Assembly: GCF_012516475.1 (NCBI RefSeq)
Contig: NZ_CP051217.1
Span: forward strand, 620,001 to 684,000
Direction of reading: 5' to 3'
Origin: Parasphingorhabdus halotolerans
GTDB taxonomy: Bacteria > Pseudomonadota > Alphaproteobacteria > Sphingomonadales > Sphingomonadaceae
DNA length: 64,000 bases
Under the pieces are notes generated by a model. The model saw nothing but the letters and a program-made list of their open reading frames with translations, made no database searches and had not been told where the DNA came from. The translations under genes were made by a program, and so were the position numbers. Positions 1 to 64,000 of the stretch are shown here, in pieces. The number at the start of each line of letters is the position of its first letter. Within the stretch, counting starts at the first letter, position 1.

Positions 1-533
1 GTATCTGTAAAAAAGCCATTGTCTTCCTTGGCTATTTCCAGCGCCTCTTCAAAAGCGTCATGATCGAGCTGCAGCACCACATCGGAATACATCTGGATGA
101 AACGCCGATAACTGTCCCAGGCAAAACGCTCGTCGCCAGAAGTTTTAGCAAGCCCTTCCACAGTCTCATCGTTCAGCCCGAGATTGAGCACCGTGTCCAT
201 CATGCCCGGCATCGAGGCACGGGCGCCGGAACGCACAGAAACCAGCAATGGATCGGCCGCATCGCCAAATTTCTTGCCGGTCACGCTTTCGATATGCGCC
301 ACGCCCTGAGCCACTTCGGCGGTCAGGCTGTCGGGATATTTCCCGTCGTTGTTCATATATTCGGTGCACATTTCGGTGGAAATGGTAAAACCGGGAGGCA
401 CTGGCAGGCCGATATTGGCCATTTCCGCCAGATTCGCGCCCTTGCCGCCCAACAGGTTTACCGCATCGGATTTGACCGGAGGCGCGCCGTCTGCGTCCAT
501 TCCACCACCGAAACGATATACATATTGGGTCAT
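1..533 (-). CDS. ppdK: Pyruvate, phosphate dikinase, N-terminal part (cut by window edge)
   Basis: Interconverts pyruvate, ATP and phosphate with PEP, AMP and pyrophosphate in the cytoplasm. Translating the minus strand from the ATG at 533 gives a protein opening with [11 protein letters not shown], followed by the [12 protein letters not shown] nucleotide-binding motif and by [17 protein letters not shown], both hallmarks of the PPDK/PEP-synthase ATP-grasp domain. Only about 177 residues are inside the window; the family is usually close to 890. The start lies 3 bases after the restored glyS stop (TAG at 539-537), so the gene probably belongs to the glyQ-glyS transcription unit. Its product links PEP and pyruvate pools, a job shared with pckA elsewhere in the window. 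Confidence 0.93.
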
Positions 534-815
534 ATTCTAACCTTCAATTTTGGAGAAATCAGCGACAGTGTGGACAGCATCCCGCACCCGCGCCAGCAAA
601 GCAAGCCTGGCAGCGCGCTTGGCGGGGTCATCGTCGTTTACGGTGACATTTTCGAAAAATGCGTCAATCGGCACGCGGAGAGACGCGAGCGCGGCCATGG
701 CACCTTCGAAATCTTCGGCTTCGATGGCCGTTGCTGCCTTTGGCTCTGCGGTGTCGAGAGCGGTGATGAGGTCGCTTTCGGCTCTATCAGGCGTGTAGGA
801 AAGAGGCTCATTAAG

Positions 816-912
816 CCCCTCCTCTTCAGGGAGGGGTTGGGGTGGGGACTATCCTCGGCAGAGCTCTGTTGGTCAGAATCCCCACCCCCGGCCCTCCCCT
901 GAAGGGGAGGGG
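816..912. repeat. 97-bp palindromic element inside the glyS 3' part
   Basis: Two arms of 33-34 bases (CCCCTCCTCTTCAGGG... and its near-complement ending ...CCCTGAAGGGGAGGGG) surround a loop of about 30 bases containing CTCGGCAGAGCTCTG. The arms differ by a few substitutions and one base in length. It resembles dispersed G-rich/C-rich inverted repeats of proteobacterial genomes. It lies inside glyS, where it supplies the residues after KKEGGEN and contains the point at which the frame is lost. Confidence 0.85.
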
Positions 913-1898
913 TGAGTTCTCCCCGCCCTCTTTCTTCAAAATATTCGAAGCCCGCTTGTAGCCGGCGAGCAAATTCTCTCCGTCCGGCGTCTCCACAAAA
1001 GCCTGCAAAGCCTTCACCCGGGCGAGCAAGCGGACCAGATCATCTTCACCGCCAAGAGCAAACACCGCGTCGATCAGGTCATGGCGAACACCCGCTTCGC
1101 GTTGCTGGACTTTGAGGCGGTCGGCCAGAAACTCCAATATTTCCGTCTTTATTGTCGGATGCCCTGCATCAGGATTTTCGGCCCGATTGTATCGATATCT
1201 ACCCAGATCAGTGCCAATCAAACCTGCGTCGAGCGCATCGACTAATTTGAAACGAATAACATTTTCTTCGATTAAACGCAGTATTCCTAAAGCCGCCCTT
1301 CTTAGCGCAAAAGGATCTTTTGAACCTGTCGGTTTCTCATCGATGACGAAGAAGGCTAATAAAGTATCCAGCTTATCCGCCAGACTCACCGCAACCGTCA
1401 CCGGATCGGTGGGCACTTCATCGCCCTGTCCGACCGGCTTGTAATGATCGCGGATCGCGTTTGCTACCGCCTGCGACTTGCCCTCTTTCTCTGCATAATA
1501 GCCGCCCATCAAGCCTTGTAGCTCAGGGAACTCGCCGACCATTTCGGTGACGAGATCGGCTTTGCAGAGACGTGCGGCCTCAGACACTTCACTATGAAAT
1601 GTATCACCGGGGCTGGACTGGTAAAAACCATTCCCTTCTAAAGAAACCAACCACTCGGCCAACTTGGCCACACGCTCTACCTTGTCGGCAACCGTACCCA
1701 GTTTTTCATGGAACACAATGTTGCTCAATTTCTTTGCATGATCCTCCAGCGGCGTCTTCTGGTCAAGTTCCCAGAAGAATTTCGCATCGGATAATCGTGC
1801 TGTGAGGACCTTTTCATTGCCTGCAACAATGGCTTTTCCGCCATCGGAGGCGCCTATGTTTGCTGTGCAGACGAAATTCGAGGTTAAACCACCCTTGT

Positions 1899-1971
1899 GC
1901 TCCGCACTTGATGCGGAGCTCTCCTCGGCTAAGCGCGAAGACGACGGGCGCTCCGGATCGTTGTCCGGAGC
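1899..1971. repeat. REP-like double hairpin translated in frame inside glyS
   Basis: Two perfect 8-bp hairpins: GCTCCGCA-cttga-TGCGGAGC at 1899-1919 and GCTCCGGA-tcgttg-TCCGGAGC at 1950-1971, separated by 30 bases. This is the layout of a paired REP element. It stays open in the glyS frame and encodes the low-complexity segment SAPDNDPERPSSSRLAEE plus flanks, which has no counterpart in ordinary GlyS between KYFVC and the T-x-NFVCTANI segment. Confidence 0.85.
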
Positions 1972-2871
1972 ACTGCTCGCTTCGCCTGCATATTGGCAAA
2001 CAAAATATTTCTGATTTACGCGAGCTGTCAGCTGGATCACCTCTTCCGGCACATCCAGAAACGCTGGATCAAATGACCCCAGCAAGGGCACCGGCCATTC
2101 GGTCAAGCCAGCGTTCTCGATAACCAGTCCTTCATCTTCAACCAGTTCCAAACCAGCGTCGGACGCCGCTTTGGCAGCACCCTCGCGGATAATATCCTGC
2201 CGCTCTTCATGATCGACCAAAACATGGCAGGCTCGCAGTTTCTCTGCATAGTCGCCAGCATTGCCTATGGTAATCATGCCCTGATGATGGAACCGATGCC
2301 CGACCGTCTCAAACCCAGACGTCACAACGTCAATGCTGCATTCCACCAGATCATCGCCAAATATCGCGACAATCCCGCTAAGAGGTCGCACCCAGCGCAG
2401 GCTTTCAGTGGACAGGCTAGCCTCGCCCCAACGCATCGATTTGGGCCAGGGAAACGCCTTGATAATTGCGGGAATGGCGGCTGCGAGAACTTCTTTGGTG
2501 TCCTGACCCGGTTTGTTGATAACCGCAAAATACGTCGCGCGCCCTTTGACGTCACGGACTTCCAGCTGGTCGCGGGTGACGCCATTTTTGCGGCAGAAGC
2601 CGTCCACAGCCTGATCGGGAGCCGCTTCGGGCGGCCCCTTGGCTTCTTCATTCACGGCTTCGGTCTGCGCGGGCAGGTCTTTTGCAATCAGTGCAAGCCG
2701 TCTTGGTGTCGAATAGACCGATATGTCAGACGCCTTAAGACCCGCCTCATCCATTTGCGCGACAAACAGATTTTCCAGATCAATCCGCGCCTTCGCCTGC
2801 ATCCGCGCGGGAATTTCTTCGGACAGGATTTCTAGCAGGAAGTCAGTCATTGCGACGCGCTCCCACAAACT

Positions 2872-2962
2872 CGTCATTGCGAGGAGCGGAGCGACGCGGC
2901 AATCCAGAGCGAGAGCGGCACGTGCAGACGCTCTGGATTGCTTCGCTGCGCTCGCAATGACG
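2872..2962. repeat. Palindromic intergenic repeat (CGTCATTGCGAG family), copy 1
   Basis: The left end CGTCATTGCGAGGAG and right end CTGCGCTCGCAATGACG are inverted copies, as are the internal GCAATCCAGAGC and GCTCTGGATTGC. The element fills the gap between glyQ and glyS and even reaches the sequence just upstream of the glyS start. A diverged second copy lies at 3943-4026. As RNA it would form a long hairpin in the glyQ-glyS message. Confidence 0.9.
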
Positions 2963-2982
2963 GATGGTGGCTGATGATGTCA

Positions 2983-3855
2983 TCACGCCGCCCACCCGTT
3001 CTTCGCCATATAGACTTCACAGCTACCCTTGGCCAGATCACGCACCTGACCCATATAACTCGCGCGTTCCTGCACCGAAATTACCCCGCGTGCTTGCAAC
3101 AGGTTAAACACGTGGCTTGCTTCAATGGCCTGCTCGTAGGCGGGAAGCGGCAGCTCTTTTTCCAGACACAGCTTGCATTCTTTCGTCGCCATTTTGAACA
3201 ATTCAAACAGCGTGTCCGTATCGGCAACCTCGAAATTCCATTCCGACATCTGCTTCTCATTTTCCAGGAAGATATCGCCGTAAGTGACTCCGGCGCCGTT
3301 ATAATCCAGATCATAAACGCTATCGACGCCCTGAATATACATCGCGAGGCGTTCGAGCCCGTAGGTCAGCTCACCGGCCACAGGTTTGCAATCAAATCCG
3401 CCCATCTGCTGGAAATAGGTGAACTGCGTCACCTCCATCCCGTCGCACCAGACTTCCCAGCCCAAACCCCATGCGCCCAGCGTCGGGCTTTCCCAGTCAT
3501 CCTCTACAAACCGGATGTCATGCAACATCGGATCAATGCCAATCGCGACAAGGCTATCGAGATAAAGCTGTTGAATGTCTGGCGGCGATGGCTTCAACAC
3601 CACCTGATACTGGTAATAATGCTGCAACCGGTTGGGGTTTTCGCCATAGCGACCATCGGTAGGACGGCGGCATGGCTGCGCAAAAGCGGCATTCCACGGA
3701 TCAGGCCCCAGTGCCCGCAAAGTGGTGGCCGGGTGAAAAGTCCCTGCCCCCATCCGCATATCATAGGGCTGCAATATCGAACAGCCGCGTTCGCCCCAGT
3801 ATTCGTGGAGTTTCAGGATAATCTGCTGGAAGCTGAGAGGCTTCTGATCGGTCAA
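2983..3855 (-). CDS. glyQ: Glycyl-tRNA synthetase alpha subunit
   Basis: Catalytic alpha subunit of the tetrameric (alpha2beta2) bacterial glycyl-tRNA synthetase; it forms glycyl-adenylate and charges tRNA-Gly with GlyS. The 290-residue length is typical. Family-defining stretches are visible: [18 protein letters not shown] near the N-terminus, [44 protein letters not shown], and [22 protein letters not shown]. glyS follows downstream after 132 bases occupied mainly by a palindromic repeat, and another repeat lies 87 bases upstream. No frameshift or insertion is seen in this gene, in contrast with glyS. Confidence 0.97.
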
Positions 3856-3942
3856 AATGAAGGCTTTCTTCGCGGCTGCAATATTTATCGGCTGCTTTGG
3901 CGAATGGGCGGCATAGGGTCAAGGGTGTTGTGGCCCCAACAT

Positions 3943-4026
3943 GTCATTGCGAAGAGCCGACGGCGACGCGGCAATCCAGAGCGACCGAACGACGCCCTGG
4001 ATTGCTTCACTGCGTTCGCGATGACG
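3943..4026. repeat. Palindromic intergenic repeat (CGTCATTGCGAG family), copy 2
   Basis: Inverted ends GTCATTGCGAAG and TGCGTTCGCGATGAC, with internal GCAATCCAGAGCG and CCTGGATTGC. It is a diverged relative of the copy at 2872-2962. It sits between the 3' end of the molybdopterin oxidoreductase gene and the glyQ start, ending only a few bases before the oxidoreductase stop. Confidence 0.88.
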
Positions 4027-4032
4027 GAGCAG

Positions 4033-6132
4033 TTACTCCGCTGCAACTAACTCTTCTGCCTTGGTCACTGCCACCGGAGTCGCGTTCAAAACCGCATTGC
4101 CCGACAAAGGATCAAAACCTTCCGGATCGGTCAGATCATTCAGCGAAACATTGGGGTTTTCTCGTGCTACGGACAGCTCAACACCGTCGCGCCGATGTCC
4201 AAAACCATGCGGGATAGACACGACGCCCGTCATGACGTCATCGGTAACTTCCACCACAATATCGACGCTATTCACCCTACTGGCGACGCTCGCCATATCG
4301 CCATCGGCGAGACCCCGTTCCGCAGCATCGGCGGGATTGATCATCAAGGTGCAGCGATTAGGGCCTTTTTGCAGCCGCTTTGAATTGTGCAACCAGCTAT
4401 TATTCTGGCGCACATGGCGACGACCAATAAGCCGCAATGTTTCAGGCTGTTCGCTATCGAGAGAAGCAGAAAAACGCTGCAACTCTGCCAGAAAATCAGG
4501 GTGCGCCGCATTGATCTTCTTGTCGTCGGTTCGCAGACGCTCGGCCATGCATGGCCGCAGCGGCCCCAGATCGATACCATTGGGCGCCGCTTCAACCTCC
4601 GCCAGCGTCAGACCGGCCGGCGAGCTTCGCAGCATTTCATCCAGAACATCTCGAGGCTCGCGGATATTGGGAACATCCTGACCATCAGTGGCTAGAATCT
4701 CACGCGCCAGTTCTGCGATAATTTCCCAATCCGCCTTTTCGCCCTCAGGCATATCAAAAATTGCTGGCGAATAGCTCGCATAATTGCGGATCGCCAAAGG
4801 CCCGAAGAAAAACGGATAATGGTCTTTCTCCATCGGCCCGCATGGCGGCAAGATATAGTCGGCATGACGGCTCGTTGCCGTTACATACATATCGAATGAC
4901 ACCATCAGATCGAGATTTTCCAATGCACGATCCAGTTTCGCACCATCCGGTGCGGAAAGTACCGGATTTCCGGTAATCACAAACAAAGAACGTATCCGCT
5001 CTTCATCATCGCGCAGCAATTCATCCGCAAATGTTACCATCGGCAATTCGCTCATCACCGACGGCATTTCGCCGCGCACCGTATCGGCTTTGCGTACCGA
5101 TCCTTGCCCCACGATATTGATCGTATCCAGTGCCGGTTCGGGAACCATGGTTCCGCCCTCGCGGTCAAGATTATCGGTGGCGATGTTTATGACCTGGATC
5201 AACCACTGGTTCAGCGTACCAAACTCGCAAACCGACACACCCATCCGGCCATAGATTGCTGCAGGTTGATCGGCAGCCAATTGCGCCGCTATGTCCTGCA
5301 CAACTTCCACGGGAACGCCGCAATGGGCCGCCAAAGCGTCCATATCAAAACCAGCAATTGCCGGTTCAATTGCGCTCCAGCTATCGTCCAATATGGCATC
5401 TAGACGTGACGTATTTGCCAGCCCGCTATCAAAAACGCTTTTCAATATGCCGATAAGAAGAGCAGTATCGGTCCCCGGCTTTACAAAATGATGAGCGTCG
5501 GCAATCTTGGCGGTTTCGGTGCGTCGAGGATCGACGACAACCAGTTGGCCATCGCGCCCCTGCATTTCTTTTACGCGTTTCTTGAAATCCGGGACCGTCC
5601 AGATACTACCATTGGAAGCGACTGGATTTCCGCCGATAATTACCAAATACTGGCAACGATCAATATCAGGCACCGCCGCGAGACTGACATGGCCGTACAT
5701 ATGATATTGCACGACATGATGCGGAATCTGATCGAGCGTGGATGCGGAGTAGATGTTTTTGAGGCCAATGGCTCGACGCAGCTGGCTTATCTGGGTGGAT
5801 ATCCCGTAATCATGGGCACTGGGATTACCCATATACATGGCGGGCTTTGCGCCCTGACCCTTCAGGTCTGTGAGCTTCGCCGCGATCTCGGCAAACGCAA
5901 CTTCCCAGCTGATTTCCTGCCACTTGCCATCGACTTTCTTGACCGGTTTGTGCAACCGGTCCGGGTCATCCTGCAAATCCGCAATCGCGGTTGCTTTCGG
6001 GCAAATATGGCCGCGGCTGAGCACATGATCCGGATTGCCCTTAATTGAGAGAATCTCGCGGCCCTCCACTTCCACCAATACGCCGCAATTGGCTTCGCAA
6101 ATATGGCAGGTACGGGCGTGGACTTGGCTCAT
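4033..6132 (-). CDS. Molybdopterin-dependent oxidoreductase (bis-MGD, 4Fe-4S)
   Basis: A 699-residue member of the DMSO reductase / formate dehydrogenase-like superfamily. The N-terminal cluster motif reads C9-x2-C12-x3-C16 with a fourth cysteine at about residue 44 (HICPKA), followed by the catalytic molybdopterin domain (GNP, YMGNPSAHDYG, VVVDPRRTETA) and a C-terminal molybdopterin-binding domain with MINPADAAERGL. I chose the ATG at 6132 rather than the one at 6156 because AGGAG lies eight bases upstream of it. No Tat signal is seen, so it is probably cytoplasmic. No electron-transfer partner or chaperone gene is adjacent, and the substrate cannot be told from sequence. Confidence 0.85.
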   Translation of the reverse strand: MSQVHARTCHICEANCGVLVEVEGREILSIKGNPDHVLSRGHICPKATAIADLQDDPDRLHKPVKKVDGKWQEISWEVAFAEIAAKLTDLKGQGAKPAMYMGNPSAHDYGISTQISQLRRAIGLKNIYSASTLDQIPHHVVQYHMYGHVSLAAVPDIDRCQYLVIIGGNPVASNGSIWTVPDFKKRVKEMQGRDGQLVVVDPRRTETAKIADAHHFVKPGTDTALLIGILKSVFDSGLANTSRLDAILDDSWSAIEPAIAGFDMDALAAHCGVPVEVVQDIAAQLAADQPAAIYGRMGVSVCEFGTLNQWLIQVINIATDNLDREGGTMVPEPALDTINIVGQGSVRKADTVRGEMPSVMSELPMVTFADELLRDDEERIRSLFVITGNPVLSAPDGAKLDRALENLDLMVSFDMYVTATSRHADYILPPCGPMEKDHYPFFFGPLAIRNYASYSPAIFDMPEGEKADWEIIAELAREILATDGQDVPNIREPRDVLDEMLRSSPAGLTLAEVEAAPNGIDLGPLRPCMAERLRTDDKKINAAHPDFLAELQRFSASLDSEQPETLRLIGRRHVRQNNSWLHNSKRLQKGPNRCTLMINPADAAERGLADGDMASVASRVNSVDIVVEVTDDVMTGVVSIPHGFGHRRDGVELSVARENPNVSLNDLTDPEGFDPLSGNAVLNATPVAVTKAEELVAAE

Positions 6133-6309
6133 TTCAATCTCTCCTGATTTAATCATGCAATTAACAGAAATATTTGAGAGTCGCCAGCGCGCTCAACCGA
6201 TTTAGATATCTTACGGATATATTTTTCTGGGAATCCGTTCATAAATGCTGAATTAGGACACGGTTCACCAATCGGCTCGACTTTCGGGCCGATCATCAGG
6301 AGTAGTTTA

Positions 6310-7290
6310 ATGAACAGATTTTTGCCGTCAAAACCTTGGCTGCCAAATGCATTGCTGCTCCCGATTTCCCTCGCGCTGTCTTTGATCGTCGCCGCATGTT
6401 CGCCGTCAAAAATCAGCGTCGCATCGGCTGGTGACAATGCCGTCGCAACGCAAGAAGCCACAATTACCATCGCAACCATGCCGGCAGATCCTGATCCCGC
6501 CCTGTGGGTACTCAAAGACGATGACACCACCATATATTTGTTTGGCACAGTGCATATATTGAAGCCGGGTTTAAGCTGGTTTGACGAGGCGGTGAAAGAC
6601 GCATTTGACGAATCGGAGGAACTGGTTACCGAAATGCTCGATCCAGACCCCGCCGAGATGGTAAAAGTTGTCAACGATCTTGCCATTGATAAAACCGGCA
6701 TTTCCTTGCGCGACAAGCTCACTCCAGAGGATCGCGCGGATTATGAAGCCGCTATGGCCGAATTGAAAGTGCCGGTTGCTTCGTTTGACCCGATGGATCC
6801 CTGGTTTGCCAGCGTGACCATGTCGCTGATCCCGCTCGTGCAAGCTGGCTATGATGCCAATAAAGGTGTGGAAGATGATCTTACCGCATCGGCTAAAGTC
6901 AAAGGTATGAAACTTGTTGGGCTCGAAACACCGCGAGAGCAATTGGGCTTTTTTGATAATTTGCCGGAGGATGTGCAAATCCGCTTCCTCAATTTCACCG
7001 TCGATTCATTGGGCGAAGTGGCCGACGGCATGGAAAATATGGTCGCGCAATGGGCCTTGGGAAACACCGATGCTCTGGCGGAACTGATGAACGCGGGCCT
7101 CGATGAAAAAATACTATATGAAACTTTGCTGGTCCGGCGAAATGCCAATTGGGCCAAATGGGTGGAGAAACGAATGGAGCAGCCGGGCACAGTCTTTCTC
7201 GCCGTGGGAGCGGGGCATTTGGCGGGCGAAGGCAGTTTGCAGGCGCAGCTTGAGAAAAAGGGATTTGTCATCAATCGGATTGAATATTAG
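6310..7290 (+). CDS. TraB/GumN family lipoprotein, first tandem copy
   Basis: A 326-residue predicted lipoprotein: hydrophobic leader, then a lipobox IVAAC around residue 30. The TraB/GumN family signature is present at both ends: LFGTVHILKPG in the N-terminal half and VGAGHLAGEGSLQAQLEKKGF near the C-terminus, which carry the conserved GxxH pair. This fold is related to the Tiki/EreA-type hydrolases; in some homologues these histidines bind metal, but the substrate here is unknown. A second copy follows 66 bases downstream on the same strand, suggesting an old tandem duplication with shared or related function in the envelope. Confidence 0.85.
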   Translation: MNRFLPSKPWLPNALLLPISLALSLIVAACSPSKISVASAGDNAVATQEATITIATMPADPDPALWVLKDDDTTIYLFGTVHILKPGLSWFDEAVKDAFDESEELVTEMLDPDPAEMVKVVNDLAIDKTGISLRDKLTPEDRADYEAAMAELKVPVASFDPMDPWFASVTMSLIPLVQAGYDANKGVEDDLTASAKVKGMKLVGLETPREQLGFFDNLPEDVQIRFLNFTVDSLGEVADGMENMVAQWALGNTDALAELMNAGLDEKILYETLLVRRNANWAKWVEKRMEQPGTVFLAVGAGHLAGEGSLQAQLEKKGFVINRIEY

Positions 7291-7356
7291 ATCGAAATAT
7301 CGCAAGTTTTTGCGTGGCCATCTTATTTTTTCCCATCCAGACACCAGATTAGCATC

Positions 7357-8271
7357 ATGCATCATCTAAGAGCATTTCTCAGTATCATTCTCGCAGCGTG
7401 TCTTGCAGCCTGCAGCAACACGCCCGGTCCACCAGCGCTGGACACCGTCAAGCAGGGGCACCCTGGTCTTTGGAAAGTCACTGGAACCAAGCCCGAGCAG
7501 CAGGGAACAGCCTATATGTTCGGGACCATCCATTTGCTCCCCAAGGATGTGCAATGGCATTCTCCCGCGCTTGAGGCCGCCATAACGGAATCCGACCGAC
7601 TTATAATTGAAGTACTCGGTCTTGAAGACACGAAAGCCGCAGCAAAAATATTTTCCAAACTTGCGATTTCAACCGATCAACCAAGCGTTGACACTCGCAT
7701 TGCACCCTCGTTGCGCGATGAGCTTGATGGTTTGATGCGTAAAATTGCCATACCGGCTATGGCGCTCAACCGTATGGAAACATGGGCGGTCGCACTGTCT
7801 CTGGCTTCCGCGCAAACCAATAATCTTGGTTTGAGTTCGGGTGAAGGGGTCGAAAAAAAGCTGTCGGCACAATTCCGGCAGTCCAAAAAGCCTATTCAGG
7901 GACTGGAAACAATAGCCCAGCAACTCGGTTATTTTGACCAGTTACCCGAAGCACAACAGCGACAGATGCTAGCCAGCGTGGTGAAAGAATCAGGCGAGAC
8001 CAAAGAATCGTTCGAAGAATTATTCAACGCGTGGATTAGCGGCGACACCGACAAGATCGTTGAGCTTTCCGATGGCGGCATATTGGATGATCCACAACTA
8101 CGCGAAACCTTGCTGACTGCAAGGAACAGGGACTGGGCCAACCAGCTGGAGAAACAACTGCAAGGTGCCGGAACCTCGTTTGTGGCTGTTGGCGCGGCCC
8201 ATCTGGCGGGTTCCGATGCGGTACAGACGATGCTGGAGAAGCGCGGCTTCAAGGTTGAAAAAATTCAATAA
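7357..8271 (+). CDS. TraB/GumN family lipoprotein, second tandem copy
   Basis: A 304-residue protein with a leader and lipobox LAAC at about residue 19, then the family motifs MFGTIHLLPKD and VGAAHLAGSDAVQTMLEKRGF. It aligns by eye with the previous gene along its length (for example LGYFDQLPEAQQRQML here against LGFFDNLPEDVQIRFL there), but the copies are well diverged, so the duplication is old. The gene ends 27 bases before the thioesterase start, so both may be co-transcribed. Function unknown beyond the family. Confidence 0.85.
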   Translation: MHHLRAFLSIILAACLAACSNTPGPPALDTVKQGHPGLWKVTGTKPEQQGTAYMFGTIHLLPKDVQWHSPALEAAITESDRLIIEVLGLEDTKAAAKIFSKLAISTDQPSVDTRIAPSLRDELDGLMRKIAIPAMALNRMETWAVALSLASAQTNNLGLSSGEGVEKKLSAQFRQSKKPIQGLETIAQQLGYFDQLPEAQQRQMLASVVKESGETKESFEELFNAWISGDTDKIVELSDGGILDDPQLRETLLTARNRDWANQLEKQLQGAGTSFVAVGAAHLAGSDAVQTMLEKRGFKVEKIQ

Positions 8272-8298
8272 TATTCCAACAGATTTCAGGGCAAATTC

Positions 8299-9095
8299 AT
8301 GACATTCACATTCGACCGCGAAACAGCGCTCATTCCGCTGGGCGATGGCCAATACATAATTGAGGCCAGCGCGGTATATCGCAACCCCACCGGCATGATG
8401 TTTGGCGGCTGGGTGGCTGCGATTGCTGCCAAAGCGATTGAGATGCATGAAGAGTGCCGCAGCCCGTTGGTTTCCCAAACGACGACCTATCTGTCCGGTG
8501 TTGGTCCGGGCGAGGTTGAGGTTTCCGCGAAGCTTTTGCGCTCTGGCGCTTCGACACAATTCTGGCGGGTAGAGCTATCGCAAAACGGTTCGCTGATAAT
8601 CGCTGCCGATCTTGTTTCCAGCAATCGCCGCAAGGCAGACCTCGAATATCAAACAGCAATGCCTGATGCGCTATCGCCAGAGAATTCGATAGATATGCAC
8701 GGCAAAAATCCCATGGCCCCGGCTGGGTCGTAACCTATGACCAAAAGCTGGTTAAAGGCGTGCCGTTTACCGTCAATGAAAGACCCGAGGCATTAGTCTG
8801 GATAAAAGAATCAGACGGGCGACCAATCGATCGCGCAAGTCTCTTCTCGATCTGCGACACGCCAATGCCGCGCACCTTCTTTCTGAGTGAAGATCTGCGG
8901 ATGGGCTCCACCGTATCCATGTCGACTTATATCTATGCCAGCGAACAGGATATTGCCGAAGCGGGATCCGATTATCTGCTGCTCCGGGTCGATGGCGCCG
9001 CCTGCCGGAACCATAAAACCGATTCCCGCGTCGAGCTCTGGTCAAAAAACGGTGCTTTGCTGGCCACCAGCAATCAAATTGGCTTTTTCCGCTAA
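8299..9095 (+). pseudogene. Acyl-CoA thioesterase family protein, split by a one-base frameshift
   Basis: The first frame (8299-8733) gives MTFTFDRETALIPLGDGQY with the hot-dog motif NPTGMMFGGWVAAIAAKA and ends prematurely at a TAA. The second half continues in another frame (HGPGWVVTYDQKLVKG…) to a stop at 9095. Together they give about 265 residues, the usual double hot-dog length of thioesterases that hydrolyse acyl-CoA to fatty acid and CoA. Adding one A to the AAAAA run near 8704-8708 joins the frames (GKKSHGPGWVV). This is one of several homopolymer breaks in the window, so a sequence error is likely; a recent inactivation cannot be excluded. Confidence 0.8.
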
Positions 9096-9130
9096 ACCGC
9101 TGGCGGCAGGGAAACGCGCTACATAAACCC

Positions 9131-9158
9131 TTGCGTTTCGGCGCGCTGCTACTTATAG
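9131..9158 (+). promoter_or_regulatory. Candidate housekeeping promoter for rplY
   Basis: TTGCGT at 9131-9136 and TTATAG at 9153-9158 are 16 bases apart, about 75 bases before the rplY start. This is a pattern match only. Confidence 0.35.
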
Positions 9159-9233
9159 CGCCCTCTTTCCGGCCATGTGCACCCTGGAGGCGTGGCGGAA
9201 TTTTTGAAATAATCTAACTTTTGGAGCAACATT

Positions 9234-9914
9234 ATGAGTGATCAGCTGACACTGGCAGCCGAGCCTCGCGAACGGGCTGGCAAGGGAGCCTCCCGTGCAT
9301 TACGTCGCGAAGGCCGCATCCCCGCCGTTATCTATGGCGATAAAAAAGACGCAGAACCAATTCATGTCGAAGAAAAAGCGCTGAGAAAGCTGCTTGGCAC
9401 CGGCCACTTCATGAACTCGCTGATCATGGTTGAAGTGGGCGGCAAAGCCACCCGCACTCTGCCAAAAGATGTTGCTTTTGATCCGGTTTCGGATCGCCCT
9501 CTCCATGTGGACTTTTTCCGGCTCGCCAAAGGCGCGAAGGTCGAGGTCAACATTCCTGTGGTATTTGTGAACGAAGAGGAGTCACCTGGCCTCAAACGTG
9601 GCGGCGTTCTGAACGTGGTTCGTCACGAGCTTGAACTCATGTGTGATGCAGATAAAATTCCTGATCAGATCGAGATCGACGTTACCGGAATGGAAATCGG
9701 AGATTCTATCCATATTTCCGAAATCACACTGCCTGACGGCGCGGAAGTGGTCATTGAACGTGACTTTACTATTGCCGGCGTTGTCGCTCCATCTGCTCTC
9801 AAATCTTCCGATGATGAAGACGAAGAAGCAGCCGAGGACGAAGAAGGCGCAGAGGGTGCTGACGGCGAAGACGCTGAAGGCGAAGGCGACGAAGAAGGCA
9901 AGTCGGAAGACTAG
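9234..9914 (+). CDS. rplY: 50S ribosomal protein L25 (Ctc type) with long acidic tail
   Basis: Binds 5S rRNA in the large ribosomal subunit. The N-terminal L25 domain opens with [29 protein letters not shown], a textbook start, and is followed by the TL5/Ctc C-terminal beta domain (about residues 100-190). The last 35 or so residues are almost only D, E, G and A, a feature common in alphaproteobacterial L25. The 226-residue length fits the Ctc form. GGAG lies before the ATG. A rho-independent terminator follows at 9941, yet pth begins shortly after it. Confidence 0.95.
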
Positions 9915-9940
9915 ACCTCGCCCCACCAAACGATGTAACG

Positions 9941-9983
9941 AAAAACCGTTCATGCCGATCAATCGAAGCATGGACGGTTTTTT
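9941..9983 (+). terminator. Rho-independent terminator after rplY
   Basis: AAAAACCGTTCATGC pairs with GCATGGACGGTTTTTT across an 11-base loop, with one G-T pair in the stem and a run of six T at the 3' side. It lies 27 bases after the rplY stop and just before pth, so it likely reduces read-through into pth. Confidence 0.8.
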
Positions 9984-10010
9984 GTATCTGCACTTTAAGG
10001 AAAACGGAAA

Positions 10011-10580
10011 ATGCAACTATGGGTCGGCCTTGGCAATCCGGGTGCGCAATATGCGCTCCACCGCCATAATGTCGGCTTCATGGTGATCGATGCGCTGGAA
10101 GAGGTGCACGGATTCCCAGCGCCCAAGCAGAAATTCCAGGGTTGGGCGATTGATGGTCAACTGGCTGATGAGAAACTTTTACTCCTCAAGCCTGCGACTT
10201 TCATGAACGAAAGCGGTCGCGCGGTGGGCGAAGCGATGCGGTTCTTCAAACTGAAACCTTCGGATGTAACCGTTTTCCATGACGAGCTTGATCTGGAAGC
10301 TTTTAAAGTGAAAGTGAAAGTCGGCGGCGGAACAGCCGGCCATAACGGGTTACGCTCTATCGATGCGCATATTGGCCCGGACTTCCGGCGTGTGCGTATT
10401 GGCATCGGCCATCCCGGGCATAAGTCCCGCGTTTATGGCCATGTGCTGGGCAATTATGCCAAGGCAGAGATTGATGATCTGGCGGGCATGCTGGGCGCGA
10501 TTGCAGCGGAGGCTGATTGGTTGGCAAAAGGTGATAATGCGCGATTTATGAGTGAGTTGGCGTTGAGGATGCAGGATTAG
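10011..10580 (+). CDS. pth: Peptidyl-tRNA hydrolase
   Basis: Cleaves peptidyl-tRNA released from stalled ribosomes. The 189-residue protein begins MQLWVGLGNPGAQYALHRHNVGF, which contains the GLGNPG motif, the conserved Asn and the catalytic His of the family. KPATFMNESG (tRNA-binding) and DELDLE then GGGTAGHNGLRSI follow in the expected order. It sits between rplY and ychF, the conserved order in many alphaproteobacteria. AAGGAAAAC just upstream is a weak ribosome-binding site. Confidence 0.97.
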   Translation: MQLWVGLGNPGAQYALHRHNVGFMVIDALEEVHGFPAPKQKFQGWAIDGQLADEKLLLLKPATFMNESGRAVGEAMRFFKLKPSDVTVFHDELDLEAFKVKVKVGGGTAGHNGLRSIDAHIGPDFRRVRIGIGHPGHKSRVYGHVLGNYAKAEIDDLAGMLGAIAAEADWLAKGDNARFMSELALRMQD

Positions 10581-10585
10581 ATTTT

Positions 10586-10673
10586 CGTCATCCTGAACTT
10601 GTTTCAGGATATCAAGCGACTAAACGCTGTTTTGGATTCGGCAGGAGATGCTGAAACAAGTTCAGCAGGGCGG
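10586..10673. repeat. Palindromic repeat between pth and ychF
   Basis: CGTCATCCTGAACTTGTTTCAGGA at the left and CTGAAACAAGTTCAGCAGGGCGG at the right are inverted copies of each other; each also forms its own short hairpin (TCCTGAA-cttg-TTCAGGA and GCTGAA-caag-TTCAGC). This is the CTTGTTTCAG-type element widespread in proteobacterial intergenic regions. It fills almost the whole gap between the two genes. Confidence 0.88.
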
Positions 10674-10682
10674 AGTGATTAA

Positions 10683-11783
10683 ATGGGTTTTAAATGCGGT
10701 ATCGTTGGACTTCCCAACGTCGGAAAATCAACGCTTTTCAATGCGCTGACGGAAACACAGGCGGCGCAGGCGGCTAACTATCCGTTTTGCACGATTGAAC
10801 CCAATGTCGGTCAGGTCGCCGTGCCTGATCCGCGCCTTCAACAGATCGCCAAAATTGCGGGCAGCGCGAAGATTATCGAAACGCAGTTGGCGTTTGTGGA
10901 TATCGCGGGTCTTGTTAAAGGCGCATCGCAGGGTGAAGGTCTGGGTAATCAGTTCCTTGGCAATATCCGCGAAGTGGACGCCATCGTCCATGTGCTGCGT
11001 TGCTTTGAAGATGATGACATCCAGCATGTTTCCAACAAGATCGATCCCATTTCCGATGCCGAAGTTGTCGAAACAGAACTGCTGCTCTCCGATCTGGAAA
11101 GCCTGGAAAAGCGCGTTCCCGGATTTGAAAAGAAAGCCCGGGGCGGCGACAAGGAAGCCAAGGTTGCTTTAAGTGTGTTGGGGCAATCACTTGAATTGCT
11201 CCGCGAAGGCAAACCGGCGCGTTTGACCGAGCCCAAGGATGAAGAAGAACAGCGCGTGTTTGATCAATCCCAACTAATTACGGCAAAACCGGTTCTTTAT
11301 GTCTGCAATGTCGACGAAGGCGATGCGGCAAACGGTAATGCCATGAGTGCGGCGGTTTTTGAGAAAGCCAAGGCCGAAGGCGCGGAAGCAGTTATTGTAT
11401 CCGCCGCGATTGAATCAGAACTTGTGGGTATGGCAGCCGATGAGCGTGCTGAGTATCTTGCGGAGTTGGGCCTCGAAGAATCCGGCCTCGCCCGGGTTAT
11501 TCGGGCTGGTTATTCCTTGCTCAATCTGCAAACATTCTTCACCTGTGGACCCAAGGAAGCACGCGCGTGGACCGTGCACAAAGGCGCAAAGGCCCCCGAA
11601 GCAGCTGGTGAAATTCACACCGATTTCCAGCGTGGTTTCATCAAGGCTGAAACCATTGCATTTGACGACTATGTGACGCTGGGCGGCGAAAGCGCAGCGC
11701 GCGAGGCCGGAAAATTGCGGCAAGAGGGCAAGGAATATGTCGCGCAAGATGGCGACATCATGAACTTCAAGTTTAACGTCTGA
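10683..11783 (+). CDS. ychF: Redox-regulated ATPase YchF (Obg-like)
   Basis: P-loop protein of the TRAFAC class that prefers ATP over GTP and associates with ribosomes, with roles in translation and stress responses. The 366-residue length is typical. It starts MGFKCGIVGLPNVGKSTLFNALT with the G1 loop, then NYPFCTIEPNVG, the G3 motif DIAGLVKGAS, and the C-terminal TGS domain ending with YVAQDGDIMNFKFNV, a near-invariant family end. The gene follows pth after a palindromic repeat. Confidence 0.97.
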   Translation: MGFKCGIVGLPNVGKSTLFNALTETQAAQAANYPFCTIEPNVGQVAVPDPRLQQIAKIAGSAKIIETQLAFVDIAGLVKGASQGEGLGNQFLGNIREVDAIVHVLRCFEDDDIQHVSNKIDPISDAEVVETELLLSDLESLEKRVPGFEKKARGGDKEAKVALSVLGQSLELLREGKPARLTEPKDEEEQRVFDQSQLITAKPVLYVCNVDEGDAANGNAMSAAVFEKAKAEGAEAVIVSAAIESELVGMAADERAEYLAELGLEESGLARVIRAGYSLLNLQTFFTCGPKEARAWTVHKGAKAPEAAGEIHTDFQRGFIKAETIAFDDYVTLGGESAAREAGKLRQEGKEYVAQDGDIMNFKFNV

Positions 11784-11843
11784 TCTTTGGTAGGATAAGG
11801 CTAGAACAATACATCGGTGGAGACAGAGTGGAGACAGAGCGGC

Positions 11844-13091
11844 ATGATTCGTAGCATTTTAACGACCCTTTTTGGCTCCATTCTTCTAGCGCTTTCTCCG
11901 GCCTTGGCTGCCACAAACACACCAGATCAAGATGATGCAACTTCAGAATCTGCAGAAATCCGTGGACCCGTAACAATTCTGATTTCCATCGATGGCTTCC
12001 GTCCCGATTATATGGATCGTGGTATCACCCCCAATCTCGCCGCCTTAGCCACTGCCGGCGTTCACGCGCCGATGCGCCCGAGCTTCCCTACGAAAACATT
12101 TCCCAATCACTGGACTCTGGTTACCGGAAAGACGCCAGACAACCACGGGATTGTGGGTAACACCATGGAAGATACCGCTCGTCCCGGTGAAGTTTTCAAA
12201 ATGGCTACGAAAGACCCGTTTTGGTGGGATCAGGCTGAACCAATCTGGATTACCGCAGAAAAACAGGGTGTGAGAAGCGCCACCATGTTCTGGCCCGGCT
12301 CCGAAGTGGAACTGGACGGAAAACGCCCCGGTGACTGGTGGCCGTTCAACGAAAAGCTTTCCAATGACCGTCGCGTCAACGCCATAATCGACTGGATGCG
12401 TCGTCCGGCGCAAATCCGTCCCAAACTGATCACATTATATTTTGATACGGTCGATTCAGCCGGCCATTATTTCGGCCCTGCACCCAGTGACCGGCTGGAT
12501 GCCGCCATAAAAGCTGTCGATCAGAACATCGGCGATTTAAAAGCGCAGCTGGATGTACTGGGCCAGCCAGTCAATTTTGTTATCGTCTCGGATCACGGAA
12601 TGGCGGAGACAGCGCCGGAACGGATCATCTATCTGGACACGATCATGCCCCGCGATCAATATCGCTTGGTCGAGGATGGCAACTATGCCGGAATAGAATC
12701 GCTAACAGGGGACATGGATGCGATAAGAGCCGCATTCCTGAAAACCCATGATAACATGCAATGTTGGGAGCGTTCGCAAATCCCCGAGCATTTTCGATAT
12801 GGCCAAAACGCTCGGGTACCGTCAATCATATGCCTGCCGGAAACTGGCTGGGTCGTTTATCAGGATGTCCCGGAATGGATGACGGGCATTGGCGGCGGTC
12901 ATGGATACGATAATCGCCATCCCGATATGACGGCGTTTTTTTTGGCGAGTGGGCCAGCCATTGCTGCCAAGGGAAAAATGCCAATATTCGACAATGTCGA
13001 TGTTTATTCGCTGGTAGCGCGCCTGGCAAATATCGAGCCCAATGCCAGCGACGGTAATCTGCACCCATTTGAAGACGCGCTGGCGAAATAA
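11844..13091 (+). CDS. Nucleotide pyrophosphatase/phosphodiesterase (NPP) family protein, exported
   Basis: A 415-residue alkaline-phosphatase-superfamily enzyme. The chosen ATG at 11844 gives a clear signal peptide (MIRSILTTLFGSILLALSPALA); a GTG at 11817 would extend it. Metal-binding and catalytic residues are visible: ISIDGFRPDYMDR (first Asp), SFPTKTFPNHWTLVTGK (nucleophile Thr in PTKTFPN), DTVDSAGHYFGP, VSDHGM and GGGHGYDNRHPDM. This set is the ENPP pattern, so it should cleave phosphodiester or pyrophosphate bonds of nucleotides or lipids in the periplasm. The exact substrate is not evident. Confidence 0.9.
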   Translation: MIRSILTTLFGSILLALSPALAATNTPDQDDATSESAEIRGPVTILISIDGFRPDYMDRGITPNLAALATAGVHAPMRPSFPTKTFPNHWTLVTGKTPDNHGIVGNTMEDTARPGEVFKMATKDPFWWDQAEPIWITAEKQGVRSATMFWPGSEVELDGKRPGDWWPFNEKLSNDRRVNAIIDWMRRPAQIRPKLITLYFDTVDSAGHYFGPAPSDRLDAAIKAVDQNIGDLKAQLDVLGQPVNFVIVSDHGMAETAPERIIYLDTIMPRDQYRLVEDGNYAGIESLTGDMDAIRAAFLKTHDNMQCWERSQIPEHFRYGQNARVPSIICLPETGWVVYQDVPEWMTGIGGGHGYDNRHPDMTAFFLASGPAIAAKGKMPIFDNVDVYSLVARLANIEPNASDGNLHPFEDALAK

Positions 13092-13190
13092 TCCCCATCG
13101 CAAACTTGTTTCTTGCGATAATCAGGCGTAGCTAACCCGATTGGAGAGGCGCGGGAGTGTCTAGGGGATAATCAGAGAAATCAGTATAAA

Positions 13191-13637
13191 ATGCTCTATT
13201 ACGAAGATATCGAAGTCGGCAAGGTAACCAGTTTCGGCGAATATAAAGTGACCCGCGAAGAGGCGCTGGATTTCGCTCATAAATATGATCCGCAATCTTT
13301 TCACATTGACGACGAAGCCGCAGCAAAAACCCATTTCGGACGGATATCATGCAGCGGATGGCTCAGTGCGGCAATGATGATGCGGATGGTTGTGGATAAT
13401 ATGAATGCCAACAAGCAAGCGGGCCTTGGCTCGCCAGGCGTCGATAATCTGCGCTGGCTGAAACCGGTTTACCCGTGCGACACGCTGCACTGCGAAAGCG
13501 AAACATTGTCCAAACGAATATCTCGGAAAAGGCCCTATATGGGAATATTAAAGGGCCGGATTACGGTGCTCAATCAAAATGGCGATCGGGTTATGACGAT
13601 GGAAAGCACTGGTCTGATTGAAGTGCGCGGCGATTAA
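13191..13637 (+). CDS. MaoC family dehydratase (R-specific enoyl-CoA hydratase-like)
   Basis: A 148-residue single hot-dog protein. It begins MLYYEDIEVGKVTSFGEYKVT, then DFAHKYDPQSFHID, the hydratase-2 motif with the catalytic Asp and His, and later FGRISCSGWLSAAMMMRM and SPGVDNLRWLKPV. Members hydrate trans-2-enoyl-CoA or act in related acyl-CoA chemistry. The 3' end overlaps the convergent lipoprotein gene by four bases. There is no clear operon partner, so the pathway is unknown. Confidence 0.88.
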   Translation: MLYYEDIEVGKVTSFGEYKVTREEALDFAHKYDPQSFHIDDEAAAKTHFGRISCSGWLSAAMMMRMVVDNMNANKQAGLGSPGVDNLRWLKPVYPCDTLHCESETLSKRISRKRPYMGILKGRITVLNQNGDRVMTMESTGLIEVRGD

Positions 13638-14173
13638 GCCCCACACTCATATTTGCCCTCGTACATATTAGTTCCACCTTCATCTTGCAGAATTTTGAGA
13701 GTCGCGGGCCAGAAATAGGTCTCTTCGCCTTCGCTGGTCGGTTCGCCGCCGGGATGTTCAATAGTGATTTCTAGCGCGTCAGTTGTAAAAACGCCACCTT
13801 GCTCCAGTTGCGTAAGCCCCATTCCGGAATGCGCCAAGACAACGATTGTGTCGTTTAACTTGATCGCCGCTCTGCCATGTTTGTCCGCAACGTCTTCTGA
13901 CGTTGCAACAAATAGTGGTGATCTATCAAATTCGGTTTTGAAACTGCAACCGGCCCCGGCTTCAATCGGGCCACTAAATTCCTGATAGCTCATAGGTTGC
14001 AGCATCGGGCGCTCAATACCGTCGCCGATATCGCCTATCGGTTCGACCGGCATCGCATTTTCGGTTTCTGCCGCTTGCTCGGTTGTTCCCTTGTCACCCG
14101 AAGCGTCGCTGCCATTGATTGGCGTACAGGCTGCCAAAGCCAACCCAACCATGCCAGTACCAATAGACTTCAT
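13634..14173 (-). CDS. Predicted lipoprotein of unknown function
   Basis: A 179-residue protein with an N-terminal leader and lipobox LAAC at about residue 15, followed by a low-complexity acidic linker (to about residue 50) and a compact domain containing GAGCSFKTEFDRSPLFVA and ending with a C-terminal YECGA. Two cysteines in the mature domain could form a disulfide. I do not recognise the family. Its ATG overlaps the mutL stop codon by one base (TAATG), so it is translationally coupled to mutL and probably transcribed with it. Confidence 0.75.
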   Translation of the reverse strand: MKSIGTGMVGLALAACTPINGSDASGDKGTTEQAAETENAMPVEPIGDIGDGIERPMLQPMSYQEFSGPIEAGAGCSFKTEFDRSPLFVATSEDVADKHGRAAIKLNDTIVVLAHSGMGLTQLEQGGVFTTDALEITIEHPGGEPTSEGEETYFWPATLKILQDEGGTNMYEGKYECGA

Positions 14174-15990
14174 TACTTTCTCCCGAATAATTTCTCAATA
14201 TCGCTGTGCGCCAGCTTTACCCATGTGGGGCGGCCGTGATTGCACTGGCCTGAATGGGGTGTCACTTCCATCTCGCGCAAAAGAGCATTCATTTCGGCAA
14301 CATTGAGCACCCGCCCTGCCCGCACCGATCCGTGGCAAGCCATTGTCGAGGCAACATGGTCGATGCGCTCCTTCAAAGACAAAGCTTCATCATAAGCGCC
14401 AAGTTCATCGGCCAAGTCGGTGACCAGCCCTTTGACATCGCCGGAACCGAGCATAGCAGGCGTTGCCCGCACCAGCATCGCAGATGGACCAAAACGTTCA
14501 AGTTCCAGCCCAAGTTCGGAAAGCTCCTCGGCGCGCGCCTCAAGCCGGTCACACGCGTTTTCATCCAGATCGACCACTTCTGCCATGAGCAATGCCTGCG
14601 AAGCAACTTTGCCGCCCTCAACCGCCTTGCGCATCCGCTCCAGCACGAGCCGCTCGTGGGCCGCATGTTGATCGACGATGACGAGTCCGTCTTCTGCTTC
14701 GGCTACTATATAGGTTTTCGATACCTGACCCCGGGCAATGCCCAACGGGTAGCGGTTCGCATCGGGAACCGGTTCTGCCGCCGCTTCCGCCTGCCCCATC
14801 AGTGGCGCGAGTTCATCACCATTCTGAAAATTTGCGAAAGCACTGGCATTATCTGCGACGGATGCTGATGGGTAAGGTTGTGACTGGATGGTTGCCCTGC
14901 CTCCAATCACCCCTTGCGATGTAAAAATATTTACCTGCGGATCGGGAGACTGCGGCTCTGTTTGCCAGTTGGCCAAGGCCGATTCTGCCGGGCGCTGTAC
15001 TGCGCGAAAGCCGCCTTCATCCAGCGCTCGGCGCAATCCACTTACAATCATTCCGCGGATCATTGCAGGTTCGCGGAAACGCACCTCGGTTTTTGCCGGA
15101 TGAACATTCACGTCCACTAACTCCGGCGGCATATCTATAAACAGTGCAACCACCGGATGCCGGTCCCGCGCCAGCATCTCTGCATAAGCGCCACGCACAG
15201 CGCCGACGAGCAACCTGTCTCTCACCGGACGACCATTGACGAACAGAAACTGGTGATCCGCCACACCGCGATTATAGGTCGGCAATCCCGCCACGCCGGT
15301 CAATCTTACATCTTCCCGTTCGAGATCGACACCCACACTATTGGCCCGCAATTCGCGATTAGTGAGCGCCGCCACCCGGTCCGGGCCTGTTTCACCCGCT
15401 TGTACCGCGATAGCGTTTCGTCCTTCGTGGTTCAGCGTAAATCCGATATCTGGCCGCGCCATTGCAAGACGGCGAACGATATCAACACAGGCTGCATATT
15501 CACTGCGCGCCGTTCGCAAGAATTTACGTCTCGCGGGCACCTTTGCAAAAAGCCCTTCAACCCGCACTTTCGTTCCCGGTGGAATCGCTGCCGGTCGATC
15601 ATCCACTACATCTCCATGATCGACAACCCGCCGCCAACCATCAGCACCCGAAGTGCGGCTCTCGATGGTGAGTTTTGAGACGCTGGCGATTGATGGCAGC
15701 GCTTCGCCGCGAAAGCCCATGGTCGTAACCAGTTCAATAGCATCGTCCGGCAGTTTCGATGTCGCGTGCCGTTCCAGCGCGAGCGCAATATCTTGCCGTG
15801 TCATACCCGAGCCATTGTCAGCAACTTCCACGAGATTGAGGCCACCCTGCTCCAGGCGGATATTGATCTGGTCTGCTCCAGCATCGATAGCGTTTTCAAC
15901 CAGCTCTTTTAACGCGCTGGCGGGTCGCTCGACCACTTCACCGGCAGCAATACGATTGATCAGGCTATTAGGGAGTCTTCTTATTGACAT
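14173..15990 (-). CDS. mutL: DNA mismatch repair protein MutL
   Basis: ATPase that couples MutS mismatch recognition to downstream repair. The GHKL ATPase motifs are complete: VERPASALKELVENAIDAGA (motif I, catalytic Glu and Asn), DNGSGM (II), GFRGEALPSIASV and GTKVRVEGLF (III). A linker spans roughly residues 330-420, and a C-terminal dimerization domain contains DQHAAHERL. The C-terminal end has ACHGSVRAGR and PHSGQCNHGRPTWVKL. The endonuclease motif DQHA(X)2E(X)4E is only partly matched (DQHAAHERLVLE). Length of 605 residues is normal. It is divergent from mreB. Confidence 0.97.
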   Translation of the reverse strand: MSIRRLPNSLINRIAAGEVVERPASALKELVENAIDAGADQINIRLEQGGLNLVEVADNGSGMTRQDIALALERHATSKLPDDAIELVTTMGFRGEALPSIASVSKLTIESRTSGADGWRRVVDHGDVVDDRPAAIPPGTKVRVEGLFAKVPARRKFLRTARSEYAACVDIVRRLAMARPDIGFTLNHEGRNAIAVQAGETGPDRVAALTNRELRANSVGVDLEREDVRLTGVAGLPTYNRGVADHQFLFVNGRPVRDRLLVGAVRGAYAEMLARDRHPVVALFIDMPPELVDVNVHPAKTEVRFREPAMIRGMIVSGLRRALDEGGFRAVQRPAESALANWQTEPQSPDPQVNIFTSQGVIGGRATIQSQPYPSASVADNASAFANFQNGDELAPLMGQAEAAAEPVPDANRYPLGIARGQVSKTYIVAEAEDGLVIVDQHAAHERLVLERMRKAVEGGKVASQALLMAEVVDLDENACDRLEARAEELSELGLELERFGPSAMLVRATPAMLGSGDVKGLVTDLADELGAYDEALSLKERIDHVASTMACHGSVRAGRVLNVAEMNALLREMEVTPHSGQCNHGRPTWVKLAHSDIEKLFGRK

Positions 15991-16115
15991 ATTGGCCTTC
16001 CTAGCCCAAGCGATCTTGCCAAGCGACCCCTGATTTACTGACCGATTCTCATGGTTAACCTCGCCGTTAATTTCATGCCCCGTTCAGTTTAAACATCGCT
16101 ATGGTGAACCGTTGA

Positions 16116-17195
<1,080 letters not shown>

Positions 17196-17241
17196 TGCGT
17201 CAATGCGCAGAACTAAATTTGTAGTGAAAGGATGAACGGGC

Positions 17242-18150
17242 ATGGCGCCGCCAAAAAACCGGCGTCCAGGATTTTCCAAGCGGGCGCAATATTCGATATT
17301 CGCTGGCTATATGCTGGGCATATTAGGCGCTGTTGTGGGGCTCTTACTGCTGCTTATCTCGATCGTCGATCCACGCGGCTTTTCAACATTGCGCACAATC
17401 GGGGCCGAAGTGACCGCGCCGGTTAGTAAAACATTGTCTGAAGCTCGCGGTGCTACCGGAAGCGCGAGCAATAATATCTCCGCCTATTTCTACGCTGCCT
17501 CTAAAAACGCTGCGATGCTCGAAGAACTTGAAAAAAGCCGCATCGAGATATTAGAAGCGCGGGCACTCAAACAAGAGAATGAGCGGTTGAAGCGGTTGCT
17601 TAAACTCAAAGAAGATGTAGGCGATTCCATCGCGCTGGGCCGACTGATCAGTTCAACATCGTCGAGCTCGCGGCGCATTGCTACATTGGGTCTGGGTTCA
17701 ACGAGCGGCCTGCTGGTCGGTCAACCGGTGCGAGCACCCGAAGGTCTCGTTGGCCGGGTACTCGAAACGGGCCCCAGCACATCGCGAATATTATTGGTTT
17801 CCGATGCCAAGAACGTCACACCTGTCAAACGCGCGAGTGATGAATTACCCGCATTCGCAACTGGTCGCGGTGATGGAACGGTAGATGTCCGTCCGATTAA
17901 TCTGGGGACCAATCCGTTTAAAGGTGGTGACTTATTGATCACTTCGGGCAGTGGTGGCCTGTATAGCCCCGGAATCCCGGTCGCTATCGTGATTCGCAAA
18001 ACCGAGACCGGAGCCATCGCCCGGATTTTGGCTAATTCGGCAAAGGTGAGCCACGTCATTGTACAGCCAATTTTCCAGGCGGAAACCATGCGACAGATTG
18101 CAAAGGATGAAGCGGAACGACCAGCTGAAATACCTGAAGGCGGCCAGTAA
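17242..18150 (+). CDS. mreC: Rod shape-determining protein MreC
   Basis: Bitopic membrane protein linking MreB with PBP2 and RodA. It has a short basic cytoplasmic start (MAPPKNRRPGFSKRAQ), one transmembrane helix near residues 18-42, a coiled-coil segment near 90-125 (LEELEKSRIEILEARALKQENERLKRLL region) and a periplasmic beta domain with LGSTSGLLVGQPV and GDLLITSGSGGLYSPGIPVA. The 302-residue length is typical. The stop overlaps the mreD start (TAATG). Confidence 0.95.
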   Translation: MAPPKNRRPGFSKRAQYSIFAGYMLGILGAVVGLLLLLISIVDPRGFSTLRTIGAEVTAPVSKTLSEARGATGSASNNISAYFYAASKNAAMLEELEKSRIEILEARALKQENERLKRLLKLKEDVGDSIALGRLISSTSSSSRRIATLGLGSTSGLLVGQPVRAPEGLVGRVLETGPSTSRILLVSDAKNVTPVKRASDELPAFATGRGDGTVDVRPINLGTNPFKGGDLLITSGSGGLYSPGIPVAIVIRKTETGAIARILANSAKVSHVIVQPIFQAETMRQIAKDEAERPAEIPEGGQ

Positions 18151-18665
18151 TGGCCAAATCCTATCGCTCAAAAATAAACCGGGAGCCTTCGCAGCTTCGT
18201 ATTAAGGCGATCCCGACAATCACGGTTATATTGGGTTCGATGGTAACCGCCTTGCCTATCATTACCGATTACCCCATTCTTCCGCCCATGGGTTTGCTGG
18301 TTCTGCTGGCGTGGCGACTTATACGTCCTGGATACTGGCCGGTATGGGCGGGCTTTCCGTTGGGATTGGTTGATGATATTTTCAGCGGTCAACCTTTCGG
18401 CAGCGCCGCGTTTTTGTGGTCCGTGATGTTCGTCGTTTTGGAAACGCTGGATCGAAAGGCCAACACTAGAGATTATTGGCAGGACTGGCTTATTGCATCC
18501 CTTGCGATCGTTTTTGTGCTAATAAGCAGTATGATGATAATCGACTTCCCCGCCAACTTACTGAGACTTGATATCTTGTTCCCGCAGATTTTATTGTCAG
18601 TATTGCTCTACCCTTTCATTGCCCGGTTGATCGGTTCTATTGATGACTGGCGGATTTCTGCATGA
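18150..18665 (+). CDS. mreD: Rod shape-determining protein MreD
   Basis: A 171-residue integral membrane protein with about five hydrophobic helices, belonging to the elongasome. It carries the short MreD-like patch WPVWAGFPLGLVDDIFSGQPFG (broken here into WPVWAGFPLGLVDD and FSGQPFG), which is the most conserved part of the family. It starts inside the mreC stop codon and overlaps the mrdA start by four bases (ATGA), so the operon is translationally coupled. A role in energy-coupling or in stabilising MreC is assumed from family knowledge only. Confidence 0.92.
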   Translation: MAKSYRSKINREPSQLRIKAIPTITVILGSMVTALPIITDYPILPPMGLLVLLAWRLIRPGYWPVWAGFPLGLVDDIFSGQPFGSAAFLWSVMFVVLETLDRKANTRDYWQDWLIASLAIVFVLISSMMIIDFPANLLRLDILFPQILLSVLLYPFIARLIGSIDDWRISA

Positions 18666-20644
18666 AGGGCAGCAAAACAATCAGCGGGGCGATGCAGAAC
18701 CTCACGTTTACCCGGCGCGCAACTGTCATTGGCGGTTTGCAGGCCGGCATCGGCGTATTGCTTGCCGGACGCATGGCCTATATTTCTGTCGCGGAAAATG
18801 AACGCTATCAACTTTTGTCCGAGAGCAACCGCGTTAATCTGACGCTTATCCCACCACGGCGCGGCTGGCTGATCGACCGTAATGGCAAGCCTATTGCCAA
18901 TAACAAGTCCGACTTCCGGGTGGACATTATTCCTGACCGGACACCGGACAAGGAGAAAACGGTCGCTACGCTGGCTGAGCTCCTGTCGCTTGAACCGGAG
19001 GACGTGGAGCGGATAAATAAAGAATTGTCCAAAGCGAATAGTTTCCAGCCTGTGCAAGTCGCGACCGGCCTGGATTGGGAAAAATATGCTGCTGTGACGG
19101 TTCGGTTGCCGGATTTGCCCGGTGTCTCGCCCCAGCAAGGCTTTTCCCGCAATTATCCAACCGGCGGGGCCGTTGGTCATCTGGTGGGTTATGTCGGCAT
19201 CCCTTCTGCCGAGGACTATAAAGAGAATCCAAATCCGATCCTGATTACGCCGGGCTATAAAATCGGCAAGGATGGTATCGAAAAACTCTTTGAAGATCGC
19301 CTGCAAGGCAAACCCGGTGCCAAGCGGGTCGAAGTGACGGCACGCGGTAAAATTATTCGCGAACTTGATACGCAGCCCGATGTTCCCGGCAAGGCGTTAC
19401 AACTGACAATTGATATTGATCTGCAGGAATATGCCGCGCGCCGGCTTGGACCGGAAAGCGGAGCCGTGGTTGTTCTGGATTGCAAGACTGGCGATATTTT
19501 GACGATGACATCGATGCCGTCTTTTGATCCTAATAGTTTTTCTGACGGCATTGGCACCAGCGAATATGGCATGCTCCGGGAAGATGATCATGTTCCGCTG
19601 CGGGATAAATCCTTGCGCGGACTATTCCCTCCCGGTTCAACGGTTAAGCCGATGGTGGCTATGGCATTTTTAGAAGCAGGGCTCAGCCCGGATGCAACGG
19701 CGTCATGCGGCGGTGGTTTACGGGTTGGAAATCGGTTTTTCCACTGCTGGAACCGCCGCGGCCATGGCACCGTAAATATGGCGAAGGGCATATATCAAAG
19801 CTGCGATGTTTATTTCTACAAATTCGCCCAGCAAGTTGGCATGGACGCCATCGCGGCAATGGCTAACAAACTTGGCATGGGTCAGGAATTTGATCTTGAA
19901 GTCGCCAGCCAATTTTATGGAACCGTCCCCAATCCTGACTGGAAAATGAAAAAATATAAGCAAAAATGGGGTGCGTTTGACACGGTGAACTCCACTATTG
20001 GTCAAGGCTATATGCTTGCCAACCCGCTTCAGCTGGCAGTTATGTCGGCTCGGCTGGCGACGGGATACAACCTGCAACCGCATTTGCTTCTGGACAAGAA
20101 ACGCAAGCCGCCCAAATCGCTCGATTTTGATCCTGAACATATCGAATATGTACGCAAGGCGATGAGCGATGTGGTTAATGGTCCCGGTACGGCTGGCCGG
20201 GCGAGGTTACCGGTTGAAAACGTAAAAATGGCAGGCAAGACTGGTACTGCGCAGGTTGTCAGCCTTGATTTCGGTCGCGGCGGCAAAGGCGTTCCCTGGA
20301 AATATCGCGATCACGGCCTGTTCATCTGCTTCGCGCCGGTCGATAATCCGCGCTATGCTGCATCCGTCGTTATCGAACATGGCGGAGGTTCTGGTGCAGC
20401 CTACCCGGTTGCGCGCGATGTATTGACGTTTCTCTACGACCGGGAAAAGGCGATGAGCGTGTTGGAAAGCATGGAGCAAGGCTGGGGCGGCAATATCGAA
20501 CAGCGGCTCGAAAAGAAGATGGCTGCCTATCGTTCCAAAAAAGACCTGGAAAAAGCAATTGCAGAAGGCCGGGTGGCACCTGATCCCGAACTCGATGCTG
20601 ATGGCACGCCAGTGACCGAGCCTGCACCGCAAGCGGGACAATAA
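18662..20644 (+). CDS. mrdA: Penicillin-binding protein 2 (transpeptidase of the elongasome)
   Basis: Class B PBP that crosslinks peptidoglycan along the cell side. The 660-residue protein has an N-terminal transmembrane segment (around residues 20-40), a dimerization domain with NRVNLTLIPPRRGWLIDRNG, and a transpeptidase domain with active-site serine near residue 326 (PPGSTVKPM), second motif SCD (YQSCDVYFYKFA, as in E. coli PBP2) and KTGT at about residue 526. The C-terminal tail of about 60 residues is charged and variable. It lies between mreD and rodA, its functional partners. Confidence 0.97.
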   Translation: MKGSKTISGAMQNLTFTRRATVIGGLQAGIGVLLAGRMAYISVAENERYQLLSESNRVNLTLIPPRRGWLIDRNGKPIANNKSDFRVDIIPDRTPDKEKTVATLAELLSLEPEDVERINKELSKANSFQPVQVATGLDWEKYAAVTVRLPDLPGVSPQQGFSRNYPTGGAVGHLVGYVGIPSAEDYKENPNPILITPGYKIGKDGIEKLFEDRLQGKPGAKRVEVTARGKIIRELDTQPDVPGKALQLTIDIDLQEYAARRLGPESGAVVVLDCKTGDILTMTSMPSFDPNSFSDGIGTSEYGMLREDDHVPLRDKSLRGLFPPGSTVKPMVAMAFLEAGLSPDATASCGGGLRVGNRFFHCWNRRGHGTVNMAKGIYQSCDVYFYKFAQQVGMDAIAAMANKLGMGQEFDLEVASQFYGTVPNPDWKMKKYKQKWGAFDTVNSTIGQGYMLANPLQLAVMSARLATGYNLQPHLLLDKKRKPPKSLDFDPEHIEYVRKAMSDVVNGPGTAGRARLPVENVKMAGKTGTAQVVSLDFGRGGKGVPWKYRDHGLFICFAPVDNPRYAASVVIEHGGGSGAAYPVARDVLTFLYDREKAMSVLESMEQGWGGNIEQRLEKKMAAYRSKKDLEKAIAEGRVAPDPELDADGTPVTEPAPQAGQ

Positions 20645-20647
20645 ACT

Positions 20648-21760
20648 TTGAGCGATTTCATCCCTGCACCGATAGCGCAGCTGCCGTGGCGAACAATCTT
20701 CTTACTCTCTGCCATGGCCTCTTTCGGTTTCGTGGTCCTCTATTCCGCGGCTGGCGGCAGCGTGGAGCCGTGGGCGGGACGGCATATGATCCGCTTTCTG
20801 ATTTTTCTCGCCATGGCAATCGTGTTTTCCCGCCTCAAGGAAAATTTCTGGAAGACCACAGCCTTCCCGGTATATATTATAATCGTGGTGATGCTGCTTG
20901 GTGTGGAACTCATCGGCGCTGTTAGTGGCGGCAGTCAGCGCTGGCTCAATCTGGGGATCATCCGCATTCAACCTTCAGAATTGATGAAACCTGCGATCAT
21001 ATTGGCGGTTGCGCGGTTTTATGACCTGTTGCCACCGACGCAAATCCGGACATGGGGCGCAATATGGCCCTTACTGGTGCTTGTTGCCGTTCCAAGCGCC
21101 CTGATATTGCTACAGCCCGATCTGGGTACAACAATCACTGTGGTTGCAGGCGCGCTTACGGTCGCATTTCTTGCAGGATTGCCAATGCGCCTGTTTATCG
21201 GCGGCGCAGCGGCATTGTCGGTCATTGCTCCCCTCGCCTTCTTTTTCGGTCTGGAAGAATATCAACAGCGTCGGGTCACAACCTTCATTAACCCGGAGAA
21301 TGATCCGCTTGGTGCGGGATATCACATCACCCAATCGAAAATCGCAATCGGTTCCGGCGGGATATTTGGCAAAGGTTTCCTCAATGGCACGCAAAGCCAT
21401 CTTGATTATCTACCGGAAGGCCACACGGATTTTGTTTTTGCAACAATGGCAGAGGAATGGGGCCTTGTCGGCGGCATGGTCATCTTGTTCGGATTTTTCC
21501 TGCTGTTCCGTTGGGGCCTGGCTGTTTCGATAAGAGCCAACAGCCGGTTTGCCAAATTGACCGCAGCAGGACTGACCACGACCATATTCTTCTATGTCGC
21601 AATTAATTTAATGATGGTGATGGGCCTCGCTCCGGTTGTCGGCATCCCGCTTCCGTTTCTCAGCCATGGCGGCTCGTCAATGATGACCATCATGATCTGT
21701 GTCGGGATATTAATGTCGATTGATCGCAATCCAGGCAAACGCGGCGGAGCATTCGGATAA
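20648..21760 (+). CDS. rodA: Rod shape-determining protein RodA (SEDS glycosyltransferase)
   Basis: Polytopic membrane enzyme that polymerises lipid II together with PBP2. The start is a TTG at 20648, three bases after the mrdA stop; I see no better ATG in frame with the conserved N-terminus. About ten hydrophobic helices are visible. SEDS signatures include SGGSQRWLNLG, IQPSELMKPAIIL, LLQPDLGTTI, LPEGHTDFVFATMAEEWGLVGG (with the catalytic Asp region) and GIPLPFLSHGGSSM near the C-terminus. 370 residues is normal for RodA. Last gene of the mre operon. Confidence 0.96.
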   Translation: MSDFIPAPIAQLPWRTIFLLSAMASFGFVVLYSAAGGSVEPWAGRHMIRFLIFLAMAIVFSRLKENFWKTTAFPVYIIIVVMLLGVELIGAVSGGSQRWLNLGIIRIQPSELMKPAIILAVARFYDLLPPTQIRTWGAIWPLLVLVAVPSALILLQPDLGTTITVVAGALTVAFLAGLPMRLFIGGAAALSVIAPLAFFFGLEEYQQRRVTTFINPENDPLGAGYHITQSKIAIGSGGIFGKGFLNGTQSHLDYLPEGHTDFVFATMAEEWGLVGGMVILFGFFLLFRWGLAVSIRANSRFAKLTAAGLTTTIFFYVAINLMMVMGLAPVVGIPLPFLSHGGSSMMTIMICVGILMSIDRNPGKRGGAFG

Positions 21761-21776
21761 AACGTATAGAGGCCGG

Positions 21777-21804
21777 TTGTTCTTTGCCAAACAGAGACTA
21801 TATA
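21777..21804 (+). promoter_or_regulatory. Candidate promoter of tRNA-Lys
   Basis: TTGTTC at 21777-21782 and TATATA at 21799-21804 are 16 bases apart, and the mature tRNA starts 20 bases after the -10 box. Position and sequence both fit a housekeeping promoter. Confidence 0.5.
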
Positions 21805-21823
21805 GCCCTCATACCAAACATAC

Positions 21824-21899
<76 letters not shown>

Positions 21900-22467
21900 T
21901 TTTTCATATATTATATAATGACTTATCTGGGTAAAGAGGACGTGATTTAGTTGTTCAAAAATTGTCGGTAACGTTGAAGATTCCAACCTGCTGGATAGAA
22001 CCAGCAATTTTCATTGGTTCATTTGAACACGTTTCGAACACTAACAGTCCTTTCTCTTTTGATTCTGGATTGGGATCAAGAGACTTCTTGAGCGGAGTAG
22101 ATTGTTTTGTAGACAAGCCATGATTACTAAGCGTGCGGATGGCCTCTGGACAAAGATGCGCTAGAGCTTTCGCAAAAAACGCGGACCTTCGACAATCGCT
22201 CCAAAAAAGGAATATTCCGGGGTTGTACGATGATGTTCAAAAACTGACGTTAGGCGCGAGCGTCATTGTGATATAAATATCACAGGAATCGAAAGTGAAC
22301 GAACATACTCCGAATTGCAATTGACCATTGCCAAAATGAAGCGCCTTAATTCGTCTGCTGGCCGAAATGTCGCACAGAGACAACGCGCACATCATCGGCC
22401 ACCTATTCTAAAGTTTTATTTTGTTTCGTTCTGCTTGTTTTCTGTTTTTCTACACGGGGGTTAAGTT
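21900..22467. other. 568-base non-coding interval between tRNA-Lys and the TonB receptor
   Basis: No convincing gene on either strand. It contains an 18-base perfect palindrome at 22267-22284. The last 60 bases before the receptor start are very T-rich, with GGGGG eight bases before the ATG acting as a possible ribosome-binding site. No integrase fragment or second copy of the tRNA end was found. Confidence 0.6.
22267..22284. promoter_or_regulatory. Perfect 18-base palindrome upstream of the TonB receptor
   Basis: TGTGATATAAATATCACA. The ends TGTGA/TCACA match the half-sites of the CRP/FNR family, but the spacer is eight bases instead of the standard six. It lies 183 bases upstream of the receptor start. 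An operator role is inferred from symmetry only. Confidence 0.4.
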
Positions 22468-25400
22468 ATGTCTGGAAACCGTAATGTCGGCGCATTTTTG
22501 CTGGGGACGACCGCGCTGATCAGCGCCAATGCCGCTCTGGCGCAAACCACTGAAGCTGAAGACGGTGAAACAATCATCGTCGTTACCGGTTCCCAGATTC
22601 AGGGTGCAAAAATCAATGATGTTCTCCCGGTAACGGTGCTCGATGAAGTTGCGATCGAAGCGACCGGCGCGGCCTCCGGCGAAGAGCTTTTTGCCGCCAT
22701 TCCGCAAGTTGGTACAACGGCTTTTAATGAACAAAACACGACCGGCGGCGTCAACGGCGCGCGTGGTGACATTGCCTCGATTAACCTGCGCGACCTGGGC
22801 ACGGGTAACACCTTGCTGCTGATCAACGGCCGCCGGATGAACCTGCACCCCGGTTTTCAGACCGAGCTTCTGGTTCCTGTGGTCTCTCCAGATACCAATG
22901 AAATTCCGCCAGGCAGTGTGAAAAGGCTCGAAATTCTCCGCGATGGCGCATCGGCTGTTTACGGGGCAGATGCCGTAGCCGGTGTGGTCAATACGATCCT
23001 TAAAGGCAATATGACCGGCGGCTTTATTGAAGCCGACTGGCGTGCATCGGATGGCACTAGCCTTTACAGCACCAGCATCTCCGGCGGCTATGGCTTTGAT
23101 TTTGCCGATGGCCGGGGGAACTTGACCGTTTATGGCAGTTATTTCCATGAAAATGGCGCACCTGTGACGATCCGTGATTACGCCGCTTTTGATGATCGCC
23201 GTGATCTGCTGATTGGCACTCCATTCGAAGGCGATGCGTCTTTCAACAACCGTTCGACCAGCTCTCCCTTTGGGCAGTTCGATATTCAGGCACCATCTTC
23301 ACGCACGCCAATTGGTGATGATGATTTCTACCTACAACCCTCGACATTCCCCGGCTGTCGCCTGGAGTTTGGTAATGGAATTTGTGCGCGTAACGGCACC
23401 ACGCCAACTACCGATGTAAGATACAATACCAATTTCGGTGTCGATCTGTTCTCGCGCAAGAACCGCTATAACGCCGCGGCCTTGTTCAACTATGATTTGA
23501 GCGATTCGATCGAGTTTTATCTGGAAGGCAGCTATTATCGTTCCGAAAGTCGGCGTGCTAACGAGGCTTCCGCGCTGCTATCAGCTGTTCCTGTTGGAAT
23601 TGCCCGGACTGCTTACTGGAATCCATTTGGTCCAATAGGAAGCCCCAACCGCCTGCCCGGGACGACAATCGCTGCGGGCGGTGCGGACATCATTATGGAG
23701 CGTATGCGTTTTGTCGATGTTGGCACCCGCGATGTTTCGGTTAACAAGGACAGCTACCGCCTGGTCGCAGGCTTGAAAGGTAATTTTGGTGAATGGGACT
23801 TCGATACAGGCTTTGTTTATTCACAAGCCAACAGCATCGATCTAACCCGTGGCCGCATTTCGTTGACCCTTTTGCAGCAGTCGCTTAATCGCACCACACC
23901 GGATGCCTATAATCCGTTCAATGGCGGCTGCCTTGAAAATCAAGGCACTGGCCCCAATAATGGCGATTGTACTCCCAACCCGCAGGCGGTTATCGATGCG
24001 ATCAGCATTGATGTGTTCCGCAAAGGCGAAACCACTTTGGCACTGGCCGATTTCAAGGTTTCGCGCGATGATCTGTTCACCCTTCCGGGCGGAGATGTCG
24101 GTATCGCGACCGGCGTTGAGTTCCGCCGTGAGACTTTCAAGGATGACCGTGATCCACGTTTGGATGGCACGATTACCTTTACCGATAGTGTCACCGGCGA
24201 CTTCAACGGCAGCGATGTTGTGGGGTCAAGCCCATCTCCTGACACTAGCGGACGCCGTGATGTGTTTTCGGCCTTTGCCGAAGCCTTCATCCCGCTGGTT
24301 TCCGAAGATATGGATATTCCTCTGATCCACGAATTGAACGTCCAGGTTGCCGGCCGAATGGAACATTTCAAGGATATTGATGAAACGACCATTGTTCCCC
24401 GTGCTGCGGCATCATGGACACCGGTTCCTGGCGTAATTTTCCGGGGTGCCTGGTCCAAAGGCTTCCGCGCACCAAATCTGGTCCAGGTGAATGATGCTGG
24501 TACCACCCGCTCCAATACACGTGATGATTTTGTTACCTGTCAGGCGCAGGTGGAAAAGAATATCATCGCCAATCTGGGCGCATGTAGTGGAACCGGCACC
24601 GTCAGCTTCCGTTCCGGTACCAACACGTTGCAACCAGAGAAAACGCAGAGCATCAATCTCGGCGCAGTGCTGGAGCCGGAATTTATTCCTGGTCTGACGC
24701 TAACCGCCGATTACTGGCGCGTAAAACAGCGCGGTATCGTGGGTGTATTTGGTGATGACAACGCCATCGCACTCGACCTGCTTCGGCGTCAAAACGGCAG
24801 CACCAACCCGAATGTTCAGCGCAATGCCCCGGATGCGGATGCACTCGCGCTGTTTGCCGGAACCAGTCTGGCTGCCGCTGGCAGCATCATCCAGGTGCTT
24901 GATCCTTATCTCAACCTGGACAGCCGTGTATCAAAAGGCTGGGACTTTGGCATGTTCTATAATGTGCCTGAGTTCGGCATTGGTGATATCCGGCTCCGTC
25001 TCAATGCAGCGCGCCTGAAGTCCTTTGTCCAGTCGGCAGGACCGGATGGACAGGAGTTGCTCGATGCCATTGCAGCGGGGACACTGCCAACCGATGTCGG
25101 TGTTGGTGGCCTTGGCGAGTTGCTCGAAATCGAAGGTCGTCCGAAATGGCGCCTGAGCGGCTCGATAAGCTGGGGCAGCGGACCGGTTGATGTGACTGTG
25201 TTCGGCAAATATGTCGGCGCGGTTTGGGATACCAGCGTGACCCGCGATGTTCTCATCGTCTCCGATGATCCAAATGCCAACTTCTTCCGGGTCAACGATC
25301 AGTTCACCATGAACGCTTCAATCAGCTATACGGTTGATAACAATACGGCGCTCAGCGGAACAAGGTTGAAATTCGGTATCAACAATTTGTTCAACGAAGA

Positions 25401-25494
25401 CCCGCCGCTTGCCGATGAGAGCTATGGCTATTTCAGCGAATTGCATAGCTCGCGTGGACGGCAGTTTATTGTTGAACTCCGCAAGAAGTTTTGA
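22468..25494 (+). CDS. TonB-dependent outer-membrane receptor
   Basis: A 1008-residue outer-membrane transporter that takes up large or scarce substrates with energy from TonB-ExbBD. A signal peptide (cleaved after ANAALAQ) is followed by a TonB-box-like stretch ETIIVVTGS, the plug domain with INLRDLGTGNTLLLINGRRM and VKRLEILRDGASAVYGADAVAGVVN, and a long beta-barrel ending in a C-terminal Phe (ELRKKF) as expected for outer-membrane insertion. The family is greatly expanded in sphingomonads. The M14 carboxypeptidase gene follows after a terminator-like hairpin, which hints at a peptide substrate; this is inference. Confidence 0.94.
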   Translation: MSGNRNVGAFLLGTTALISANAALAQTTEAEDGETIIVVTGSQIQGAKINDVLPVTVLDEVAIEATGAASGEELFAAIPQVGTTAFNEQNTTGGVNGARGDIASINLRDLGTGNTLLLINGRRMNLHPGFQTELLVPVVSPDTNEIPPGSVKRLEILRDGASAVYGADAVAGVVNTILKGNMTGGFIEADWRASDGTSLYSTSISGGYGFDFADGRGNLTVYGSYFHENGAPVTIRDYAAFDDRRDLLIGTPFEGDASFNNRSTSSPFGQFDIQAPSSRTPIGDDDFYLQPSTFPGCRLEFGNGICARNGTTPTTDVRYNTNFGVDLFSRKNRYNAAALFNYDLSDSIEFYLEGSYYRSESRRANEASALLSAVPVGIARTAYWNPFGPIGSPNRLPGTTIAAGGADIIMERMRFVDVGTRDVSVNKDSYRLVAGLKGNFGEWDFDTGFVYSQANSIDLTRGRISLTLLQQSLNRTTPDAYNPFNGGCLENQGTGPNNGDCTPNPQAVIDAISIDVFRKGETTLALADFKVSRDDLFTLPGGDVGIATGVEFRRETFKDDRDPRLDGTITFTDSVTGDFNGSDVVGSSPSPDTSGRRDVFSAFAEAFIPLVSEDMDIPLIHELNVQVAGRMEHFKDIDETTIVPRAAASWTPVPGVIFRGAWSKGFRAPNLVQVNDAGTTRSNTRDDFVTCQAQVEKNIIANLGACSGTGTVSFRSGTNTLQPEKTQSINLGAVLEPEFIPGLTLTADYWRVKQRGIVGVFGDDNAIALDLLRRQNGSTNPNVQRNAPDADALALFAGTSLAAAGSIIQVLDPYLNLDSRVSKGWDFGMFYNVPEFGIGDIRLRLNAARLKSFVQSAGPDGQELLDAIAAGTLPTDVGVGGLGELLEIEGRPKWRLSGSISWGSGPVDVTVFGKYVGAVWDTSVTRDVLIVSDDPNANFFRVNDQFTMNASISYTVDNNTALSGTRLKFGINNLFNEDPPLADESYGYFSELHSSRGRQFIVELRKKF

Positions 25495-25502
25495 TGCAAA
25501 AC

Positions 25503-25532
25503 GGCGGGGCTATGGAATATCCTAGCCCCGCC
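25503..25532 (+). terminator. Strong hairpin after the TonB receptor gene
   Basis: A perfect 10-bp stem GGCGGGGCTA / TAGCCCCGCC with a 10-base loop, starting eight bases after the receptor stop. It lacks a T-run, so it may act as a 3' end stabiliser or attenuator rather than as a classical terminator. Confidence 0.55.
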
Positions 25533-25559
25533 ACGACCAAAATGTACCACCTTCTGCGA

Positions 25560-26758
25560 ATGTCCAAATATTATCTTTCGACGTTAACTGCAGTACTTAT
25601 TCTGGGCGGTTGCGCGAACACAGTTGAGGTTGCACCTGTTGTAGCTGCTCCCGGTCGCTGCGAAACGCCAAATGTGGTTCTAGATACTGACTTTCCAACT
25701 GGCAATATTGCCTCCTGTGAGGCCGTGAACCAAACCGGCCTTGCCATAAAGATTGAACCGGAAGACGAACCACCGATTAACTGCAGCGCATGGTATGCGT
25801 TTCGCTTGACGCCGCGCAATACAGGCGCGGTGCAAATTAGCCTTAATTATGAACATTGCGGTCACCGCTATTGGCCCAAGACCAGCACCGATGGCATTAA
25901 CTGGACTAATTTATCTCCAGACTCTGTTGCGCTCGAAGATATTGACGGGGTCGCGCAGGCAAAGATGATTATCACGCTTGGCGAAAAGCCCGTGTTCGTT
26001 GCTGGTCAGGAAATCATTTCATCATCTGACTATGCTGCATGGGTCGGTCAAGTATCACAATCTCCATTGGTCGAACAGTCCTTGCTCGGTAAATCCGCTG
26101 AAGGCAAAAAATTCCAGCGATGTCGATCAAAGCCACCGGGGGCAATCCGCGTGAACAGATTGTCCTGATCGGCCGCCAGCATCCTCCTGAAATAACAGGC
26201 GCGCTGGTGATGATGCCGTTTGTCGAAACCCTGCTTTCTGATGAACCATTGGCCAAGCTTTTTCGCGAGCGGTTTGAGACTATAGTTGTGCCGGTGCTAA
26301 ATCCCGATGGCGTTGATCATGGTTATTGGCGACACAATACTGGCGGTACCGATCTCAACCGCGATTGGGGGCCATTTGCGCAACCCGAAACGCAGTTGAT
26401 GGACAAGCTGCTTGGCGACATTGAAAGCGCACCAGATCAACAGCTTCGTCTATTCATTGATTTTCATTCTACCCAGAATGATGTGTTTTATACCATCCCG
26501 GATGACTACCCCACTAATCCGCCGCTATTCCTGAAGGAATGGCTGGATTTGCTGCAAACCAGAATGCCGGATTATCCTGTGAAGCGGGATGCCAATCATA
26601 ATCTGGGGCAAGCAAACTCCAAAAATTATGTTCACAAAAAATATGGCGTGCCTACGGTAACCTTCGAGATAGGCGATGAAACTGACCGTCCTTTGATAGA
26701 AAAGCTTGGTCGGGAATCGGCATTGGCAATGATGGAAACGTTGCTAGCCAACAAGTAA
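25560..26758 (+). pseudogene. M14 family zinc carboxypeptidase lipoprotein, split by a one-base frameshift
   Basis: The ATG at 25560 gives a lipoprotein leader (MSKYYLSTLTAVLILGGC). The N-terminal domain runs in the first frame until EGKKFQRCR; the catalytic domain continues in another frame: RQHPPEITGA (zinc ligands His and Glu), TDLNRDW (substrate Asn-Arg), FIDFHSTQND (third zinc ligand) and VPTVTFEIGDE (catalytic Glu). One extra A in the run AAAAAA at 26107-26112 restores the frame (EGKKIPAMSIKATGGN). The joined length of about 399 residues and complete catalytic set suggest an intact enzyme and a sequence error. It may degrade peptides imported by the upstream receptor. Confidence 0.82.
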
Positions 26759-27266
26759 CTCGAGTTCGATTAGCCGAGTATCGGATATTTCATATGACAA
26801 GGAAATACCTTGGAAAACAAATTTCCGTTTGTTGAGTTTCTGGGAACGAGCGGACGTTCTGCTGACCACCGATTGCAGACATTAAAAAATTCCAAAATTC
26901 GGTGATCTCGGGCAAAAATTCAAATCCAACCTTTTGGTCGATGCGCAGTGCACCGTGTCGGTTGCACCGCCACAAGTCTGTTGCAAATGCAAGATTTCCA
27001 GCGAATCTTTTCAGAAATTAGATAAATTCGGCACCAAGAGGATTTGAGTAACACCAGACTAAATAAGGTTCTGCGGTTCAAAATTCTCGATTTATTACGC
27101 GATGAGCCAAGATCTGTGAATTAGAGAAGTCCACGAGCTTGAATGGAACCAATTAATGCTTTACTATAGCCCGAAACTAAAATAGCCGCGAGTAGCGTGT
27201 AAAACGGTTGCCTGAAACAATACCCTGTCATTGTGGCCGAGTATTTGGTCAGGCTGGAGATACGCG
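26759..27266. other. 508-base interval upstream of the DUF2235 gene
   Basis: No gene is supported. The sequence is more AT-rich than its neighbours. The only pattern noted is a possible promoter near the end, listed separately. Confidence 0.55.
27139..27168 (+). promoter_or_regulatory. Possible promoter of the DUF2235 gene
   Basis: TTGAAT at 27139-27144 and ACTATA at 27163-27168 are 18 bases apart, about 100 bases before the start codon. Weak pattern match. Confidence 0.3.
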
Positions 27267-30029
27267 ATGCCTGAAACCCTTCGCCGCTCAATGCCGCCGG
27301 TCAAGGTTCGGCGCAAGATCTACGCTGCCAGTCTTTTCATACTCTCGCTATACACGGGCTACCAGTTCTGGATATCCGGACTGACTACGCTGCTGGTCGC
27401 CTTGCTGGTACCTATCGTGATTGTCATTCTTCTTTGGATTTGCCCCTTCACACCGCCAAATATGCTTGAAGAAAATACTCGAAAAACGGCGGCGTCCGAA
27501 CCGCCGCCGATGCCAATCAAAAAAAGGATAATCCTGTTTTCCGATGGCACTGGCAACAGCAGCGCGAAACTGTTCAAGACGAATGTCTGGCGGATTTATC
27601 AGGCGATTGACTTCGGCTATGTTTCGTCGGGCGATACGATGCAAATCGGAAGTTACAGTGATGGTGTCGGCAATTCATCATTTAAGCCGATAGCAATCCT
27701 GGGCGGGATATTCGGTTTGGGCTTGCGCCGCAATGTTATCCATCTTTACCGATTCCTGTGCCGCAACTACACTCCGGGCGACGAGATTTTTGTTTTCGGT
27801 TTCAGTCGCGGTGCTTATACGGTCCGGATATTGACGGCGCTGATCGCAGATCAGGGAGTGATAACAGAATATCGGGACGAGCGTCATCTGAACAGTTTGT
27901 CAAATGCCGCATATCGGGAATTTGTAAGGGCTAACGTGCCTGGATCATTCCCTTGGATCACCAAATCCATGCGTTTCGTGCGTGACGTCAACACCCGGTT
28001 CTTTGCTTGGCTTCTGGATCCTTTTCCGCAGGAGGTCAGCCGAGACATGGCCGAAATCGATTTTGTTGGCGTTTGGGATACGGTCGGTGCCTATGGTGGG
28101 CCTATTATGGAGATAACTCGTGGCATTGACCGCTGGGTGGCTCCGCTCAGTATGACCGACTACATGCTGTCCGGAAAAGTAAAAATGGCGCGCCATGCCC
28201 TCGCTCTCGACGACGAACGTGCCTCTTTCCGCCCGCTCGTATGGGATGAAGTTCATGAAGAGGAACAGCGTATTTACAGCGGAAAGCTAATCAAAAAATT
28301 GGAAGATGAAAACCTCGCAAGTGCAGAACGCGAGAAACTGGAAATCGAATTCGACAAGGTCAAAAACTTCAAAAGAGGTCGAATAAAACAGGTTTGGTTC
28401 TGCGGCATGCATGCTGATGTTGGCGGCGGTTATCCCGATGAGAGCCTAAGCTATGTTTCACTAATGTGGATGATTGACGAAATCGGCGATCGCCTTGAAT
28501 TCCTGCCAAGCGAAGTCGAGCGTTTGCGTAAGGGCGCTAATATTTTTGGCCCGATCCATAATAGCAGGCAGGGGATTGGTGCCTATTATCGGTATCAGCC
28601 CAGAAAGATAACGGCCTTCATGCATCATGAGGGAGACAGGGATAAGATCGGCCGCACATTGTCCCACCGCGATCCGCTGGTTACATTTCCATCAAGATCG
28701 GATCCTGCCGGCGCCCCAAAAATGAAATATCGTGGACTGCTTACGCATTGCAGCATTCATTCGACTGTATTGGTACGCATCGCCGCCGGAACCGACAATT
28801 ATGCACCAGTCGGGTTGCCCAGGACATTTGATATTGAAGGTAAACTCAATATCCTAAACAACAAGGATAGACATAATCTGGACAAAAAAATTGCTCATTT
28901 GCTTTCCGGTGAAAAAATTGCTGATCGCGCAGTCGAACAGGAACGCATATGGGATCATGTTTCGTGGCGAAGAGGTATCTATTTTGCTTCTCTTACACTG
29001 ACTTTACTGTTTCTAGCGATGCCGCTTTGGCCAGCATCAATGTCGGGTTCTCCTAACAATGTCGATGATCGCTGGGTCGGGGGACTGGCAGCCAACCTGT
29101 TCACGCCGATCCTTCCGGGGTTTGCCGAATATTGGCTGGTTGAATTTGAACAGCAACCGGTCGTTTTTTTGGGTTTGCTGGTAACCATATTGGCGTTGCT
29201 CATCTCCGGCGGATTTCTGGAACGCCTGTTGCGAGATGGCTCTCGGACAATGTGGTGGGCGGCGCTGGACGACCCTGCTCAAAACCTGAAAATGAAAAAC
29301 CGCTTGCGCGACAATTACTCCTACCAGCGCATCCTCCAATTTCTTAAATGGTCCCTCACACCCAATTTTCTGGGAATGGCTGCGGTTGGACTGATCGCCT
29401 ATCTTGCCGCCAGTATCGGCGTGCAAGGCTGGATGGTATATGCGGAACGGAACGGCAGTTTGTGCGGAATCGAAGCTGCGGAACAGGGGTTGGTAAATAG
29501 AAAATATATCTTGGATAAATCCTGCAACGATACCGGGATAACTATCAAAGAAAAAGAAACATATGAAATTGCCTTCGTTGCAATTGGGCAGAGCCGGTCG
29601 GATCGGGATTCTGCTCTTTTTGGAGTGAGCGTCTGGGATTTGTTCTCCGATACCGACGCCAAGAAAACTAGCGGGCTTGCCGACCGTTTGTCACTCCTGT
29701 TTGGCACTCCGTTTCGCCGGATTGTTCCGGCCAGATGGATTCAGCCGCTTTATCTCGTTCGCGATTACTCGAGTCAATCTCTGGAAGCAAATAGTGAAAG
29801 AGTCGGTGACGATATTTCCATTAAAGTGATCAAGTTCGAAACGATAAAGCATAATGACGGAGAAACGAGGGCCATTGCGATCATCAAGACCCCACAGAAA
29901 GGTCGTCTTTTCCTGTTCGCCAACGATGCCGGATTCCCGGGTCTGAAAGGCCTCGCCTGCAGAAATACGCCGTCAAATATTTGCGATGTCAAAATCAACG
30001 TTGAAGTCAGGCGTCTCGAAGCAAGTTGA
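27267..30029 (+). CDS. Membrane-anchored DUF2235 (Tle1-like) alpha/beta hydrolase
   Basis: A 920-residue protein. I prefer the ATG at 27267, with GGAGA eight bases upstream, to a GTG at 27231. Two hydrophobic helices lie near residues 17-60. Then comes the DUF2235 hydrolase domain: KKRIILFSDGTGNSS, the nucleophile elbow FGFSRGAYT (Ser near 180), IDFVGVWDTVGAYG (Asp region) and MHADVGGGYPDES (His region). Further hydrophobic stretches occur around residues 570-590, 625-660 and 700-720, with a soluble C-terminal region. DUF2235 includes type VI phospholipase effectors (Tle1), but there are no T6SS genes here and the protein looks like an integral membrane enzyme, so a housekeeping lipid or ester hydrolase is as likely. 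Substrate unknown. Confidence 0.82.
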   Translation: MPETLRRSMPPVKVRRKIYAASLFILSLYTGYQFWISGLTTLLVALLVPIVIVILLWICPFTPPNMLEENTRKTAASEPPPMPIKKRIILFSDGTGNSSAKLFKTNVWRIYQAIDFGYVSSGDTMQIGSYSDGVGNSSFKPIAILGGIFGLGLRRNVIHLYRFLCRNYTPGDEIFVFGFSRGAYTVRILTALIADQGVITEYRDERHLNSLSNAAYREFVRANVPGSFPWITKSMRFVRDVNTRFFAWLLDPFPQEVSRDMAEIDFVGVWDTVGAYGGPIMEITRGIDRWVAPLSMTDYMLSGKVKMARHALALDDERASFRPLVWDEVHEEEQRIYSGKLIKKLEDENLASAEREKLEIEFDKVKNFKRGRIKQVWFCGMHADVGGGYPDESLSYVSLMWMIDEIGDRLEFLPSEVERLRKGANIFGPIHNSRQGIGAYYRYQPRKITAFMHHEGDRDKIGRTLSHRDPLVTFPSRSDPAGAPKMKYRGLLTHCSIHSTVLVRIAAGTDNYAPVGLPRTFDIEGKLNILNNKDRHNLDKKIAHLLSGEKIADRAVEQERIWDHVSWRRGIYFASLTLTLLFLAMPLWPASMSGSPNNVDDRWVGGLAANLFTPILPGFAEYWLVEFEQQPVVFLGLLVTILALLISGGFLERLLRDGSRTMWWAALDDPAQNLKMKNRLRDNYSYQRILQFLKWSLTPNFLGMAAVGLIAYLAASIGVQGWMVYAERNGSLCGIEAAEQGLVNRKYILDKSCNDTGITIKEKETYEIAFVAIGQSRSDRDSALFGVSVWDLFSDTDAKKTSGLADRLSLLFGTPFRRIVPARWIQPLYLVRDYSSQSLEANSERVGDDISIKVIKFETIKHNDGETRAIAIIKTPQKGRLFLFANDAGFPGLKGLACRNTPSNICDVKINVEVRRLEAS

Positions 30030-30345
30030 GCACGAATCTAGCTGATACTTTAAACGCGACAATCGGATTTACAGATGCAATATTCCAGAAAAGGAACGAT
30101 GACGGCGCGAAGCGCTTTCGAGTAATAAATCGTCTGCCGTGAATATTGCAAACTGGAGTGATTGCCGATGAAAGGCGTGCTGCGCCTGCCATCTTAGCTC
30201 CATTTATCTTAACTGTTATGGAGTTCTGGAATGTTCCGAATGGTGGATGTTCGGGGATCCGGATGGTTTCATTAAAAAGTCCAGGCGACAGCGAAAAGCC
30301 CTCCAATGACCGGCATAACTACCTGCAGCCAACGGATTTAACCAC
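30030..30345. other. Non-coding interval between the DUF2235 gene and the hup terminator
   Basis: About 316 bases with no supported gene, repeat or promoter. Open frames in it lack family resemblance and ribosome-binding sites. Confidence 0.5.
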
Positions 30346-30346
30346 G

Positions 30347-30378
30347 AAAAAGGCGGGTCCCATTTATGGGTACCCGCC
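30347..30378 (-). terminator. Rho-independent terminator after hup
   Basis: On the minus strand, GGCGGGT-A-CCCAT pairs with ATGGG-ACCCGCC (one bulged base) and is followed by TTTTT at 30351-30347. The plus-strand side also ends in a T-run (GAATTTTT), so it could act in both directions. A smaller GC hairpin (GGGGG…CCCCC, 30411-30432) lies nearer to the hup stop. Confidence 0.75.
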
Positions 30379-30438
30379 TGAATTTTTCGAACAAAGCGCG
30401 AAAACAACAGGGGGACGCATTGAGCGCCCCCGGATTGC

Positions 30439-30714
30439 TTATTTGTTTACGGCGTCTTTCAAGCCTTTGCCGGCTTTGAATTTTGCCTGTGTGGATGCAG
30501 GAATCTGCATTGGCTCGCCTGTACGTGGGTTACGGCCGGTTGAAGCTTTACGCTTTGATGTTGAGAATGTACCGAAACCAACGAGGCGAACTTCGCCGCC
30601 GCCGCTGAGTGCTTTGGTGATGGAATCAAAAACTGCGTCTACGGCTTTGCCCGCATCGCTTTTGCTGAGGCCGCTGTGGTCTGCAACACTACTGATAAGA
30701 TCCTGTTTATTCAT
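30439..30714 (-). CDS. hup: DNA-binding protein HU
   Basis: Small nucleoid protein that bends and wraps DNA without sequence preference. The ATG at 30714 gives 91 residues starting MNKQDLISSVADHSGLSKSDAGKAVDAVF, the typical HU helix pair, followed by VRLVGFGTFSTSKRKASTGRNPRTGEPM with the DNA-binding arm (GRNPRTGE) and a short Lys-rich end. An in-frame upstream start at 30792 would add unrelated residues. lon lies upstream on the same strand, the common lon-hup order, but the 244-base gap and the promoter below suggest separate transcription. Confidence 0.96.
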   Translation of the reverse strand: MNKQDLISSVADHSGLSKSDAGKAVDAVFDSITKALSGGGEVRLVGFGTFSTSKRKASTGRNPRTGEPMQIPASTQAKFKAGKGLKDAVNK

Positions 30715-30776
30715 TATGGGTATCCCCCCTTCTCTAAAGACTAAAGATATTTTTAGACGCGACTCTGTCTGACCGC

Positions 30777-30805
30777 AGTAAGTACAAAACACCCATGTGA
30801 GTCAA
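30777..30805 (-). promoter_or_regulatory. Candidate promoter of hup
   Basis: On the minus strand TTGACT (30805-30800) and CTTACT (30782-30777) are 17 bases apart. The -35 box is excellent and the -10 box is poor. It lies about 63 bases before the hup start. Confidence 0.4.
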
Positions 30806-30958
30806 AGGAAAACCGCTATTTTCTGCGCCAAAGTTGTAATTTTTACGTTGAATCATTCAAAACGATGCAGATTCAATATTCTCCTGCCTGTTTTGCCAGT
30901 TTTCAGGTCAAAAAGGCAACGTCTCTGCCTGTCGCCACGACTCGCAGAATAACAAATT

Positions 30959-33385
30959 TTAGTGGCGCGCTATCGAACCGGCATCATCGGAAACCGGCGC
31001 GGTCGCATGGCTGGCAAGCTCGTCAGCATCACTCCATTCAATCGGCTCAACCTTTTCCGTAAGGGCTATTGCTAGAGCCTCGTCAACATGACTCACTGGA
31101 ATAATCTTGAGATTGGACGTTATATTCTCAGGTATCTCGACCAGATCTTTCTCATTTTCCGCTGGAATAAGCACTGTCGTAATGCCTCCCCGCAGGGCGG
31201 CCAGTAATTTTTCTTTCAGTCCGCCGATGGGCAAAACACGACCGCGAAGAGTGACCTCTCCGGTCATTGCAACATCACGGCGCACAGCAATTCCCGTCAA
31301 CGTAGAAACAATTGCGGTGACGATACCAACACCGGCAGATGGACCGTCTTTTGGCACAGCGCCCTCGGGCAAGTGAATATGAATATCCTTGCGAGCAAAC
31401 AGGCTGGGCTTGATCCCGTAGGAAGGTGCGCGCGCTTTAACGAATGACAAAGCTGCCTGAACGGATTCCTGCATGACATCGCCGAGCTTGCCGGTTGTCC
31501 TGATCTGGCCTTTTCCGGAAACTGTCACCGACTCAATCGTCAGCAATTCGCCGCCAACTTCTGTCCAAGCCAGTCCAGTGACCGCACCCACCTGATTTAC
31601 TTCCTCACCGACGCCGTGCCGAAACTTGCGTACGCCAGCATATTCCGAAAGATTGTCCGTGGTGATTTCTATACTTTTATATTCGCCTTCCAGTATCCGG
31701 CGCAGTGCCTTACGGGCTAACTTGGCAATTTCCCGTTCCAGTGTGCGAACACCAGCTTCGCGGGTATAGTAGCGGATGAGATCGCGCAGTGCATCGTCGT
31801 GCAACGCAAATTCTCCGTCTTTCAGACCATGTGCTTCAATCTGCTTCTCGAGCAAATGACGCTTGGCGATCTCCACCTTTTCGTCCTCAGTATACCCTTC
31901 GAGACGGATGATTTCCATCCTGTCCAACAGCGGCTGCGGAAGATTGAGCGAGTTTGCCGTGGTCACAAACATGATGTCCGACAGATCAATATCGATTTCC
32001 AGATAGTGATCCTGGAATTTATCATTTTGTTCTGGATCAAGCACTTCAAGTAGCGCGGAGGCAGGATCGCCGCGGAAATCCTGACCCAGCTTGTCGATCT
32101 CATCCAGCAAGAACAATGGATTAGATGTGCCCGCTTTTTTAAGATTGGATACAATCTTGCCGGGGAGCGATCCGATATACGTCCGGCGATGGCCACGTAT
32201 TTCGGCCTCATCACGGACACCACCTAGAGACTGGCGTACAAATTCGCGACCTGTTGCGCGAGCAATGGAACGTCCTAGCGACGTTTTGCCAACGCCGGGA
32301 GGACCCACAAGGCACAAAATCGGGCCTTTGAGTTTATTCGTGCGCGCCTGGACAGCGAGATATTCCACGATGCGCTCTTTCACCTTTTCGAGCGCGAAAT
32401 GATCGTCATCGAGAATTTTCTCGGCTTGCTTGATATCTTTTTTCAGTCGCGATTTTTTGCCCCACGGCAGGCCGAGCAGGACATCAAGGTAATTGCGCAC
32501 TACCGTCGCCTCGGCCGACATCGGTTGCATGCCCTTGAGCTTTTTAAATTCGGTTCCAGCCTTGGTTTTGGCTTCCTTGGAGAGCTTTGTCTCTTCAATC
32601 TTCTTGCCAAGCGCGGAGAGCTCATCGCCCTCGCCATCTTCATCGCCCAATTCACGCTGGATAGCTTTCATCTGCTCATTGAGATAATATTCGCGCTGGG
32701 TTTTCTCCATCTGGCGCTTAACGCGGCCACGAATCTTCTTTTCAACCTGGAGAACGCCAAGTTCGCCTTCCATGAACGCAAACACCATTTCAAGACGCTT
32801 CATCGGATCACTCTCGATCAGAAGACTCTGTTTATCGGCCACCTTCACATTTATATTCGCGGCAACTGCATCAGCAAGTTTGGAGACATTCTCGATTTCG
32901 CCAAGCTGCACAACAGTTTCAGCCGGCATTTTCTTGTTCAGTTTGGAATAATTCTCAAACTGGTCGACAACCGAGCGCATCAACGCCGCGACCTCTGGAC
33001 CTTCAGCCGTACCCTCGTTCATCAATTCAATTTGGGCCAGCACATAACCGTCAGCCTGATCATCCAGTGCGATATGGCTTGCACGTTGCTTGCCTTCTAC
33101 CAGCACCCGCACAGTGCCATCTGGCAATTTCAAAAGCTGTAATACCGTCGCCACAACGCCAAGATCATATAGCTGATCGCGGCCAGGATCATCCTCTGCC
33201 GGATCAAGCTGCGCGACAAGGAAAATTTCCTTGTTTGAATCCATCGCTTTTTCCAGCGCCACAACGGATTTGTCACGGCCGACAAACAACGGCACAATCA
33301 TATTGGGAAACACCACAATATCGCGCAACGGAAGAAGCGGCAGAGCTTTGGTTTCAGGGGTAGAAACGGATTTAGGTTGTGACAT
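30959..33385 (-). CDS. lon: ATP-dependent protease Lon
   Basis: Cytoplasmic AAA+ serine protease that removes misfolded and regulatory proteins. The ATG at 33385, preceded by GGAG, gives 808 residues. The N-terminal substrate domain begins LPLLPLRDIVVFPNMIVPLFVGR. The AAA+ core has Walker A GPPGVGKTS, Walker B FLLDEIDKLG and sensor residues. The protease domain has the catalytic Ser in KDGPSAGVG and Lys in LPIGGLKEKLLAA. A heat-shock-type promoter lies about 50 bases upstream, in line with Lon being a heat-shock protein. hup follows downstream. Confidence 0.98.
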   Translation of the reverse strand: MSQPKSVSTPETKALPLLPLRDIVVFPNMIVPLFVGRDKSVVALEKAMDSNKEIFLVAQLDPAEDDPGRDQLYDLGVVATVLQLLKLPDGTVRVLVEGKQRASHIALDDQADGYVLAQIELMNEGTAEGPEVAALMRSVVDQFENYSKLNKKMPAETVVQLGEIENVSKLADAVAANINVKVADKQSLLIESDPMKRLEMVFAFMEGELGVLQVEKKIRGRVKRQMEKTQREYYLNEQMKAIQRELGDEDGEGDELSALGKKIEETKLSKEAKTKAGTEFKKLKGMQPMSAEATVVRNYLDVLLGLPWGKKSRLKKDIKQAEKILDDDHFALEKVKERIVEYLAVQARTNKLKGPILCLVGPPGVGKTSLGRSIARATGREFVRQSLGGVRDEAEIRGHRRTYIGSLPGKIVSNLKKAGTSNPLFLLDEIDKLGQDFRGDPASALLEVLDPEQNDKFQDHYLEIDIDLSDIMFVTTANSLNLPQPLLDRMEIIRLEGYTEDEKVEIAKRHLLEKQIEAHGLKDGEFALHDDALRDLIRYYTREAGVRTLEREIAKLARKALRRILEGEYKSIEITTDNLSEYAGVRKFRHGVGEEVNQVGAVTGLAWTEVGGELLTIESVTVSGKGQIRTTGKLGDVMQESVQAALSFVKARAPSYGIKPSLFARKDIHIHLPEGAVPKDGPSAGVGIVTAIVSTLTGIAVRRDVAMTGEVTLRGRVLPIGGLKEKLLAALRGGITTVLIPAENEKDLVEIPENITSNLKIIPVSHVDEALAIALTEKVEPIEWSDADELASHATAPVSDDAGSIARH

Positions 33386-33438
33386 GGATACTCCAAAACG
33401 TTGCGCGGTCGCAGTAATCAATCGCGCGCTTGTGCCAG

Positions 33439-33468
33439 ATATATGGTGCCTTCCAACATCACTTCAAG
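33439..33468 (-). promoter_or_regulatory. Sigma-32-type heat-shock promoter of lon
   Basis: On the minus strand CTTGAAG (33468-33462), a 15-base spacer, then CCATATAT (33446-33439). This closely follows the RpoH consensus (CTTGAAA, 11-16 bases, CCCATNT). The predicted transcript start is about 47 bases before the lon ATG. Confidence 0.65.
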
Positions 33469-33495
33469 CAAGAAGCGACAAAAGCCCGCAAACGC

Positions 33496-33831
33496 CTAAA
33501 AAGGGAGTTTAAAACCTGGGGGTAACTGCATACCGCTCGTCATCTTGCTCATTTCTTGGTTGCTCAACGCATCGGCTTTGTCCCGCGCATCGTTAAACGC
33601 TGCGGCGACCAGATCTTCCAAAATGCCCTTTTCTTCTGCTTTTATGAGACTGTCATCAATGCTAACCCCCAGTATCCGGCCCTTGGCAGTGGCTTTAACA
33701 GAAACCAGTCCACCGCCAGATTTGCCTTCCACTTCTAGACTGTCGAGCTTTTTCTGCGCCTCTTCCATCTGTGTCTGAACGGTTTGCGCCGCTTCTTGCG
33801 CGGCTTTCATCATTTCTTCCATTGATTTCAT
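33496..33831 (-). CDS. YbaB/EbfC family nucleoid-associated protein
   Basis: A 111-residue DNA-binding protein that forms tweezer-like dimers. It is rich in Met and Gln at the N-terminus (MKSMEEMMKAAQEAAQTVQTQM), followed by the family core VEGKSGGGLVSVKATAKGRILGVSID and ending MTSGMQLPPGFKLPF, a typical YbaB tail. It starts three bases after the dnaX stop, the standard dnaX-ybaB arrangement. In many bacteria recR follows; here recR is 17 kb away. Confidence 0.95.
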   Translation of the reverse strand: MKSMEEMMKAAQEAAQTVQTQMEEAQKKLDSLEVEGKSGGGLVSVKATAKGRILGVSIDDSLIKAEEKGILEDLVAAAFNDARDKADALSNQEMSKMTSGMQLPPGFKLPF

Positions 33832-33833
33832 GA

Positions 33834-35561
33834 CTATGAGCTCCTTGATTCTGGTAAATTATCGTCTGTCACTTCATCCAGCAATTCGGCATCCGGAAAG
33901 GCCTTCATCGCCGCTTTGACCAACGGGGTATCGAGAATGGCCTGGCGCTCGGCCTCTTTATCCAGCTGAATTTGTTCGGAAATACTTGGGTTCGCTTCGC
34001 CAACCCCTTCGGCAATCTGCCATTGCACTCCGGTTATATTCTGCAACAATCCAGCCATTGTCTTAATATCATCAGCCCGCAACGACGCTGATTTTTCGAA
34101 TATAATCTTGGGAGGACTAAATTCGATCAACCGCATGTAGCTCCTAAGAAAACCTTCAAGTTTCGCATCGACACCACCGATCAACTCGACCGCCTCATCA
34201 AAAGTCTTCGGCAACCGGCTATCGGAAGCGTTCTGCGGAATATCATTAGCGACTTCCAGCGTTTTCGCAGCGACAGGCTCTGATGATTGCGCCGATTCAG
34301 GAACTGTTTTCTGTGTCGCGGGCGAGGCAGTTGATTGCGCGTCACTCAGCATCTTCGTTAGTGTGCCGGGATCAGGCATTTCTGCCGCACAAAGCACGCG
34401 CAGCAATGCCATATCGCAAGCCTCGCGTGGAAGATGTGCCTGTTGCACCTCTTCATAACCTTTGAGAAGAAGCTGCCATAGCCTGTGGAGAACTGGATAA
34501 GAAAGTTCTTCCGACCATTGTGCGAGCTGGGCTTTAGCCTCTTCGGACAACGTCGGATCATTGGCGCGACCGACTTTGTAGAGCGTCACTTGATGCGAAA
34601 GCGACAACAAGCCATTCATCAAGGAAAGCGGCTCCACCCCGATTTTATAATGCTCGCCAATGGCATCTAGCAATGCAGTCGAATCGCCAGCCAGCAAATG
34701 GCCAAATAAACGGCGCACGGCGCTGCGATCCGACAGGCCCAGCATTTCCCGGATTTGTGTGGCTTTGATCCTGCCGCCGCCGTCCATATCGGCATGAGCA
34801 ATGGCCTGATCCAAAATCGACTGGCCATCGCGCGCAGATCCTTCGGCCGCTTGCGCAATCAGATTGAGAGCATCGTCGTCGGCTTCAACGCCTTCCTTTT
34901 CACATATCATGCGAAAATTTTCGGCCAGCAGCTCCGGGGTAATCCGCTTCAAATCAAAGCGTTGGCAGCGGGACAGCACCGTGATCGGCACTTTGTTCAC
35001 TTCAGTCGTCGCGAATATGAATTTCACATGGCTAGGCGGTTCCTCCAGCGTTTTCAACAGTGCGTTGAACGCGTTTTTCGACAGCATGTGGACTTCGTCT
35101 ATAATGTAGATCTTGTAACGCGCGGAAACCGAGGAATAGCGCACGGCTTCGATAATTTCGCGAACGTCATCAACTCCGGTATGGCTAGCGGCATCCATCT
35201 CGATGACATCAATAAAACTGCCTTCGGCAATTGATCGGCAAGGTTCGCATTTGCCGCACGGATTGATGGTCGGTCCGCCCTGCCCGTCTTCGCCAATGCA
35301 GTTGAGCGCTTTGGCGATAAGGCGCGCGGTCGTTGTTTTCCCGACCCCGCGGACGCCGGTCATCAGGAATGCATGGGCGAGCCGGTCGCGTTTAATGGCA
35401 TTGCCTAGCGTCTGCACCATCGCGTCCTGCCCAATCAACTCGTCAAAGCTGGAAGGCCGGTATTTCCGCGCCAATACGCGATAAGGTTGCGCGGAACCGG
35501 GTGCCGGTTGCTCCGGCGCTTCGACGTCGCTGGCTGCAAAAATATCAGATGAATCGGACAT
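33834..35561 (-). CDS. dnaX: DNA polymerase III subunit gamma/tau
   Basis: Clamp-loader ATPase of the replisome. With the ATG at 35561 the protein has 575 residues. The AAA+ domain is clear: YRVLARKYRPSSFDELIGQD, Walker A GVRGVGKTTTARL, a zinc module with NPCGKCEPC, DEVHMLS and LEEPPSHVKFIFATTE. The C-terminal third is variable with a proline/alanine/serine linker near residues 395-440, followed by the tau-type domain for polymerase binding. I see no obvious slippery heptamer for making a shorter gamma form. Confidence 0.97.
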   Translation of the reverse strand: MSDSSDIFAASDVEAPEQPAPGSAQPYRVLARKYRPSSFDELIGQDAMVQTLGNAIKRDRLAHAFLMTGVRGVGKTTTARLIAKALNCIGEDGQGGPTINPCGKCEPCRSIAEGSFIDVIEMDAASHTGVDDVREIIEAVRYSSVSARYKIYIIDEVHMLSKNAFNALLKTLEEPPSHVKFIFATTEVNKVPITVLSRCQRFDLKRITPELLAENFRMICEKEGVEADDDALNLIAQAAEGSARDGQSILDQAIAHADMDGGGRIKATQIREMLGLSDRSAVRRLFGHLLAGDSTALLDAIGEHYKIGVEPLSLMNGLLSLSHQVTLYKVGRANDPTLSEEAKAQLAQWSEELSYPVLHRLWQLLLKGYEEVQQAHLPREACDMALLRVLCAAEMPDPGTLTKMLSDAQSTASPATQKTVPESAQSSEPVAAKTLEVANDIPQNASDSRLPKTFDEAVELIGGVDAKLEGFLRSYMRLIEFSPPKIIFEKSASLRADDIKTMAGLLQNITGVQWQIAEGVGEANPSISEQIQLDKEAERQAILDTPLVKAAMKAFPDAELLDEVTDDNLPESRSS

Positions 35562-35656
35562 GGAGGACCAGTTTAGGCGCAAGGCACAAAATTGTCGAAG
35601 GCTTAAAGCGCCTCATCACGCCCAAAGCCCAAAAGCTGTGTAAATTTTATCAAGTA

Positions 35657-35745
35657 GGAGCCGGGCGACCCGCAGAAAAATCGTTACGGCTGCTTCCTTC
35701 CGGATCTGACCGGGTTGGCGAACACTACGTCCACCCGACTCCCGC
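35657..35745 (-). ncRNA. ffs: Signal recognition particle RNA (4.5S)
   Basis: The minus strand holds the universally conserved tip GGTCAGATCCGGAAGGAAGCAGCC, here written in parts: GGTCAGATCCGGAAGG then AAGCAGCC. The ends GGGAGTCGGG and CCCGGCTCC pair to close the rod-shaped hairpin, giving about 88 bases, normal for the small bacterial form. The RNA binds Ffh and targets membrane proteins co-translationally. It is placed between bla and dnaX; ffs next to dnaX is a common order. Exact ends are approximate. Confidence 0.92.
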
Positions 35746-35749
35746 GTCG

Positions 35750-35778
35750 CATATGGCCAGCTTTGCGTTCAGTTTCAA
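35750..35778 (-). promoter_or_regulatory. Promoter of ffs overlapping the 3' end of the beta-lactamase gene
   Basis: On the minus strand TTGAAA (35778-35773), a 17-base spacer, and CATATG (35755-35750). The predicted transcript start falls at about 35744, which matches the 5' end of the SRP RNA. The -35 box overlaps the last codons of the beta-lactamase gene. Confidence 0.65.
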
Positions 35779-36707
35779 GTGTCATATTTCCGTGCCGCAA
35801 TCCATGCAGCAATCTTCGCGACTTCGGCGATCCTGCGCTCGACTTCCGCCGCAGGAGCAGTCGGACGATCCATAAAAATCGATAATATCCGTGGGTCATC
35901 GCCATCGTAACCAGCAAACGAAGGCCAGAATATTGCCACATCGTTGTAGGCCAGACCATCTGGCGCGGTCCCGGTCTTATTTCCCACCGGCCATCCATAA
36001 GGGATACCCAGTCGAATCCGCGCCAGCCCTGTTTGGCTGCGAGCCATCCATTCGTAAACGATAGTTTTACTGCTGCAACAGGGGTTTTTTATCATGATTT
36101 CATGAATAAGTTGCGAGAATGCTGCTGGACTTGTGGTATCCCTTACATCACCAATTCGGTTTTCGTTGAGATCAGGCTCAATCCTGTCGAGCCTCGTGAT
36201 TGTATCACCTTGTGAGCGAAAATAGCGCGTCAGGGCTTCCGGCCCGCCGATTGCCTCGAGAGCCAAATTTGCTGCGGCATTATCGCTTGTTATTACTGCC
36301 GCTTCGATCAGTTCATGCAAATTTGTTTCACCGCCGTCTCGCAGCCGCTCCTCAACAAATGGCGCATAAGGCACGAGGTCATTTTCCGTAAGCGCAATCG
36401 GGGCTTTGAGATCTAGCAGACCTTTCTGGCCTGCTTCAAGCACAGCCCACGCAAGTGGCAGTTTGAATGTCGAACACATCGCAAAGCGTTCGTCGCCGCG
36501 ATAAGCAAAATCAATCTCGCCATTTTTCCGCGTGAGAGCAACGCCCAATCTACCGCCCGTACTTTTTTCAAGTGCTTCAATTGCACGCCTTGCGGCGCTA
36601 TCCTGATATTTGAATACAGTCGGCTTTTCTGCGGCCCTTAACGGCAATGATACCGTTGCAGCCGCAGCCAAGCCCATAGCTCTAATGAAATTCCGACGAT
36701 CCAGCAT
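35775..36707 (-). CDS. Class A beta-lactamase
   Basis: A 310-residue serine beta-lactamase. The N-terminus carries a twin-arginine signal (RRNFIRAMG then a hydrophobic Ala-rich stretch). All class A motifs are present: S79-TFK (S70-x-x-K), SDN (S130), EPDLNE (E166-x-x-x-N170) and KTGT (K234). The residue before the nucleophile is Cys (MCSTFK), as in CTX-M and some carbapenemases, but the partner at Ambler 238 is Ala, so the carbapenemase-type disulfide is unlikely. It is chromosomal, flanked by core genes and shows no mobile elements, so it is probably an intrinsic gene. The spectrum cannot be told from sequence. Confidence 0.95.
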   Translation of the reverse strand: MLDRRNFIRAMGLAAAATVSLPLRAAEKPTVFKYQDSAARRAIEALEKSTGGRLGVALTRKNGEIDFAYRGDERFAMCSTFKLPLAWAVLEAGQKGLLDLKAPIALTENDLVPYAPFVEERLRDGGETNLHELIEAAVITSDNAAANLALEAIGGPEALTRYFRSQGDTITRLDRIEPDLNENRIGDVRDTTSPAAFSQLIHEIMIKNPCCSSKTIVYEWMARSQTGLARIRLGIPYGWPVGNKTGTAPDGLAYNDVAIFWPSFAGYDGDDPRILSIFMDRPTAPAAEVERRIAEVAKIAAWIAARKYDT

Positions 36708-36713
36708 AGTTTG

Positions 36714-37055
36714 TTACAATCCCTGCATATTTCGGCTTTCGGCCGGTATCCGCACCGTCAATCCATCCAGCGCCTCCGTGAGGGTAATCTGACACGCCAA
36801 CCGGCTCGTGCGCCGCGCACCGGCTGCCAAGTCTAGCATGTCTTCTTCCATCTCGGTCGCCTCCGGTAATTTATCGAAATCCCTCGCGTCGACAATGACG
36901 TGGCAAGTGGAACAAGCCATCTGTCCTTCGCAAGTGCCTTCCAGCGGTTGATCGTGGATTTGCGCTACGGTCAGCAAGCATTCACCCTCTGTGGCTTTGG
37001 CGGTCACAGTTCGCTGGCCATCTGCACTTACAAAATTAACTGCGATCTCGCTCAT
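36714..37055 (-). CDS. 2Fe-2S ferredoxin (adrenodoxin type)
   Basis: A 113-residue electron carrier. Cluster ligands C42, C48, C51 and C88 form the C-x5-C-x2-C-x36-C pattern (TCEGQMACSTCHV and RLAC). The adrenodoxin-like features VIVDARDFDKLPEA and EEDMLDLAAG are visible. It overlaps the start of no other frame but its ATG overlaps the stop of the upstream cysteine desulfurase by four bases, so the two are translationally coupled; such ferredoxins donate electrons in Fe-S cluster assembly or to cytochrome P450. The context favours cluster assembly. Confidence 0.95.
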   Translation of the reverse strand: MSEIAVNFVSADGQRTVTAKATEGECLLTVAQIHDQPLEGTCEGQMACSTCHVIVDARDFDKLPEATEMEEDMLDLAAGARRTSRLACQITLTEALDGLTVRIPAESRNMQGL

Positions 37056-38161
37056 AGCTGCTCCTCCGCTGCCCGATTTATCAGTGAGGCCGCCTGTTCG
37101 ATTTCTTCCACTGTTGTATATCGACCAAAGCCCAAGCGGATTGATGATTTGATTTCCGCCGGTTGCAAACCGAGCGCTGCCAGAACGTGGCTGGGCCTGC
37201 CCGATCCACTGGCGCAGGCGGACCCTGCAGAAAAGGCGACCCCGCGCACATCAGACATAAGCCGCGCAACGTCCAGTCCATCACGGCGGATATTGAGATT
37301 GCCTGGATAGCGCTGATCCTGAGACCCGTTCACCGTCCAATTGGCAAATTTTTCGCGGGCGCTTTTAGCGAGATTGGCGATAGACATCGCGTCCGCATCC
37401 CAGCGGTCAGCGCAAAGCTCAGTCGCCTTCCCAAGCCCCACACACAAAGCCGGAGACAATGTTCCTGAGCGCACGCCACGCTCCTGCCCACCGCCGTGGA
37501 TCAATGTTGGCACCTTCAGACCATTTTTCACCCAAAGTGCGCCAATGCCCTTTGGTCCGTAAATCTTGTGCCCGGAGAGCGCGATCATATCAATATTTGT
37601 CGGAATCGCGACACGTCCATAGCCTTGCACAGCATCGCAAAACATAAGCGCGCCGGCTTTGTGAGCGATATCGGTTATGGCTCCAACCGGCTGAATGACA
37701 CCAATTTCGTTGTTGACCAGCATGGCAGCAACGAGCGCAGTTTTTTGGTCGATTGTGGCTTCCATCTGTTCCATCGAAACAAGGCCATCACTGCCGACCG
37801 GATGCAGTATCACCTCAAAACCCTGCGCCTGATAGGACAGCGCCGTGTCTCTCACAGCTGCATGTTCACTCACCAAAACGACAATCTTATTGCGACCCTC
37901 CGACAGAAAAGCCTTCACCGCGCCAAAACCGAGATTGATCGCCTCCGTTGCGCTACCGGTAAATATCATTTCTCCATCATTGGGCAGTAGCGCACAAACC
38001 TGCTGTCGTGCTACTTCGACTGCAGCAGCAGACTTTCTCCCAAGAATATGCGGACTATGGGGATTACCGAAGTTATCGCGGAGCCACGGCACCATTGCCT
38101 CAAATACCTCTGGTGCCAGTGGCGTTGTTGCCTGATTATCGAGGTAAATCGGTTCTGTCAT
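37052..38161 (-). CDS. Cysteine desulfurase (IscS/NifS-like), copy 1 of a tandem pair
   Basis: PLP enzyme that takes sulfur from cysteine for Fe-S clusters or thio-cofactors. 369 residues. It starts MTEPIYLDNQATTPLAPEV, has the PLP-lysine motif ALSGHKIYGPKGIGALWV and the catalytic-cysteine loop FSAGSACASGSGRPSHVL. This matches group I (IscS/NifS) rather than SufS. It overlaps the ferredoxin start by four bases and follows the second desulfurase by eight bases, so all three form one unit. Confidence 0.93.
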   Translation of the reverse strand: MTEPIYLDNQATTPLAPEVFEAMVPWLRDNFGNPHSPHILGRKSAAAVEVARQQVCALLPNDGEMIFTGSATEAINLGFGAVKAFLSEGRNKIVVLVSEHAAVRDTALSYQAQGFEVILHPVGSDGLVSMEQMEATIDQKTALVAAMLVNNEIGVIQPVGAITDIAHKAGALMFCDAVQGYGRVAIPTNIDMIALSGHKIYGPKGIGALWVKNGLKVPTLIHGGGQERGVRSGTLSPALCVGLGKATELCADRWDADAMSIANLAKSAREKFANWTVNGSQDQRYPGNLNIRRDGLDVARLMSDVRGVAFSAGSACASGSGRPSHVLAALGLQPAEIKSSIRLGFGRYTTVEEIEQAASLINRAAEEQL

Positions 38162-38169
38162 CGCTTAAG

Positions 38170-39243
38170 TTAAGCGCGCCGCGCTTCGGCAAAGATCGAC
38201 TTCCACTGGTCGATAAACGCATAAACGTGCGTGCGCGTGGTATCGCGTCCTATGCTGACACGGATCACTTCTTTGGCTATAGCTCCGTCAATCCCCATCG
38301 CCTCCAGAACATGGCTGGGTTTCAGCGTACCAGAGGAACAGGCGCTGCCTGCCGACACCGAAAAACCGGCCATATCGAATTTTATCAACTGCGTATTCGC
38401 GGCAACGCCCGGCATATGATAGCTGGCGATCGTCGCAATGCGCGGCGCGTTGTCAGCGATCACGGTGCCGCCTTCCTTCTTGATCGCATCATCCAGATGC
38501 TGGCGCAGTTCCGTCGCCCGGCCTGCCCAATTGGACGGCGCTTCCAGCGCGGCCACCATTCCCATGATATAGGGCAGATTTTGGGTACCTGAACGATAGC
38601 CTTGTTCCTGACCGCCGCGTGCATCGAGCAATTTCAAATCCTTGATCAACAAAGCCCCAACGCCAGGAGGGCCACCAAATTTATGCGCCGCGACGACAAT
38701 CATATCCACATCAGGTAGCGGCATTTTACCAGCAGATTGCGAGCAGTCTGCTAGCAAATAGGCGCTGCGGTCTTTGGTAACTTTGGCGAGCGATGCCAGA
38801 TCCTGCATCACACCTGTTTCGTTGTTCACTGATTGGATAGCCACCAGCGCAGGCCCTTCGACGCCCTTCAGAACATGATTGAGGTTCATCGGCACGACCA
38901 TCCCGTTAAGATCGACAGGAAGCGGCTTTGCGGATTTGCCGAACCGCAGAACCACATCATGCTCAACAGTAGAAATAAGCTGAACGGGAGGCCTTGAGTG
39001 CTGCAGTGCGATTGCAATGGCCTCGCTGGCTCCGCTCGTGAAAATCACATCACCGTCCCAACCCAGTGCGGCTTTAAAACGGCTCCGGGCATTTTCCAGC
39101 ATTGATTGCGCTGCGCGGCCATCGGCATGTGGAGATGACGGATTAGCCCAATGTTCAAAACCCTCGCGGCAAGCTTGTTTTGCAGCGTCCAGCATGGGTG
39201 TAGTAGCGGCATAATCGAGATAAATACGTTTCTGATCTTGCAT
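38170..39243 (-). CDS. Cysteine desulfurase (IscS/NifS-like), copy 2 of a tandem pair
   Basis: A second PLP-dependent desulfurase of about 357 residues: KRIYLDYAATTPMLDAAKQA at the start, PLP-lysine motif VAAHKFGGPPGVGALL, and catalytic loop VSAGSACSSGTLKPSHVLEAMG. It is clearly related to the downstream copy but well diverged. The ATG at 39243 is the natural start by homology; it lacks a good ribosome-binding site, while a TTG at 39306 lies just after AAGGAGAG, so the true start is uncertain. First gene of the desulfurase-desulfurase-ferredoxin unit, divergent from the alpha/beta hydrolase gene. Confidence 0.92.
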   Translation of the reverse strand: MQDQKRIYLDYAATTPMLDAAKQACREGFEHWANPSSPHADGRAAQSMLENARSRFKAALGWDGDVIFTSGASEAIAIALQHSRPPVQLISTVEHDVVLRFGKSAKPLPVDLNGMVVPMNLNHVLKGVEGPALVAIQSVNNETGVMQDLASLAKVTKDRSAYLLADCSQSAGKMPLPDVDMIVVAAHKFGGPPGVGALLIKDLKLLDARGGQEQGYRSGTQNLPYIMGMVAALEAPSNWAGRATELRQHLDDAIKKEGGTVIADNAPRIATIASYHMPGVAANTQLIKFDMAGFSVSAGSACSSGTLKPSHVLEAMGIDGAIAKEVIRVSIGRDTTRTHVYAFIDQWKSIFAEARRA

Positions 39244-39398
39244 GTTGCTAGCGAAAACTTTCGATGACTGCCCAGATGGTGCGGGATTGAGTTGCGATAT
39301 TATCAACTCTCCTTATATAGGCGCTTCAATCAGCGCAAAAGCAATTCGCACTTTTGCAGTCTTTCGATCAGAAAACACGTTACAGAATTGAAAAACCT

Positions 39399-40055
39399 AT
39401 GCCAGATGTAATTTTTACCGGTCCTGAAGGTCGCCTGGAAGGCCGGTTTAGCCCTCCACCACGCGACCGCGCTCCTGTCGCCATGATCCTTCACCCACAT
39501 CCGCAAGCAGGCGGCACGATGAATGACCGGATCACGCAAGCGATGTATAAAACTTTTGTGAAACGCGGCTTCGCCACATTGCGGTTCAATTTTCGCGGTG
39601 TCGGTCGCTCGCAAGGCACTTTTGACAATGGCATCGGGGAATTGTCGGATGCCGCTGCTGCTCTGGATTGGGTGCAGAGCTTCCATCCTGAAGCACAGAC
39701 CACCTGGATTGCCGGCTATAGCTTTGGTGCATGGATCGGTATGCAGCTATTGATGCGACGTCCCGAAGTGCGCGGCTTCATCTCGGTATCCCCGCCGGCC
39801 AATATGTATGATTTCAACTTCCTAGCGCCCTGCCCTTCATCGGGCATCATTATTCAAGGTGTGAATGACGAGGTAGTAACCCCGAGCGCAGTGCAAAAGT
39901 TGGTCGACAAACTCCGCACACAAAAGCATATCACCATTCACCATGATGAAATTCCGCGGGCCAATCATTTTTACGAAAATGAAATGGAGCTTCTGATGGG
40001 CTCGGTGGATAATTATCTGAACATGAGACTCGCGCCGGATTCACCGATAAAATAG
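39399..40055 (+). CDS. Alpha/beta hydrolase (dienelactone hydrolase/CocE-like small family)
   Basis: A 218-residue hydrolase. The ATG at 39399 gives MPDVIFTGPEGRLEGRF; an earlier ATG at 39354 would add 15 residues of no family resemblance. It has AMILHPHPQAGGTMND (oxyanion-hole region), RFNFRGVGRSQG, nucleophile elbow AGYSFGAWIG (Ser) and catalytic-His region PRANHFYENEM. Small hydrolases of this sort are often placed beside Fe-S assembly genes in alphaproteobacteria. The substrate is unknown. Confidence 0.87.
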   Translation: MPDVIFTGPEGRLEGRFSPPPRDRAPVAMILHPHPQAGGTMNDRITQAMYKTFVKRGFATLRFNFRGVGRSQGTFDNGIGELSDAAAALDWVQSFHPEAQTTWIAGYSFGAWIGMQLLMRRPEVRGFISVSPPANMYDFNFLAPCPSSGIIIQGVNDEVVTPSAVQKLVDKLRTQKHITIHHDEIPRANHFYENEMELLMGSVDNYLNMRLAPDSPIK

Positions 40056-40057
40056 CG

Positions 40058-40261
40058 CTATTCCGTGGCTTTAGTATCGGGCGTTTTATCCCCCTCTGGT
40101 AGCGGAATAGACCAGATCGCAACATTGCCGAACATGACGAGCGACGCTGCTAACATAAGCAAGCCTTGTTGCTTGTTATTGCCTTTGCGCAAAATGTAGA
40201 TGCCACCAGCCAGCAGGGCGGCACCGGCCAGCATCAGGATAGATAAAACCAGATCAGACAT
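40058..40261 (-). CDS. Small membrane protein of unknown function
   Basis: 67 residues with two predicted transmembrane helices (about 5-25 and 34-54) separated by a basic loop RKGNNKQQG and a polar C-terminal tail. The hydrophobic pattern, the start MSDLVLSILMLAGAALLAGG and position in an otherwise empty gap support a real gene. It is convergent with the alpha/beta hydrolase gene, three bases apart. No family recognised. Confidence 0.6.
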   Translation of the reverse strand: MSDLVLSILMLAGAALLAGGIYILRKGNNKQQGLLMLAASLVMFGNVAIWSIPLPEGDKTPDTKATE

Positions 40262-40471
40262 TTTATACTTTACACTGCTCCTTTCCCTTATCGCATCACG
40301 GCTTACGCGATCTTCGTCGGTGTAAAAACACTATTTATCAAATGCATTATTTGCACTCAGCTTATTCAGCCGTCATGATTCGGGCTTGGTCGCTTCCGTT
40401 TCATTGGTTATGTCCATTTTAGACCAAACTGAAGATTGATCGAATAACTGCAATTGTATAGAACATATCAG

Positions 40472-40497
40472 GTTCATAACATAAATTTATTGTGAAC
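40472..40497. promoter_or_regulatory. AT-rich dyad before the unknown gene at 40533
   Basis: GTTCA and TGAAC flank the perfect core ATAAATTTAT, with slightly unequal spacers (TAAC on the left, TG on the right). It ends 35 bases before the start codon, a good place for an operator. Symmetry only; no known regulator is matched. Confidence 0.3.
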
Positions 40498-40532
40498 ATC
40501 TAACTGAGCGACACGCGCAAAGGCAACCGTTG

Positions 40533-41264
40533 ATGCAATATGACCAACCCCTTCTCGTTGTTGCAAAGCTTTCTACTCATTTTCGAATCTCCAGTCTTGT
40601 AAAGCAACTGAAGAGTGAAGGTCAGGCCACTTATGCTCCGCAAGCAAACAATGCGTCTGAGCAATGTGAAGTCATTCTGGATGGCATGTCCTTTTTATTG
40701 TCGAGGTACGCGCCAGCAGAACTGAACAAGGGTTTCGAAATTGATACGCTCGCCAATAGCTTTTGCAAAAAACCGGTATCCGATTCGTCTGCCATTGGCA
40801 TTGCTCTTGGGGAAAACATCAAGAGTGGCAAGCATGTTGCTACTATAAATCGTGCGCTTTTGAAGCTTGCCATATTGACGGGCGATATTGTGAATGCCAC
40901 CCATGTTTCATGGTTGCCTGCCCGGCATAATATTGACTTCGGATTTTTTGTGGAAGCAGCAAATGACTATATCGCAGGCGGTCCAGTTCCAGCGCTGATC
41001 CAGGTTGCGGTCAACAAGTCCAGCGATGGCGCACTTCACACCACAGGCCTTGATTATTTTTGCGGTCAGGAAGTGGTTTTTCAAGCACCGCCTGATTTTC
41101 CGGAAAACGAATCCATCAAAAGGTTGGTTCGGATAGCCCATGATTTGGCTACAAATGGCCCTATAGACAACGCTATCGAAACGAGCGGGCTCGACGTTGA
41201 CGAAACAATTAGATTTCAACCCAGCGGGGATAGCAAACATCTATCTGTGGAAATTATTGTCTAG
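40533..41264 (+). CDS. Protein of unknown function, possibly DUF4261-like
   Basis: A 243-residue soluble protein. An ATG at 40533 directly follows an in-frame TTG, and either could be used. Features include VILDGMSFLLSRYAPAE, a central region HVSWLPARHNIDFGFFVEAANDYIAGG and TTGLDYFCGQEVVF toward the end; the order 'W-P in the middle, G-x-P-x-LIQV, then TTGL-x-x-F-G-x-E' resembles the DUF4261 family, but the match is weak by eye. No signal peptide. It converges with pckA and shares a hairpin with it. Function unknown. Confidence 0.65.
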   Translation: MQYDQPLLVVAKLSTHFRISSLVKQLKSEGQATYAPQANNASEQCEVILDGMSFLLSRYAPAELNKGFEIDTLANSFCKKPVSDSSAIGIALGENIKSGKHVATINRALLKLAILTGDIVNATHVSWLPARHNIDFGFFVEAANDYIAGGPVPALIQVAVNKSSDGALHTTGLDYFCGQEVVFQAPPDFPENESIKRLVRIAHDLATNGPIDNAIETSGLDVDETIRFQPSGDSKHLSVEIIV

Positions 41265-41274
41265 ATCGGAGAAC

Positions 41275-41299
41275 TGCGCCGACATTCTCTGCCGGCGCA
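41275..41299. terminator. Shared hairpin between convergent unknown gene and pckA
   Basis: TGCGCCG pairs with CGGCGCA across an 11-base loop, located 11 bases after the plus-strand stop and 13 bases after the pckA stop. No strong T-run, so termination efficiency is uncertain. Confidence 0.4.
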
Positions 41300-41311
41300 T
41301 TAATATTCCCG

Positions 41312-42907
41312 CTATGCTGCAGTTGGCGCAGCCTCACGAACGTTTTGATCGACATGCTCGGCAAACTGCTCAAAATTATCGATGAATAATTTCACCAGTT
41401 TCTGTGCGGTTTCATCATAAGCTGCCGGGTCCGACCATGTTGAACGCGGATCCAGTATGGCGCTGTCTACACCTGGCACCGCAACCGGCACTTCAAAACC
41501 AAAATTGTCGTCTGTACGGAATGCGCCGTCGTTCAGGCTGCCATCAAGCGCTGCGTTGAGCAGAGCGCGCGTGGCTTTGATCGGCATGCGATTGCCTTCG
41601 CCATATTTACCACCTGTCCAACCAGTATTAACTAGCCAGCAACGCACACCACCCTTGGCGATACGCTCTTTCAGCAGATTCCCGTAAACTGAAGGGTGGC
41701 GTGGCATGAATGGCGCGCCAAAACATGTTGAGAAGGTCGCTTCCGGTTCCGTAACGCCAATTTCCGTACCGGCGACCTTCGCGGTATAACCAGAAAGGAA
41801 GTGATACATCGCTTGCTCGGGCGTGAGCCGCGATATCGGAGGCAAAACACCAAAAGCATCGGCCGTCAACATAATGATGTTCTTGGGAACCGGCCCCATA
41901 TTCTTTTCAGATGTGTTGGGGATAAAGTCGATCGGATAAGCGCCGCGGGTATTTTCTGCCTTGCTGTTGTCATCAAGATCAAGTTCCCGGGTATCCGGGT
42001 CCATCACGACATTTTCCAGAACCGTACCGAAACGACGGGTTGTCGCATAAATTTCTGGCTCTGCTTCTTCCGAAAGACGGATCATTTTTGCGTAGCAACC
42101 GCCTTCGAAGTTAAACACCGCAGTATCAGACCACCCATGTTCATCATCACCAATCAACGTGCGGCTGGCATCGGCAGAAAGGGTTGTTTTTCCGGTGCCG
42201 GAAAGACCGAAGAATACCGCTGTATCACCTTCAGGGCCGATGTTGGCTGAACAATGCATCGGCATAACCGAATCGAGTGGCAGAAGATAATTGAGCAATC
42301 CAAATACGGATTTCTTCATCTCACCTGCATAAGCCGTACCGCCAATGAGAATGAGCTTTTCACTCAAGTTCACCACGACAACTGTTCCGCTACGCGTGCC
42401 ATGGCGCTCAGGGTCGGCCTGGAAGCTTGGCAGATCAATAATCGTATATTCAGGCACAAATGAACCGAGTTCTTCTGCCGCCGGGCGCACCAGCATCGTC
42501 CGGATAAAAAGGTTATGCCACGCTTTTTCATTGATAACCCGCACGTTCACACGGTGCTCAGGTTGCGAACCGCCAAAAAGATCTTGCACAAACAATGTTT
42601 CTTTTTCGGCAAGAGCAGCAAGAAAATCGGCTTTCAACGCAGCAAAATGCTCGGGCGTCATGCCTTTGTTGGTCTTGCCCCACCAGACACTATCCTCTGT
42701 TTCAGAATCGCGGACGATGAACTTGTCATTTGCGGAACGGCCGGTATGCGCGCCTGTCTCGACCACCAGAGGACCATCCTTGGCGAGATGTCCCTCACCG
42801 CGCGATACAGCGGCTTCAACCAAAGCCTCCGTTCCCAAATTCCAGTGCTGCTCGGCACTTGTCGTAAAACCCTGATCGTTCAATGAAACGGCTGACTTCT
42901 GTGGCAA
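41312..42907 (-). CDS. pckA: Phosphoenolpyruvate carboxykinase (ATP)
   Basis: Converts oxaloacetate and ATP to PEP and CO2, the first committed step of gluconeogenesis. The 531-residue protein has [18 protein letters not shown], the kinase-1a P-loop [13 protein letters not shown], the metal motif [10 protein letters not shown] and [12 protein letters not shown], all standard for the ATP-using family. It is divergent from chvI with a 241-base gap; pckA beside chvI-chvG is a conserved alphaproteobacterial neighbourhood, and in Rhizobiales ChvI influences pckA transcription. Confidence 0.98.
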
Positions 42908-43148
42908 AACTAATCCCTAATGCTTGAAAATGGTGATCTGCGGTGCAGTGTTATAGAATTGTGATGGCGCTTATCGCACCATATCGAGTCGGTCAAATAT
43001 CTTGGGACCCACTATACATGATTTGGACCAATATTGCTGCAAATCCGGCTCTTTTTCAAAAATATCATCAGATTATTCCGTTCTTGTAAGCCCGCGACGC
43101 AAGGGTTAGATCATATTTCCAAAAGTCGCAGAGGTTGAACGGAAATTT

Positions 43149-43853
43149 ATGGCAGCGAATATCGCCCTGGTCGATGACGATCGAAATATCCTGACGTCCG
43201 TATCAATCGCGATGCAGGCAGAAGGTTTTGTGACTCGGGTATATTCCGATAGTGAGGCAGCACTGCAGGCGATTTTGGACAACCCGCCTGACTTGGGAAT
43301 TTTCGATATAAAAATGCCCAAAATGGACGGTCTGGAGTTGCTTCGCCGGGTTCGGGAAAAAAGCAACGTGCCGGTTATATTCCTTACATCCAAGGACGAG
43401 GAACTAGATGAGGCCCTAGGTCTTGCGATGGGCGCTGATGATTACATAAAAAAGCCTTTCTCACAGCGACTTCTAATTGCCCGAGTCAAATCAATTTTGC
43501 GCCGCGCTGAACTCATGAAGTCTTCCGATAACGGAGACATGGAAGAAATTTCGGAACCTCTGGTTAGAGGCAAGCTTGAAATGGATCCGCCGCGCCATCT
43601 GGTGAAGTGGGATGGCCAGAATGTGACGCTTACGGTCACAGAGTTTATGATACTGGAAACGCTGGCCACTCGTCCCGGCGTTGTCAAAAGCCGCAATCTG
43701 CTGATGGACGCAGCGTATCAGGACGACGTCTATGTCGATGATCGTACGATCGATAGTCACATAAAACGCCTGCGCCGGAAGTTCCGCGAAGTTGATCCGG
43801 AATTTGACGCCATTGATACGCTCTATGGAGCCGGTTATCGCTACACCGAATAA
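43149..43853 (+). CDS. chvI: Response regulator ChvI (OmpR/PhoB class)
   Basis: A 234-residue two-component transcription factor. The receiver domain has acidic residues LVDDD near 8-11, phospho-acceptor D53 (IFDIKMP), the switch Thr (FLTSKDEE) and K-P (IKKPFS). The winged-helix DNA-binding domain contains [22 protein letters not shown] and ends YGAGYRYTE. The position next to chvG, hprK and pckA identifies it as ChvI rather than another OmpR-type regulator. It controls envelope stress and central carbon genes in related bacteria. Confidence 0.94.
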
Positions 43854-45426
43854 CAGTCGTCCACCAGAATTGGGCACGGACCTAACTCTGCGCTGGTCGG
43901 CACGTTTGTCTTTGACAAGCCGGATACTGGCGGTGAACATACTGACCATTGCCCTGCTCGCTGGCAGCCTGTTCTATCTGGATAACTATCGCAGCAGACT
44001 GACGGAAGAAAGATTAGAACAGGCAGAAGTGCAAACCGAGTTGATCGGCGACGCCCTGGTTCATTCATCGCCGGATTATCACTCTGTGCTTATCGAACGA
44101 TTTGCGAACAGGCTGAGCGCGCGGATACGGATATATAGCCCGAACGGTGAAAAACTGAGTGACAGTTTCGAACTGTCAGATCCAACATACGAACTTATCG
44201 ATCCTGAAACCCAGCCCTGGAGGAAGGATGCCGCGCGCGCTCTCGATAAGGCCATTGAATATGTTGTTTTAAGCAAGCCTATTTCGGACTATCAGGAACC
44301 GGAAAATGACCAAACCGGATCTTGGCAAGAACTCAAAACTGCTGCAAGTACTGGCAAAACTGCGAGCAGCGTCAAATATGCCCCCGATCGCACCCCTATG
44401 TTAATTGCCGGAACTGTTCAGGCGGGTACCAACAACCAGATACTCTTGACGTTGAACCCGCGCGACATAACACGCATTGTTCGTGCAGAGCGCGGCAGTG
44501 TCATAATAGTAATGCTATTGGCAGCGCTAGTTTCTATCCTCCTTTCCTTGTTCCTAGCCCGCACCATCGTTCGCCCCATCCGGCGACTGGCACGCGCAGC
44601 TGTTCGCGTGAGATTGGGACGGGAACCGGAAATTTCGATACCCAGAATGCCGGACCGGAAAGACGAAATCGGTCAATTGGCTCGCGCATTGGCCGATATG
44701 AGCGGCGCATTGCGTCACCGGATTGATGCGACCGAGGCATTTGCCGCCGATGTCAGCCACGAAATCAAAAACCCGCTGGCTTCCCTTCGATCAGCGCTGG
44801 AAGGTTTGCAAACCGTCAAGCAGCCAGAATTGCAAAACCAGCTACTTGAAGTCGCCAGCGATGACGTGCGCCGGATCGACCGGCTGATCAATGATATTTC
44901 CGAAGCATCCCGGGTCGATGCAGAATTAGCCCGAACCAGGTTCGAGCCTGTCGATATAGGTCAAATGCTTGACCAGCTGCTGGCAGCTAGAGAACAGCGG
45001 GACACCAATGCGGGCGTCAAAATTGCATTTGCCAGACCAGCGAGAGGTGTCGCTATGGTCATGGGTGATGATGGCAGATTAGAGCGGGTTTTTAGCAACA
45101 TCCTCGATAACGCAGTCTCATTTTCACCCGACGATGGACTAATCGAAATACTAGCGACACCAGATGACGATGAGGTTGTCATTCATATTTGCGACCAGGG
45201 ACCCGGAGTAGCATCCGAACACCGCGAAAACATTTTCAACCGGTTTCATTCGGATCGCCCTGCGGGAGAAGTCTTTGGCAGGCATAGCGGCCTGGGCCTG
45301 GCTATCGCAAAAACGATTATAGAAGGTCATGAAGGCACGATATGCGTCAAAGACAAACCTAATGGGGACCCCGGAGCCCTGTTTGAAATCAAACTGCCCT
45401 CAGCGTCAACATCGCCAATTTTATGA
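43825..45426 (+). CDS. chvG: Sensor histidine kinase ChvG
   Basis: Membrane histidine kinase partner of ChvI. I start it at the ATG at 43825, which overlaps the chvI end; an ATG at 43792 is also possible. Two transmembrane helices (about residues 30-52 and 218-240) bound a periplasmic sensor of about 165 residues. HAMP follows, then the His box [18 protein letters not shown] (His near residue 312), the N box [10 protein letters not shown], and G boxes DQGPGV and [12 protein letters not shown]. The sensor domain contains a proline-free, Gln/Asp-rich segment but no recognisable fold. The stop overlaps hprK by four bases. Confidence 0.94.
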
Positions 45427-45860
45427 CACAAATTGAAAGCCAGAAAGTCCATGCGACGAGCGTTGCCATCCATGGTCATGGGATCATGATCAGGGGTAAA
45501 TCGGGGTCTGGCAAATCTGATCTTGCTTTGAGGCTAATTGATCGCGGGGCCGTTCTGATCAGCGACGACTATTGTGTTCTCACTCCTGGCGAAGATAAAA
45601 TAAATATATCCCCGCCTCCGACGATCGCTGGCAAAATTGAAGTGGCATCAATCGGAATCATCAAACTTGATTATGTGTCTGACGTCCCGTTGCGAATAAT
45701 TGTTCAACTAAAAAAATCGGCAGAGCGATTCCCTATGGATAGCCCGACCTCAGATTTGCTGGGCTATACCTTGCCAACCATAGTCATTAATCCGATGGAA
45801 CCCAGCGCACCGATCAAAGTAGAGATGGCAATTCGCTACCTTCCGCGTCTAAAAGGATGA
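45423..45860 (+). CDS. hprK: HPr kinase/phosphorylase, short alphaproteobacterial form
   Basis: 145 residues that correspond only to the C-terminal catalytic domain of HprK; the N-terminal half of Gram-positive HprK is absent, as is usual in alphaproteobacteria. The P-loop GKSGSGKSDLALRLI and the acidic DRGAVLISDD are visible. It should phosphorylate HPr on a serine, here encoded three genes downstream. It overlaps chvG upstream and rapZ downstream by four bases each, so the genes are translationally coupled. Confidence 0.92.
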   Translation: MTQIESQKVHATSVAIHGHGIMIRGKSGSGKSDLALRLIDRGAVLISDDYCVLTPGEDKINISPPPTIAGKIEVASIGIIKLDYVSDVPLRIIVQLKKSAERFPMDSPTSDLLGYTLPTIVINPMEPSAPIKVEMAIRYLPRLKG

Positions 45861-46813
45861 CTATGGTTTCCCAAAGCGCAAAAAGGGTGTTGTTGGTGAC
45901 CGGATTATCCGGTGCGGGAAAGTCGACTGCGATAAAAACACTGGAAGATGTTGGTTGGGAGACGATAGACAATTTTCCGCTCCGGCTGGTCGAAAGATTG
46001 CTCAAGACCCCGCCCTCCAGTTCCCGGGAAAATAATGATCCGCCATTGGCACTAGGCTTCGATAGCCGGACCCGCGGCTTTAATCCTGATACGCTGATAG
46101 GCAGGATAAAGAAGCTTCAGGAAAGCGAAAATTTTCTCATTTCCACATTGTTTTTGGATTGTGCAGGCGGTGAAATCGAAAGGCGATATGCCGAGACTCG
46201 GCGCCGTCACCCGCTGGCTCAGGACCGTCCAGCGGCTGAAGGCATTGCAATGGAGCGGTCTCAACTCGAACCATTTCGTCGGTGGGCGGATCATGTGATT
46301 GATACAACCGGTCTGTCTGCAAATGCTTTGGAAAAAGAAGTCAGACAGCAATTTGAATTGGAAGGCTCCGGTACGACAACCGTCACCATCACCAGTTTCG
46401 GCTTCTCCAGGGGATTACCGAATAATATCGACCTGCTGTTTGACGTGCGGTTTCTCGCCAACCCGTTTTGGGAACCAGAATTGAAATTGATGACCGGTCT
46501 CGATGCGCCAGTCGCGGAGTATATTGCCAAGGACCCTTCCTATCACGAAGCCCTGACCAAGATTGAAGACTTGCTTAAGTTTTTACTGCCAAAATATCAG
46601 GCAGCCGGAAAAGCTTATGTCAATATTGGTATTGGTTGTACCGGTGGTCGTCACAGATCAGTACATGTCGCAGAAACACTCAGCAAAAACTTGCGTAAAG
46701 CTCGATTTTCGCCCACGGTTTCACATCGAAATCTGACATCACGACCAATGGACGCTTTGGAATCTATGTCTCAAAATTCGGCATCTAAAATTGACGAGAA
46801 CAAGGGAATTTGA
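45857..46813 (+). CDS. rapZ: RapZ/YvcJ family nucleotide-binding protein
   Basis: 318 residues with Walker A TGLSGAGKSTA at the N-terminus, DNFPLRL, and the conserved C-terminal domain with SFGFSRGLPNNIDLLFDVRFLANP and IGIGCTGGRHRSVHVAE. In E. coli RapZ binds small RNAs and RNase E to control glucosamine-6-phosphate synthase; in alphaproteobacteria its role is less clear. The linkage to hprK, EIIA and HPr suggests signalling of PTS state. C-terminal basic extension is long. Confidence 0.93.
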   Translation: MTMVSQSAKRVLLVTGLSGAGKSTAIKTLEDVGWETIDNFPLRLVERLLKTPPSSSRENNDPPLALGFDSRTRGFNPDTLIGRIKKLQESENFLISTLFLDCAGGEIERRYAETRRRHPLAQDRPAAEGIAMERSQLEPFRRWADHVIDTTGLSANALEKEVRQQFELEGSGTTTVTITSFGFSRGLPNNIDLLFDVRFLANPFWEPELKLMTGLDAPVAEYIAKDPSYHEALTKIEDLLKFLLPKYQAAGKAYVNIGIGCTGGRHRSVHVAETLSKNLRKARFSPTVSHRNLTSRPMDALESMSQNSASKIDENKGI

Positions 46814-46818
46814 CTGTA

Positions 46819-47223
46819 ATGATCGGCTTGGTTCTCGTTACCCACGGACAGTTGGCGACCGAATTTGTCATCGCTATGGAGCATGTTGTCGGTCCACAAA
46901 AGTCAATTGCGGCTGTTTGCATCGGGCCTCGTGATGACATGGAAGAAAAACGCGAACAGATCGCCAGTTCCATAGCGAAAGTAGATGATGGCCACGGCGT
47001 AATCATTCTGACAGATTTATTTGGCGGAACGCCATCAAATCTTGCAATCTCATTGCTCGACAAAGGCAAGGTGGAAGTGATCGCAGGTGTTAATTTGCCG
47101 ATGCTGATCCGCCTGGATGGTGCGCGTAAAAAAATGAACATTGACGACGCTGTGACAGCAGCAAAAGAGGCGGGTAAAAAATATATCAGCGTTGCATCCG
47201 AAATATTGGGAAGCGACGCATGA
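46819..47223 (+). CDS. PTS EIIA component, mannose type
   Basis: A 134-residue phosphocarrier. I choose the ATG at 46819; a TTG at 46810 overlapping the rapZ stop is possible. The phospho-accepting His lies in LVLVTHGQLATEF (His 9), and the second family motif is ILTDLFGGTPSNLA. No sugar permease (EIIB/C/D) is nearby, so it is a regulatory EIIA as in other alphaproteobacteria, relaying phosphate from HPr to targets. It overlaps the HPr start by four bases. Confidence 0.92.
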   Translation: MIGLVLVTHGQLATEFVIAMEHVVGPQKSIAAVCIGPRDDMEEKREQIASSIAKVDDGHGVIILTDLFGGTPSNLAISLLDKGKVEVIAGVNLPMLIRLDGARKKMNIDDAVTAAKEAGKKYISVASEILGSDA

Positions 47224-47498
47224 GCGAGCATCGTAAATTGGTGGAAATCACTAACAATCGGGGCTTGCATGCGCGGGCCAGCGCCAAGTTTGTAACCTAT
47301 GTCAGCAAGCTTCCGGACGGATTGATCGTGAAAGTCGCCAAAGACGGGTCCGAGGTAACCGGTACATCGATAATGGGTCTGATGATGCTCGGCGCTGCAA
47401 AAGGTGATAGCATCGAGATTATTGTCGAGGGCGAAAATGCGGACGCGGCATTAGAGAAATTGACCGGGCTGGTTTTCGACGGTTTTGGCGAAGACTGA
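47220..47498 (+). CDS. HPr family phosphocarrier protein
   Basis: 92 residues. The His phosphorylation site is in NNRGLHARASAKFV (His 17) and the regulatory-serine region is VTGTSIMGLMMLGAAKG. It is the likely substrate of HprK and donor for the upstream EIIA. Enzyme I is not in the window. The start ATG overlaps the EIIA stop (ATGA). Confidence 0.95.
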   Translation: MSEHRKLVEITNNRGLHARASAKFVTYVSKLPDGLIVKVAKDGSEVTGTSIMGLMMLGAAKGDSIEIIVEGENADAALEKLTGLVFDGFGED

Positions 47499-47503
47499 AA
47501 GAT

Positions 47504-48304
47504 ATGCGCCGACAAATAACCGGTTTTTCCAATCCGACAATAAAGCGACTGAAAAGCCTGCGCGAAAAAAAATATCGCAAGCGTGAAGGCCATTTTCTCG
47601 CTGAAGGTCTGCGCATCTTGACCGAGGCGCTGGACGCCGGAAAAACGCCCAAATTGCTGGTTGTCGTGGAAGATACGCAATTGCATCCGCTGGCGCAAAA
47701 GATTGAAGAAGCCACAGTTGCCAGCGGCGGCGAAGTGATCGAAACCAGCGAGGCGATAATTGCCAAACTTTCGGGCAAGTCCAATCCGCAATCAATCATT
47801 GGCATATATGAAGATCACGCCACTGCGCTGGCTGACATTGATCGAACGGCATCCAATATCTGGCTGGTCGCCCAATCGCTGCGTGATCCGGGCAACCTCG
47901 GAACCATCCTGAGGACGGGTGATGCAGTGGGTGCTGGCGGGTTAATCCTTGTCGATGATTGCGTAGATCCCTTTTCGGTTGAAGCCGTGCGCGCGAGCAT
48001 GGGGGCTATATTTACGCAAAGCGTTACATCAACATCGTGGGGCGATTTCCTGGAATGGCTACGTCGTGGTGATGGACAACTCATCGGGACAAGCCTGAAC
48101 ACCGACGCTGACTATCAAGCGATACGCTATCAAGCTCCAACGTTTCTGCTGGTCGGCAATGAAGCACAGGGCTTACCCGCCGAATATGAACAAGAATGCG
48201 ATGCCCTTGTTAAGATGCCGATGATGGGAAAAGCCGACAGCCTGAACGCGGCGGTCGCGACGGCCGTTATGGCCTATGAAGTGCTCAATCAAGCCCGGAA
48301 ATAA
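47504..48304 (+). CDS. SpoU/TrmH family RNA 2'-O-methyltransferase
   Basis: 266 residues. An N-terminal RNA-binding substrate domain (KRLKSLREKKYRKREGHFLAEGLRILTEAL) precedes the SPOUT knot domain with LVAQSLRDPGNLGTILRTGDAVGAGGLILV, VRASMGAIFTQ, FLLVGNEAQGLP and MMGKADSLNAAVATAVMAYE. It methylates ribose in tRNA or rRNA; the exact target is unknown. It follows the HPr gene by five bases, so it is transcribed with the PTS-regulatory genes. Confidence 0.9.
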   Translation: MRRQITGFSNPTIKRLKSLREKKYRKREGHFLAEGLRILTEALDAGKTPKLLVVVEDTQLHPLAQKIEEATVASGGEVIETSEAIIAKLSGKSNPQSIIGIYEDHATALADIDRTASNIWLVAQSLRDPGNLGTILRTGDAVGAGGLILVDDCVDPFSVEAVRASMGAIFTQSVTSTSWGDFLEWLRRGDGQLIGTSLNTDADYQAIRYQAPTFLLVGNEAQGLPAEYEQECDALVKMPMMGKADSLNAAVATAVMAYEVLNQARK

Positions 48305-48359
48305 GGCAAATTATGTTTTGGCGTGGCATCGTGCTACGGTCCCCGTGGGGAGAAGTTTC

Positions 48360-48773
48360 ATGTTCAAATACGCCGCGTTGTTGCCGTTTGCCGCACTGGC
48401 ACTTGCCGGATGTGGCGAAGAGAAAGAAGCGCCGCCTGCCGTTGAAGAACCTTTGGGGGCCTATAAAGCTGGTGGCACCGAACCAGGCTGGTCTGTGAAC
48501 ATTTCAGAAAACACAATGGATGTGACCGCCAGTTATGGTGAGGATAAATTCTCTATTCCGATCAATTCCTCTCGAAAAACGGCGGATGGCTGGATCGTGA
48601 AAGGCTTTGATGACAAGCATAATATGAACCTGACGATCATGACAGGCAAGGAATGCAATGATGGTATGAGTGATCGCGTATATGCCGATACCGTGACCGC
48701 AACGGCTGGCGGCATTGGCACTCTGGAAGGGTGCGGCGGCGACATCACCGAAGGCGGCGACACTGCGCCTTGA
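48360..48773 (+). CDS. Predicted small lipoprotein (COG3650-like membrane protein)
   Basis: 137 residues with a signal sequence and lipobox LAGC (MFKYAALLPFAALALAGC). The mature part contains AYKAGGTEPGWSVNIS, TGKECNDGMSDRVYADTVTAT and LEGCGGD, a pattern shared with the widespread short lipoproteins whose core is 'G-x-EPGW…C-x-DGMSD…Y…G-C'. The start at 48360 is preceded by GGGGAGAAGTTTC. Function unknown; it is the last plus-strand gene before rmuC. Confidence 0.82.
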   Translation: MFKYAALLPFAALALAGCGEEKEAPPAVEEPLGAYKAGGTEPGWSVNISENTMDVTASYGEDKFSIPINSSRKTADGWIVKGFDDKHNMNLTIMTGKECNDGMSDRVYADTVTATAGGIGTLEGCGGDITEGGDTAP

Positions 48774-48785
48774 GCCTAACGCAGC

Positions 48786-50123
48786 CTATTCGGCGGCCTC
48801 ATCTTTCAATTCGCGATCATCTTCAATTAGCGCAGCTTCGACGTCTGTTGAATAGCGCGGTAGCGCTTCAATTTCGGGGACAGGCTCTAGGTCTTTTTTG
48901 CCGGTTTCAATCTGTAGCTCGGCAAATTTGCGACCTGTCGCCATGATATTGCGTTCAAAACTGCCGACAAATTTGTTATAATTACCAACTGCAGTGCCCA
49001 GGCCTGACCCCATGCGCTTCAGATGTTCGCCCGCAGTCGCGAGCCTATCGTACATTTCTTTGCCCAATTGACCAATTTGCTTCGCTTCAGCCGCCATTTT
49101 CTCCTGCCGCCATACGCCTGCAACTGTGCGGGCAATGGCTACGAGATTGGTTGGTGTGGCGAGCAACACTTTTTTCTCAAAAGCATGGTCCCAAAGTGTC
49201 GGCTCATGCTCGAGCGCTGCGGCAAGAAAATGTTCGCCGGGTACAAACATGATCACATAATCCGGCGCATCTTCAAACTGGTCCCAATAGGCTTTCTTTG
49301 AAAGCCCATCGATGTGGGTTTTCATCGACAAACAATGCCGTCCCATGGCAAAACTGCGCGCATCTTCGTCATCGGCCTCAAAAGCATCTTGATAATCGTT
49401 GAGCGAAACCTTGGCATCAATTACCAGTTTGCGTCCGCCAGGCACGCTGATAACCGCATCAGGGCGCAAACGACCTTCTTCGGTATCAATGGATTGTTCC
49501 GTTACAAAGTCGGTGTGCTCGGACAATCCACAGGTCTCGAGAACATTTTTAAGCTGTTGCTCGCCCCAGCGACCGCGGGATTTGGGCGCATTGCGGAGCG
49601 AGTTGACGAGGCGCGCCGCCTCTTGTTGCACCCTGTCCTGCCCTTGCCGGACCTGCTCGATTGTCGCGGTAATCCCGGCGTATGATTCGGTGCGCTCTTT
49701 CTCGATCTTGGTAATTGATGCTTCATAGGTTGCCAGTCTCTCATGCACCGGCTGGAGAAGTTTAGCGATTTTCTCGCCGCCTTTTTCGTTGGCCTGATCG
49801 AAACGCTGGTCCGCGCGTTCCAGAAACTGGCGCTGAGCGGTTTCGAGCATCTTGGAGCCGATTTCTGAAAACTGCGCCGACAATGCCTCTTTGGCTTCGA
49901 TCATTTGCTGCATCTGCTTTTCATGATTGCGCACATCCGCCTGCAGCGCCGCGAGTTCAGTTTTTGCAGCGTCGCGCTCATCGCGGACGCCATCCAGTGT
50001 AATGCGCAAGGCATCAGCAGTTTCAGCAGCCGTCTTTGCCGGTTTTCCGCCGACAAACCAACCAAGCGCGAGTCCTCCGAGAAGGGCGATCACGATGCAA
50101 ATTATGACGACTACGGGATCCAA
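48786..50123 (-). CDS. rmuC: DNA recombination protein RmuC
   Basis: 445 residues. One N-terminal transmembrane helix (IICIVIALLGGLALGWFVGG), a coiled-coil region to about residue 170, and a nuclease-like domain with GRWGEQQLKNVLETCGL, RLRPDAVISVPGGRKLVIDAKVSLNDY and YVIMFVPGEHFLAAAL. RmuC limits DNA rearrangements and belongs to the PD-(D/E)XK nuclease superfamily. It converges with the lipoprotein gene, 12 bases apart. Confidence 0.95.
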   Translation of the reverse strand: MDPVVVIICIVIALLGGLALGWFVGGKPAKTAAETADALRITLDGVRDERDAAKTELAALQADVRNHEKQMQQMIEAKEALSAQFSEIGSKMLETAQRQFLERADQRFDQANEKGGEKIAKLLQPVHERLATYEASITKIEKERTESYAGITATIEQVRQGQDRVQQEAARLVNSLRNAPKSRGRWGEQQLKNVLETCGLSEHTDFVTEQSIDTEEGRLRPDAVISVPGGRKLVIDAKVSLNDYQDAFEADDEDARSFAMGRHCLSMKTHIDGLSKKAYWDQFEDAPDYVIMFVPGEHFLAAALEHEPTLWDHAFEKKVLLATPTNLVAIARTVAGVWRQEKMAAEAKQIGQLGKEMYDRLATAGEHLKRMGSGLGTAVGNYNKFVGSFERNIMATGRKFAELQIETGKKDLEPVPEIEALPRYSTDVEAALIEDDRELKDEAAE

Positions 50124-50191
50124 ACCACTGCCTTTTCAATAGGAACGAAAAGAGAACTTAGCCCGGGTCGAAGAGGGTTGCAACTGCCAAT

Positions 50192-50284
50192 TCATCATCC
50201 CGGACTTGATCCGCAATCCAGAGCGTAAGAACACAACGTCAGGTGGCGTGCGGCTCTGGTTACTGAATCAAGCTCAGCATGACG
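50192..50284. repeat. Palindromic repeat between rmuC and def
   Basis: The left part CATCATCCCGGACTTGATCCG and GCAATCCAGAGC are mirrored, with changes, by GCTCTGGTTACTGAATCAAGCTCAGCATGACG at the right. It combines the ends of the CTTGATCCGGG family and the ATCCAGAGC core seen at 2872-2962. It is placed in the upstream region of rmuC and downstream of def. Confidence 0.75.
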
Positions 50285-50298
50285 AACTGTATGAAAAC

Positions 50299-50871
50299 TT
50301 AAGCAGCAATCCCATGTTCTTTGCGCTGTTTCTCGAGCTTTTTGAGCACCATCTTGCGTTTCAGACGCGAGAGGTGATCGATGAACAAAATCCCCTCCAG
50401 ATGATCCATCTCATGCTGCAAACAAGTCGCCAACAGACCTTCGAGCCGCTCTTCATGCTGCTTTCCCGTTTCATCCTGCCAGCGCGCTGTTATAATCGCG
50501 GGGCGTTCGACATCGGCATATTGGTCGGGAACCGAGAGGCAGCCTTCGTTGTAAACATTCAAATCCTCAGACGGATCAAGAATTTCCGGATTGATGAATA
50601 CACGCGGGTCGTTGATCACTTCATGCTGATGATCACAATGTTCTCCGTGCTCGTGGTCGTGATCGTGGGGCACGGGTTCCTGGAGATCGATAACCAAAAT
50701 TCTCTTGGCCACGCCAACCTGAATGGCGGCAAGCCCGATGCCAGGCGCGTCATATAAGGTTTCAAACATGTCTGCGATTAGCGTTTTGAGTTCGTCGTTA
50801 AACTCGGTAACGGGTTCAGACACGGTTTTCAGGCGCGGATCAGGCACCTCGATGATCGGTAATATAGCCAT
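50299..50871 (-). CDS. def: Peptide deformylase with a histidine-rich insertion
   Basis: Removes the formyl group from nascent N-terminal methionine. 190 residues with all three active-site motifs: GIGLAAIQVG, EGCLSVPD and QHEMDHLEG (Fe/Zn ligands Cys, His, His). Between residues 69 and 83, in the loop after IDLQEPVP, there is an unusual insertion with seven histidines in 15 residues (HDHDHEHGEHCDHQH, 50667-50623). This resembles metal-chelating loops and may buffer metal for this metal-sensitive enzyme; that is inference. The core is intact, so the gene is active. Confidence 0.97.
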   Translation of the reverse strand: MAILPIIEVPDPRLKTVSEPVTEFNDELKTLIADMFETLYDAPGIGLAAIQVGVAKRILVIDLQEPVPHDHDHEHGEHCDHQHEVINDPRVFINPEILDPSEDLNVYNEGCLSVPDQYADVERPAIITARWQDETGKQHEERLEGLLATCLQHEMDHLEGILFIDHLSRLKRKMVLKKLEKQRKEHGIAA

Positions 50872-50919
50872 GACCGAAATTTAGGGATTACAAGGAGATT
50901 CGTCAACCAGCTCCGCGCG

Positions 50920-51522
50920 TCATTCAGCGTTGATCGGTCGACGGGCGCGCAGGGCTTGTGCCAGCGTTCCCTCGTCCAGATAATCGAGTTCACCACCCAC
51001 GGGAATGCCGTGCGATAACTGACTCAATCTAATGGGATAATTCTCCAACCGCTCGGCGATATAATGCGCCGTCGTTTGCCCTTCCAAAGTCGCGTTCATG
51101 GCCAGCACCACTTCATCAATACCACCGGCATCAACACGCCTGATAAGCTTGTCTATCGCGATATCTTCTGGCCGCACACCATCGAGAGCCGACAGTTTCC
51201 CGCCAAGCACATGAAATTTTCCCGGAAACAGACGTGATTTATCCAGTGCCCAGAGATCGGATACTTCTTCCACCACACAAAGCGATTTTTCGTCCCGGCG
51301 CGGATCATTGCAAATCTGGCAAGGATCCTGCGTATCGACATTACCGCATATCCCGCAGCTGACAAGGCGTTCATTCACCCGCTCCATCGCCGCCAAAATC
51401 GGCCTCATCGCGGTTTCAGGGCGCTTTAGAAGGTAAAGCACCGCCCGCCGCGCCGAGCGCGGACCCAGGCCGGGTAGTTTGGCGAGGGCCTGAACCAGAT
51501 TTTCAATCTCTTGCGATGCCAT
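50920..51522 (-). CDS. recR: Recombination protein RecR
   Basis: 200 residues. N-terminal helix-hairpin-helix [18 protein letters not shown], zinc finger [16 protein letters not shown], and the Toprim domain [16 protein letters not shown], with [22 protein letters not shown] near the end ([13 protein letters not shown]). RecR loads RecA with RecFO in gap repair. def lies downstream on the same strand, and recR is divergent from fmt. Confidence 0.97.
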
Positions 51523-51757
51523 GAATGGTCATTAGGAGCAGCCACTGCCCGCTGCCAAGTGCAAAATTGCTGTCCTACACTCAAGCACGCGGATAAACCT
51601 TTCTAAATGAGCTTTGACTTTTTCAATTCGGTAGTTTTTCAAGAGAATATTGGACGCAGCAGTCTGACTGGGAGTTGCAGTAATTTATTTTGCCATTAGG
51701 GGTTGTGACCCTGTGTGACCCTATCGGGTTCTGACCATGAAAATTGAGGAACAGACA

Positions 51758-52662
51758 TTGCGAATTGCCTTCATGGGTACTCCTTATTTCGCGGTACCGC
51801 CGCTGAAAGCCTTGCACGCCGCAGGGCATGAAATTGCCGCTGTCTATTCACAACCGCCGCGTCGCGCTGGACGTGGGAAGAAGCTGACCCCTCGCCCGTT
51901 CAGAAAGTAGCCGAGGAACTGGGGCTCGAAGTCCGCACACCCGTATCGCTGAAAGATGATACCGCGCAGGCGGAATTTGCAGCACTCAATCTCGATGCGG
52001 CGGTTGTGGCGGCCTATGGGCTGATATTACCGCAAGCCGTTCTCGATGCTCCGAAAATGGGCTGCCTGAATATTCATGGCTCCCTGCTACCCCGATGGCG
52101 CGGTGCCGCTCCTGTACAGCGGGCGATATTGGTTGGGGATGAAGAGACAGGCGTTACGATTATGCAGATGGACGCAGGATTAGATACCGGGCCAATGTTG
52201 CTAAAATGGGTGACACCTGTTGATCGTAAAACCGCTGGTGAGCTGACTGATGAACTTGCAGGAAATGGCGCAAAACTCATGGTTCAATATCTTGCAGCGC
52301 CCGACAAATATCCTGCCGATGTCCAGGATGATGCGCTGGCAACTTACGCCAAAAAAATTACCAAAGAGGAAGCACGACTGGATTTTGCCCAAAGCGCCGA
52401 ACTAGTGGAGCGACAGATAAGAGCATTTAATCCAATGCCGGGCGCATTTTTTGAATATGATGGCAATCGCTATCGGATACACGCGGCAGAAATCAGCGAA
52501 CAATCGGGTGAAGTCGGAGTAACTATCGACGGTGAACTTAAAATTGGATGTGGCAGAGGTTCGATTAGGCCCACACTCATTCAAAAGGCCGGTAAGCCAG
52601 CCATGCAGCTCAAAGATTTTCTTAACGGCACAAAAATTCCTGTCGGCACGGTCTTGCAATGA
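51758..52662 (+). pseudogene. fmt: Methionyl-tRNA formyltransferase, split by a one-base frameshift
   Basis: Adds the formyl group to initiator Met-tRNA. The TTG at 51758, seven bases after GAGGA, starts [16 protein letters not shown]; an ATG at 51737 in the same frame is the alternative. The frame is lost after GRGKKLTP and stops at a TAG; the rest continues in another frame ([20 protein letters not shown]… [13 protein letters not shown]… [17 protein letters not shown]…) to 52662. One extra C in CCCC at 51888-51891 restores about 301 residues with the family motif [11 protein letters not shown]. Loss of fmt would be severe, so this is most likely a sequence error. truA overlaps the stop by four bases; def, the partner enzyme, is nearby. 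Confidence 0.9.
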
Positions 52663-53414
52663 GCCGCTATGCGCTGACCATAGAGTATGATGGCCGTTCG
52701 TTCATGGGCTGGCAGCATCAAGATCACGGCCCCAGTGTCCAGCAAACTATAGAGCAGGCGATCAAAGGCATCACCGGGCAAGACATAAGGGTCTTTGCTG
52801 CAGGTCGCACAGATGCCGGGGTTCACGCTTTGGCGATGCGCGCGCATTTCGATCTAGAAACCCACCTGTCCGCATTTCGCCTGATGGAGGGTTTTAACGC
52901 CAAGTTACGCCCTCATCCGGTTGCGATATTGGCCTGTGAAGAGGTTGATGAAGAATGGCATGCGCGTTTTTCATGTATTGGTCGGCGCTATGTCTACAAG
53001 ATTACAAACCGGCGTGCGCCCTTGGCCTTAGATATCGGGCAAAGCTGGCAAGTGGCGCAGGAACTGGATAGCGATATCATGCACAAAGCGGCGCAACATC
53101 TAGTTGGCGAGCATGATTTCACAACATTCCGTTCGGTCAATTGTCAGGCACAAAGCCCAGTGAAGACGCTGGACAGCATTTCCGTCACTCGCTTTGGCGA
53201 AGAGATAGAAGTCGAGGTCGCCGCGCGGTCCTTCCTTCACCATCAGGTGCGTTCGATGGTCGGGTCACTGAAACTGGTCGGAACCGGAAAGTGGAATGGG
53301 CAGGATTTGAAGAACGCTCTGGTTGCTAAAAACCGCAATGCTTTAGGCCTTAATGCGCCGCCGGATGGATTGTTCTTCGTCGAAGCAATCTATCCCAAAT
53401 CAGAGATTGAATAG
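52659..53414 (+). CDS. truA: tRNA pseudouridine(38-40) synthase
   Basis: 251 residues. The catalytic Asp is in [15 protein letters not shown]. Other conserved patches are [16 protein letters not shown] at the start, [24 protein letters not shown], and [14 protein letters not shown] toward the end. It isomerises uridines in the anticodon stem-loop of tRNA. Translationally coupled to fmt (ATGA) and convergent with asnB, with 15 bases of 3' overlap. Confidence 0.97.
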
Positions 53415-55295
53415 CCGCACTAGCGATTTGTCGAGTATCAACAATTGCCACAACAACCGGCTGTTATCGGACTTGCCTGCGATATGATCATCGGCGACCT
53501 TGCTGAGTGCTTGCGGATCAAACCAGCCCATGCGGGCCAAAGCACCAGCCTTGGCAATGCCTCGGGCTTCCTCAGCCAATGGCCCGCGAAACCATTGTGC
53601 GATCGGCGTTACAAAACCCATTTTGGGGCGGTAGAGAATATCTTCCGGCAGATAGCGTTCCATCGATTTCTTAAGCAGATACTTCCCCTGCCCTTTACGC
53701 ACCCGAAGATTGGTCGGCAGTTTAGCGGCAAATTCCATCAGCTTGTAGTCCAGCAACGGCTCCCGCGCTTCCAGACTAACAGCCATGCTGGTGCGATCTA
53801 CTTTTGTCAGGATATCGCCGGGAAGCCACATTTTCATGTCGGCATATTGCGCTTGATCGAGACCGTTCTGAGCGGGCGCGCTTTCCATCAGGTCGATCAT
53901 TTGCGATTCGCCTTTGTAGCCGCCAAGCTTGGCGACCATCTCGTCGGAGTATATCGTTGTTCGCCCAGCAGGTGTCGTTACGCCCACAGCCTCTGCATAG
54001 CCCTCTGGCCCCGTCCTTGCGAGCGACAGCAGGGTTGATTTCGCACGAAAAGGACGGGGCGCCCAATCAGCCTTGGGATAGACCGACCCCAACCATCCCA
54101 ATGCTGGCCCCCGAATAAATTGCGGGATGCGCCCTCTCACCTGCTCTTCAGCGTTGTGAAAAACATGGCGGCGATACCCGGCAAGCGCCTCATCCGCTCC
54201 ATCACCGGAAAGTGCAACAGTCACGTTCTGCCGCGCGAGTTCACACACACGATAGGTTGGCAATGCCGAACCATCGGCAAAGGGTTCGTCGAAATGATCG
54301 GTCAACGTATCAATCAAACCAAAATCATCGGCGGCAACGGTCCGCGAACGATGATCTGTCTTGAAGCGTTGCGCTATGCGCTCAGCATAACCTGTTTCAT
54401 CGAGTGATGCCTGATCGAAACCGATAGAACAGGTCTTCACCGGTTGGCGGCTCTTTTCAGACATGAGAGCCACAACCGCACTGCTATCAACCCCGCCGGA
54501 AAGAAACGCGCCGAGAGGAACATCGGCGATCATCCGAAGACTCACCGCTTCTTTCATCAATGCGACGAGCTCTTCTTCCAGTTCACCCGCAGACGCCTTG
54601 CTCCGCTGACTGAAATCCATATCCCAATATTGGACGGATTGCGGCTCCGGTTTGCCCTGCTCCAAAAGCAGATAATGGCCTGCCGGTAATTTCTTCACGC
54701 CCTTTAAGAGCGAAATTGTATCGGGAACATAGCCGAACGCTAGATAATCATCGACAGCGCGCAGTTCCGGCTCGCGGCGGAGCAACGGATTGGCCAAAAG
54801 CGCTTTCAGTTCAGAACCAAAAATCACGCTGCCATCCGATACCGGCGCATAGAATAATGGCTTAACGCCCAGTCGATCCCGCGCCAGAAAGAGCTGCTTT
54901 GTACGTTGGTCAAAAATTGCAAAGGCAAACATGCCGTTGAGATGTTTCAGGCAATCGACACCCCATTGCTTGTAGGCATAGAGAATAACTTCGGTATCGC
55001 CTTCAGTCCGAAAGACGTGGCCCTTTGTTTCCAGTTTTGCCCGCACTTCCTGAAAATTGTAAATCTCGCCATTGAAGCTGATTACCAGCGCCTCATCGGC
55101 AGTCAGCATAGGTTGCGGACTTCCCTCGATATCAATTATGGAAAGTCGACGATGCCCCAAACCAACACCGGGCGCAGTCCAGATACCCGAACCATCCGGG
55201 CCGCGGTGCGCCAGCCTGTCGGCCATTTTCTTAAGGCGTGCCGGGTCAACAGGTTTAGCCGTCTCCAGATGAAAAATTCCCGCAATGCCACACAT
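53400..55295 (-). CDS. XrtA/PEP-CTERM system amidotransferase (asparagine synthase-like)
   Basis: 631 residues. Class II glutamine amidotransferase: nucleophile Cys2 (MCGIAGIFH), then the AsnB ATP-pyrophosphatase domain with the P-loop [10 protein letters not shown] and [12 protein letters not shown]. The full length and its place directly downstream of exosortase match the exosortase-linked amidotransferase subfamily rather than the free AsnB. It probably amidates a sugar or peptide of the exopolysaccharide. It is the last gene of the XrtA cluster, 10 bases after xrtA. Confidence 0.9.
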
Positions 55296-55305
55296 GATGT
55301 GCGCC

Positions 55306-56856
55306 CTAGCGCAGCCCTGCCATTTCGTCAGCCAATTTATCGATTGGACCCAAATCGCTCAGGAATTGATCGATTGCTTGGCGCTGGTCCCTGTCATCCG
55401 TTTTTTCCGCCGACACCAGTACAGCAACTGCTTGCTGATTGCCGCCAAGCAACTTCATTTTTAACGTTTCCAGCTTCACTGCGGTGCCGCTTCCGGTCAG
55501 CTTGTTGCCGATCCGGTAAAAGGACAGCACGTCTCGCGTCACCGGACCCGGCGCGGTTATTTGCAACGCCGTGGCACCTACCGGTGCAGGGAGGTCGCGG
55601 CTCCATGACCAATCTGACTCAGGATCAAAGGCGCCCTGCCCGTAGCCCACAATCTCACGGCCATCTTCCTGCTGATCAAATACGGATATCGCGAGATCAA
55701 CATTTTGGCCGGTGGAGGCATTACGATATCGTCCAAGGAGAGAATGATTGGCGCCATCAAACCTCGGTTTCCAAGAGAATGCTGGATCATACGAAACGAT
55801 CTCCCAACCCGCGACCTCCGGCAATGCGATATTTTCGGGAACTTGGGAGGATTGTGACGCTAGAATGGAAGTCCAGAGAAACGGAGTCGTTACAATCGCC
55901 AATAAAACGACGATGGCATATTTTGGCGTCAGCTTAGATTTTCTGAATTCCAGAGCGTTAATTGCTTCACCTTCAATCATCTTCTCGTCGATCTTGCGAT
56001 CAAAAAACGGCCACCCAATTGCCATGACCAGCACCAAAACAAAGGCAAAGAAGAACCAGCCATAAAATATATGATCAAAGCCAGATGCGAAATCAGTAGA
56101 GGTGTGATGGGCGATATAGATTGTTCCAAAAGCGCGGATGCCATTCGCCAATATGGGCATGACCATTGCCGCCAGCATAAACAGCAAACGTCGCTTCCAG
56201 CTTTGAAAACAGACATTGCTCACTAACGCTCCATAAGCGATCATCGCGATCAGAAATTTTACACCTGAGCAAGCCTCTGCAACTTCAAAATAGCCGGTCG
56301 GTGTTGAGATAAAGACCCCATCAATAAATGCGGGGATTGCCGCCCAATCTAAAAATACCATCGACATTTTGGCTGTAATGGTCTGCAAAAAAGGAACAAG
56401 CTCTTCGCCGAATGGCACCAAAAAAAAGCTGTAGAATAAGGGAAATACAAGACCTCGGGACACTTTGGGTCCGAGCAGGGTTATCGCTGCGCCTTGCAGC
56501 ATCATGATCAATCCCAGTTGCCGCGCAAAAGACACGCCTGCAGCTTCTCCGAGCAGCCACCCGATCGACGCGATGCCAACCCAAAGCAGGCCGGGTGTCC
56601 AAATCTGTGGTGCAATTTTCTTCAATTCATCGCTGCGTTGCTGAACCAGCCAGTATAATATCGGCACGATCAACAGGCAGTGATTATAGGTAGAAATATC
56701 CCACCACGTCGCCATCATATCCCACGCATCGCGCCATAACAGAGCGAGGATGATTGCCGAGGCGATAACCAGTAATTTCAAATGCTCACGCCAAATCGAA
56801 AGGCGAACGTCCGGAGCATTGGCTTCAAATTGAGTATTTACTGCCGCGCTGTTCAT
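55306..56856 (-). CDS. xrtA: Exosortase A fused to an EpsI domain
   Basis: 516 residues. The N-terminal 300 residues have about eight transmembrane helices and the exosortase catalytic triad: Cys in EACSGVKFLIAM, Arg in LANGIRAFGTI and His in FDHIFYGWFF. A single loop connects to a periplasmic EpsI domain (from about residue 320) with SYDPAFSWKPRFDGANHSLLGRY. The fusion is known for XrtA. It cleaves PEP-CTERM proteins and attaches them at the envelope. It overlaps the glycosyltransferase stop by four bases. No PEP-CTERM substrate is seen in the window. Confidence 0.93.
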   Translation of the reverse strand: MNSAAVNTQFEANAPDVRLSIWREHLKLLVIASAIILALLWRDAWDMMATWWDISTYNHCLLIVPILYWLVQQRSDELKKIAPQIWTPGLLWVGIASIGWLLGEAAGVSFARQLGLIMMLQGAAITLLGPKVSRGLVFPLFYSFFLVPFGEELVPFLQTITAKMSMVFLDWAAIPAFIDGVFISTPTGYFEVAEACSGVKFLIAMIAYGALVSNVCFQSWKRRLLFMLAAMVMPILANGIRAFGTIYIAHHTSTDFASGFDHIFYGWFFFAFVLVLVMAIGWPFFDRKIDEKMIEGEAINALEFRKSKLTPKYAIVVLLAIVTTPFLWTSILASQSSQVPENIALPEVAGWEIVSYDPAFSWKPRFDGANHSLLGRYRNASTGQNVDLAISVFDQQEDGREIVGYGQGAFDPESDWSWSRDLPAPVGATALQITAPGPVTRDVLSFYRIGNKLTGSGTAVKLETLKMKLLGGNQQAVAVLVSAEKTDDRDQRQAIDQFLSDLGPIDKLADEMAGLR

Positions 56857-58076
56857 TCAGCCGCTTCCGCAAACTGGTGGTCATCGAGGCCGCAAATACC
56901 GGGCAGCTCAAATAGCTGATGTTCCCAGCTGTATTGATCGCGGACCAGCTTCGCGGCATTGCTTCCAAGCCAATCAGCCTCGGTTGGGTCTTCAAGCAAG
57001 TTACAAATAAGCGATGCTTCCTGTTGGATGTTCTCGGCGACTAGAAAATGCTGGCCATGTATGGCATCAATACCCTCGGCAGCATCACCGGATGCTACGA
57101 CTGGCTTGCCCATCGCCATCGCTTCGAGAATCTTATTCTGGATACCGCGAGCGATACGCAGCGGCGCAACAACGACATCAGCCGCCTTTAACCAAGTACG
57201 GATATCGTCAACAGCGCCCACGACTTGGGTGCCATTTTTGCCGTCCAGTCCCCAAACAGCTTCCGTCGGTGCTCGCCCGACTATCGCAAATTGCGTATCG
57301 GGGAAATGCACGAGAATTTTTGGCATGACGTGTTTGGAGAAGCTTGCGACGGCTTCTATATTTGGCCGATAGTCCATTTGCCCAGTAAAAACTAGCAATG
57401 GTCCAGCACCTCCCAGCTTGGTTGTTTCAACAACCTCTGGCCGGTAAAATTCCAGATCTATTCCATTGCCGAGCGCCATAATTTTGGCAGTGCTCAAACC
57501 GGAACGTTGCTGGAACAATTGTGCTTCAGCGGTGCTGACAAAGAGAGATTTATCAGAACGTGCGCCAGTCTTATACTCAAACGCTTTTAACAAACGTCCT
57601 TCGCGTTTATTAATCCATGACATCGGCCAGTAGCCTTCATCGCCATAGCTTTCGAACTTCGCGCTATCGACATCGGCAAAATCCATTATCACGCGACCAG
57701 AGAAGCTATCAGGGATGTATTGCGCCATTTGGCCGGAAAACACGAAGATGCAATCAACGTTGCCATGATTGATTAATCCACCAATCCAATTCTGCAGCTG
57801 TTTGCTTCCAAATGAAGTAACCGATATTGACTTGCCCGAAACCAGCGCCTCAATGCCCGCCATCCATTGTGGCTTCGTCCTTCTGACGATATGACAGGAC
57901 GTCAGACCATTTTGCAGATCGCTTGTTTCAGCAGCCTCAGCTTCATCATCAGCAAAACATGCCAGATGCACTGGCGCGAACTCCATCAGTTTCCGCAGAA
58001 TATGGTGCGATCGTATTTTGTCACCGCGATTGGGAGGCCACGGCACGCGGTGTGTCAGGAACAATATGTCGCCCAT
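56853..58076 (-). CDS. PEP-CTERM/XrtA-type glycosyltransferase (TIGR03087-like)
   Basis: 407 residues with the ATG at 58076 (MGDILFLTHRVPWPPNRGDKIRSHHIL), which is the standard start; an ATG at 58142 would add an unlikely N-terminal tail. It is a GT-B enzyme with a donor-binding half containing VVAPLRIARGIQNKILEAMAMGKPVVAS, a glycosyltransferase family 1/4 motif. The family occurs almost only in exosortase gene clusters. It starts one base inside the FemAB-like stop codon. Role: adds a sugar in the exopolysaccharide repeat. Confidence 0.9.
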   Translation of the reverse strand: MGDILFLTHRVPWPPNRGDKIRSHHILRKLMEFAPVHLACFADDEAEAAETSDLQNGLTSCHIVRRTKPQWMAGIEALVSGKSISVTSFGSKQLQNWIGGLINHGNVDCIFVFSGQMAQYIPDSFSGRVIMDFADVDSAKFESYGDEGYWPMSWINKREGRLLKAFEYKTGARSDKSLFVSTAEAQLFQQRSGLSTAKIMALGNGIDLEFYRPEVVETTKLGGAGPLLVFTGQMDYRPNIEAVASFSKHVMPKILVHFPDTQFAIVGRAPTEAVWGLDGKNGTQVVGAVDDIRTWLKAADVVVAPLRIARGIQNKILEAMAMGKPVVASGDAAEGIDAIHGQHFLVAENIQQEASLICNLLEDPTEADWLGSNAAKLVRDQYSWEHQLFELPGICGLDDHQFAEAAE

Positions 58077-59149
58077 CAACCGAGGCCTTTTGCTATCACC
58101 GGCCCCAGACGATTGGCGATGGAAAGTGGCAAGCGCTGCCATAGCGCAACTTGCAGTCGATATTTCGGGCTCATCGGATTCACGTCCCGCGCTTCTTCGC
58201 CATTGGCTGTGCGAATGGCATATGAAAGCGGCTTTGGCTCAAAGCCCCAGTTTTTTTTGAACGAATAAGCGCCGGTGCCAACCTTGGAACGACCAAAATC
58301 AAATTTGCTGCAACCACGCCCCCGAGCGTGATTCATCAGCGAATAATACATGACGTCGTTAGCACGGAGCCGGCGCGCATCCCGTGTGCCTCCGCCCCAA
58401 TAGGGCATTGCGGTTCCATTATGGTAAAGACTCAAAACGCTGGCGACAGCTTTGCCACCAGATTTAACAGTCAAAATATCCGCATGATCGCCAAATTGGT
58501 CGAGCACTGCATCAAATAGGGCTTTGGGAAACACCGGCGTCCCAAGATTGCGAACACTTTCGGCGTAAACGGCATAGTGATCGTCGCGGTCTTGCTGGGC
58601 ATTACCAACAGAGACGGTTAATTCATTTTTGAGACCTTTGCGGACTTCTGCCCTTTGTTTGCGAGGAATGGCCAACAACTGCGCTTCATCATCGGCGGCC
58701 ATGTCGCAAATAAAGCCGGCATAGACACCTTCCTTGTTTTGCCACTCTCCGGTCGGACTTGGTCCACCGCGCAGTTCAACGCTAGGGAAGCTATGGCGCT
58801 CGGCGAAATTCCAGCTTTGCTGAGCGAGCAACTGAGTTGCCAGATCATCACTGCTCAAAATACCGCCGCCAACTGCGAAGCCAGCTGAAACCAAGGCTCT
58901 TCCAAACAGGTTGGAATGGATCAGGTGGAGCGGCAGAATGCCGACAAGTTCGCCATTACCGTTTTCCGCCAAAACATAACGCCATCCATGTCCGCAAGCG
59001 TCCGAAACAGCGCGCACCCAGTTCGGCCTGTGAAATGCTGTGCCATCAGGATGTGCCATTACAAATGCGTCGATACGCCGAAGTTCGTTGGTGTCGTTTT
59101 CACTTAAAAAACGTGTGGTCAAAGAGACTGGTTTAAATAGCATATTCAT
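58076..59149 (-). CDS. FemAB-like GNAT protein of the XrtA/PEP-CTERM system
   Basis: 357 residues. The ATG at 59149 overlaps the upstream deacetylase stop (ATGA), so I prefer it to an ATG at 59197. It has the acyltransferase-like features KALFDAVLDQFGDHADILTVKSGGKAVASVLSLYH and WGGGTRDARRLRANDVMYYSLMNHARGRGCSKFDFGRS, split in the answer here into short parts, which define exosortase-linked FemAB. It probably adds an amino acid or acyl group to sugar. Activity is inferred from family and cluster. Confidence 0.88.
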   Translation of the reverse strand: MNMLFKPVSLTTRFLSENDTNELRRIDAFVMAHPDGTAFHRPNWVRAVSDACGHGWRYVLAENGNGELVGILPLHLIHSNLFGRALVSAGFAVGGGILSSDDLATQLLAQQSWNFAERHSFPSVELRGGPSPTGEWQNKEGVYAGFICDMAADDEAQLLAIPRKQRAEVRKGLKNELTVSVGNAQQDRDDHYAVYAESVRNLGTPVFPKALFDAVLDQFGDHADILTVKSGGKAVASVLSLYHNGTAMPYWGGGTRDARRLRANDVMYYSLMNHARGRGCSKFDFGRSKVGTGAYSFKKNWGFEPKPLSYAIRTANGEEARDVNPMSPKYRLQVALWQRLPLSIANRLGPVIAKGLG

Positions 59150-60045
59150 CGTGCCAGCTCCGTTTCCAGCAAAGCAAGCCGATCTACCCTGCCCCAATTT
59201 TGATCTTTCAGTGCACGCTCCAATTTACCTTCCATAGCCGACAGCTGTGTATAATGGCGCAATTTTGATTTTAGAGAAGCGTTCTCAACGCGAGGCTGAT
59301 CCGGGTCAATTTCCCAAGGATGAAAATAGAAAATTGCGCCGCGACCATCGTCCCGATGCATTTTTTTGACCGCCCAGTCATACAGCGCATAAGGCAAAAG
59401 TCTAAAGAAACCGCCACCTCCAGCAGCTAAAATACGCTGCCCTACTTTGACTGTGGTAACCGGTAACTCAATCAAATCTGATCCGGGTACCGGCTTCCAG
59501 GCAAAGCGCGGAGAGCCTTCCCAGCCGTAGTGATCGTGCTTGATCGGCGCGACACTGGAAGAATAAGCATAGCCCTGTTCAGCTAAAATTTCATGCGCCC
59601 AAGGCGTACGTTTGTCGATTGAGAAGCTTGGCGCGCGATAGCCTGTAACGGTCTGACCCGAAGTGTCTTCCAGAATTTTGCGGCTACGCTCAAGATCTGC
59701 ACGAAATTGGTCGGGGGTCATGGTAAAAACGCGCCCGTGATCATATCCATGACTCGCGACCTCATGCCCGGCACCGGCAATCCGCAACATTAGTTTAGGA
59801 TAGCGCTCGGCGACCCAAGCTAAAGTGAAAAAAGTTGATTTCACGCCAGCGCGATCAAATAATTCAAGCACAGCGTCAGTGTTCCGCTCAACCCGGTGGT
59901 CAAGCGAATCCCAATCGGCACGATCGATTACAGTTTCAAATGCTCCCACCTGAAACCAGTCTTCGATATCCACCGACATGGCGTTGAGCAGCGCATGAGC
60001 ATCTGCCTTTTTGAAAGATTCAGGCCGCGCGTCCTGCATTGACAT
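59146..60045 (-). CDS. Polysaccharide deacetylase of the XrtA/PEP-CTERM system
   Basis: 299 residues. NodB-type deacetylase: ALNAMSVDIEDWFQV holds the catalytic Asp pair, SHGYDHGRVF the metal-binding histidines, YRAPSFSIDKRT the Arg motif, and FYFHPWEIDPDQPR the late His. These exact forms (DVEDWFQ, HPWEID) are characteristic of the exosortase-linked branch. It removes acetyl groups from the polymer. The start overlaps the end of the upstream ATPase by 26 bases; an internal ATG at 60039 is also possible. Confidence 0.92.
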   Translation of the reverse strand: MSMQDARPESFKKADAHALLNAMSVDIEDWFQVGAFETVIDRADWDSLDHRVERNTDAVLELFDRAGVKSTFFTLAWVAERYPKLMLRIAGAGHEVASHGYDHGRVFTMTPDQFRADLERSRKILEDTSGQTVTGYRAPSFSIDKRTPWAHEILAEQGYAYSSSVAPIKHDHYGWEGSPRFAWKPVPGSDLIELPVTTVKVGQRILAAGGGGFFRLLPYALYDWAVKKMHRDDGRGAIFYFHPWEIDPDQPRVENASLKSKLRHYTQLSAMEGKLERALKDQNWGRVDRLALLETELAR

Positions 60046-61267
60046 AGCTTTCCTTGCTCCGGATATCGCTTTCGACCCAATCCACCAGCATCGTCAAGAC
60101 GCGGTGCAGGTTTTCTTCTTGGCCGTTCATTCGCGATTCAAGCAATGACAAGCGTTTTGACACAATATCTACTCTTGCCACGACACCCTTGTCAGGACTG
60201 CTCACTGATGCCGATTCGGCTTTTAAAGATTCTGGTTGTGGCGAGACCTTCGGATTTTCCGCTTCACTGACGATGCTGCGCAAAGCTAACACGTCATTTG
60301 GCTCTGCATTGTTTGCAGACTTGCTAACTGGTACCGATTTTTCAGCTTCTTCAGTCGGTGCGGGAGCAGTTTTTGCTTTCGCCGGCTTCTCCCACAATGG
60401 GCTCTTGGCAGCGACATCGGGAGCGACCGGCGCCGCAGGAGTAGAAATTTCCACCTTATCGCCGTTCAAGTCGGCAAGCACGCGACCCAGTAACGGTTGG
60501 TCGATCAGTTCAACTTGCTCGACTGCGCCCATCAACAACACTCTGCTCATCAAAGTATTGATTTTGCGCGGTACACCTTGTGTTTCTGAATATAGCACGC
60601 GGAAGACGTCTGACGTGATCTTTGGACGCCCAGACCAACCGCTCTTCGACAAGCGATGCGTGATATAGGGTTCAATCTCATCAGCGCCCATTGGTTCCAG
60701 ATGATGATGCGCAATGACCCGCTGACGCAATTGCTCAAGCTGGTTGGAGTTTTGCAACATATCGCGAAACTCAGGCTGACCTAGCAAGAATATCTGTAGC
60801 AGAGCCTGACCGCCGAGCTGAAAATTGGAAAGCATGCGCAATTCTTCAAGCGCACCGGTAGGGAGGTTTTGCGATTCATCGACTATCAAAAGGCAGCGAC
60901 GACCATTGCGCGCTTCACTGTGCAAGAATTCCTCAATCGCACTAAGCAACTGGGCCTTATCCATGTTGTCGGTATCAATATCGAAATGATTGGCTGCAAC
61001 GCGTACAATATCCTGGCTGTCTAATTTCGTTGTTACGATATTAGCAGCGGTCAGTCGGGACTTGTCGATGGTCGCCATCAAGTGGCTCACCAGAGTGGTT
61101 TTCCCCGCCCCGACATCGCCAGTGATTACGATAAAGCCCTCGCCTTGCGCCAGACCATATCCCAAATAGGACAATGCTTTACGGTGAGTCAAACTCTCAA
61201 AATAGTAGTGCGGATCCGGCGTGAGCTGGAAAGGCCTGCTATTAAGTCCATAATATGTTTCGTACAT
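60020..61267 (-). CDS. XrtA-associated ATPase (ExeA-like, TIGR03015)
   Basis: 415 residues from the ATG at 61267, which has GGAG nine bases upstream; a TTG at 61282 is less likely. MYETYYGLNSRPFQLTPDPHYYF is the typical start. AAA+ motifs: Walker A ITGDVGAGKTTLVS, Walker B CLLIVDESQNL, sensor LGQPEF. After residue 270 a variable Pro/Ala/Ser-rich region and a C-terminal coiled segment follow. These ATPases are found in PEP-CTERM/exosortase clusters and may power polymer secretion. Confidence 0.92.
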   Translation of the reverse strand: MYETYYGLNSRPFQLTPDPHYYFESLTHRKALSYLGYGLAQGEGFIVITGDVGAGKTTLVSHLMATIDKSRLTAANIVTTKLDSQDIVRVAANHFDIDTDNMDKAQLLSAIEEFLHSEARNGRRCLLIVDESQNLPTGALEELRMLSNFQLGGQALLQIFLLGQPEFRDMLQNSNQLEQLRQRVIAHHHLEPMGADEIEPYITHRLSKSGWSGRPKITSDVFRVLYSETQGVPRKINTLMSRVLLMGAVEQVELIDQPLLGRVLADLNGDKVEISTPAAPVAPDVAAKSPLWEKPAKAKTAPAPTEEAEKSVPVSKSANNAEPNDVLALRSIVSEAENPKVSPQPESLKAESASVSSPDKGVVARVDIVSKRLSLLESRMNGQEENLHRVLTMLVDWVESDIRSKESYVNAGRAA

Positions 61268-61303
61268 TGTCTTTATCTCCAACCAATTCTGGCGATGATG
61301 CTA

Positions 61304-62923
61304 TTAAAAATCATATCTTAGGCCCAGAAGAGCCGATGCTGTAAGTTCGCTGTCAAACCCATCCTGCTGGAAGCTATCAAGACCAACCGCTGCAGAGCCT
61401 GACAAGCCTGGAATTATCTGACGATAATAGGCCGCATTGGCTCCAAGGCCGAGTACATTGGGAGCACCCGCAAAACCGCTGTCCAGCAAGTTTGCGTAAA
61501 CATTCGCATCGAAACTGGATCGCTCGTCGATCTGCGTGCCGATAGCAAAGTTTGCATAATAATTTTGATCCACGAGACCATCAAATCCAGCCAATGCGCC
61601 AAATTGCGAGGCAATATAGGTGCGGCGCGAATAACCGACTGCGACTGAAGTGTTCCAGCCGCCATAGTTATAAGCCAACTGGCCATTAACGCCGCGTGCG
61701 CGGAAGTTGGACGATGCTACTGATTGCAGCGCATCATTGAAGCACAGGCTACTTGTCTGACCAAAGGCACAGCCATTGAGTTCTCCACTTAGAGGATTTC
61801 GGTTGCTAGAGAAACTGGTCCCCAGCGATGCAAGGTTGTTATTGAGCAAACTACCAAAGCCGGTGACGGTGTCATAAACCGACACATTCAAAGACGTGTT
61901 TTCATTAGGCTGATACCCAAGGCTACCGGCATAAGTGGTACTGCCATAGCGCTGGCCCACACGCGCTTCGAGCGATGTCCGCCGGCTTGGGCGCCACATA
62001 ACACCAGCATCCCAGATTATACCATCTTGGTCATAAGACAAAAGTCGCGGCGACGCTTCGTCAGTGACCAGACGACCGTCATCACCTACAATCGGATCAC
62101 CGTTCACATCACGCAGCGCATCACGCTCGGATATTTGAATATCTTCGTAGCCAATACCTCCGACAAGCGCCAATGTTGGCGTCACGGGAACGGTTACATC
62201 AGCTCGCGCATATTTGCCTTCATAGCGCTGATCCAGTTGTCCGGAATCTTCACGCTCCCAGCCACCGCCAACGGACCAGCCAAACGGCAATTCGCCAGGC
62301 TGCATACCGACGCTTGCGCTTGCAGCGTGGCTGACGCTGTCGTCAAATACGTCAATCGGTTGCTGGCCAGTCGGTAAAATGCCAGCATCTTCACTCTCGA
62401 CCTTGGTATAACCAACACGGTAAGCAGCGTTTACATCAAGCGCGCCAACATTGGTTGCAAGCGTTGGCCCGGCGTAAACTGAATATACCTGAGTGACGTT
62501 ATCAATATCACCCACAAGGTTCGATGGTGATTGGCCGCGCAGATCTATCCGGCTGCGCGTCGCCAAGGCGCCCCCTTCCAGAGATAGAACATTCGGTACA
62601 ACCTGGACATTACCGCGCGCCAGACCGCTGAAAATATCATCATCGTTCAAACCGTCGGAATAAAAGAATCTGCGTTCATAACGCAAATTGACTTGTGCTT
62701 CTGCCTGACGCGTTGTGATTGAGGTTTCAATGCCTGCTGCCACACTGGTATAGGTCAAAACATCGGTACCATCCTTGAGGTCCGCTACCAATATCTGCTG
62801 CACTTCCAGATAGGGAGCAACTTCAACATTTCGGTCACGCGCATGCGCTGGCTGCGCAGCAATTGCCATGAGAGGCGACAGCAGCGCGCCGAATTTTAGA
62901 ATATTCATCGTTTTCGTGGTCAT
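61304..62923 (-). CDS. XrtA/PEP-CTERM-associated outer-membrane beta-barrel protein (TIGR03016-like)
   Basis: 539 residues with a signal peptide (ending QPAHA) and a long repeating amphipathic beta pattern that ends with a C-terminal Phe (LLGLRYDF), as in outer-membrane barrels. The start at 62923 has GGAGAG before it. Its location between the tyrosine kinase and the secretion ATPase matches the outer-membrane export component of exosortase clusters. Export-pore function is inferred. Confidence 0.88.
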   Translation of the reverse strand: MTTKTMNILKFGALLSPLMAIAAQPAHARDRNVEVAPYLEVQQILVADLKDGTDVLTYTSVAAGIETSITTRQAEAQVNLRYERRFFYSDGLNDDDIFSGLARGNVQVVPNVLSLEGGALATRSRIDLRGQSPSNLVGDIDNVTQVYSVYAGPTLATNVGALDVNAAYRVGYTKVESEDAGILPTGQQPIDVFDDSVSHAASASVGMQPGELPFGWSVGGGWEREDSGQLDQRYEGKYARADVTVPVTPTLALVGGIGYEDIQISERDALRDVNGDPIVGDDGRLVTDEASPRLLSYDQDGIIWDAGVMWRPSRRTSLEARVGQRYGSTTYAGSLGYQPNENTSLNVSVYDTVTGFGSLLNNNLASLGTSFSSNRNPLSGELNGCAFGQTSSLCFNDALQSVASSNFRARGVNGQLAYNYGGWNTSVAVGYSRRTYIASQFGALAGFDGLVDQNYYANFAIGTQIDERSSFDANVYANLLDSGFAGAPNVLGLGANAAYYRQIIPGLSGSAAVGLDSFQQDGFDSELTASALLGLRYDF

Positions 62924-62925
62924 GG

Positions 62926-63843
62926 TTACTCTCCATATCCGTAATAAGATCCAAACCGGCGACCGGTTGGCGAGAACTTCGTGCCATTGAGAAGGAGTTG
63001 GATGTGATCACAGCCAGCCATCAGGCTCAGCGCATCGCGCAGGGCTGTTTCAGTGGTTTCGTCGGCTTTTACAATCATCAGAACTTGGCCAACATGAGTC
63101 GCAAGAACAGAAGCCGGAGAAGCAGATAATACCGGTGGTGAATCGAAAATAACGATCCGGGTCGGATTATGCTGGGTTAACCGGTTGAGCACTTGCTCGG
63201 TGCGTGACGACGCGAGAAATTCGGTATCGTTATTGGTCTGATCGCCCGCTGGCAGGATTGCGAGACCGGGAATATCAGTATGAATTATGCAGTCTTCGAC
63301 CGGCAAATCCGGATCGGCGAGTGCATCCATCAAACCCTTGCTGCCTTCAAGACCAAGGCTGGACAATATACTTGGCTTGGCAAAATCAGCATCAACCAGC
63401 AGCACTTCATTATCTTTTTCAGCAGCGATCGAAAGGGCCAGATTGAGGGCACAGAAAGTCTTGCCTTCATTCGGGTGCGCCGAGCCAACCAATATGCGCT
63501 CGCCATGCGGCACCGGCGTTCGCTTGGAATTGCCTTTGGCGGATAACAGCAGCTGACGCTTAATAATGCGAAATTCTTCCGAAATTCCGGTAACCGGTCC
63601 GTCTGGCACAATGAACCCGGCTTCCCGCAATTTGTCACGATCAACAATGACCCTCGGGCCATCATATACTGGTGCAGACCGGCGAGCGAACGGAACCATC
63701 TGTTGTTGATGCAATTCCGATGGCAGAATCTCCGGCGCATAATTTGGTGTTACACCATCACGGCGTACCGGAACATAATCATAGATTTCGCCTGCACGTT
63801 CGAGCAGTGATCCTGATTTATTGAGAGGGTTATATTTGTTCAT
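62926..63843 (-). CDS. XrtA-associated tyrosine autokinase (BY-kinase cytoplasmic part)
   Basis: 305 residues with the ATG at 63843, preceded by GAGGAGACGGAA. The bacterial tyrosine kinase motifs are visible: Walker A GSAHPNEGKTFCALNLA, Walker A' EVLLVDADFAKPS and Walker B RIVIFDSPPVL. The C-terminus RRFGSYYGYGE is the tyrosine cluster that is autophosphorylated. It pairs with the chain-length protein encoded just upstream. It controls polymer length and export. Confidence 0.92.
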   Translation of the reverse strand: MNKYNPLNKSGSLLERAGEIYDYVPVRRDGVTPNYAPEILPSELHQQQMVPFARRSAPVYDGPRVIVDRDKLREAGFIVPDGPVTGISEEFRIIKRQLLLSAKGNSKRTPVPHGERILVGSAHPNEGKTFCALNLALSIAAEKDNEVLLVDADFAKPSILSSLGLEGSKGLMDALADPDLPVEDCIIHTDIPGLAILPAGDQTNNDTEFLASSRTEQVLNRLTQHNPTRIVIFDSPPVLSASPASVLATHVGQVLMIVKADETTETALRDALSLMAGCDHIQLLLNGTKFSPTGRRFGSYYGYGE

Positions 63844-63853
63844 TTCCGTCTCC

Positions 63854-64000
63854 TCAGGCCACCATGCCGCGCTGGATAAATTCAACGACCATCAACAGGG
63901 CAAACACCCCGACCAAGGCACAGCCGGCGCTGTAAAACAGTCGCATCTTCTTTTTCCGCAATTCACGTTGTGCACTGGTGAGAATAGTCGAAACCGAACC
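63854..64000 (-). CDS. XrtA-system polysaccharide chain-length determinant (Wzz-like), C-terminal end
   Basis: The last 48 codons of a gene that begins beyond the right edge. They encode a basic stretch RELRKKKMR, one transmembrane helix (LFYSAGCALVGVFALLMVVEF) and a short tail ending RGMVA, then TGA at 63856-63854. This is the typical end of a Wzz/chain-length protein, and the gene order (upstream of the tyrosine kinase) matches the exosortase cluster. Assigned mostly by context. Confidence 0.7.
   Translation of the reverse strand, partial: GSVSTILTSAQRELRKKKMRLFYSAGCALVGVFALLMVVEFIQRGMVA

Follow-up and report, generated by a model that had tools for sequence, protein, structure and literature searches.

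The glycyl-tRNA synthetase beta-subunit gene (glyS) of Parasphingorhabdus halotolerans contains a paired palindrome of the REP type that, with a probability of about 0.9, was inserted at a tolerant place in the gene and is translated. The window, by which we mean the whole 64,000-nucleotide stretch analysed, begins at position 620001 of a complete, single-contig genome of 3,269,179 bases (G000). The palindrome, here called family F1, is a dispersed repeat, is missing at this place (site B) in the nearest relatives, and leaves the reading frame open throughout. These observations support the original prediction of a REP-like element translated within glyS; judging from the open frame, the insert would be part of the protein. 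Palindromes unrelated to F1 lie in frame at the same GlyS sites in relatives, and the insert is most likely selfish DNA tolerated as protein rather than a selected domain.

Table 1 Features of the glyS region in window coordinates
Feature	Position	Strand	Remarks
glyS, glycyl-tRNA synthetase beta subunit as assembled, 674 aa	829..2850	minus	stop codon 826-828; Pfam PF02092, E 2.6e-182
Site A, just after residue 189 (VGHRFHH)	2281..2283	minus	empty in P. halotolerans; palindromic inserts in some relatives
Coding insert QYAGEASSAPDNDPERPSSSRLAEESSASSAEHKGG, GlyS residues 286-321 (site B)	1888..1995	minus	between VNQKYFVC and LTSNFVCTAN
Paired palindrome, REP-dimer-like, family F1	1897..1973	none	hairpin pair and copies elsewhere
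Hairpin 1 with outer bases	1897..1919	none	8-bp stem at 1899-1919
Hairpin 2 with outer bases	1950..1973	none	8-bp stem at 1950-1971
Second paired palindrome in glyS, C/G-rich, family F8	816..911		hairpins 816-836 and 892-911; site D, starting after residue 641
Conserved GlyS C-terminal part, ending ...VADFSKIEG	537..830	minus	open, in a frame other than that of the main ORF

Structure and genomic copies of the F1 element

Both perfect 8-bp hairpins named in the original prediction exist. The first, GCTCCGCACTTGATGCGGAGC, has a 5-base loop and the second, GCTCCGGATCGTTGTCCGGAGC, a 6-base loop; counting the outer GTG and CAC, the element spans 77 bp. The coding insert comprises the palindrome and some codons outside it. 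It is 36 residues long, close to the predicted 34 or so residues of low complexity near positions 290-320, is rich in Ala, Ser, Gly, Pro and Glu, and amounts to a net gain of 30 residues over insert-free relatives. The same place in the close relatives G021 and G026 reads VNQKYFVVHDKSGNLAPNF, 30 residues shorter. The frame used in glyS is open across the whole element, and by reading of the sequence the hairpin DNA has a stop solely in the GTG CTC CGC ACT TGA frame.

The window holds 14 hairpins with 8-bp arms, compared with a mean of 7.9 and a maximum of 17 in 60 first-order Markov sequences; because this count falls within the simulated range, lone hairpins are weak evidence. Close hairpin pairs number one in the window, compared with a mean of 0.033 and a maximum of 1 in 60 such sequences. 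Copies elsewhere are stronger support for F1 than these chance statistics. The genome returned 13 further matches at E<=1 (nine with E<0.05), equivalent to about 10 places, some matches being two halves of one element, and the anticipated recurrence of the hairpins was thereby found. Some of these copies hold both hairpins, with no ORF >80 aa across them. When the G019 copy was used as the query, eight of the ten genus genomes searched gave 11-42 matches each, and G006 and G021 gave none; many elements match on both strands, so the number of elements in the genus is lower than the number of matches. Full-length copies of the family exist in other assemblies.

Outside glyS, F1 lies mostly between genes, with 33 of 47 examined copies having no spanning ORF of 100 aa. 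Among the remaining 14, dnaE2 is the sole ORF tied to a real gene (L204 and L224, with Pfam run on L204). Pfam scanning of the 14 covered L204 and four others (L216, L228, L241 and L243), which gave no match and were set aside as doubtful. The element is read as ...APDNDPE...SASSAEH in glyS and as CSALDAE...ELRIKCGA in dnaE2, and the idea that coding copies keep one phase did not survive this comparison. Two species (L204 of G019 and L224 of G010) have identical copies of F1 in dnaE2, and the short flanks of these copies differ at a few bases. No transposase tied to F1 was found, Y1 matches being present in 13 of 32 genus genomes: G003, G005, G007 and G019 have GlyS inserts yet no Y1 match, and P. 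halotolerans has one, a broken gene that we take to be IS200-like.

Insert sites in GlyS, TrmD and TruB

Of 32 same-genus genomes, 30 yielded GlyS, the main matches being open over 579-935 codons; stop flags in G002, G005, G008 and G022 precede the likely start codon, and these ORFs are open. The nearest named relatives of the protein belong to Parasphingorhabdus and Sphingorhabdus, and none besides the protein itself exceeded 80% identity among the best 120 of 7997 matches. The genus alignment comprised 27 of the 30 loci (L020, L034 and L041 were omitted, no N-terminus being found) and revealed three insert sites: A after VGHRFHH, B after VNQKYFxC and D after NILKKE. G021 and G026, the most similar to P. 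halotolerans over the first 294 residues, are empty at site B. A wider set of 80 loci, mostly from Sphingomonadales, brought the comparison to 86 unique GlyS, obtained from 107 rows after 21 were merged as identical cores (two of these 21, L122 and L124, dropped out, the anchor motif being missing).

Site B is nine residues long in 60 of the 86 unique GlyS, 13 in seven and 15 in one, in line with the expectation that the insert would be missing from most relatives. No insert is present at A in 75 of 86 GlyS or at B in 68 of 86. Site A has 11 inserts of at least 20 residues, site B has 17 and a further one containing undetermined residues, and site D has 55. We called an insert of that length palindromic when its DNA folds far better than shuffled DNA (z < -2), which applies to 10 of 11 at A, all 17 scored at B and 32 of 55 at D, 59 in total; P. 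halotolerans site D and L103, the two known broken glyS, lie outside the 59, and the L103 break, which holds a run of N, was set aside. Hairpin folding of ten sampled GlyS inserts gave -36 to -69 kcal/mol.

By peptide pattern the inserts form four groups at A, six at B and seven at D, and the P. halotolerans GlyS is the only one of the 86 with F1 at site B. On the GlyS tree the families together require at least 10 changes (gains or losses) for A, 15 for B and 36 for D (in family D6, L015 was assigned by hand). Families are also stacked at some loci; the GlyS of L064, for example, carries three in a row at site D. The insert sites are probably turns or linkers, as suggested solely by alignment to the solved GlyRS beta chain 7yse_C, with its coordinates uninspected. 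A fold prediction for GlyS, built on 37 aligned sequences, was of poor quality, with a mean pLDDT of 43.7, and was not used.

In-frame palindromic inserts recur not only at the three GlyS sites but also in TrmD and TruB, and the case is not an isolated one. Four genomes, with stretches around glyS of 184, 160, 400 and 400 kb, supplied 195 ortholog groups for comparison; glyS (three genomes) and trmD were the groups with repeat-like internal inserts. The trmD inserts were those of G005 (z -2.1, found at five places of its stretch) and P. halotolerans (z -1.5, two places). One further internal insert (G026, z -2.2) has a 5-bp stem only and no second copy, and the remaining rows with z < -2 are N-termini or an ORF held doubtful. 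Because the compared region is centred on glyS, trmD is the only unbiased hit.

Across the genus, 26 TrmD loci could be read, of which 13 have an insert at a single site (z < -2 in 10) and 13 are empty; four of the 30 trmD loci, L266-L295, were unreadable. TrmD inserts measure about 33 to 88 residues, and the empty form 18. The insert of P. halotolerans itself folds weakly (z -1.4). For truB, 24 of 30 loci (L296-L325) fitted the pattern, representing 23 genomes; five were read by eye, four of them with an insert, and one was unreadable. At its single site 22 of the 23 genomes scored have z < -2, with several families represented. No clearly empty TruB site was seen among the loci read, except perhaps in G013, and insertion in TruB is for that reason deduced from the change of family.

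Origin of the inserts and the frame break in glyS

The events behind the inserts can be pictured as follows. REP dimers would insert in many places; in an essential gene, only copies whose added length is divisible by three, whose reading frame lacks a stop and whose position falls in a tolerant loop would survive. Such in-frame survivors may not be very rare, because most frames of the hairpin DNA contain no stop. The peptide would then be tolerated as a spacer and might later drift, vanish or gain a further REP. A broader and rather unlikely view sees sites A, B and D of GlyS, together with TrmD around residue 80 and TruB around residue 180, as standing landing places where unrelated REP families would have entered, replaced one another or stacked in frame, at the same codons, through Sphingomonadales history. 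If this were true, REP insertion would prefer certain sites, perhaps an existing hairpin, or coded spacers would be useful in tRNA-binding proteins.

The main glyS frame does not run to the end of the gene. Its ORF spans 2877-826 on the minus strand, with a likely start at 2850, and terminates within the F8 element; the conserved C-terminus continues in another frame. The assembled protein is without the C-terminal domain PF05746, present in most relatives among the best 120 of 7997 matches. The predicted uninterrupted frame accordingly holds through F1 but not for glyS as a whole in this assembly. Frame changes relative to relatives affect three of 138 ortholog groups in P. halotolerans (glyS, a gene read as fmt and one other), all at or within C- or G-runs, compared with none of 170 in G003; G005 (1/150) and G026 (1/116) each have one, in either case in group 133, apparently a shadow ORF. 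Two repeat-free genes change frame at C-runs, at window 51720-52010 (read as fmt, against three relatives) and 8650-8780 (against two). Because these genes also break at C-runs, the glyS break is likely an assembly error, an indel being a better reading of the sequence than biology. An apparent frame change near the N-terminus in q56 looks like an uncertain start and was absent on repeat comparison. The site-B insert is independent of the glyS break; the break lies downstream of it and leaves the complete product of this glyS uncertain.

F8 copies occur elsewhere in the P. halotolerans genome, in frame in truB and also within ileS, ligA, valS and dnaE2 (two places), at L127, L128, L132, L131 and L144. 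In Pfam scans, a class I synthetase (taken to be IleS), the NAD-dependent ligase and one DnaE2 place are each split into two halves lying in different frames; for valS the scan covered the downstream half alone. F8 coincides with a frame change in glyS, in ileS, in ligA and at one dnaE2 place, and this would be accounted for if the elements were absent from the protein through ribosomal bypass or RNA removal, which would make length and frame irrelevant. Such an explanation is very unlikely: the frame read is free of stops in all 59 palindromic GlyS inserts, while stops occur in the +1 frame of 22 and the +2 frame of 47, a contrast favoured by the choice of ORFs as open, and frame changes occur at C-runs in the two repeat-free genes too, with G003 showing none in its 170 groups. 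As the cause of the P. halotolerans frame changes, bypass was likewise held less likely than indels at C-runs. The frame changes in this assembly (3/138, compared with 0/170 in G003) also raise the question of whether the palindrome itself is an assembly artefact. We regard this as scarcely credible, given that the site-B element is in frame, that its family has full-length copies in other assemblies and that many other assemblies show in-frame inserts at site B. Equally improbable is an ordinary length-variable GlyS loop unrelated to repeats. GlyS does contain a hypervariable segment, residues about 546-570, whose length and sequence differ between species without an obvious repeat signature, and 23 of the 55 long site-D sequences miss z < -2, so that the site-D linker varies without palindromes too; against this, all 17 scored site-B inserts of at least 20 residues have z from -3.0 to -11.9, and the DNA of the P. 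halotolerans insert is multi-copy.

Selection for the inserts, with an RNA hairpin or peptide in glyS, trmD and truB tuning expression, folding or tRNA binding, is improbable, though less so than the preceding alternatives. Fixed sites recur in three tRNA-related genes, and the TruB loci read include no clearly empty site, except perhaps G013. One inherited site-B family has a pN/pS of 0.31, compared with 0.26 in its flanks (six GlyS compared, a seventh omitted), and fewer silent changes than the flanks (0.19 compared with 0.32); this combination may point to a constraint on the DNA or the peptide, or to a recent exchange. Against selection, most GlyS are without an insert at A (75/86) or B (68/86), unrelated families share one site, and pN/pS is about 0.6-0.8 within three small insert groups (one at site B, two at site D). 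Most families, moreover, scatter over the GlyS tree about like shuffled labels, with A3, B2, D4 and D5 more clustered. Tolerated insertion of paired palindromes remains our preferred reading. It implies that many REP families have inserted repeatedly at a small number of shared places in essential tRNA enzymes, outside the Rickettsia order and with empty sites in close relatives. The system makes it testable how REPs lacking a known transposase move, what loops accept them and whether the peptide gains any role. For annotation it carries a warning that repeat DNA can underlie low-complexity stretches in the GlyS, TrmD and TruB of this group.

Relation to known repeat systems

In REPIN/RAYT systems, paired inverted hairpins are dispersed in the genome, and a RAYT gene is flanked by the same hairpin. 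F1 shares the paired dispersed hairpins; Y1 matches occur in 13 of 32 genus genomes, with one broken gene in P. halotolerans, and no transposase gene was tied to the element. F1 fits the broad kind of REP dimer (palindromes of 20-40 bp, multi-copy, often oppositely paired) in its two hairpins, its roughly 10 further places in this genome and its presence in eight of ten genus genomes, and the REP habit of lying mostly between genes in the 33 of 47 copies without a spanning ORF. E. lithoralis and S. alaskensis, two species with REPs inside coding sequence, both belong to the Sphingomonadales.

Passages of a 2013 study (PMC3733652) describe REPs inside ORFs, over half of them as dimers or groups coding for 20-30 residues. 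The genes named there include DnaE2, DNA ligase, truB and tRNA synthetase genes, many serving DNA synthesis and repair, with E. lithoralis and S. alaskensis carrying REPs in tRNA synthetase genes and in truB; truB is mentioned for other bacteria and for Rickettsia as well. Coding REPs in sphingomonads have therefore been known since 2013 (PMC3733652), and the kind is not new for this group; what is unusual here is site re-use. The same passages mention an insertion site common to recB of two Xanthomonas, sites differing in other genes. The word "glycyl" does not occur in the main text of PMC3733652, whose ORF list is in Additional file 3. Judged by titles and abstract openings, the papers found included no report of REP inserts in glyS or of site re-use by unrelated families.

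The CGTC repeats of PMC3733652 resemble F1 in lying inside ORFs, including DnaE2, and are described there as having no association with transposase genes. As far as the source passages go, the two differ in terminal tag, stem start and tail. The terminal CGTC (or TGTC, CCTC) tag is missing from F1, in which GT stands directly 5' of the stem in nearly all of 60 hairpins and GTC falls within six bases before the stem in two; this sample was selected by stem pattern, stem and loop range. CGTC REPs have a stem of 8-9 bp and a loop of 4-5 bases, and the window element has 8-bp stems with loops of 5 and 6 bases; the 60 hairpins, being chosen by stem and loop range, do not bear on this feature. The first two stem positions are complementary A and T in CGTC REPs, whereas the stem of the window element starts with GC, and the tail is like CCA, whereas the bases after the F1 stem are mostly T or C, C, T (60 hairpins).

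Discussion of coding palindromes has centred mostly on Rickettsia. Rickettsia palindromic elements (RPE), as portrayed in passages of PMC2229807 and PMC10969869, are repeat palindromes fused in frame to conserved proteins, and a guanylate kinase with such an insert is translated and active. F1 shares in-frame fusion within conserved protein genes, at glyS site B and in dnaE2. It measures 77 bp, however, compared with 105-146 bp for RPE (about 150 bp in the second source), and occurs in at least two phases, whereas each RPE is described as having a conserved peptide and one phase. The predicted analogy is thus fair in kind and fails in length and phase; F1 is not a Rickettsia RPE.

Other palindromes were observed in the window. 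Window 2875-2962, which separates glyS from the gene that follows (read as glyQ), contains paired repeats of another family (CATTGCGAGGAGCG...), and more of them lie beyond that gene, from about window 3943. The hairpin ATCCTGAACTTGTTTCAGGAT at window 10590-10610 has a core shared with the RHPELVSGS-coding family of GlyS site D.
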